NCBI GenBank assembly: GCA_021648405.1 | Contig: JAKISX010000014.1 | Span: 1 to 32,031 of the forward strand | Direction of reading: 5' to 3' | DNA length: 32,031 nt | Source: Sulfurimonas sp. | Lineage (GTDB): Bacteria > Campylobacterota > Campylobacteria > Campylobacterales > Sulfurimonadaceae | Shown here: positions 1 to 32,031 of the stretch, one piece after another | Layout of the letters: every line of letters begins with the position of its first letter | Position numbering within the stretch: the first letter of the stretch is position 1 | Translations under genes and position numbers: made by a program | Notes under the pieces: generated by a model | The model's input: only the letters and a program-made list of their open reading frames with translations | What the model was told of the DNA's origin: nothing | Database searches by the model: none

Positions 1-296
1 CAATGTTTGAAGCTGATCCAGAAACTAAATGTATCGTTATGATTGGAGAAATTGGTGGAGATCTTGAAATTCAAGCAGCAAAACTAATTAAAGAGCAAAT
101 AACTAAACCAGTTGTAGCTTTTATTGCAGGGCAAACTGCTCCTAAAGGTAAAACGATGGGTCATGCTGGTGCTATTGTGTCTGGTTCTGCTGGAACTGCA
201 AAAGAAAAAATGGAAGCACTTGAAGCTGTAGGTGTAACGGTTGTTGTGTCACCTGCTGAAATAGGTGCTGCTGTAACTAAAGCAATGGCTAAGTAG
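1..296 (+). CDS. sucD: Succinyl-CoA synthetase (ADP-forming) alpha subunit, C-terminal part
   Basis: The 3' part of sucD, open to the left edge; about 97 of the usual ~290 residues are present. The alpha subunit carries the phosphohistidine of succinyl-CoA synthetase, which interconverts succinyl-CoA and succinate in the cytoplasm. Visible family signatures are EIGG, then [16 protein letters not shown], then [15 protein letters not shown], where the His of GHAGAI is the phosphorylated residue. The match to bacterial SucD C-termini is nearly continuous, and ATP-citrate lyase is a poorer fit. The reading frame runs through the window edge, so the ATG at position 3 is an internal Met, not the start. 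The next genes encode 2-oxoglutarate:ferredoxin oxidoreductase, the adjacent TCA step, so sucD and oor probably serve the same (possibly reductive) cycle. Confidence 0.93.
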
Positions 297-317
297 TTAG
301 TTTTTTTAGTGCGAGCC

Positions 318-429
318 TCGTAAAGTAACAATTTGTTATATTACGAAGCGTTAATAGCACAATTTAGATTAAAATTATGAAAACTTTGATACTCTTTGTT
401 ATCAAAGAGTAATGTGCAGATTTAATCTA
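318..429 (+). other. Structured leader between sucD and oorD
   Basis: The 155-nt gap between sucD and oorD contains nested inverted repeats. TCGTAA (318-323) can pair with TTACGA (341-346). CTTTGATA (384-391) pairs with TATCAAAG (400-407). AGATTAAA (366-373, plus T365-A429) pairs with TTTAATCT (421-428), enclosing the second hairpin. None is followed by a T tract, so this does not look like a classical terminator. The ribosome-binding site AGGAGA lies just downstream. It could be a 5' UTR structure, an mRNA processing site, or chance pairing in AT-rich DNA. Confidence 0.35.
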
Positions 430-451
430 CACTTTAAAAATAGGAGAATAA

Positions 452-799
452 ATGTCAACTTTTCTAACTGTAAATCCAGGTGATCAACCAGTGTGGGTAA
501 ACACCAGTAACTGTAAAGCATGTGATATATGTGTATCAGTATGTCCTTCTGGAGTACTATCTATGGTATATGAAGTCACATCAACACTTGGTGCGACTAT
601 AGCTATTGAGCATCCAGAATCTTGTATAGGGTGTAATGAGTGTGAATTATCATGTCCTGATTTTGCTATATATGTAGCAGATAAAAAAGAGTATAAAGAG
701 GCTGGTTTTAGTTTTGCTAAACTTACTGATGAAGCTAAAGCTCGTCAAGTAGCAATCGCTGCTAATAACTACTATTCAATAGAACAAGGAGCTAGATAA
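452..799 (+). CDS. oorD: 2-oxoglutarate:ferredoxin oxidoreductase, delta (ferredoxin-like) subunit
   Basis: A 115-residue small subunit with two 4Fe-4S binding motifs: C21, C24, C27, C31 followed by Pro, and C58, C61, C64, C68 followed by Pro. It passes electrons between the thiamine-pyrophosphate site of OorB and external ferredoxin. The start is supported by AGGAGA about 7 nt upstream. Its TAA stop overlaps the ATG of oorA (TAATG), indicating translational coupling. The order D-A-B-C is the arrangement I know from Helicobacter and Campylobacter, where the four-subunit enzyme replaces the NAD-linked 2-oxoglutarate dehydrogenase. Delta subunits of other 2-oxoacid oxidoreductases look alike; the neighbours and the adjacent sucD favour 2-oxoglutarate as substrate. 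Confidence 0.93.
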   Translation: MSTFLTVNPGDQPVWVNTSNCKACDICVSVCPSGVLSMVYEVTSTLGATIAIEHPESCIGCNECELSCPDFAIYVADKKEYKEAGFSFAKLTDEAKARQVAIAANNYYSIEQGAR

Positions 800-1932
800 T
801 GGCAACAAGAGAAATTATATCAACTGGTAATGAGCTAGCAGCTTTAGCCGGCGTTGATGCTGGTTGTACTTTTTTTGGTGGTTATCCACTGACACCGTCA
901 AGTGAAGTTATGCATGAAATTTCTGACCTTTTACCAAAGGTTGGTGGTACATGTATTCAGATGGAAGATGAGATAGGTGCAATTTGTGCAGTTATTGGTG
1001 CAGGTATGGCTGGAGCTAGAACTATGACTGGTACTTCAGGTCCTGGTATGAGTTTAAAAGCTGAAAACTTAGGTCTTGCTCAGATGGCAGAAGTACCTTT
1101 GGTTTGTGTAAATGTTATGCGTGGTGGTCCATCAACTGGTCTTCCAACTCGTGTATCTCAAGGTGACATTCTGCAATCTAAAAACCCATCACATGGTGAC
1201 TATAAATCAATCACTTTATGTGCTGGTACTTTAGCTGAATGTTACACTGAAACTGTAAGAGCTTTTAATATTGCTGATAGATTTATGCAACCTGTTATTG
1301 TTTTACTTGATGAGACTATTGGTCATATGCATGGTAAAGCAGACCTTCCAACAGTAGAAGAAGTTAAAGCTGGAATTGTTCCTCGTAAGCGTTTTGACGG
1401 TCCTGCTGAAGAGTATTTTCCATATGAGTGTGGTCCAACGGAGCCAGCAGTATTAAATCCAATGTTTGAAGGCTACAGATATCACTTCACAGGGCTTCAT
1501 CATGATAAAAATGGTTTCCCAACAGAAGAGATTGAAACTTGTCGTAAGCTTATTCAGCGTTTAGAAGATAAAGTTGCTATGCATGAAGATGAGCTTGAAT
1601 CTTATGAAGAATTTATGATGGATGATGCCGAGGTTATGATTATTGCTTATGGTTCTGTTTCACTTGCAGCTAAAGAATCAATTCGTCATCTTCGTGATGA
1701 GGGTATTAAAGCTGGTTTATTTAGACCAATTACAATTTGGCCTTCACCTGCGAAAAAAATCAAAGAATATACTGATAAAATTAAAAAAGTTTTAGTTGTA
1801 GAGCTCAATATAGGACAGTATCATAGTGAAGTTGAAAGAGCATCTTCTAGATTAGACATTGATGGTTTATTTAAAGTTAATGGTAGACCAATATCTCCTT
1901 ATGAGATTGTAAATAAAGTAAAGGAGTTATAG
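799..1932 (+). CDS. oorA: 2-oxoglutarate:ferredoxin oxidoreductase, alpha subunit
   Basis: A 377-residue protein, the usual alpha-subunit length. The N-terminal pyrimidine-binding domain shows GGYPLTPSSEVMHE (about residues 27-40), then QMEDEIGAICAVIGAGMAGA and the TSGPGMSL loop (about 79-86), all typical of KorA/OorA. The C-terminal third contains a Rossmann-like domain II beginning near AEVMIIAYGSV. With OorB it forms the heterodimer that cleaves 2-oxoglutarate to succinyl-CoA and CO2, or runs in reverse to fix CO2 in a reductive TCA cycle. AAGGAG (786-791) precedes the ATG by 7 nt. One nucleotide separates its stop from the oorB start, so the cluster is one operon. Confidence 0.95.
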   Translation: MATREIISTGNELAALAGVDAGCTFFGGYPLTPSSEVMHEISDLLPKVGGTCIQMEDEIGAICAVIGAGMAGARTMTGTSGPGMSLKAENLGLAQMAEVPLVCVNVMRGGPSTGLPTRVSQGDILQSKNPSHGDYKSITLCAGTLAECYTETVRAFNIADRFMQPVIVLLDETIGHMHGKADLPTVEEVKAGIVPRKRFDGPAEEYFPYECGPTEPAVLNPMFEGYRYHFTGLHHDKNGFPTEEIETCRKLIQRLEDKVAMHEDELESYEEFMMDDAEVMIIAYGSVSLAAKESIRHLRDEGIKAGLFRPITIWPSPAKKIKEYTDKIKKVLVVELNIGQYHSEVERASSRLDIDGLFKVNGRPISPYEIVNKVKEL

Positions 1933-1933
1933 T

Positions 1934-2791
1934 ATGGCATTTAATTATGAAAAATATTTAAGAATTCAAAAAATGCCAACACTTTGGTGTTGGGGTTGTG
2001 GTGATGGTGTTATCCTTAAGGCTTTTGTAAGAGCTATCGAAAAAATGGGTATAAAACAAGATGATGTATGTGTTATTTCTGGAATTGGTTGTTCTGGTAG
2101 ATTTTCTTCATATGTAGATTTCAATACTATCCATACGACACACGGTAGAACTGTAGCTTATGCAACAGGTGTAAAACTTGCTCGTCCAGATAAAGTAGTT
2201 GTTTGTGTTGCTGGAGATGGTGACGCACTTGCAATCGGTGGTAATCATACTATCCATGGCTGTAGAAGAAATATTGATATCACAATGATTGTTATCAATA
2301 ACTTCATCTATGGTCTTACTAATGCGCAAACTTCTCCAACTACCCCACAGGGTATGTGGACAGTAACTCAAAAAATTGGTAATATTGATCCAACTTTTGA
2401 TACTTGTGAATTAGCTATCGCTTCTGGAGCTTCATTTGTTGCTCGTGAAACTATGCTTGATCCTAAAAAATTAGAAAAAATCCTTATTAAAGCACTTGAG
2501 CACAAAGGTTTTTCTATGATGGAAGTACTTTCTAATTGTCATATCAATCTTGGTAGAAAAAACAAGATGGTTTCCGCAATGGAAAACCTAGAGTGGATTG
2601 ATAATATCACAACTTCAAAAAAGAAATATGATGCTATGACTGAGGAAGAGCAATTAAACTTATTTCCACTTGGTATTTTAAAACAAGACCTAGAGGTTCG
2701 TGAGTATTGTGATATGTATAAAGATGTTATAGATGCACATCAAGGTAAGCGCGCAAAAATTACACAAGATGACTTTAAGAAAAAAATCTAA
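1934..2791 (+). CDS. oorB: 2-oxoglutarate:ferredoxin oxidoreductase, beta (TPP-binding) subunit
   Basis: A 285-residue catalytic beta subunit. Cys19 and Cys22 in WCWGCGDG and Cys53 in GIGCSG are likely ligands of the proximal 4Fe-4S cluster. The thiamine-diphosphate/Mg motif starts at GDGDALAIGGNH (about 94-105) and ends at the Asn pair 122-123 (INNFIYGLTN). OorB holds the TPP cofactor at which the 2-oxo acid is decarboxylated. An AAGGAG is placed about 9 nt before the ATG. The gene sits between oorA and oorC with gaps of 1 and 9 nt. The length and the absence of pyruvate-oxidoreductase fusion domains fit the 2-oxoglutarate enzyme. Confidence 0.95.
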   Translation: MAFNYEKYLRIQKMPTLWCWGCGDGVILKAFVRAIEKMGIKQDDVCVISGIGCSGRFSSYVDFNTIHTTHGRTVAYATGVKLARPDKVVVCVAGDGDALAIGGNHTIHGCRRNIDITMIVINNFIYGLTNAQTSPTTPQGMWTVTQKIGNIDPTFDTCELAIASGASFVARETMLDPKKLEKILIKALEHKGFSMMEVLSNCHINLGRKNKMVSAMENLEWIDNITTSKKKYDAMTEEEQLNLFPLGILKQDLEVREYCDMYKDVIDAHQGKRAKITQDDFKKKI

Positions 2792-2800
2792 GGAGATACA

Positions 2801-3355
2801 GTGAGTAAAACATTAATGAGATTTACAGGTGTTGGTGGACAAGGTGTTCTTCTTGCTGGTGAGATTTTTGCAGCTGCAAAAATTAAAACTGGCGGTCATG
2901 GACTAAAAACAGCAACATATACATCACAAGTTCGTGGTGGTCCAACTGTTGTTGATATTCAACTAGATGATAAAGAGATTTATTACCCATATGCAAATGA
3001 TGGGGAGATAGGTTTCATGCTTTCAGTTGCACAAAAAAGTTATGATCTTTTTAAAGATGGTGTTCAAAAAGGTGGAACTATAGTAATTGATCCAAACCTA
3101 ATCAAGCCTACTGAACAAGATAGAAAAGATTGGAAGATTTTTGAAATTCCAATTATCACAATAGCAAAAGAAGAGGTTGGTAATGTTATTACTCAATCTG
3201 TTGTAGCATTAGCAATCGCAAATACTATGATGAAAGCTATTGATAAAAAAACTTTAGTAGATACTATGCTTTCTAAAGTACCAGCTAAAGTTCATGATGT
3301 AAATATAGTCGCTTATGATCTTGGTGAAAAATATGCAAATGAAGCTGTAGCTTAA
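2801..3355 (+). CDS. oorC: 2-oxoglutarate:ferredoxin oxidoreductase, gamma subunit
   Basis: A 184-residue gamma subunit with the family N-terminus FTGVGGQGVLLAGEIFA, then TYTSQVRGGPTVVDIQ (about residues 40-55), hallmarks of the POR/KOR gamma domain that packs against the alpha/beta core and contributes to CoA binding. Translation starts at GTG (2801), chosen because AAGGAGA stands 5-6 nt upstream and the protein begins at the conserved position; the next Met (residue 6) lies inside the conserved start. This is the last gene of the operon, and a strong intrinsic terminator follows 16 nt after its stop. Confidence 0.95.
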   Translation: MSKTLMRFTGVGGQGVLLAGEIFAAAKIKTGGHGLKTATYTSQVRGGPTVVDIQLDDKEIYYPYANDGEIGFMLSVAQKSYDLFKDGVQKGGTIVIDPNLIKPTEQDRKDWKIFEIPIITIAKEEVGNVITQSVVALAIANTMMKAIDKKTLVDTMLSKVPAKVHDVNIVAYDLGEKYANEAVA

Positions 3356-3370
3356 TTAAATTATTTTCGA

Positions 3371-3397
3371 AGCAGTCCAAGCGGCTGCTTTTTTTTA
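3371..3397 (+). terminator. Intrinsic terminator of the oor operon
   Basis: AGCAGTC (3371-3377) pairs with GGCTGCT (3383-3389), including one G-T pair, around a 5-nt loop, followed by a run of eight T (3389-3396). This is a textbook rho-independent terminator just downstream of oorC. Confidence 0.9.
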
Positions 3398-3399
3398 TT

Positions 3400-3428
3400 A
3401 AAAAGTTTAATATTAAATAATATTAAAC
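3400..3428 (-). terminator. Intrinsic terminator of the tetR gene
   Basis: GTTTAATATT (3405-3414) and AATATTAAAC (3419-3428) form a perfect 10-bp inverted repeat around AAAT. Read on the minus strand it is followed by five T (complement of 3400-3404). The TAA stop of the TetR gene (3423-3425) lies inside the stem. It stands back to back with the oor terminator, separating the two converging transcripts. Confidence 0.65.
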
Positions 3429-4034
3429 TTTGATGCTCTCCCAAAAATAATCCACATGTTTTTCAAATTGTGTAGATAGCATATCTGTAGATTTTGAATC
3501 AAAACGGAGTAGGGTAACTTGTAATCGAATATAAAATAAGGTAGAGATAAACTCATATGCCATTATCATTGGGTCTCCTGAGCGAACAAGTGAATTTTGC
3601 ATCATTATAAAGAATCCCTCAGCCAATATTTTTACATTTTTATCATGAAATTCACTCATAAACTGCTCTCTAAGCTCTCTATTTTGTAAAAGCTCTATCA
3701 TGAGCAACCTAAACATCTTCTCGCTATTCTTATCAAATGTAAGTAGTTTGTATTGTTGCGCGAATTTACTAATAAAAGCTTTACCTTTAAGCGCATTTTG
3801 TTTTATTTCCTCATCGTCAAATGAGAATGGAGTGGTAAATATATCTTTTGAAACTTCTAGAAATATATTTTCTTTATTTTTAAAATGATTATACAGAGCA
3901 CTCTGTTTAATTCCTATCTCTGATGCAATTTTTCGCACACTTGTACCTTTGTATCCGTATTCAGAGAATAGGGCAGTTGCGGCTTTTAATATCTTTTGTT
4001 TAGTTGTATTTTTTTTATGATGTTGCGTATTCAT
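3423..4034 (-). CDS. TetR/AcrR-family transcriptional repressor
   Basis: A protein of about 203 residues. The N-terminus carries the TetR helix-turn-helix: KQKILKAATALFSEYGYKG followed by TSVRKIASEIGIKQSALYNH and FKNKENIF, with the typical Tyr-x-His-Phe end of the recognition helix. The rest is an all-helical ligand-binding/dimer domain with no recognisable ligand class. I prefer the ATG at 4034 because the upstream ATG at 4046 directly abuts its only GAG, while 4034 has GGA 7 nt before it; a 207-residue form from 4046 is possible. No efflux or metabolic gene lies next to it. The upstream region holds four palindromic sites that are probably its own operators, so autoregulation is likely. Its inducer and other targets cannot be read from this window. 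Confidence 0.9.
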   Translation of the reverse strand: MNTQHHKKNTTKQKILKAATALFSEYGYKGTSVRKIASEIGIKQSALYNHFKNKENIFLEVSKDIFTTPFSFDDEEIKQNALKGKAFISKFAQQYKLLTFDKNSEKMFRLLMIELLQNRELREQFMSEFHDKNVKILAEGFFIMMQNSLVRSGDPMIMAYEFISTLFYIRLQVTLLRFDSKSTDMLSTQFEKHVDYFWESIKV

Positions 4035-4060
4035 AGGCTTTTCCATCTCTTTTTTTAATT

Positions 4061-4171
4061 ATGAACAGTTGTTAATTAATAATATATTATATATGAACAG
4101 TTGTTAATTTAAACTTATAAGCAATGAACGGTTGTTCATGTAAAGCAGGTACTAAAAGAACGACTGTTCAT
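4061..4171. promoter_or_regulatory. Array of four phased palindromic operators, probably for the adjacent TetR protein
   Basis: Four copies of a 16-bp dyad with consensus ATGAAC-N4-GTTCAT lie at 4061-4076, 4093-4108, 4124-4139 and 4156-4171. The third is a perfect palindrome (ATGAACGGTTGTTCAT). Sites 1 and 2 have one mismatch in the right arm (GTTAAT), and site 4 has one in the left arm (AAGAAC). Start-to-start distances are 32, 31 and 32 bp, very close to three turns of B-DNA, so bound dimers would sit on the same helix face. The array lies between the tetR start and the RNase P RNA gene. Assignment to this TetR protein rests on proximity and on the usual dyad operators of the family. Confidence 0.8.
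4086..4091 (-). promoter_or_regulatory. Candidate -10 element of tetR
   Basis: On the minus strand the sequence reads TATAAT at this position, between operators 1 and 2. Operator 2 (4093-4108) would fill the -10/-35 spacer and operator 1 would cover the start region, the classical layout for repression by a TetR dimer. No good -35 hexamer is seen, as is common in Campylobacterota. Confidence 0.5.
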
Positions 4172-4212
4172 TACATAAAAAGGGCTATAAAAGGAAAAAT
4201 TATGTACTATTG

Positions 4213-4560
4213 CATAGGTGTAATAGATAGTTAATTGTATAGTTTTTTTGCAATAGGAAAGTCCGAGCTGCTATAAGAGAGTGTTCCATCTAACTGATGG
4301 CCAGCGTAAGCTGAGGGAAAGTGCAACAGAAATATTACAGCCACTTAATCGTGGTGATGGTGAAAAGGTGGTGTAAGAGACCACCAGCTTCTGTGGTAAC
4401 ACAGAGGGCTTGTAAACCCAACATGGCAGCAAGAAACAAATGGTTAGCCTCTTATATGGTATTTTAATACTATTGCTTTTGTTTCGCTAGAGATACTTTG
4501 TGAAAAGTATAGTAGATTAATGCTATCACTACAAAACTCGGCTTACATTACACCTGAATT
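4213..4560 (+). ncRNA. rnpB: RNase P RNA (catalytic M1 RNA)
   Basis: The RNA subunit of RNase P, which removes 5' leaders from pre-tRNAs. Conserved bacterial blocks appear in order: GGAAAGTCCGAGCT (4256-4269), GAGGGAAAGTGCAACAGAAA, GGTGTAAGAGACCACCAG, GGCTTGTAAACCC, CAGCAAGAA, and near the 3' end ACAAAACTCGGCTTAC, the strand that pairs back to form P4. The ends are set by helix P1: AGGTGTAAT (4216-4224) pairs perfectly with ATTACACCT (4547-4555). The exact 5' and 3' nucleotides are uncertain by a few bases. Possible promoter hexamers upstream are TATAAA (4186-4191) and TACTAT (4205-4210). The nearest TetR operator ends about 40 nt before the gene. Confidence 0.95.
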
Positions 4561-4639
4561 ATATTAATATTAAAAAATATCAACCAACAAACAGGGCATA
4601 TTATGAAAAAAACAAGCACAGTTAGACTGCAGAAGAATC

Positions 4640-4807
4640 ATGAGTTTTTTTAAAGAAAATTCACAAAAAGTTATATCACTTGGTGGCATAGTAGTTTCCG
4701 TACTAATAATATATTTTGCATTAACATATGAGATTAAAGTAGATACACAAAGTGAAACATCAAAACACACTGATAAAGAAATAGAGTCATCTACTCTCGA
4801 GAAATAA
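4640..4807 (+). CDS. Small single-pass membrane protein, unknown function
   Basis: An open frame of 55 codons. Residues 1-10 are polar and basic, residues about 11-30 (VISLGGIVVSVLIIYFALTY) form one hydrophobic segment, and the remainder is a charged, Ser/Thr-rich tail ending SSTLEK, predicted to be outside the hydrophobic core. I do not recognise a family. The ribosome-binding site is weak (AGAAGA about 4 nt upstream). An out-of-phase ATG at 4603 (16 codons) overlaps its start. The gene sits between rnpB and another small gene on the same strand. A 66-codon antisense frame exists here but lacks any protein-like pattern. Confidence is moderate because only length, composition and context support it. 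Confidence 0.5.
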   Translation: MSFFKENSQKVISLGGIVVSVLIIYFALTYEIKVDTQSETSKHTDKEIESSTLEK

Positions 4808-4860
4808 TTTTCAAGAGAATATACATTATGTTAACCAACGAACAGGAGTATGTCACAATT

Positions 4861-5067
4861 ATGACTAAAAAAGAAGAACTAATATTAGATATACAAAATT
4901 TATTAAATAATTATGACAATGTGCATTCTACAAGTATTAACCCAGATTTACTAAAATTTATGGATGAAAGTACTCTCATCTCTATTATAGATACTTTATT
5001 GACACAAAAAGAAAACAACAAAGAGTCAGATTTAGCATGGCTTGAATCATTTAAGAAAGTAAAATAG
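4861..5067 (+). CDS. Small conserved-looking cytoplasmic protein, unknown function
   Basis: A 68-residue, charged, helical protein with no signal or membrane segment, containing LLKFMDESTLISIIDTLL and ending AWLESFKKVK. I do not recognise a named family. The start at 4861 is chosen because AGGAG (4844-4848) lies 12 nt upstream and MTKKEEL is a plausible N-terminus; an ATG at 4828 gives a 79-residue version with a poorer ribosome site. A five-codon frame (MSQL then stop, 4850-4864) overlaps the chosen ATG as TTATGA and may be a coupling peptide or chance. The next gene, 87 nt on, has its own promoter and encodes a response regulator. Confidence 0.7.
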   Translation: MTKKEELILDIQNLLNNYDNVHSTSINPDLLKFMDESTLISIIDTLLTQKENNKESDLAWLESFKKVK

Positions 5068-5119
5068 CTAAATTTACTTATTGTTTAAAATAGTTTTTAT
5101 GTTATTAACCAAATTTTAC

Positions 5120-5125
5120 TATAAT
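5120..5125 (+). promoter_or_regulatory. Candidate -10 element for the response regulator gene
   Basis: TATAAT stands 30 nt before the ATG at 5155, with an AT-rich upstream region but no clear -35 box. A TAGGA ribosome site follows at about 5143. This fits a housekeeping sigma promoter of Campylobacterota, where -35 is weak. Confidence 0.5.
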
Positions 5126-5154
5126 GGCACATAGATATTAATTAGGAATATAAC

Positions 5155-5706
5155 ATGAGCAATATAGACTTAGTACAATTAACACAACAAACAAAAAAAT
5201 TGACTGCAATGGTAGTTGAAGATGAAAAAGTGACCAATGAGTTACTAAGTATAACTTTTAAAACTTTCTTTTCAGATGTAACTTCGTGTTTTAGCGGTGA
5301 AGAGGCACTTTCCGCATACAGTGAAAATCAACCAGATATAGTTTTTGTTGATATAGTTATGCCGGGTATGGATGGTATTGAGTTAGCAAGAAAAATTCGT
5401 GCAATTAATTCTTCTCAAATAATTATTGTGATTTCTGCTACCAATGATATTGAAAAAATATCTGAATCTATAGAAGTGGGTGTGAATAGTTTTATTCAAA
5501 AACCAGTTGATACAAAAAAAATTATTGAGCTCTTAAGCGGAATAACATCATTAGTAAGTAAAAAACAAAAAGTTGAAACTAAAACATTTTCAATCTCTCT
5601 ACCTTTGAATATTTATGACCTCGTAGATGATAATGCAAAAGAGGAAAGCATCTCTAAGAATGCTGTAATCATTAGAGCACTCCGTAGTTTTTATGATAAT
5701 CATTAA
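5155..5706 (+). CDS. Response regulator: receiver domain fused to a ribbon-helix-helix (CopG/Arc-like) domain
   Basis: A 183-residue protein with two parts. Residues ~16-130 are a receiver domain with the acidic pair E22/D23, phospho-acceptor D66 in PDIVFVDIVMPGMDG, Ser94 and the conserved K116-P117. After a short linker (about 131-142), residues 143-181 read KTFSISLPLNIYDLVDDNAK, then EESISKNAVIIRALRSFY. The pattern of a beta strand of alternating residues, Pro, helix, SISKNAVI turn and second helix matches the RHH fold of CopG/Arc regulators. The usual output domains (winged helix, LuxR, NtrC) are absent. The protein is probably a DNA-binding regulator controlled by phosphorylation, with RHH dimers forming the two-stranded ribbon. 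No histidine kinase is adjacent, so its partner is unknown. The RHH call is by eye. Confidence 0.85.
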   Translation: MSNIDLVQLTQQTKKLTAMVVEDEKVTNELLSITFKTFFSDVTSCFSGEEALSAYSENQPDIVFVDIVMPGMDGIELARKIRAINSSQIIIVISATNDIEKISESIEVGVNSFIQKPVDTKKIIELLSGITSLVSKKQKVETKTFSISLPLNIYDLVDDNAKEESISKNAVIIRALRSFYDNH

Positions 5707-5747
5707 TTCAATGAGCTAATTTTATAGTGTTTTAAGCAAAATATTTG

Positions 5748-5753
5748 TAGAAT
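5748..5753 (+). promoter_or_regulatory. Candidate -10 element for tRNA-Glu
   Basis: TAGAAT preceded by TG lies 17 nt before the mature 5' end of the tRNA. No convincing -35 box is visible. A tentative call from position and sequence only. Confidence 0.35.
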
Positions 5754-5770
5754 CACGGCTCACATTAAGT

Positions 5771-5845
5771 GGCCCCGTCGTCTAGCGGTTAGGATCCATG
5801 GTTTTCATCCATGTTACAGGAGTTCAATTCTCCTCGGGGTCACCA
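5771..5845 (+). tRNA. tRNA-Glu (anticodon TTC)
   Basis: A 75-nt cloverleaf. Acceptor GGCCCCG (5771-5777) pairs with CGGGGTC (5835-5841), with one G-T pair. The anticodon stem is CATGG/CCATG around loop TTTTCAT, with anticodon TTC at 5804-5806. The T arm is AGGAG-TTCAATT-CTCCT. The discriminator is A and the CCA end is encoded (5843-5845). It lies 65 nt upstream of a glutamyl-tRNA synthetase gene on the same strand. Confidence 0.97.
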
Positions 5846-5910
5846 ATTACAACAAAGAACTTTATTAGCTAAAACTTGTTAAAATCCAAAAAAAATACTT
5901 AGGAATTTTA

Positions 5911-7209
5911 ATGTTAAGATTTGCACCTAGTCCAACTGGTGATATGCACATTGGTAATTTGCGCGTAGCCCTATTTAATTATATTGTTTCAAAACAAAAA
6001 GATGAAGATTTAATTATAAGAATTGAAGATACAGATAAACAAAGAAATATTGAGAGTAAAGATAAAGAGATACTCGATATATTAGAACTGTTTGGCATTG
6101 AGTACTCACAAGTCATTTATCAAAGTGAAAATGTTAGATTTCACTCTGCAATGGCTCTACAGTTAATACATGACAAAAAAGCCTTTAGTTGTTTTTGTTC
6201 TACAGAGTGGCTTGAATCAAAAAGAGAAGAAGCAAAGATCAATAAAAAACCATATAGATATGATGACGCTTGTGCTAATCTTCCTGATGAGCTTGTTATT
6301 GATAACTTAAATCCTTTTACAATTCGCATCAATAGACCTACAAAAAATATTATTATAAAAGACCATATTAAAGGTGATGTATCTTTTAAGCCTGAGGATG
6401 TAGATAGTTTTATCATTATGAGACAAGATAAAACTCCAACATATAACTTTGCTTGTGCAGTTGATGATATGCTTAGCGATATATCTTTAGTGATTCGTGG
6501 TGAAGATCATATGAGTAATACTCCAAAACAAGACCATATTAGAACTTCTCTTAATTATGATAAAAAAATACAGTATGCTCATCTACCTATTATTTTAAAC
6601 GATGATGGTAAAAAAATGAGCAAAAGAGATAACGCTTCAAGTGTTAAGTGGCTGTTAGAAGATGGATTTTTGCCAGAGGCTATTTCAAATTATTTAATAT
6701 TAATGGGAAATAAGCCCCCAAAAGAGATATTTAGTGTAAAAGAAGCTATTGAGTGGTTAAGTCTCGATAATATATCAAAGTCCCCTGCTCGCTTTGATAT
6801 AAATATGCTAAGACATATAAATAATGAGCATCTAAAGCTACTTGATGCTAAAGAACTCTCAAGATATGTTGGATTTGCGGATGCAGAAATTGGTGAACTT
6901 GCAAAAATTTATCTTGAAGAAGCAAGCACAACAAAAGAGCTTAAATCAAAAATAGAGCCTATCTTTGCACAAAAGGTTATTCCTGATGAATTTGCAGAGC
7001 AATCAGCTCAAATAAGTCAAATTATTAAAGATGCGCCCTACTTTGAGCAATACAGTGATTTTAAAAGTTATATAATGAAAGAATCAGGACTTAAAGGTAA
7101 AAACTTTTTTAAACCTCTTCGTATCATCTTAACTGGTGGCGAGCATGGTCCAGATATTGCTATTATCTATAAATATATTAAAAATTATATTGGAGAAATT
7201 ATAAAATGA
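5911..7209 (+). CDS. gltX: Glutamyl-tRNA synthetase, GltX2-like (possibly charging tRNA-Gln)
   Basis: A 432-residue class I aminoacyl-tRNA synthetase. The HIGH-type signature is [11 protein letters not shown] (residues 6-16), and [11 protein letters not shown] (about 234-244) is the KMSKS loop. The Rossmann and anticodon-binding regions follow in usual order. Campylobacterota generally carry two GluRS paralogues. The opening [16 protein letters not shown] and the [20 protein letters not shown] segment resemble, from memory, Helicobacter pylori GluRS2, which makes Glu-tRNA-Gln for later amidation by GatCAB, rather than GluRS1. Whether this protein is tRNA-Gln-specific is inference. The ATG has TAGGA upstream. 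Its stop overlaps the yggT start by 4 nt (ATGA). Confidence 0.93.
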
Positions 7210-7502
7210 GTGAATTAGGAAATACGATAATTGCCTTAGGCGATATCTTTACTAGTCTCATAGGAGTTTATATTTGGGTTGTAATTATTACTGTATTGTT
7301 AAGTTTTGTTAATCCTGACCCACGCAATCCAATAGTGCAATTTTTATATAAAGCAACAAATCCGGCTTACTCTTTTGTAAAAAGATATATAAATACAAAC
7401 CTTGGAGGTCTTGATCTGGCTCCATTAGCAATCATAATGGGACTACAGGTAGTAATGGTTTTATTGAACTATCTATTTTATACGCTTGCTAGCTTAATTT
7501 AA
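7206..7502 (+). CDS. yggT: YggT-family integral membrane protein
   Basis: A 98-residue protein with two hydrophobic segments (about residues 14-36 and 72-96) separated by the family motif, here [20 protein letters not shown], followed by basic residues. YggT/YlmG proteins are small membrane proteins linked to cell-envelope and division functions and to osmotic tolerance; the biochemical role is not established. Its ATG overlaps the gltX stop and slt follows 10 nt later, so the three genes are probably co-transcribed. The same order gltX-yggT-slt is one I recall from Campylobacter jejuni. Confidence 0.85.
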
Positions 7503-7512
7503 AGAAATATCT

Positions 7513-9132
7513 ATGAAAAAATTCTTTTTTATATTTATAGCTTTTTTGGTATGCGTAGATGCAAGTATCACACTAAAGCAAATAAACTCCAAACCATCTT
7601 CAAGAGCAAAAAATTTCTTGATTTGGCAATATTTAAAACAAGATATTACTGACATTCAGGCAGATATAGCTTACTCGCAAGTTGATGGAGAGCATAATAA
7701 AATACTTTATAGATATGCAAAAAAAACGAAAAACGAAAAAATAAAATATGAAGTTTCATGTAAAAAAACAAAAGATTTAACAAAAATAACTGACACTAAA
7801 TGTCTTGAATTAGCTTTTAGTGCTAAAAAAACTGAAAAATTATCAATAGAGCAAAGAACAAAGTTAATAAATAACTTAAAATCTAGTGATTTTATATCTA
7901 TTTTAGAAATTCAAAACGATGTAAAAATTAATGAATTTTATAAAAAACATGATGCAAAAACTTTTTTAAAACTTTTTAACAAATCTAGCTTTAATTATAG
8001 ATATAAAAATCTAAATCTTAATCTTAATAAAGAGTTTGTAAACTCTTTTACTAACACATATAATACCTCTAATTTTATAAAATTAGTAGTAAATAATGAA
8101 AATTTTAATAAGCTTCAAAAATCTTTATTAAATATAGATGCTAAACAACTTAGCTCGCAGTCAAATTTCTTTTTAGGTCTAAATCAACTAAATCATTTTA
8201 ATACAAAAAAAGCAATTGAGCATTTTTATATAGCTAGAAAAAAAGCAACAACTGCAATACACAGAGATAAAAATAATTTTTGGCTGTATTTAAGTTCTTT
8301 AGAGGAAAAATACTTAAAAAAATTAGTTCATTCAAATGATATAAATATATACAGACTTTATGCAAGTGAGATATATAAAATTGATATAGATAACTATTTT
8401 AGCCATGTGAAAACCAACCCTAATAAAGAGATTAAAAATTTAAATGATCCATTTATATGGGCTGAAATATTATCACAAATAAAGCAAACACCAAAAAATC
8501 AACTAACAGACCTCTCACAACAATATCAACACCAAGAGATGATTCCTGTTCAAAATTTTATACTTCAAAAAGCATCAGGTTATGTTAAGCACGGGTTTAT
8601 AATGCCTTACGATAGGTACATGAAAGAATTATCTATTGATGATAAGGCTTTGGTTTATGCTCTAATGCGTCAAGAGAGTCAATTGATTCCATCTGCAATA
8701 TCTCGCTCATTTGCATTAGGACTTATGCAAATAATGCCATTTGTGACAGATGATATAAGTAAAAGAATAAAAAACCCTATAGATAGTTATAGTGAAATGT
8801 TTAATCCAAAAACCAATATTAGGTATGCAATTAAACATATAAGGTGGATGCAAAAATCACTATATCATCCACTATTTATTGCTTATGGTTACAATGGCGG
8901 AGTTGGTTTTTTTAAGAGATATCTTAAAAATGATAAGTTTGAAAATAAAAAATACGAACCATTTTTAAGTATGGAGATGATGTCAAATAGTGAGAGTAGA
9001 GAGTATGGTAAAAAAGTATTGTCAAATTATATAATATATAAAAAAATAATGGGGCAAGAGGTATCTATTGTTCATCTTTTTGATACATTATTGAAGCCAA
9101 AGTTAACTGATCGTTTCCGAAAGTTAAATTAA
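7513..9132 (+). CDS. slt: Soluble lytic murein transglycosylase (SLT family)
   Basis: A 539-residue periplasmic enzyme that cleaves the MurNAc-GlcNAc bond to leave 1,6-anhydro ends. Residues 1-17 are a signal peptide (KKFFFIFIAFLVCVDAS). A long Lys/Asn-rich helical region (about 20-365), corresponding to the superhelical U/L domains, precedes a C-terminal SLT domain (about 370-510). This domain has LVYALMRQESQLIPSAISRS with catalytic Glu388, ALGLMQIMP, and AYGYNGGVGFFKRYL. It is somewhat shorter than E. coli Slt70. The last 68 bp overlap, antisense, the 3' end of the downstream lipoprotein gene. The translation signal before the ATG is weak (AAAGAAA), suggesting coupling to yggT. Confidence 0.92.
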   Translation: MKKFFFIFIAFLVCVDASITLKQINSKPSSRAKNFLIWQYLKQDITDIQADIAYSQVDGEHNKILYRYAKKTKNEKIKYEVSCKKTKDLTKITDTKCLELAFSAKKTEKLSIEQRTKLINNLKSSDFISILEIQNDVKINEFYKKHDAKTFLKLFNKSSFNYRYKNLNLNLNKEFVNSFTNTYNTSNFIKLVVNNENFNKLQKSLLNIDAKQLSSQSNFFLGLNQLNHFNTKKAIEHFYIARKKATTAIHRDKNNFWLYLSSLEEKYLKKLVHSNDINIYRLYASEIYKIDIDNYFSHVKTNPNKEIKNLNDPFIWAEILSQIKQTPKNQLTDLSQQYQHQEMIPVQNFILQKASGYVKHGFIMPYDRYMKELSIDDKALVYALMRQESQLIPSAISRSFALGLMQIMPFVTDDISKRIKNPIDSYSEMFNPKTNIRYAIKHIRWMQKSLYHPLFIAYGYNGGVGFFKRYLKNDKFENKKYEPFLSMEMMSNSESREYGKKVLSNYIIYKKIMGQEVSIVHLFDTLLKPKLTDRFRKLN

Positions 9133-9529
9133 TTACTTTGCCCGTTTCTTCAAATGATACTAAATAATATTTACTCCATTTATTTCTTTCATTGACAAGT
9201 TTGGAAAATTTATTATCATTACTAAGTTTTTCAATTTCTAGAGGGCTGTTTTTATTTAATTCAATCACATAATTTTCTTTATTTTGTGTATCTTTGAGAT
9301 AGATAGATATATAAAAGTATTCATTTTTATTATACTTATCTGGGTATATTTCATTTAGGTATATAGATGAAAATGTACCAATAATTTTATTGTTTTTAAC
9401 TAATTTTGTTTTTTTAAAATATTGCGCGCTCAATTGTTGTTCTAAATTCATATCAAAATTTGAAAATGCTTTTTTATGCGAACATCCGCTTAAAATTAAT
9501 AATGCTAAAAATAAAACAATATATTTCAT
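9065..9529 (-). CDS. Small lipoprotein, unknown function
   Basis: A 154-residue protein with a type II signal peptide, KYIVLFLALLILSGC, whose lipobox is LSGC; the mature protein begins at that Cys. The rest is polar and likely beta-rich (KNNKIIGTFSSIYLNEIYPD and later segments) without a known motif. The start at 9529 is chosen because AGAGGA lies 6-7 nt upstream; the ATG at 9535 touches that site and would have no spacing. It runs opposite to the flanking genes and converges on slt with a 68-bp overlap. In Campylobacter jejuni I recall a lipoprotein gene in the same inverted position between slt and mobB, which suggests a conserved arrangement. Confidence 0.85.
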   Translation of the reverse strand: MKYIVLFLALLILSGCSHKKAFSNFDMNLEQQLSAQYFKKTKLVKNNKIIGTFSSIYLNEIYPDKYNKNEYFYISIYLKDTQNKENYVIELNKNSPLEIEKLSNDNKFSKLVNERNKWSKYYLVSFEETGKVINLTFGNDQLTLASIMYQKDEQ

Positions 9530-9620
9530 CCACATTCCTCTAAAATAGTTGAAGAAATTATATCTTATTAAACTACCTTTTTGTATAATCTATTAAATTT
9601 TTAAAAATAAAGATATTAAA

Positions 9621-10124
9621 TTGAAAAAAAGATTAGCAGTAGCTTTTACAGGACCATCAAATAGCGGAAAAACTACCCTTATACTAAAGGTAGCTAGAAA
9701 ACTAATACATGAATACTCAAAAAAAGTAGCAATTATAAAACATGACCCTAGTGATAAAGCAAGATTTGACAAGGCTGGTAAAGATAGCTATAAATTTAGC
9801 GATACAGGAGCAGAGGTTATTGTAACCTCCCCTACTAGAACAACCTACTTCTCTCAGCGCCATAATGAACTCGATGAGATGATTAGGTTATTTGATAAAT
9901 TTGATATTCTTTTAGTTGAGGGGCTGAAAAATCTTCCACTACCAAGAATAAGTGTATTTAGAGATAGGCTTGATGTTGATTATTTTAGCTATATGAATGC
10001 ATTGGCAACTGATGGCAGTATAAATTTAGATGATTACGATTTGCCACAGAACATAGATGTAATTGACCTTAATAATAGTGATGAAATTATATCTTGGATA
10101 TTAAATAATGCCAAAGAAGTATAA
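9621..10124 (+). CDS. mobB: Molybdopterin-guanine dinucleotide biosynthesis protein B
   Basis: A 167-residue P-loop protein. The Walker A is TGPSNSGKTTL (residues 10-20), then VAIIKHDPSDKARFDKAGKD and DTGAEVIVTSP, typical of MobB with its KHD motif. FDILLVEGLKNLPLPRI is the Walker B region and following loop. MobB is a GTP-binding adaptor that assists MobA in attaching GMP to molybdopterin for DMSO-reductase-family enzymes such as periplasmic nitrate reductase or formate dehydrogenase. The start is TTG at 9621; no ATG fits before the Walker A motif, and the ribosome site is weak (AAAG). No other cofactor genes are near. fbp follows 19 nt downstream. Confidence 0.88.
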   Translation: MKKRLAVAFTGPSNSGKTTLILKVARKLIHEYSKKVAIIKHDPSDKARFDKAGKDSYKFSDTGAEVIVTSPTRTTYFSQRHNELDEMIRLFDKFDILLVEGLKNLPLPRISVFRDRLDVDYFSYMNALATDGSINLDDYDLPQNIDVIDLNNSDEIISWILNNAKEV

Positions 10125-10143
10125 TAAAGAAAGGTTTAGATAG

Positions 10144-10983
10144 ATGACAGATATATTTGATGCAATTCAAAGAAGTGCAAAAAGAATTAAAAAAGCTATA
10201 GATATTAAAGATATAGGTTATTCTAATCAAGCTAATAGTTCTGGAGAAACTCAGCTTCAGCTTGATATTCAATGTGATATGATTATAGAAGAGGAATTTT
10301 CACAAATTAGTTCTATTCATACTATTGCAAGTGAAGAAAAAGAAAAAGAGATGCTTTTTCATAAACAAGGTAAATATTATATCGCGTATGATCCATTAGA
10401 TGGGTCATCATTGATAGATGTTAATCTTAGTGTTGGTACTATTTATGGTATATACGAAGGTGGTTTTGGGGCTGATAAAATGGTAGCATCTTGTTATGTG
10501 GTTCATGGTCCAAGAGTTGAGATGGTATTTGCTCACAATAAAGTAAAATTACATCTACTTCAAGGTGAAAACTGGGAGTTTATAAAAGAGATTCATTTAA
10601 CACAAAAAGGTAAGATTATGGCTCCTGGTGGGACACAACAAAACTGGACTAAATATCATAAAGAGATGATAGATGGTTTTTTTGCAGATGGGTACAGATT
10701 AAGGTATTCGGGTGGTATGGTTCCAGACTTGCACCAACTACTTTTAAAAGGTGGCGGACTTTTTAGTTATCCCTCTACAAGCGATAAACCAGATGGAAAA
10801 CTTCGTAAACTTTTTGAAATATTTCCATTTGCGTTTATTTACAAAATTGCTGGTGGCGGAGCAATAGATGGTAAAAATGATTTAATGGATATTGATTGCA
10901 AACATATTCACGATACTTCACCTTGTTTTTTTGGTTCAAACTATGAGATAGAGAAAGTAAAAGAAGTTTATGCAAGTAACTAG
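10144..10983 (+). CDS. fbp: Fructose-1,6-bisphosphatase, class I
   Basis: A 279-residue cytoplasmic phosphatase that makes fructose 6-phosphate for gluconeogenesis. Metal-binding motifs are visible: SEEKEKEM (about 60-67) and [20 protein letters not shown] (about 82-101). [30 protein letters not shown] and [19 protein letters not shown] follow in class I order. It is shorter than the E. coli enzyme (332) but of normal length for this phylum. AAAGG precedes the ATG. The last 14 nt overlap the next small gene. An autotroph or gluconeogenic lifestyle needs this enzyme, consistent with the reductive-TCA genes at the left end. Confidence 0.93.
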
Positions 10984-11176
10984 TGAGGTTGAACTAGATA
11001 AGTTTGAAATACATCTTGAGGGCATGATAAAAAAAATATCACTATGCCAAGAGGAAAAAAATTTAAAGAGTTGTAGTGATTGTGAGTCTTACTTTGGATG
11101 CAAGATAAGAGATGACTATGTAAAGTCAGTTTATAATAGTATGTCAAAAGGTGATACTGGCGGATTTGAGTTTTAA
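10970..11176 (+). CDS. Small four-cysteine protein, unknown function
   Basis: A 68-residue cytoplasmic protein with a helical N-terminal half and a cysteine cluster C26-x8-C35-x2-C38-x5-C44 ([20 protein letters not shown] then C), ending in a polar GDTGGFEF tail. The spacing suggests a metal site, but no named family is recognised. It starts inside the fbp 3' end (14-nt overlap), so the two are translationally coupled. I recall a short gene between fbp and metG in Campylobacter jejuni, which argues that it is real and conserved. A hairpin-rich leader and metG follow. Confidence 0.8.
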
Positions 11177-11186
11177 TTATATGTAC

Positions 11187-11270
11187 GCATAAGCAATAAA
11201 GTCACTTATGCTGCGTTAACACTAAGTTCTCTTCAGCAGAGAGCTCAAGCGACTAGTCGCTTTTATATTT
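11187..11270 (+). terminator. Three tandem stem-loops before metG, the last terminator-like
   Basis: GCATAAG (11187-11193) pairs with CTTATGC (11205-11211). AGTTCTCT (11225-11232) pairs with AGAGAGCT (11238-11245), including a G-T pair. AAGCGACTAGTCGCTT (11247-11262) is a perfect 16-bp palindrome leading into TTTTATATTT. The last element resembles a rho-independent terminator for the fbp unit. It ends under 20 nt before the metG ribosome site, leaving no room for a new promoter, so it may instead attenuate or process a transcript that continues into metG. Confidence 0.5.
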
Positions 11271-11287
11271 AAAAAAGGAAAATAATT

Positions 11288-13207
11288 TTGAATAAATATA
11301 TAACTACACCAATATACTATGTAAATGGCGAAGCACACATTGGGCATGCTTATACAACTTTTATAGCTGATACAGTAGCTAGATACGAAAGATTAAAAGG
11401 CAATAAAACTTATTTTTTAACGGGCACTGATGAGCACGGACAAAAAATAGAAGAATCAGCTAAAAAAAATTCTAAGCCTATTCAAGAATTTGCTGATGAG
11501 ATAAGCGCAACGTTTAAAAATCTTTGGGATGAACTTAACATTAGTTACAGTAAATTTATTCGAACTACAGATGAAGACCATATGGTTGGTGTAAAAAAAG
11601 CATTTGAAGTTATGTATAATAAAGGTGATATATATAAAGATTTTTATGAGGGTCATTACTGTGTAAGTTGTGAAACATTTTTTCCTGAAACTCAACTGAT
11701 AGATGGTGAATTTTGTCCAGATTGTGGACGCACAACCAATGTAGTTAAGGAGGAAAGTTATTTTTTTAGACTCTCAAACTACGAAGATAAACTTTTAAAA
11801 TATTATGAAGACAATCCAGATTTTGTACTTCCTTGCTCAAGAATTAATGAGGTTAAAAATTTTGTTAAAAGTGGGCTTAGAGATCTGTCCGTAACAAGAA
11901 CTTCATTTACTTGGGGTGTAAAATTACCAGACTTTATGGGTGATGATAAACATGTAATGTATGTATGGCTTGATGCTTTAATGAATTATATTACAGCACT
12001 TGGATATGGAAAAGATGAAGAAAATATGGAATTTTGGCCTGCTTCAACGCAGTTTGTTGGAAAAGATATACTTCGTTTTCATGCTATATATTGGCCAGCA
12101 TTTCTAATGAGTCTTGATTTGCCTTTGCCTAAACATATTGGTGTCCATGGTTGGTGGACTAGAGATGGCGAAAAAATGAGCAAATCAAAAGGTAATGTAG
12201 TTGCGCCTAAAGATGTTGCTGATACTTATGGAGCTGAAAACTTAAGATATTTCATGCTTCGCGAAGTTCCTTTTGGTCAAGATGGAGACTTCTCTCAAAG
12301 AGCACTGATTGATAGAATAAACTCAGAACTTAGTAATGATTTAGGTAATTTACTAAATCGTATTATTGGTATGAGTGGGAAATATTCTGATTTTCTTATA
12401 GATAGCATAGATGTACAAAAGTATCATTCTAAAGAGATAGAATCTATGAATAAAATTATAGATTCATTAGATGGGTTTATGCAAAACTTACAAATACATC
12501 GTTATCTTGAGGAGTTATGGAAATTATTTTCCCTTGGAAATGGTGTTATACAAGAGTTTGAACCTTGGGTTAAGATGAAAGAAGATAAAAAAGATGAAGC
12601 ACTCGCTACAGTTGCTTTAGTAGCAAATATATTAGCTAAAGCAGCCATAATGCTATCTCCTGCAATGCCTAAAACAACAGCTATAATTGCTGATACTCTT
12701 AATTTTGAAATAAATAATGAAAGCTATATAGAATTAATTTGCAATAAAAAACTATTAAAATTATTTAATATTAAAAAAACAGAACCTTTATTTCCTCGCA
12801 TAGATGAGCCTTTGATGCCTGAAGCTCCTCTTCAAGAGCCAAATAAAGATGAATCAAATAAAGAGAAAAAGGAAGACGATGGGCTTATAGAGATTGGTCA
12901 ATTTTTTGAAACTTCTTTAAAGGTTGGTACAATCATAGAGGCTGAGATAGTTCCAAAAAGTTCAAAGCTTTTAAAACTTCAAGTAGATTTAGGTGAAGAC
13001 AAATTAAGACAAGTGGTTGCTGGAATTAGAAAATCATACTCCGTAGAGGATCTCATTGGCACTCAAGCGTGTGTAGTGGCTAACTTAAAACCTGCCAAAT
13101 TAATGGGGATGTTATCAGAGGGAATGCTGCTTGCTGCTAAGGATGATGAGGGTTTATCACTTATTAGACCTGAGAGACCTAAAAAAGCTGGTACTCCTAT
13201 TGGATGA
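11288..13207 (+). CDS. metG: Methionyl-tRNA synthetase with C-terminal tRNA-binding domain
   Basis: A 639-residue class I synthetase. The N-terminus NKYITTPIYYVNGEAHIGHA gives HIGH at 17-20. A zinc-binding knot has C125, C128, C143 and C146. KMSKS is at about 296-300 (GEKMSKSKGN). The anticodon-binding helical domain runs to about 510, and the C-terminal EMAPII/Trbp111-like domain (about 535-639) includes VGTIIEAEIVPKSSKLLKLQ and LKPAKLMGMLSEGMLLAA. A low-complexity acidic/Lys linker (about 515-532) joins them. The start is TTG at 11288, supported by AAAGGAAAA upstream and the fixed family N-terminus. The stop overlaps the next gene (ATGA). Confidence 0.96.
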   Translation: MNKYITTPIYYVNGEAHIGHAYTTFIADTVARYERLKGNKTYFLTGTDEHGQKIEESAKKNSKPIQEFADEISATFKNLWDELNISYSKFIRTTDEDHMVGVKKAFEVMYNKGDIYKDFYEGHYCVSCETFFPETQLIDGEFCPDCGRTTNVVKEESYFFRLSNYEDKLLKYYEDNPDFVLPCSRINEVKNFVKSGLRDLSVTRTSFTWGVKLPDFMGDDKHVMYVWLDALMNYITALGYGKDEENMEFWPASTQFVGKDILRFHAIYWPAFLMSLDLPLPKHIGVHGWWTRDGEKMSKSKGNVVAPKDVADTYGAENLRYFMLREVPFGQDGDFSQRALIDRINSELSNDLGNLLNRIIGMSGKYSDFLIDSIDVQKYHSKEIESMNKIIDSLDGFMQNLQIHRYLEELWKLFSLGNGVIQEFEPWVKMKEDKKDEALATVALVANILAKAAIMLSPAMPKTTAIIADTLNFEINNESYIELICNKKLLKLFNIKKTEPLFPRIDEPLMPEAPLQEPNKDESNKEKKEDDGLIEIGQFFETSLKVGTIIEAEIVPKSSKLLKLQVDLGEDKLRQVVAGIRKSYSVEDLIGTQACVVANLKPAKLMGMLSEGMLLAAKDDEGLSLIRPERPKKAGTPIG

Positions 13208-14196
13208 GACTAGAAAATGTACTTGCCCTTACACATGCCTCACTAATTAATGAACCTTGTGTAAGTGATTTCAATAATATTGTTTTCGATGTAAAAAAAG
13301 TAAATCGTGGTGATTTGTTTATTGCAATAAACCATGACGAGATAAATCAAGCAGTACAAAACGGAGCCTATGGAATAGTATTTGATAAACCGACTCAAAT
13401 TATTGATTCTGAAATAGCTTGGATAGAGACAAAAAATATTGAAGATGCTTTAAAAAGATTACTTAGATTTCGTTTGATAGAAAAAGAGGTAGTTGTTTAT
13501 GAATGTGATGAAATTATCCTTAAGTTAGCTATGCAATGTTCTACGGATTCAAATTTTATAGTAGTTAATGGCGACATACAAAAGCTATATAAAAATTTAT
13601 GGCATATAGGCAACAGAAGCACCCTGCTCTTTTGTTCAGATTTGATTGATGAAAATCTTTTTGTGAATATAAAATCAATTCCAAAAAATATTATCCAAAA
13701 AATAACAATAATGGAACAGACCTTATTTGAAACATCTTTTATATATGAAAATAAATTTTATGAAAGACAATTAATTTCTCCTTTTTTTATCCCTTATTTA
13801 GAAAAATTATTTCATCTGTATAGATCGTTGAAAATAAATTTTAAGCTTAAAAAATTCACCCCTATTGAAAATTTCGAAGCTGTATTTACAAATAAAAAAT
13901 TTGAGATAAAAGAGTTTGGCTCTAGTGATTGTGTACTTATTTTTGAGCCAAATATTAAGCTTGTTAAGCAGGGAATGGATTATTTACAAAATCGTGCACC
14001 ATGGGCAAATATTATATATATAATTCCACAGACTATGAAATCAAATCATCTTAACACCTTTATCTATGAGCAAAAAAATGAAATAATAGATATTTTAAAA
14101 AAAAATAAATTCAACTTTGCATTTATTGTTGGTGCCGATAAAAATATACTCCATATTGCTAAATCTAATCAAAAACAATTAATACTAGAATTTTAA
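13204..14196 (+). CDS. Mur-ligase-like protein lacking the ATP P-loop
   Basis: A 330-residue protein whose first ~95 residues resemble the N-terminal UDP-binding domain of MurE/MurF: FDVKKVNRGDLFIAINHDE matches the DSRKVKxGDLFxA motif, followed by AVQNGAYGIVFDKP and WIETKNIEDALKRLLRF. The expected Gly-x-x-Gly-Lys-Thr ATP loop after this domain is missing, and total length is well below the 450-490 residues of MurF. A C-terminal part (IFEPNIKLVKQGMDYLQNRA) faintly recalls the MurF DSYNANP region. It may be a degenerate, non-catalytic paralogue, perhaps with a regulatory or scaffolding role. Coupling to metG (4-nt overlap) is clear. I cannot assign a function. Confidence 0.75.
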   Translation: MRLENVLALTHASLINEPCVSDFNNIVFDVKKVNRGDLFIAINHDEINQAVQNGAYGIVFDKPTQIIDSEIAWIETKNIEDALKRLLRFRLIEKEVVVYECDEIILKLAMQCSTDSNFIVVNGDIQKLYKNLWHIGNRSTLLFCSDLIDENLFVNIKSIPKNIIQKITIMEQTLFETSFIYENKFYERQLISPFFIPYLEKLFHLYRSLKINFKLKKFTPIENFEAVFTNKKFEIKEFGSSDCVLIFEPNIKLVKQGMDYLQNRAPWANIIYIIPQTMKSNHLNTFIYEQKNEIIDILKKNKFNFAFIVGADKNILHIAKSNQKQLILEF

Positions 14197-14313
14197 CAGC
14201 TATTTTATTTAAATTGCGATAACACTATAATAATAATTTTAATATTACACAGATTTAAGCTAACATTATTAAAATAAATATTATAGTACAATATTAAAAA
14301 AAAGGTGCTATTT

Positions 14314-14709
14314 ATGGAAAAAGAAGTATTTTTAGATGACAAAGCTTTTTTAGTATCTGAGACAGATAAAAATGGAATAATTAGTTTTGCAAATGATGAG
14401 TTTTGCAAATATGCAGGATATACTATTGAAGAATTGATTAATGAACCACATAACATAGTTAGACATGCGGATATGCCTCGTGCAGCATTTAAAGACCTAT
14501 GGGGTACCGTAAAAAAAGGCAATATCTGGAGAGGATTTGTAAAAAATAAAGTAAAAGATGGTGGATATTACTGGGTATATGCAACAGTATATCCTTTTAC
14601 ATCTTGTAATGGTTCAAGAGGATATATCTCTTGTAGAAAAAAAGCTTCAAAAAATGAAGTTGAAGAATATACAAAACTGTATAAACAAATGAAACTAAAG
14701 GAAAACTAA
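14314..14709 (+). CDS. Aer/CetB-type PAS-domain redox sensor
   Basis: A 131-residue, single PAS domain protein. The sequence shows [20 protein letters not shown], then [17 protein letters not shown] and [20 protein letters not shown], matching the FAD-binding PAS domain of Aer, in which the NIVRHxDMP segment is characteristic. Unlike E. coli Aer it has no HAMP or signalling domain; it resembles the split CetB/CetA arrangement of Campylobacter, where a PAS protein partners with a separate membrane chemoreceptor. The start is ATG 14314 with AAAGG (14301-14305) 8 nt upstream; a GTG at 14305 would overlap that site. The chemoreceptor gene begins 1 nt after its stop. Confidence 0.88.
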
Positions 14710-14710
14710 G

Positions 14711-16777
14711 ATGAGTTTTTTAAAAAATATAACTATTAAAAATAAACTTTTGTTAAATATTACTGTCCCAATTATAGCAATATTGATTTTGTCTTTAATA
14801 GCGATACTTGAGCATAATACAAAAAGCAATGAATATAAAAATTTTGATAATATTGTAAAATTAAATGTCGCTATTTCAAAGCTTCTACATGAGACACAAA
14901 AAGAGAGAGGCTTAACAGCCCAATATGTAGGGACTAATGGAGAGAAAGCTTCTCAAAAGCTTCCACAACAACATCAAAATACAGATAAGCTAATCGAAAA
15001 ACTTAATAAGCTTTTGCAAAACGGTGATACTAAAAAACTCTTAAGTGGGGATATTTCAATCTCTTTAGAAAAAGGTTTAGCAAAGATGGAGAATATAAAA
15101 AACACAAGATCTAATGTTTTGTCTTTAAATACATCTCTAAAAGATGCATTATCGTATTATACAAAAATGAATAGTTATTTTTTACATTTCATTGCTAAAA
15201 CATCCCACTTAGCAGTAGATTCAGAACTTACTTATAACACTCTTGCATATTATAATTTTTTACAATCAAAAGAGAGAGCTGGTATAGAAAGGGCTATAGC
15301 TGCTACTACATTTGCCAATGATAAATTTGCTAAAGGTATGAAACAGAAATTAGAATCTCTTATTTCTGAGCAAAATTCATATATGGATAGTTTTGAAACA
15401 TTAGCTAACAAAAATTTAGTTACATATAAAAACAACACTATTGAGCAAAGTGTTATTACTGAGATAAATCGCTTAAGAAAAGTTCTTTATGGTTCACAAA
15501 ATGGAGAAAACTTTGGCGTAGATTCTTCATATTGGTTTGAAGTAGCTACTAAAAAAATAAATTTTTTAAAAAAAGTAGATGATTACATTAGCGCAGCGCT
15601 AATTGAGCAATCAAATTTAAAATATGAAAACGAACAAAAACTTTTAATTTTATATAGCATACTAATATTTGCAATTATTCTAATAACATCTTTGTTGTCT
15701 TTTTTCATTGCAAGAGATATTTCAACTTCAGTTTCAAAAATAGATAAAGGTGTAAAAAGATTTTTAGAATTTTTAAATCGTCAGCATAATATTATTGAAA
15801 AAATAGAACTTGATGGTAAAGATGAGATGGCAAGTGTTGCAAAAATGATAAATAAAGATATAGATAAAATTTCTCAAGAGATTGAGAATGATATGTTGTG
15901 TGTTGGAGAAGCTGTATTAACGCTTAATAAGCTAGAACAAGGTCATTATAACTGCAGAGTACAAGCCCAAGCAGCAAATCCACAAATCCAAACATTAGCA
16001 AATACAATCAACAAGATGCTAGATACACAGCTTAATATTATGAATGATATATTGGGTGTTCTTGATGAGTATGCAACTTATAACTATGTAGATACAATTA
16101 AGTTGGATGATAAAATTGGTGGTGAAACAAAAAAAATGGTACAAAACATCAATACATTAGGCTCAGCAATAACAAAGATGTTAAATGATTCATATAGTAG
16201 CTCAAATAAGCTTCTAGTAAAATCAGATTTTTTACAAACACAAATGAAATCATTAAGCTCTTCGACCATTGAACAATCAACCATTTTAGAACAAGCAGCA
16301 CAAAATATGACACAAATAACAAGCTCTATAGAAGACACATCACATAGGACACAAGAGATTATTGAGCAGTCTAGTGATATTAAAGAAGTTGTAAATATTA
16401 TAAACGACATAGCAGATCAAACAAACCTCTTGGCATTAAATGCTGCTATTGAAGCTGCAAGAGCAGGCGAGCATGGGCGTGGTTTTGCCGTTGTAGCAGA
16501 TGAGGTAAGAAAACTTGCTGAGAGAACTCAAAAGTCATTAACTGAAATTAATACCAATATTAATATTTTAACGCAATCTATTTCGGAGATAGGGACAACT
16601 ATTGACGAACAAAGTAAGCAAGTATCAGATGTTAATGATGTTATAATGAAGATTGATACAACAACTCAAGAGAATGCAGATACTGCCACAAAGGTAAATG
16701 ATGTTGCTGATGAAGTAAAAAAGATGTCATCTTCTATACTCGTAAATGTAGAAAAAAATAAATTTAATAAATTATAG
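14711..16777 (+). CDS. Methyl-accepting chemotaxis protein with NIT-like periplasmic sensor domain
   Basis: A 688-residue chemoreceptor. TM1 is about residues 13-33 and TM2 about 311-333, enclosing a ~275-residue periplasmic domain. Two motifs of NIT (nitrate/nitrite-sensing) domains are visible: [20 protein letters not shown] (58-77) and [16 protein letters not shown] (183-198). A HAMP-like segment follows TM2. The cytoplasmic tip is [20 protein letters not shown] then [20 protein letters not shown] (about 566-605). The C-terminus has no CheR-binding pentapeptide. AAGGA precedes the ATG. Flanked by an Aer-like PAS gene and a solute-binding protein gene in the same operon, it may integrate redox and ligand signals; nitrate as ligand is only suggested by the domain. 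Confidence 0.93.
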
Positions 16778-16782
16778 CGATA

Positions 16783-17916
16783 ATGAACAGAAGAAACTTT
16801 TTAACTACAACTAGTATAATTGGAGCTTCTTTAGCTATATCAGGATGTAATGAAACAGATCGTCAAGCAATAGATTATACTAAGCATCCAAAAAAAGATT
16901 CTTTTGTTAAAAAAGATGTAAATGTAAACAAAAATAAAAAAGTTATAATAAACTTAGCTACAAGTTGGCCAGCACATTTTGCTATCATGGGTACTGGTGT
17001 AGATAAATTTGCCGCTAGAGTAAAAGATATAAGTGGTGGAAGCTTAAAGATTAAAATTTACCCAAAAAATGTATTAGTCCCCGCTTTGGCTGTTTTTGAT
17101 GCAGCTTCTGCTGGTCAAATTGATGCTTTTCACTCAGGTCCATACTATTGGAAAGGTAAAAATTCAGCATTTTCCCTTTTTAGCGGAATCCCTTTTGGAT
17201 TAACAGCTGAGGAGATAAACTCTTGGATGCTTTATGGCGGTGGTTTAGAGTTATGGCGTGAACAATATGCAAAATATAATCTATATCCATTTTTAGGTGG
17301 AAATACAAATATACAGATGGGCGGATGGTTTACAAACCCGATAAACTCCTTAGATGATATGAAAGGCCTTAAAATGAGGATACCTGGTCTTGGTGGAGAG
17401 GTGTTTTCAAAAATGGGCGTTAATCCGATTTTATTACCAGCTGGAGAGATATATACATCTCTAGAGCGCGGTGTAATTGATGCTACAGAGTGGGTTGGGC
17501 CTGCACTTGATATTAAAATGGGATTTTATAAAGTAGCGCCCTATTACTACTCTGGTTGGCATGAGCCTGGTTCAATACTAGAGCTTACTTTTAACATACA
17601 AAGCTGGAATAAACTAGCAAGTGAGCATCAAAGTATGATTGAAGTTGCATCTAGTGAGATGAACTCAAATATGACATATGAATTTCATGCAAAAAATATT
17701 TATGCACTTCAAGAACTGCAATCACTTAATGTTAAATTATCAAGATTTCCTCAAGATGTATTAGATGCTGGAAAAAAAGCTTTAATAGAAGTGGTAGATG
17801 AAGAAAGTTCAAAAAATGATAATTTTGCCAAAGTGTATAAATCGATAAAGAAACATCTTGACCTATCAAAACAGTGGGATGATGTTAGTTTAAAATATTT
17901 TTTAAACGAAAGATAA
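16783..17916 (+). CDS. TRAP-type (DctP/TakP-like) solute-binding protein, Tat-exported lipoprotein
   Basis: A 377-residue periplasmic receptor. The N-terminus NRRNFLTTTSIIGASLAISGC combines a twin-arginine motif and a lipobox (ISGC), so the protein should be exported folded and lipid-anchored. The DctP fold is evident from INLATSWPAHFAIMGTGVDK, GLKMRIPGLGGEVFSKMGVN with the carboxylate-binding Arg, LPAGEIYTSLERGVIDATEW and VAPYYYSGWHEPG. The last two resemble TakP-type receptors for 2-oxo acids and other monocarboxylates. No TRAP membrane genes (dctQ, dctM) are adjacent. The gene starts 6 nt after the chemoreceptor stop, so a role in presenting ligand to that receptor is plausible. The ligand is unknown. 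Confidence 0.9.
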   Translation: MNRRNFLTTTSIIGASLAISGCNETDRQAIDYTKHPKKDSFVKKDVNVNKNKKVIINLATSWPAHFAIMGTGVDKFAARVKDISGGSLKIKIYPKNVLVPALAVFDAASAGQIDAFHSGPYYWKGKNSAFSLFSGIPFGLTAEEINSWMLYGGGLELWREQYAKYNLYPFLGGNTNIQMGGWFTNPINSLDDMKGLKMRIPGLGGEVFSKMGVNPILLPAGEIYTSLERGVIDATEWVGPALDIKMGFYKVAPYYYSGWHEPGSILELTFNIQSWNKLASEHQSMIEVASSEMNSNMTYEFHAKNIYALQELQSLNVKLSRFPQDVLDAGKKALIEVVDEESSKNDNFAKVYKSIKKHLDLSKQWDDVSLKYFLNER

Positions 17917-17962
17917 CTACCATTTAGATACAATTTCAAAATTACTTTATTTGGAATTATTT

Positions 17963-19219
17963 TTGAAAATATATACTATTTTTTTTATACTGCTACACAC
18001 CTCACTCTTGGCTTCTTTTGATGGAAGAATTATTGACACTATCACAAAAGAACCTATTTTTAAAGCGAAAATAAGTGATTCTAGTTCTACTGTATATTCT
18101 GATAAAAATGGTTTTTTCTCAATCAATAGCGAAGAAGACAACTACTCTATAAAGGCGTATGGATATAGACCTTTTAGTTTTTCTAAAAATCTAAGTTATC
18201 CAACCATGGAGATTGAACCAATAAAAATTAAAGCATTGTATTTAAATTTCTGGGGTGCGAGAATAACATCTAAAACTTTTAAAAGAATAATTGATATTTG
18301 CGATGAAACAGAGATTAACTCAGTAGTTATTGATATTAAAAGCGTTTATGGACATACTGTTTATAAAACATCTTTTGAAAAAGCAAACTCTTATGGTGCA
18401 TGGTATCAACGAACAATTAAAGACATAGAAGAATTTATGAATATTTTAAAAGAAAAAAATATATATACAATAGCAAGAATAGCTACATTTAAAGATGATT
18501 TACAAGCCTTAAACAATCCTGAGTATGCGATAAGAGATTCAAATGGTTCAATTTGGAGAAATCATGATAATATAGCTTGGGTAGATCCATATAATAAAAA
18601 AAGTCATATATATGCTATGGAGATTGCTAAAGATGCTGCAAAAGTTGGTTTCGATGAAATAAATTTTGATTTTATTCGTTTTCCAGCAAGAAGAGGTTTG
18701 GTTTACTCAAAAGAAGATACGCAAGAAAATAGAGTTCAAGCTATTAGTGATTTTTTGGAATTTTCTCAAAATGAATTAAGGCAGTATGGAGTATTTACAT
18801 CTGTTAATACTTATGGGAATATTTGTTGGACTAAAGATGATACAGGTATTGGTCAAACCGTAGTTGATTTGGCTAAACATGCAGATTATCTTTCTCCAAT
18901 GTTATATCCATCTGGTTTTGCTTCTGGTTTTTTTGGTCTTGAAAATCCATCTGAGCATCCTCATGTTGTTATTTATAGTAGTATAAATCAAATTATAGAT
19001 ATTATTGAACCAAAAAGAATTCGCCCTTGGTTGCAACATTTTAAAGACTATACAAGTAGTGCAGTGTTTTATAGACAAAAAGAGATAAAAGAGCAAATTA
19101 GAGCAACCGATGAGCATAACACCAGCGGATGGATGATGTGGTCACCATCAAGTAGATATATATCAAATTATTTTCAAAAAAATATTAAAGCAGATAAAAA
19201 TTTGACTCTATTTCCTTAG
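17963..19219 (+). CDS. Putative secreted glycoside hydrolase (DUF4015-like TIM barrel)
   Basis: A protein of about 418 residues. Residues 1-17 form a signal peptide (KIYTIFFILLHTSLLAS). Next comes a short beta domain like carboxypeptidase-regulatory folds (DGRIIDTITKEPIFKAKISD). The main domain (about 85-400) is typical of DUF4015 putative glycosyl hydrolases: LNFWGARITSKTFKRIID, NSVVIDIKSVYG, ARIATFKDD, FDEINFDFIRFPARRG, DYLSPMLYPSGF and GWMMWSPSSRY. Substrate is unknown; cell-wall or capsular glycan is a guess. TTG 17963 is preferred because GGA lies 7 nt upstream and the signal peptide starts cleanly; TTG 17951 adds four residues. Its 3' end overlaps the convergent ygjP-like gene by 35 bp. 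Confidence 0.82.
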   Translation: MKIYTIFFILLHTSLLASFDGRIIDTITKEPIFKAKISDSSSTVYSDKNGFFSINSEEDNYSIKAYGYRPFSFSKNLSYPTMEIEPIKIKALYLNFWGARITSKTFKRIIDICDETEINSVVIDIKSVYGHTVYKTSFEKANSYGAWYQRTIKDIEEFMNILKEKNIYTIARIATFKDDLQALNNPEYAIRDSNGSIWRNHDNIAWVDPYNKKSHIYAMEIAKDAAKVGFDEINFDFIRFPARRGLVYSKEDTQENRVQAISDFLEFSQNELRQYGVFTSVNTYGNICWTKDDTGIGQTVVDLAKHADYLSPMLYPSGFASGFFGLENPSEHPHVVIYSSINQIIDIIEPKRIRPWLQHFKDYTSSAVFYRQKEIKEQIRATDEHNTSGWMMWSPSSRYISNYFQKNIKADKNLTLFP

Positions 19220-19718
19220 CGTTAGGAAAATATTCATCTACTAAATTATGAAATTTTTTAGAATGATTCATATGTATTAGATGTGCTAATTCATGGACTA
19301 TCACATAGTCAATTTGCTCTATTGGTGCATTGTATAGATATATATTTAAAGTAATTATTTTTTTTGAATCACAACTCCCCCATCTTCGCTTCATTCTTCT
19401 AAATTTTAATTCTAAAAATGATAAATTCATTTTTTTTGAATATATTTCTACTCTTTTTCTCAAATAATCTTTGGCTTTATCTTCATCTGAAATTTCTTTA
19501 TTAACTATAGTTTTATTATTTAAATAAATAATTTTTTTTCTTATCCAGTGTTGTTTTTTTTCTAGTAGTTCATAGATGAAGACATCTGACACTTTAGGTG
19601 TTTTAAGAATCACTTCATCTTTAGTAACACTTATGTAGCTATTTTTTAACTTTGGTTTGCATATATGAGTTATATTTAATTCATTATACTTTATATTATT
19701 TGTATAGTATTTGATCAC
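19185..19718 (-). CDS. YgjP-family (DUF45) zinc metallohydrolase
   Basis: A 177-residue protein with the metallopeptidase-like signature VHELAHLIHMNHSKKFH (141-157), in which H142, E143 and H146 form HExxH. It is preceded by RRWGSC (111-116) and ITLNIYLYNAP, both diagnostic of the YgjP/DUF45 family related to SprT and WLM proteases. The fold suggests a soluble zinc enzyme, but the substrate is unknown. Its start lies inside the 3' end of queC (23-nt overlap), so the two are co-transcribed on the minus strand. Confidence 0.88.
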   Translation of the reverse strand: MIKYYTNNIKYNELNITHICKPKLKNSYISVTKDEVILKTPKVSDVFIYELLEKKQHWIRKKIIYLNNKTIVNKEISDEDKAKDYLRKRVEIYSKKMNLSFLELKFRRMKRRWGSCDSKKIITLNIYLYNAPIEQIDYVIVHELAHLIHMNHSKKFHNLVDEYFPNAKEIESNFYLL

Positions 19719-20370
19719 TTATTCCTGCTAATTTAAAGCCATTAAGTCTAAGCCTACAGCTATCACAAACTCCACATGCCTCTTCATCATTTTTATAGCA
19801 ACTCCAAGTTAGATGAAGTGGAACTTTTAATTCTATAGCTTTTTGTACTATTTGTGATTTTTGCAATTTAACAAGTGGCATATGAATTTCAATTTTTGTT
19901 TCATCTTTTGTTCCTAAGTTGATGCTCTTTTGCATACTTTTTATATATTCATTCGTACAATCTGGATAACCACTACTATCTTCTTCAACTACACCAATAC
20001 TAATAATACTAGCACCCTCTTTTTCAGCGATAGCAGCTGCCATACTTAAAAATATACCATTTCTAAAAGGTACATAAGTTACTGGTACACCCTCTTGTAC
20101 TCCAGATATTGGAATATCTATCTGTTTGTCTGTTAATGCTGAAGCTCCTAATTTTTCAAAAAAATCTAAGTCAAGTATGTAACGCTCTTTTACGTGTAGT
20201 TCATCACATATGCTATTGAAACATTTTAATTCTTTGTTTTGTGTCCTTTGATTGTAGTTAAAATGAACACCAATTATTTCATAACTACTATTTTTCATCA
20301 TATAGGCACTAAGCGTTGAATCCATACCACCACTCATAATGCAAACTGCTTTTTTATTTTTTGAATTCAT
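19696..20370 (-). CDS. queC: 7-cyano-7-deazaguanine synthase
   Basis: A 224-residue enzyme converting 7-carboxy-7-deazaguanine to preQ0 with ATP and ammonia, in queuosine synthesis for tRNA. The PP-loop is IMSGGMDSTLSAYMM (11-25). GVHFNYNQRTQNKE and VPFRNGIFLSMAAAIAE follow. The C-terminal zinc site is C191, C199, C202 and C205 (CYKNDEEACGVCDSCRLRLN). No other queuosine genes are in the window. It is the first gene of a two-gene minus-strand unit; the 83-nt space to the divergent 58-codon gene must hold its promoter. Confidence 0.94.
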   Translation of the reverse strand: MNSKNKKAVCIMSGGMDSTLSAYMMKNSSYEIIGVHFNYNQRTQNKELKCFNSICDELHVKERYILDLDFFEKLGASALTDKQIDIPISGVQEGVPVTYVPFRNGIFLSMAAAIAEKEGASIISIGVVEEDSSGYPDCTNEYIKSMQKSINLGTKDETKIEIHMPLVKLQKSQIVQKAIELKVPLHLTWSCYKNDEEACGVCDSCRLRLNGFKLAGISDQILYK

Positions 20371-20419
20371 AAAAAGATTTTAGCATAAAATTTTAATAAA
20401 GATTAAAAGAAACAATCAA

Positions 20420-20425
20420 TATAAT
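20420..20425 (+). promoter_or_regulatory. Candidate -10 element of the 58-codon gene
   Basis: TATAAT lies 28 nt before the ATG at 20454, with AAAAGG (20441-20446) in between. No clear -35 box is present. The spacing fits a short leader with a proper ribosome site. Confidence 0.5.
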
Positions 20426-20453
20426 GTATCATATTAATTGAAAAGGCTTTATT

Positions 20454-20630
20454 ATGGATGTATCATCTTCAATAAATGTTCCAGCACAAATAGAAAAAGA
20501 TCCAATGAAAAAAGCGTTAGAGGTACAAGGAGAGCAGGTTCTTAAGGTGCTTGAAGGTCTTCAAGAAGAATCTCAAAAAATTGCAACACACAAAACAGGT
20601 ATTGGAAATAACCTAAACGTTTCTGCTTAA
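20454..20630 (+). CDS. Small protein, possibly YjfB-like putative motility protein
   Basis: A 58-residue protein beginning MDVSSSINVPAQIEKDP, with a helical middle (KKALEVQGEQVLKVLEGL) and a tail ending GIGNNLNVSA. The MDVSS start, the single amphipathic helix and the small-residue tail weakly recall YjfB-type 'putative motility protein' families; I would not assert that function. Support for a real gene is strong: AAAAGG 7 nt before the ATG, a TATAAT at 20420-20425 and an intrinsic terminator starting at the stop codon make a complete monocistronic unit. Confidence 0.75.
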   Translation: MDVSSSINVPAQIEKDPMKKALEVQGEQVLKVLEGLQEESQKIATHKTGIGNNLNVSA

Positions 20631-20654
20631 TATCTACAATTTATAGATATTTTT
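20629..20654 (+). terminator. Intrinsic terminator of the 58-codon gene
   Basis: AATATCTA (20629-20636) pairs with TAGATATT (20644-20651) around CAATTTA, followed by further T to 20654. An alternative hairpin, ATAGATA (20643-20649) with TATCTAT (20656-20662), overlaps it; the first has the better T tract. Confidence 0.6.
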
Positions 20655-20688
20655 GTATCTATTTATGCTAATTAACATCTTCCTTAGA

Positions 20689-20694
20689 TATAAT
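20689..20694 (+). promoter_or_regulatory. Candidate -10 element of ybeY, implying a leaderless mRNA
   Basis: TATAAT ends 7 nt before the ATG at 20702. A start site at the usual distance would fall on or next to the A of the ATG. No Shine-Dalgarno sequence precedes the ATG. Confidence 0.45.
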
Positions 20695-20701
20695 TCCAAT
20701 T

Positions 20702-21124
20702 ATGATTGAACTTGACAATAGAACTTCACTAATAATTAATAATTCTTTTTTAAATTCTATAGCTATTTTATTTAGCAATAAAGAGATAGAATTAATAATT
20801 GTTGATAAAGATGAGATGCAAGAGATAAATAAACAATTTAGAGATATAGACAACTCTACAGATGTTCTTAGTTTTGCTTTTGAAGATATGCCAAACGCTC
20901 CATTGGGTAGCATTATTATATCATCTTGGCATGTGCAAACAAAAGCCAAAGAGCTCGGTCACACCAGTGATGATGAGATAGCCTTACTTTTTATTCATGG
21001 ACTGTTGCATCTGCTTGGATATGATCACGAGATTGACAATACTAAAATGAGAGAAAAAGAAAAAGAATTAATTAAAAAATTTAAATTACCAAATAGTTTA
21101 ATAATTAGAACACAAGGAAAATAG
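20702..21124 (+). CDS. ybeY: Endoribonuclease YbeY (rRNA maturation factor)
   Basis: A 140-residue metalloprotein with the UPF0054 signature HGLLHLLGYDHE; H99, H103 and H109 bind zinc. STDVLSFAFED and APLGSIIIS are the other conserved blocks. YbeY takes part in 16S rRNA 3'-end maturation and ribosome quality control. The N-terminus MIELDNRTS matches the family start, so ATG 20702 is right even though there is no ribosome-binding site. Its TAG stop overlaps the GTG of the next gene. Confidence 0.94.
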   Translation: MIELDNRTSLIINNSFLNSIAILFSNKEIELIIVDKDEMQEINKQFRDIDNSTDVLSFAFEDMPNAPLGSIIISSWHVQTKAKELGHTSDDEIALLFIHGLLHLLGYDHEIDNTKMREKEKELIKKFKLPNSLIIRTQGK

Positions 21125-22053
21125 TGGATTTTATAATATTTTTAACAGCTATGTCTGCATTAATTTATGGTGCAGATTTTATAATCAAAGAATCTGAGCG
21201 TATAGCTCTTCATTTTAAAATTTCTCATTTTGTAATTGGGGCTACATTAGTAGCTTTTGGTACATCTTTACCAGAGATGGCAGCATCTATGATGGCTTCA
21301 TCAGCTGGGAAAAGTGATATGGCAGTTGCAAATGTCATAGGTAGTGTTATATTTAATATAGCATTAGTGCTAGGTATTGTATTTTTTATTACCAAAAAAA
21401 TGAATCCAACTAGAAATCTTTTTGCAAAAGATAGTGCTTGGGTTATTGTACCTGTTATTATATTTTTTATAATGGCACAAGATGGGGTTATAAGCAGAGT
21501 AGATGGTGCATTGTACCTTCTTTTAATGGTTTCATATATTTTCTTTTTATTTACTGATTCAAAGGAAGATTTAGAGGCCGAAATTGATGATTCGCTCGCT
21601 AAAGAAAAATTTAATTGGTCAAAATCTGTTATATTGCTTGGTATTGGATTTGTTTTAACAATTGGTGGAGCTAGCTTTGTTATAGATAGCGGTACAAATA
21701 TAGCAAGAATTTTTGGTGTAAGTGAGTGGTTAATAGGGATATTTTTAATCTCCCTTGGTACTTCTCTTCCTGAGCTTGTTGTATCACTTGTAGCTGTTAA
21801 AAAAGGGCATGCAGAGATGAGTATAGGAAATATAATTGGCTCAAATGTTGCTAATTTTTCTATGGTTCTAGGAGCTGCCTCTCTTATTAATCCGTTAACT
21901 GTTGATTTAGTAGCTACAAAATTTGATATGCTTATTATGGTTGGTGTTTCGGTTACTTTATTATTTATATTGGCAAATAAGTTATATAACAAAGCTGGCG
22001 CGATATTTTTACTTATGATTTTAGCACTATTTGTTCAAAATGCTATTGTTTAA
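21124..22053 (+). CDS. Na+/Ca2+ exchanger family (CaxA/YrbG) membrane antiporter
   Basis: A 309-residue inner-membrane protein with about ten hydrophobic segments and the internal duplication of this family. Alpha repeat 1 is GTSLPEMAASMMASSAGK (46-63), followed by NVIGSVIFNI. Alpha repeat 2 is GTSLPELVVSLVAVKKGH (about 212-229), followed by NIIGSNVANFSMVLG. An acidic loop (SKEDLEAEIDDSL) separates the halves. It exchanges cations, probably Ca2+ for Na+ or H+; specificity cannot be read. The start is GTG at 21124, overlapping the ybeY stop, with AAGGA upstream. Its 3' end overlaps convergent mrdA by 11 bp. Confidence 0.93.
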   Translation: MDFIIFLTAMSALIYGADFIIKESERIALHFKISHFVIGATLVAFGTSLPEMAASMMASSAGKSDMAVANVIGSVIFNIALVLGIVFFITKKMNPTRNLFAKDSAWVIVPVIIFFIMAQDGVISRVDGALYLLLMVSYIFFLFTDSKEDLEAEIDDSLAKEKFNWSKSVILLGIGFVLTIGGASFVIDSGTNIARIFGVSEWLIGIFLISLGTSLPELVVSLVAVKKGHAEMSIGNIIGSNVANFSMVLGAASLINPLTVDLVATKFDMLIMVGVSVTLLFILANKLYNKAGAIFLLMILALFVQNAIV

Positions 22054-23827
22054 TATATTCTAACTCCAAAAGCTTGTTGTAGATTTTTGAAACAATTTCT
22101 CCAGCAGCAGCCCCTCCATGCCCACCATGTTCTACTACGACAGAAACAATATACTGTGGATTTTTATATGGACCATATGATGTAAACCAAGCGTGTGAAC
22201 GCCTATAATACTCCATGTCACGCTCTAAAATTCTATTTTCAATGTCTTGCATGATTCCAACAACTTGAGCTGTTCCTGTTTTGCCAGCAATTTTAACTTT
22301 TGAGCTTAGATGATTTATTGCTGTCCCTTTTGGATGATTACATACTTCATACATAGATTTTCTAATAAGTGAGATTCTTTTTAATTCATCTTTGTTTAAT
22401 ACATCAATAATTTTTGGCTTTACCACTTTGTCACCAATTTTTTTTGCAATAAATGGTGTTGGAAGCTTTGATGTTGCCATTAAAGCAGTAAATTGTGCTA
22501 TTTGAATTGGCGTAACTAAAAAGTCACCCTGCCCTATGGATGTATTTACAGTTTCTCCAATGTACCAAGAACGATTATATTTTTTTCTTTTCCACTCACG
22601 CGAAGGTACTGTTCCAATAAACTCATTTGGTAAATCTATCCCTGTTTTTTTACCAAGCCCATATCGGATAAATCCATCACTCATTTTTTTTATTCCAACT
22701 TTTAAACTTCCTTTGTAAAAATAATCATCACAACTCTCACGGATAGCTTTTTTGATTCCAGTTTCAGAATGGCCTTGTTTTTTCCAACATCTAAAAACTC
22801 TTTTTCCAAGTGGCATTGAAGATTTACAATCAACATTCCAATAAGGGCTAATTCCATTTGTTAAATAGATTAAACCAAGACCAGTTTTAATGGTAGATGC
22901 TGGTGGATATAGACCATGGGTAGTTTTATTTGTAAACGGCTTATCTATGCTATTTGATAAAAGAGCCCATTCTTTATGAGATATTCCAGATACAAAAGTA
23001 TTTAAATCATATTCAGGAAAGCTACTAGAAGATAATATTGCTCCATCAACTCTCATCACAATAACTGAACCTGCTTTTTGTGTAAATAATGAAGATATAT
23101 ATTTTTGTAGCTCAATATCAATATTTAAAATCAACCTTCTATCTTCTTTGGCTTTGGAGTATGATAATTCTTTTATCACTTGATTATTAGCATTTACTTT
23201 AACTTTTTTACTACCAGCTTCACCTTGAAGATAACTATTATAATATTTCTCAATTCCAACTTTACCAGCATAACCAATTAGTTTTAATAAAGCATTATCG
23301 TCAATATCTTTAGCATTAGCGCGAGACACATACCCTATAGAGTGTGCCGCAATTTCACTATATGGATAATGTCTTTTTGGAGATGGAACAATTTTTATAT
23401 TTTCGCGAAGACTTAGCTTAGTGTAAACAGGCATCATTTTGTCATATGAAATAAAATCAACTATATCGATAAAATCATGGTTATAGTATGAATCATATTT
23501 TTTATATGCTTTAATAAGTTTTTTAGGATCAAGTTCTGGAATCAAAGATATGATTTTTTTAATCTCTGTATCAAAAATTTCTTTATTTTTCTTTTGAGTT
23601 AGGTGTGGTTTTAGTTGTATTTTAAATCCAAGTTTATTTATGGCAATTGGTCTATTTTTATTATCTAATATCTCACCGCGTACAGGAGCAATTTTTTCTA
23701 TTTTTATTGTGTTGTTTTGAGATAGTTTTTCATAATATGTATTTGACTCTATAGCTAAAGAAAAAACCCTAACTATCAAAGCTAGCCATATCGATATAAA
23801 CATAAATAGAATAAATTTTATTTTCAC
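22043..23827 (-). CDS. mrdA: Penicillin-binding protein 2 (elongasome transpeptidase)
   Basis: A 594-residue class B PBP. A single N-terminal TM anchor (about 4-25) is followed by the dimerisation/pedestal domain, with RGEILDNKNRPIA at 50-62 and YPYSEIAAHSIGYV at 154-167. The transpeptidase domain has S311-T-I-K314 (active Ser), S365-C-D367 and K516-T-G518. It cross-links lateral-wall peptidoglycan with RodA and the MreB system. It is the last gene of the twelve-gene minus-strand run; its start overlaps the preceding small membrane gene by 4 nt, and its tail overlaps the antiporter gene. Confidence 0.95.
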   Translation of the reverse strand: MKIKFILFMFISIWLALIVRVFSLAIESNTYYEKLSQNNTIKIEKIAPVRGEILDNKNRPIAINKLGFKIQLKPHLTQKKNKEIFDTEIKKIISLIPELDPKKLIKAYKKYDSYYNHDFIDIVDFISYDKMMPVYTKLSLRENIKIVPSPKRHYPYSEIAAHSIGYVSRANAKDIDDNALLKLIGYAGKVGIEKYYNSYLQGEAGSKKVKVNANNQVIKELSYSKAKEDRRLILNIDIELQKYISSLFTQKAGSVIVMRVDGAILSSSSFPEYDLNTFVSGISHKEWALLSNSIDKPFTNKTTHGLYPPASTIKTGLGLIYLTNGISPYWNVDCKSSMPLGKRVFRCWKKQGHSETGIKKAIRESCDDYFYKGSLKVGIKKMSDGFIRYGLGKKTGIDLPNEFIGTVPSREWKRKKYNRSWYIGETVNTSIGQGDFLVTPIQIAQFTALMATSKLPTPFIAKKIGDKVVKPKIIDVLNKDELKRISLIRKSMYEVCNHPKGTAINHLSSKVKIAGKTGTAQVVGIMQDIENRILERDMEYYRRSHAWFTSYGPYKNPQYIVSVVVEHGGHGGAAAGEIVSKIYNKLLELEYIKQ

Positions 23828-24276
23828 AAAGCACTCACAATCAAGAATTCAATTATTATATAGTAAATTATATAGTAACTAATCCCAACTAAAGGGACTA
23901 AAAATATACTGGACATAAGTAGATTAAAAAAATAAAAGCCAATATATGCAAATAAAACTATAGATATTCTTATGCATGGTTTACAGTTAAAATTTTGCTC
24001 TATTTTTGGCAATACAAACTTATATACCAATCCAAAATATATAATGGTGCTAAAAAGTAAATATCCTTTTTCACTTTCAAAAACTAGTAAACAAAACATA
24101 ACCAAAAAAACAGCTATAAAGTCATCATTTTTAAGAAATTTAATAAAAAATAAAAATAAAACACCAAGAAGTGGCGGTAAAAAAAGGTATATACTACTTA
24201 AACTCTCATATATTACAAATAATGCAACATATACTAAAGGAGTTAAATGTTTTTTATTAGAGATACTTCGTTGCAT
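23824..24276 (-). CDS. Small polytopic membrane protein in the mreD position
   Basis: A 150-residue very hydrophobic protein with about five membrane segments (LTPLVYVALFVIYESLSSIY, LPPLLGVLFLFFIKF, FIAVFLVMFCLLVF and others). It lies directly upstream of mrdA with a 4-nt overlap, where many bacteria carry mreD, and its size and topology fit MreD. Sequence similarity is too weak for me to assert it. The start at 24276 overlaps the acetyltransferase gene by 34 nt and lacks a clear ribosome site; no other ATG lies before the first membrane segment. Confidence 0.75.
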   Translation of the reverse strand: MQRSISNKKHLTPLVYVALFVIYESLSSIYLFLPPLLGVLFLFFIKFLKNDDFIAVFLVMFCLLVFESEKGYLLFSTIIYFGLVYKFVLPKIEQNFNCKPCIRISIVLFAYIGFYFFNLLMSSIFLVPLVGISYYIIYYIIIEFLIVSAL

Positions 24277-24701
24277 ATTGGAAAGTGTTTACATTTAATA
24301 CAATCGGCCCATATTTTATGTTCAGGGAGTGACTCTTTTGGAATTTCTGTAAAATCTAATCTCTCAAAAAAAGATTGTTTATAGGTAAGACTCAATACTT
24401 TTTGTAGTCCAAGTTCTTTACCTTCATCTAAAAGTTTTAAAACTAAATTTTCACCAATGCTCTTACCTCTAGAACTTTGTTTTACCACAAGTGATCTAAT
24501 TTCACCTAATGATGGTGAATGTATATGAAGCGCACAAAAAGCGATAAGTTCATTGTCTTTAAAACACAATGTATATGATCTAATATTTGTAGCTATCTCG
24601 TCATCACTTCTTTCTAAAATAATACCAGATTCAACCTCCGGTGCTACTAGTTTTTGCATGCTTGTAATATTACCGAGCTTTGCTTTTTGATATTTAATCA
24701 T
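24243..24701 (-). CDS. GNAT acetyltransferase, N-acetylglutamate synthase-like
   Basis: A 152-residue GNAT-fold enzyme. The acetyl-CoA loop region is IRSLVVKQSSRGKSIGENLV. Flanking blocks, including MQKLVAPEVESGIILERSDD, IRSYTLCF, LTYKQSFFERLDF, PEHKIWADCIKC and KHFPICNE, match the short stand-alone acetyltransferases annotated as N-acetylglutamate synthase (first step of arginine synthesis) in this phylum and its relatives. The IRSY and IWADCIKC motifs are the best support. The two Cys pairs near the C-terminus (CIKC, and C after FPI) may bind metal. It overlaps engB by 8 nt, so it is translated within the same run. Confidence 0.82.
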   Translation of the reverse strand: MIKYQKAKLGNITSMQKLVAPEVESGIILERSDDEIATNIRSYTLCFKDNELIAFCALHIHSPSLGEIRSLVVKQSSRGKSIGENLVLKLLDEGKELGLQKVLSLTYKQSFFERLDFTEIPKESLPEHKIWADCIKCKHFPICNEVSLIKNI

Positions 24702-25311
24702 TAGTTGAATAACCCTCTAGCAAATCAAATAATATTTTATTGACTTTTGCTAAACCTTTCTTTTTAGAACTTGAAACCATTATTGCATGTGGAAACTCTT
24801 TTCTTAGTTTGTTTTGTTCTTTTTGATTTAGTTTATCTACTTTTGTAAAGAGTTGAAGTATGTATTGAGAATCATTAGAATTTTCAACTAAAAAATCACT
24901 TACTGATTTGTCTATATCAAGGTTTGGATGCCTACAATCAACAAGGTGGATAAAGACTTTTATATTTTTACGAGATGCAATATAGTCAGTTAAATTTTTT
25001 TCCCAATCGCTTTTAATGCTTTTTGAAACCTTCGCATAACCAAAACCTGGCAAGTCAACAAATTTAGCAAATTTTTTCTGAGAGTTATCTCTATCCATAA
25101 AAGTTACATCAAAATAATTAATTAATCTTGTTTTTCCTGGAGAAGATGATACTTTAGCCAATCCTTTGTGGTTAGTTAACGCATTTAAAAGTGAGCTTTT
25201 GCCTACATTAGATCTAGCCATAAACACTACTTCATCTTGGATTAAAGATTCTGGTGCTCCTTTTATATTTGGAGCTGAAATTACAAATTTTGAATCTACT
25301 ATTTCAATCAT
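24694..25311 (-). CDS. engB: Ribosome biogenesis GTP-binding protein EngB/YsxC
   Basis: A 205-residue TRAFAC GTPase. G1 is ARSNVGKSSLL (about 32-42), G2 is in SSPGKTRLINYF, G3 is DLPGFGYAKV, G4 is TKVDK and G5 is SSSKKKG. EngB assists late 50S subunit assembly and is usually essential. The N-terminal FVISAPNIKGAP is the typical family start. It overlaps lptA upstream by 8 nt and the acetyltransferase gene downstream by 8 nt. Confidence 0.95.
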   Translation of the reverse strand: MIEIVDSKFVISAPNIKGAPESLIQDEVVFMARSNVGKSSLLNALTNHKGLAKVSSSPGKTRLINYFDVTFMDRDNSQKKFAKFVDLPGFGYAKVSKSIKSDWEKNLTDYIASRKNIKVFIHLVDCRHPNLDIDKSVSDFLVENSNDSQYILQLFTKVDKLNQKEQNKLRKEFPHAIMVSSSKKKGLAKVNKILFDLLEGYSTND

Positions 25312-25768
25312 TTTTTTCCTCTTTTAAATCAAATATCATTATAACTGGCTTATTAGTTTTGCCTTTTGCCTTAGCTTTACCCTCTATTGTTTTTATAATA
25401 ACTTCATCTCCAATAATTTCATTTTTTTCACCAATTTGAATTATATGGACATCAGTATAGAAATAATATTCTTTTGTAAGTGGTTTATAGATGGCTTTTT
25501 GTGATATTCCTCTATATTTTTCCCCAGTTTGTGTCTCTATTATAAACGATACATTACCCTTCGCTATAAATTTTGTTGGTTTATTATTCACATCTGTATA
25601 AATGGTAACTTTAGATGCATTAAGCTCATCACTACCTTTAACTATACTTACATCACCTATAAATGTCGATATTCCCTTGCTTTGATCTGATTCAAATGAT
25701 TTTGCTTTAACTCGTAGTTCATTTGCATATATAGATGTTGTTATTAAAATTATTAAAATTATTTTCAT
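25304..25768 (-). CDS. lptA: LPS-transport periplasmic protein LptA (OstA-like)
   Basis: A 154-residue protein. A signal peptide (KIILIILITTSIYA) ends before NELRVKAKSF. The beta-jellyroll OstA domain shows SKGISTFIGDVSIVKGSDEL, ASKVTIYTD and KFIAKGNVSFIIET. LptA bridges inner and outer membrane in lipopolysaccharide export. The next gene upstream encodes an LptC-like protein and kdsC is one further, a typical LPS gene grouping. The C-terminal tail is Lys-rich and polar. Confidence 0.9.
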   Translation of the reverse strand: MKIILIILITTSIYANELRVKAKSFESDQSKGISTFIGDVSIVKGSDELNASKVTIYTDVNNKPTKFIAKGNVSFIIETQTGEKYRGISQKAIYKPLTKEYYFYTDVHIIQIGEKNEIIGDEVIIKTIEGKAKAKGKTNKPVIMIFDLKEEKND

Positions 25769-26292
25769 TAGTTTTTCTCTTGCGCGTTATAGACAGCATA
25801 GACATTTTCTGATTTAATTGTGTTGTTTTTATTATCATATATAATTTTACTACCACTAACTTTATTTAATCCCATATGCGATACATATCCAACTTCGCTT
25901 ATCGCTATATCTGTGGTTTTATTATATATAACTTCTTGTGAAAAAAAACTTAAGCCATCCTCTCTGCTAAATCTTACATCTCCATTTAGATAAGTAGTAT
26001 CACCTTTATATAATCCTTCTTTTGCTTTCATATTTACTATATATTTTTTGGAGTTATCACTATAATCGATATTTTTAATAACATATCTATCTTCATACTT
26101 AATAGCTTCATTACCTTTCATTAGTGTAATTAACCCTGTTTTATCTAATTCATATAATGTGAATGAAAATAAACTAAATTGAGGCACTTCATCAAGTTTT
26201 GCTTTTTTTAATTTCATTGGTTCAAATAAAAAATAAATCATCGATAAACCAATAACGACTAATGATAAAAAAAGGTTTATACTCAAAGCCAA
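25768..26292 (-). CDS. lptC: LptC-like LPS export protein
   Basis: A 174-residue protein with one N-terminal TM helix (about 4-24, SINLFLSLVVIGLSMIYFLF) and a periplasmic beta-rich domain with repeated strand patterns (AKEGLYKGDTTYLNGDVRFS, SKIIYDNKNNTIKSENVYAV) like LptC/LptA. LptC accepts LPS from the LptBFG extractor and passes it to LptA. Sequence conservation is low, so the call relies on topology plus position between kdsC and lptA. It overlaps kdsC by 10 nt and lptA by 1 nt. Confidence 0.83.
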   Translation of the reverse strand: MALSINLFLSLVVIGLSMIYFLFEPMKLKKAKLDEVPQFSLFSFTLYELDKTGLITLMKGNEAIKYEDRYVIKNIDYSDNSKKYIVNMKAKEGLYKGDTTYLNGDVRFSREDGLSFFSQEVIYNKTTDIAISEVGYVSHMGLNKVSGSKIIYDNKNNTIKSENVYAVYNAQEKN

Positions 26293-26777
26293 ACACCTAA
26301 AAAATCATCTTTTTGATCATTTTGTTCAACTAGTATATCTATCATTTCGCGAACAGCACCATCGCCACCATTGCGCGATAGCACAAAATTTACAATACCC
26401 TTAATATCATCAACACCATCATTTGGGGTGAAACTTTTTCCAACTAATTTAAGCATCGCATAATCATTCAAATCATCGCCTATAGCGCTAACTTCATAAT
26501 TTTTTAAGCCAAGAGAATTGATTAGTTTTTTTAAAACTTCCCCTTTGTTTTTTATGCCTTGATAACAATGTTTTATTCCAAGTTCTTCTGCTCGTCTTTG
26601 AACCATTTTAGAATTTTTACCAGTTATTATAGCTACATCATTACCAATTTTTATCCAAGTAGTTATGCCAAGGCCATCTTTTACATTAAAAGCTTTAAGC
26701 TCAATACCGTCGGATGTATAGATAAGACTACCGTCACTTAAGCAACCATCTACATCCAAAACGATAAGCTTTATCAT
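26283..26777 (-). CDS. kdsC: 3-deoxy-D-manno-octulosonate 8-phosphate phosphatase
   Basis: A 164-residue HAD phosphatase of the small, capless KdsC type. Motif I is LDVDGCLSDG with nucleophile D8 and acid D10, followed by IYTSDGIELKAFNVKDG. Motif II is in VAIITGKNS, the Lys motif in GIKNKGEVLKKL, and the motif III acidic pair in IGDDLNDYAML. It dephosphorylates Kdo-8-P before activation for lipid A-core assembly. The adjoining lptC/lptA genes support the LPS role. It overlaps hisB by 4 nt. Confidence 0.93.
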   Translation of the reverse strand: MIKLIVLDVDGCLSDGSLIYTSDGIELKAFNVKDGLGITTWIKIGNDVAIITGKNSKMVQRRAEELGIKHCYQGIKNKGEVLKKLINSLGLKNYEVSAIGDDLNDYAMLKLVGKSFTPNDGVDDIKGIVNFVLSRNGGDGAVREMIDILVEQNDQKDDFLGVWL

Positions 26778-27346
26778 AGCACTTCTTTAGTGCTTGGTAT
26801 TGCGATTTTGTCATTCTTTGTTGTAGCTCTACGAATAGCTACACCAATAGATTTAAAAGCTGCTTCTATGATATGATGCTTGTTTTTTCCGCGTTTTTGA
26901 ACAATATGCACGCTAATACTTGCGTTTAAAACAAATGCTCTAAAAAATTCTTCAACAAGCTCAGTATCAAACTCTCCAACTTTACCGCTTAGATTTAAGT
27001 CATAAACTAAAAAAGGTCTATTGCTAAGGTCTATATCACATTCCACACATGCCTCATCCATCACTATAGCAGTGTTTGCAAAGCGTTCTATAGATTTTGC
27101 AGGATATAAAGACTCACAAAGCAATGAACCGATAACTATACCAACATCTTCAACGCTATGGTGATCATCAATGTGTATATCTCCTATGCATTTTACATCT
27201 AAGTCAATCAATGAATGTTTTGAAAAACTCTCAAGCATATGATTTAAAAAACCAACACCAGTATCTATATTACTCTTCCCAGTTCCGTAAAGATTTAATG
27301 AAACACTAATATTTGTTTCTTTTGTTTTTCTTGTTTTTGTAGTCAT
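26774..27346 (-). CDS. hisB: Imidazoleglycerol-phosphate dehydratase
   Basis: A 190-residue monofunctional enzyme of histidine synthesis. Manganese-binding motifs are visible: GVGFLNHMLESFSKHSL (22-38), GDIHIDDHHSVEDVGI (about 45-60, with the HHxxE core), and the second half repeat KRGKNKHHIIEAAFKSIGVA. It lacks the N-terminal phosphatase domain of E. coli HisB. It is the only histidine gene in the window and is wedged between kdsC (4-nt overlap) and rlpA (1-nt overlap), within an otherwise envelope-related run. Confidence 0.95.
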   Translation of the reverse strand: MTTKTRKTKETNISVSLNLYGTGKSNIDTGVGFLNHMLESFSKHSLIDLDVKCIGDIHIDDHHSVEDVGIVIGSLLCESLYPAKSIERFANTAIVMDEACVECDIDLSNRPFLVYDLNLSGKVGEFDTELVEEFFRAFVLNASISVHIVQKRGKNKHHIIEAAFKSIGVAIRRATTKNDKIAIPSTKEVL

Positions 27347-28161
27347 TAATTATCCCTTACTATAAATGAATTTTGAAATATACTATCAGCTTTGTAGTCA
27401 CGCGCTTCTTGCTCACTCTTAAAACCGCTAAGCCACACCTTAAATGAACGAGAACCATCTTTGTTATTGATATCTTTAATTATAGTCCTATAACCATCAA
27501 GTCCATTATGTAGTGTTTGTGTTTTCAAAGCTCCATTAAAGTTGGCAAATGAACCAATTTGAATTGCAAAATTAGCCGCTTGAGCCTCTTGCGGTATAGA
27601 TTTTAATTGCTTTGTAGGAGAAATGGTTTTTTTACCTCTAACTTGAAAACCTAAAATTTCTATCTCAACAGGCACAACACCAACACCAACCATCTTTATT
27701 TTATGTGCAGCAGCGCTTGATAGGTCAATTATTCTAGTAGCTATAAATGGACCTCTGTCATTTATTCTAACCACTGTAATTAAACCATTAGATTTATTAG
27801 TAACTTTAACTATTGTATTCATTGGTAATGTTTTATGTGCAGCTGTCATATCATGCATATTATAAGTTTCACCATTTGATGTAAGCTTACCATGAAAATC
27901 TAGACCATACCAACTAGCTTTACCACTAAATTCATCGCCAACATGGACAACTGATGGATAGTATCTTATGCCACGAATTGTATATGCTCTCATTGTTGGA
28001 TGAGAGTGTGATTTTCTATCCATATTTTTTGAATGAGAGTCTTTATCTGCTGAATAAGTTTTAGGTGGCTTATATTTGATGTATGCTTTTTTACCCCTAG
28101 TGCTACATCCACTAAAAGCGATAATAACAAAAATTAAAAATATTATAGATAATTTATTCAT
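27346..28161 (-). CDS. rlpA: RlpA-type lipoprotein: double-psi beta-barrel and SPOR domain
   Basis: A 271-residue lipoprotein. The signal ends in lipobox FSGC (about 16-19), followed by a basic, His-rich linker. The DPBB catalytic domain (about 80-170) shows [36 protein letters not shown] and RINDRGPF, containing the Asp expected for lytic activity. The C-terminal SPOR domain (about 195-270, [14 protein letters not shown] to [13 protein letters not shown]) binds denuded glycan at division sites. RlpA of some bacteria is a septal lytic transglycosylase. It overlaps mltD by 8 nt, giving a pair of wall-cleaving enzymes. Confidence 0.92.
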
Positions 28162-29380
28162 ATATTTTTAACCTTTCTCCTGTTCTTATAAGTGAACTTG
28201 AAAGATGGTTTTGTTGCTTAATATTGTAAACACTAACCTTGTGAGCTTTAGATATAGACTCTAAAGTATCACCTTTTTTAACTAAATAATAAAATTTACT
28301 GCTAATTTTGTTTATTTTAGAATTAGCAGCTACTGGGATAATGATTTTTTGTTTTAGTTTAAGTTTTGAATTTTTCATATTATTAAAATCCATAATAACT
28401 TTATATGTAACACCGTATCTTTTGCCAATATATGAAAGATTATCTCCTTTTTTTACTATGTGTACTTTATATGAGTTTTTTATAGCATCTCTTGTATAGT
28501 GTTGTTTAAATTCACTTAGTTTAATGTAAGGAATATAGATTTCATAATTTTTTTTATATGGTGGGACAAAATCATATTTAAGATGTCTATTTAATTTCTT
28601 TAATGTTTTTAATGGCAAATTTATTATTTTTGATACTCTTCTAAGCGATTCTCCGCCTGATAACATAACGGTTGACATAGAGTAGGCACTTGCACGATTT
28701 AATATATGTCCATACTCACTATCTAATAAAAATTTATCATCATTACCTATAAGAGCTAAGGCTATAATTTTTCTAATATACATCCTGCTCTCTTTTGGTA
28801 TATAGTTCTTTTTTGGGTCTAGTAAGACTAATAAGTCATCAGTTCCAGCTCTTCTTATACCCTTGCTTAATCTTCCACCACCACAATTATAAGCTATAGC
28901 AGCTAAGTACCATTTACCAAATCTATCGTGTAGATGAGAAAGAAATTTTGCAGCAGCTTTTGTTGATTTAATAGGGTCGCGTCTTTCATCTACATATTTA
29001 TCTATTTTTAAACCGAAACTTACTGCTGTTCGAGGCATGAATTGCCATAAACCAGCTGCGCTTTTTTTTGAATATGCTTTATTTGAAAAATTTGATTCCG
29101 CCATTGCAAGATATAAAAACTCCGGCGGAATATTGTGTTGAGCTAATATTTTTTTAACAGTTGGAATATAGATATAAGCATCATCCATAGCATTAAAAAA
29201 GTGTTTACTTCTGTATATTGCACTATTGTGCGCCCTCATTTTATTTAAAGTTTTATCATATAAAAATGATGCATCAATATCAAACGAGTCAAGAAGCTTA
29301 ATCTCTTTGTTGTGGTTAAAAGTATAATTTAGGTTTGCAAATAACGCAAAGGGTATTAGTAAAAATAATAAAAATTTCAA
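28154..29380 (-). CDS. mltD: Membrane-bound lytic transglycosylase D with two LysM repeats
   Basis: A 408-residue exported enzyme with signal [14 protein letters not shown]. The SLT-type catalytic domain (about 75-210) shows [20 protein letters not shown] with catalytic Glu, then [11 protein letters not shown] and [12 protein letters not shown]. Two C-terminal LysM repeats begin at [19 protein letters not shown] (about 309) and [18 protein letters not shown] (about 363). There is no lipobox, so it is probably soluble periplasmic despite the family name. A 40-nt gap to tatD is the only noticeable gap among the upper genes of this run. Confidence 0.93.
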
Positions 29381-29420
29381 TTGTCATAACTTTGTTTTAA
29401 AATAAAAGTTTGATTTTATC

Positions 29421-30200
29421 CTAATAATGATTAAAAAAAAGTTTTATAGCATTATTTGTAGTAATATCTTCAACTTCTAGTAAAGGAATTTTTAATAATT
29501 CACTCATTTTTTGAGCTATAAATTTTGTATAAATAGGCTCATTTCTCTTCCCTCTATGGGGCGCTGGAGTTAAATATGGTCCATCTGTTTCAATTAGCAA
29601 TTTATCTCTAGGAATCTTAGGCAAGATATTTATTAATTTTTTTGCATTTTTAAAAGTTATAACACCACCAATACCAAAATAAAAACCGTTGTTAGCTAAC
29701 GATAAAAGCTCTTCATCCGCATTGTAGCAATGTAGCACTCCACCAACCTCTCCAGCATTTTGCTCAAGCAATATCTTTTTAGCATCAGATGAAGCATCTC
29801 TAATGTGAATAATAAGTGGCTTTTTATATTTTTTTGCAATCTTTATTTGGGCTATAAATATCTCTTTTTGTCTAAATTTTTCAACTTCTTTTTCCTCATC
29901 ACTACCTTCTAAGCGAAAATAATCCAATCCACACTCACCAACCGCTACACATTTTTTATTATCTAAATAAGAATCAAAATTTAAACTATCAAATCCATCT
30001 ATATCGTAAGGATGTATGCCAACTGCAAAATATACATCTCCATTTTTTTTTGATATTTCAACTGCATAATCAAGCGTATCAGCATCAGCACCTGGAATTA
30101 TAAATTTTTTTACACCATTGTTTCTTGCTCTATTTAAAACATCGTCTAAATCATCTTTATATTTTTCATTATCTAAGTGAATATGTGTATCTACTATCAT
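29421..30200 (-). CDS. tatD: TatD-family metal-dependent hydrolase/DNase
   Basis: A 259-residue TIM-barrel hydrolase. Metal ligands are visible in DTHIHLD (H6, H8), VGECGLDYFR (Glu), KPLIIHIRDA (His), VLHCYNADEE (His) and ETDGPYLTP (Asp). TatD proteins are 3'-5' exonucleases or deoxyribonucleases associated with DNA repair. It overlaps recN by 4 nt, so the two DNA-repair genes are coupled. Confidence 0.95.
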   Translation of the reverse strand: MIVDTHIHLDNEKYKDDLDDVLNRARNNGVKKFIIPGADADTLDYAVEISKKNGDVYFAVGIHPYDIDGFDSLNFDSYLDNKKCVAVGECGLDYFRLEGSDEEKEVEKFRQKEIFIAQIKIAKKYKKPLIIHIRDASSDAKKILLEQNAGEVGGVLHCYNADEELLSLANNGFYFGIGGVITFKNAKKLINILPKIPRDKLLIETDGPYLTPAPHRGKRNEPIYTKFIAQKMSELLKIPLLEVEDITTNNAIKLFFNHY

Positions 30201-31732
30201 TTGTTAGCCTCTAAAAGTTCTTTTGCAAACACTTTAGCTTCATTTGTGATGTTTTCTCCTGAAATAATCCTTGCAATTTCATCAATTCTATTTGACATAT
30301 TAAGCTGTGACACCATTGATTCATCATTTTCTTTATATATCAAAAAATGTTGGTCTCCCATTGATGTTAGCTGTGGTTGATGTGATATAACAAAGATTTG
30401 AAAGTATTTTGAGAGTTTTTTAAGCACTTTTGCTACACTCATAGACTCTTCCCCACTTAAGTTTGCATCTATCTCATCAAGCATTAAAACACCGTTATTT
30501 GAATTCATAAGTTCTGACTTTAAAGCAAGTATAGCTAATCTTAATCTGTTGAATTCTCCAGTGCTTACTTTGGATAATTCAATATTATTGAGTTGTATGT
30601 TAATCTCATCTAAGCCAAATACAGTTTTTTCACTCTTTTTTATAACAACTTTTGCATCTCTTAAATATAGCTCTTTTAAGTATGAATTTAAATCAGTTTC
30701 AAAAAAATCTACCTCCAGATGTCTTAAATTTGATAACTCTTCAGCTAAAGAATTTTCTTCAATAAATAATTTATCTACTCTAGCTTGCAAATCATCTTTT
30801 GTTATTTCAATATTTTCGTATTTATGAAGTTCTATGATTTTTTTTTCTTTATACTCAATAGCTTCTTTAATACCACCATATCTTCGTTTTAATTCTCCTA
30901 GTTCTTCTAATCTATTTAAAACAATCTCTATATCAACTTCATCTAAAGCGCTAAATTTTTCCTGAGCATTATCAAATATTGCTCTTAACTCATTCATACT
31001 ATCGTTAAAAAATGAGCTATCTACTTCAAGTGAATCAAGAACATTAAATACGCTGTTTTCGCTTTGAAATATAGTATTTGCATTTTCAAGAGAGTCTAAA
31101 ATTTTTTCTTTCTTTGAGAGTTCTTTTTTTATTTTTAATAACTCTTCGTCTTCAAATTCTTTGGGATTAATATTTTGTATTTTTTGTATTTCAAATTTGG
31201 CAAATTCTTTTAAGTCTATTATTTTTTTTTCTTCATCTTCTATGTTGTTTAGTTCAGTTTTTAAAGCTTTATGTTCTAAAAAAATCTTTTTGTATTTTTC
31301 TTTTACATTAAAAATATTTTTATTGTTTTTAGCAATTCTATTATCAAGAATATCTAATAGATTTTCATTCTCAAAATCACTAAAATCTTTTAAGCTAAGA
31401 TGTCTTAAGTTATTTGAAGAAAGTGATTGCATAACTTTTTTAGAGATACTTTGGTTGTTTATGAAATATCTTGATTTTTCTTTTTTTATATGTTTAAAAA
31501 CATTTACATCATCATTTTGTATCCCTGTCTCATCTGTATCTATATCCCATGTTACTTGTGATTCACACAGCGCAGCATCACAAGAATTTCCCCCAAGCGA
31601 AGTGAGAATAGAATCCATAAGTATAGACTTACCGCTGCCACTAGGTCCAGTAAAAACAATTAACCCTGATGTAAGGTTTAGCTCCACTTCTTTAAAACTA
31701 AGATAATCTCTTAAGTAAAATCTTTCTATCAT
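30197..31732 (-). CDS. recN: DNA repair protein RecN (SMC-like ATPase)
   Basis: A 511-residue SMC-family ATPase acting in double-strand-break repair. Walker A is GPSGSGKS (29-36) in a head that begins MIERFYLRDYLSFKEVEL. A long charged coiled coil (about 140-350) is followed by the signature VSTGEFNRLRLAILALKSEL, Walker B GVLMLDEIDANLSGEE and the VISHQPQL switch. It is shorter than E. coli RecN (553), which is usual in this phylum. The signature motif reads STGEFNR rather than LSGGE. The start codon overlaps the terminal TGA of an integrase remnant (AATGATAG), and the upstream ribosome-binding signal is poor, so its original upstream context may have been replaced. Confidence 0.93.
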   Translation of the reverse strand: MIERFYLRDYLSFKEVELNLTSGLIVFTGPSGSGKSILMDSILTSLGGNSCDAALCESQVTWDIDTDETGIQNDDVNVFKHIKKEKSRYFINNQSISKKVMQSLSSNNLRHLSLKDFSDFENENLLDILDNRIAKNNKNIFNVKEKYKKIFLEHKALKTELNNIEDEEKKIIDLKEFAKFEIQKIQNINPKEFEDEELLKIKKELSKKEKILDSLENANTIFQSENSVFNVLDSLEVDSSFFNDSMNELRAIFDNAQEKFSALDEVDIEIVLNRLEELGELKRRYGGIKEAIEYKEKKIIELHKYENIEITKDDLQARVDKLFIEENSLAEELSNLRHLEVDFFETDLNSYLKELYLRDAKVVIKKSEKTVFGLDEINIQLNNIELSKVSTGEFNRLRLAILALKSELMNSNNGVLMLDEIDANLSGEESMSVAKVLKKLSKYFQIFVISHQPQLTSMGDQHFLIYKENDESMVSQLNMSNRIDEIARIISGENITNEAKVFAKELLEANK

Positions 31733-32031
31733 TTTGTTACTCGCTTATTTATATTAGATTTCTTTGAAGCTATTTTTATGTTTCGTCCCAGAGTTTGAGC
31801 CATAACATTGTGTCTTCTTTTTTCTTTAGTTCTTGGGTCTATTGAGATACCTTTCATAGGAAACAAGTATTGCCATTTAATGTCGTATTTTGACTTTGGG
31901 TATTTTTTATCTAGTGCATACGGTATATATACACCTCCATATCAATCTTTTAAATCTCGCTTATGCAGCAAAGTTGTTGTTTCAATTGTTTCTAAAAGTT
32001 TAGCTTTTAATTTTTTTGGCAATGGTATTGT
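31729..32031 (-). pseudogene. intI: Integron integrase (IntI) remnant, truncated and interrupted
   Basis: Minus-strand translation from the right edge reads TIPLPKKLKAKLLETIETTT, LLHKRDLKD, then a TGA stop (31942-31944), then YGGVYIPYALDKKYPKSKYD, IKWQYLFPMKGISIDPRTKE and KRRHNVMAQTLGRNI, ending RVTK and a TGA at 31729-31731. The LHxxDL-x-x-G-x-G-x-VxxPxAL-x-x-KYP, W-QY-FP, SxDPR and RRH pattern is specific to IntI, including the extra segment that separates IntI from other tyrosine recombinases. A single-base change from GGA to TGA explains the stop. The sequence ends where the family continues CHTLRHSFATH, so the catalytic HxxR box and Tyr are lost. The 5' part is outside the window. Confidence 0.85.

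Follow-up and report, generated by a model that had tools for sequence, protein, structure and literature searches.

A conserved response regulator of Sulfurimonadaceae pairs a phosphorylatable receiver with a predicted ribbon-helix-helix output and was probably once partnered by a convergent kinase

The gene at positions 5155..5706 (+ strand) of the window, by which we mean the whole 32,031-nucleotide stretch of Sulfurimonas sp. DNA that was analysed, is an intact open-reading frame with an ATG start and orthologues in related genomes, and encodes a 183 aa response regulator in which a receiver (REC) is followed by a ribbon-helix-helix (RHH) output. We consider it probable that this protein is an orphan, lineage-core transcription factor whose phosphorylatable receiver controls a CopG-like RHH unit, and that it was ancestrally driven by a kinase. 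We infer that it accepts phosphate and binds DNA, and would thereby link a signal to a regulon: phosphorylation at D66 most likely alters the pairing of receivers, altered pairing would change the binding of two or more RHH units to short TGTTA-type repeats, and one cluster of these repeats in the regulator's own promoter would give rise to autoregulation. The ancestral driver would have been a cytosolic histidine kinase with a PAS or FIST sensor, its gene lying tail to tail with that of the regulator. A stronger version, in which phosphorylation directly switches RHH pairing on TGTTA across a family-wide core regulator that kept its capacity for phosphorylation and was rewired to a different donor as its dedicated kinase was lost in several genera, is one that we advance tentatively, at somewhat short of an even chance.

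The receiver domain covers about residues 18-128 (5206..5538, + strand) and matches PF00072 (Pfam, E 2.3e-24) with 86.1 bits vs. a cutoff of 30.2. Its phosphorylation pocket is complete, comprising the acid pair E22/D23, the phosphoacceptor D66, the switch residue S94 and K116. In the AF2 model of the full-length regulator a confident receiver is followed by two helices, with a low-confidence linker, and the receiver fold resembles those of Spo0F, VicR, CheY and other receivers (Foldseek). With PF00072 and a full set of phosphorylation residues, the protein has the sequence features of a response regulator; that it would take its phosphoryl group from a histidine kinase is supported by the convergent kinase of its relatives.

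Beyond the receiver lies a basic linker, residues 136-143 (KKQKVETK, 5560..5583, + strand), with low AF2 confidence at residues 140-144; its counterpart in the orthologues is a conserved KKKKIETK. The RHH output occupies residues 144-181 (5584..5697, + strand), an assignment drawn from RHH_1 matches in orthologues, the AF2 helices and the Foldseek match to CopG, and is laid out as an expected strand (TFSISLP), helix A at 151-164 and helix B at 168-182. The sole Pfam match of the C-terminus is RHH_1 (PF01402), which in the window protein scores 14.2 bits over the full length and 17.6 bits in the tail alone, below the cutoff of 20.5, and which matches all 48 of the 48 aligned orthologues (best E 6.5e-5). 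No Pfam match to a winged helix or LuxR-type HTH was found in the C-terminus, nor to ANTAR in the regulator or its 48 scanned orthologues, and a profile of the tail searched against the PDB gave no significant match. A template-free AF2 model of residues 136-183 (pLDDT 91) found as its first PDB match the CopG-DNA complex 1b01 (Foldseek, prob 1.00, TM 0.83 by target length), and nearly all of the top 50 matches are RHH proteins (CopG, Arc, AmrZ, CdbA and RHH antitoxins), with E-values of only about 0.02 because the RHH domain is tiny. RHH is an obligate dimer fold, and the ribbon strand is left unassigned by DSSP in the tail monomer, as expected, because such a strand pairs only in the dimer. 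As modelled, the tail is of the strand-helix-helix fold, and the RHH assignment is not due to chance, because the tail is near-invariant (KTFSISLP...ISKNA.IIRAL) over many genera. The first-pass annotation, made from the sequence without searches, had read an intact receiver with the same five residues (E22, D23, D66, S94 and K116) and a CopG/Arc-like RHH unit standing in place of a winged helix or LuxR domain, and had named structure prediction as a check on the latter and assignment to another family as its refutation; PF00072 above its gathering score bears out the one, and the orthologue matches, the tail model and the lack of any Pfam family besides the sub-threshold RHH_1 agree with the other.

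The regulator constitutes one orthologous family, single copy per genome, and was found in 71 of the 81 Sulfurimonadaceae genomes and 13 of 14 genera. Phylum-wide it occurs in 49 of 397 genomes (family f1, four of f4 and one of f6), those outside Sulfurimonadaceae amounting to five genomes in two families (four f4, one f6), and the matches in named records are to Sulfurimonas and related Campylobacterales. Orthologues share 72-86% identity within Sulfurimonadaceae, 56-59% in f4 and 51% in f6. In a set of 85 distinct full-length orthologues no member departs from E22, S94 or K116 (85/85), and D23 and D66 are each kept in 84, whilst T144 (84/85), S146, S148/T and I166-N169 (ISKN) are kept in the RHH; mean column conservation is slightly higher in the tail than in the receiver (0.91 vs. 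0.87). The lone pocket exception (L116 in genome G329, 5409-5957) carries S23 and E66 with its RHH intact, and retention of the RHH without D23 and D66 fits the RHH as the effector. A search for free-standing or plasmid-borne relatives of the tail found none, the leftovers being a contig-edge fragment and chance-level scores. The copy in genome G004 (L088, around 1965) is interrupted within its RHH by an in-frame stop that follows residue 154 and is either an assembly error or a real loss.

The first-pass annotation also remarked that no kinase is adjacent, which is true in the window and misleading for the family, as 15 related loci have a cytosolic histidine kinase with a PAS or FIST sensor that is convergent with the regulator and mostly adjoins it: four of these loci are in f4, and the other eleven come from six or more Sulfurimonadaceae genera (g19, g23, g76, g77, g79 and g81, plus L009 and L004). 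The f4 kinases (L111-L114) are of FIST-HisKA-HATPase architecture (FIST being PF08495), and the Sulfurimonadaceae kinases, cytosolic and mostly with PAS, take the same position and orientation; no Pfam match to FIST was found in the latter. Gaps between regulator and kinase, measured in 13 of the 15 loci, range from -11 to 93 bp, apart from a gap of 251 bp at one truncated kinase; the remaining two loci, L114 and L004, were read separately, the L004 kinase being cut by the contig end with a stop within the frame. The linked kinase of L190 is truncated, and at L196 (genome G441) the place downstream of the regulator that holds a full kinase in its relatives contains only a fragment similar to the linked kinase. 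The eleven kinases from Sulfurimonadaceae fall into a single clade (support 98/93) and the f4 kinases into another, and the tree does not resolve the FIST and PAS clades as sisters; because the two sets are not one resolved clade, the kinase partner may have been replaced once. Several Sulfurimonadaceae kinase N-termini begin, by eye, like the f4 FIST kinases (MKQLxYxY...). A profile of the linked kinases scored 421-452 bits in eight genomes, at the regulator locus in 8/8, where seven of the eight had contributed to the profile and only G439 is independent; the next-best kinase anywhere in the 81 genomes reached 313 bits, and this search of the 81 genomes found no linked-class kinase away from the regulator. 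The convergent kinase of Sulfurimonadaceae and f4 is probably the ancestral partner of the regulator, which would be orphaned, rather than always partnerless, because that kinase was lost in the lineage of the window.

No linked-class kinase was found in the window's own genome (G000), whose assembly is 82% complete, so a relocated kinase could be missed, and no FIST protein was found there. This genome has two strong general-type kinases, one beside its own regulator and the other an orphan membrane kinase. The orphan membrane kinase (L153 class) was considered as the current partner, a role that is not supported: it lies outside the linked clade, and its class is present in 34 of the 81 family genomes and missing from every g21 genome in which the regulator is retained. 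The lineage of the window has lost the kinase gene and kept the phosphorylation pocket, and because of this the regulator is presumably driven by another kinase or by a small phosphodonor.

The promoter of the regulator has a -10 box, TATAAT, at 5120..5125 (+ strand), aligned over 80 non-redundant orthologous promoters in which this box is often preceded by TG. Ten bases before it stands TGTTATTAAC (5100..5109, + strand), a candidate autoregulatory operator element. TGTTA or TAACA is present in 59 of 75 non-redundant orthologous promoters vs. 34 of 203 other promoters of the same loci (Fisher p 1e-21, a value which ignores phylogeny, the control promoters being less AT-rich at GC 0.31 vs. 0.22 in regulator promoters), and dinucleotide shuffles of the regulator promoters gave a mean of 23.6 (sd 3.8, max 33) vs. 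the 59 observed. The motif is not enriched in gltX (4/29) or small-ORF (9/41) promoters, nor in the linked kinases' own promoters (2/11); the neighbouring tetR promoter has it in 17/20, at a place occupied by a separate palindrome. In the window TGTTANTAAC occurs once, at that element, with 0.63 copies expected by chance, so it is not rarer than chance. Because TGTTA/TAACA repeats mark the regulator's own promoter, autoregulation is suggested, with these repeats as its candidate operator.

A different function for the tail, serving only dimerisation or protein contacts in a regulator that is not a DNA-binding transcription factor, we regard as very unlikely. RHH folds can act as protein-binding parts of antitoxins, and RHH antitoxins are among the structural matches of the tail, but its best match is CopG in complex with DNA, the regulator's own promoter is enriched in TGTTA, and the residues near-invariant in the 85 orthologues (T144, S146, S148/T and the SKN at the start of helix B) correspond to the DNA-contacting positions in the known structures of CopG and Arc. 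Nor is the tail at all likely to be an RNA-binding output, of the ANTAR type or another, like that of EutV, an idea so improbable as to be nearly negligible: EutV does appear among the Foldseek matches of the full-length regulator, yet it is the receiver that produces matches of this type (their rmsd across the full length is 7.7-9.1), the tail is a strand then two helices and not a three-helix bundle, Pfam finds no ANTAR, and the isolated tail matches RHH structures.

The place of phosphorylation in the receiver-controlled RHH factor that we favour can also be questioned. Most lineages, that of the window included, have no neighbouring kinase, and L116 still has its RHH without D23 and D66, as would be the case for a constitutive RHH factor independent of phosphorylation, its receiver a structural remnant after kinase loss; the pocket, however, is intact in 84 of the 85 distinct orthologues, the majority of which have no kinase next to them, and this makes such a reading unlikely. 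It is likewise quite unlikely that the convergent kinase of the relatives is a chance neighbour and not the cognate partner, as the same orientation and near-zero gap recur in four genomes of f4 and at eleven loci of Sulfurimonadaceae, and the Sulfurimonadaceae kinases are a single clade with none of that class away from the locus, although the f4 kinases belong to a different clade and the convergent genes are not co-transcribed.

To our knowledge, nearly all studied response regulators have winged-helix, LuxR-type HTH, Fis or enzymatic outputs. OmpR/PhoB and NarL/LuxR regulators share with the present protein an N-terminal PF00072 receiver and a C-terminal output, but their outputs are a winged helix and a LuxR-type HTH, whereas here the output is an RHH. 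CopG, Arc and AmrZ are without a receiver, whereas the RHH of the regulator is C-terminal to one; AmrZ, as far as we know, has other parts beyond its RHH and no REC. The likeness to CopG, a plasmid RHH repressor (1b01), lies in the output fold (TMt 0.83), the strand pattern and the start of helix B. Lokiarchaeal Arc-type RHH-HisKA-REC proteins likewise hold an RHH and a receiver in one protein, but theirs is an RHH at the N-terminus of a hybrid kinase, whereas that of the regulator is a C-terminal output in a kinase-free protein (PMC5847659). These Lokiarchaeum proteins are the nearest case, as no precedent for a REC-RHH response regulator was found in the open literature searched, and the earlier description of the architecture as uncommon is supported. 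The FIST domain binds haem and senses NO in NosP, of the NosP/NosK/NosR two-component system (PMC12570481). The cytosolic f4 partner kinases share this domain with NosP, but in f4 FIST is fused to the kinase and the regulator output is RHH, whereas the output of NosP/NosK/NosR is HD-GYP (PMC12570481). By analogy with NosP, the f4 kinases may respond to a gas or redox cue inside the cell, which is no more than a lead. A conserved REC-RHH family would mean that the obligate-dimer RHH can come under phosphorylation control. Related genomes that have the neighbouring kinase and others that lack it, together with the pocketless copy, provide natural comparisons for a regulator outliving its kinase, and L116 (S23, E66, intact RHH) is in itself a natural test of phosphorylation dependence.

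Upstream of the regulator in the window are RNase P RNA (4215-4560) and, directly upstream, a small ORF of 68 aa (4861-5067); 3' of it are a tRNA (5771-5842) and then a gltX-like gene. The small ORF adjoins the regulator in 44 loci, and its protein has no significant Pfam family. It was rejected as a dedicated partner because it is conserved across the phylum (121/397 genomes) and is unlinked in f4. At 4063-4169, upstream of a TetR-like ORF (3423-4046, - strand), GAACNGTTGTT occurs three times unchanged and once with a mismatch, matches of this type numbering 7 in the window vs. 1.86 expected; the array looks like a putative operator of the TetR-like ORF itself. Among the relatives, a GlnRS-like gene lies beside the gltX-like gene in seven loci (L006, L008, L013, L015, L018, L020 and L022), and the HIGN motif is altered in 5/7 of the gltX-like N-termini there (e.g. 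MSIGD in L015 and LQLDT in L006), whilst those of L008 and L022 keep HIG despite the GlnRS-like neighbour. The motif is also altered in some loci without a GlnRS-like gene (L001, L030 and L034). Comparison of these sequences suggests decay of gltX2 after gain of glnS.
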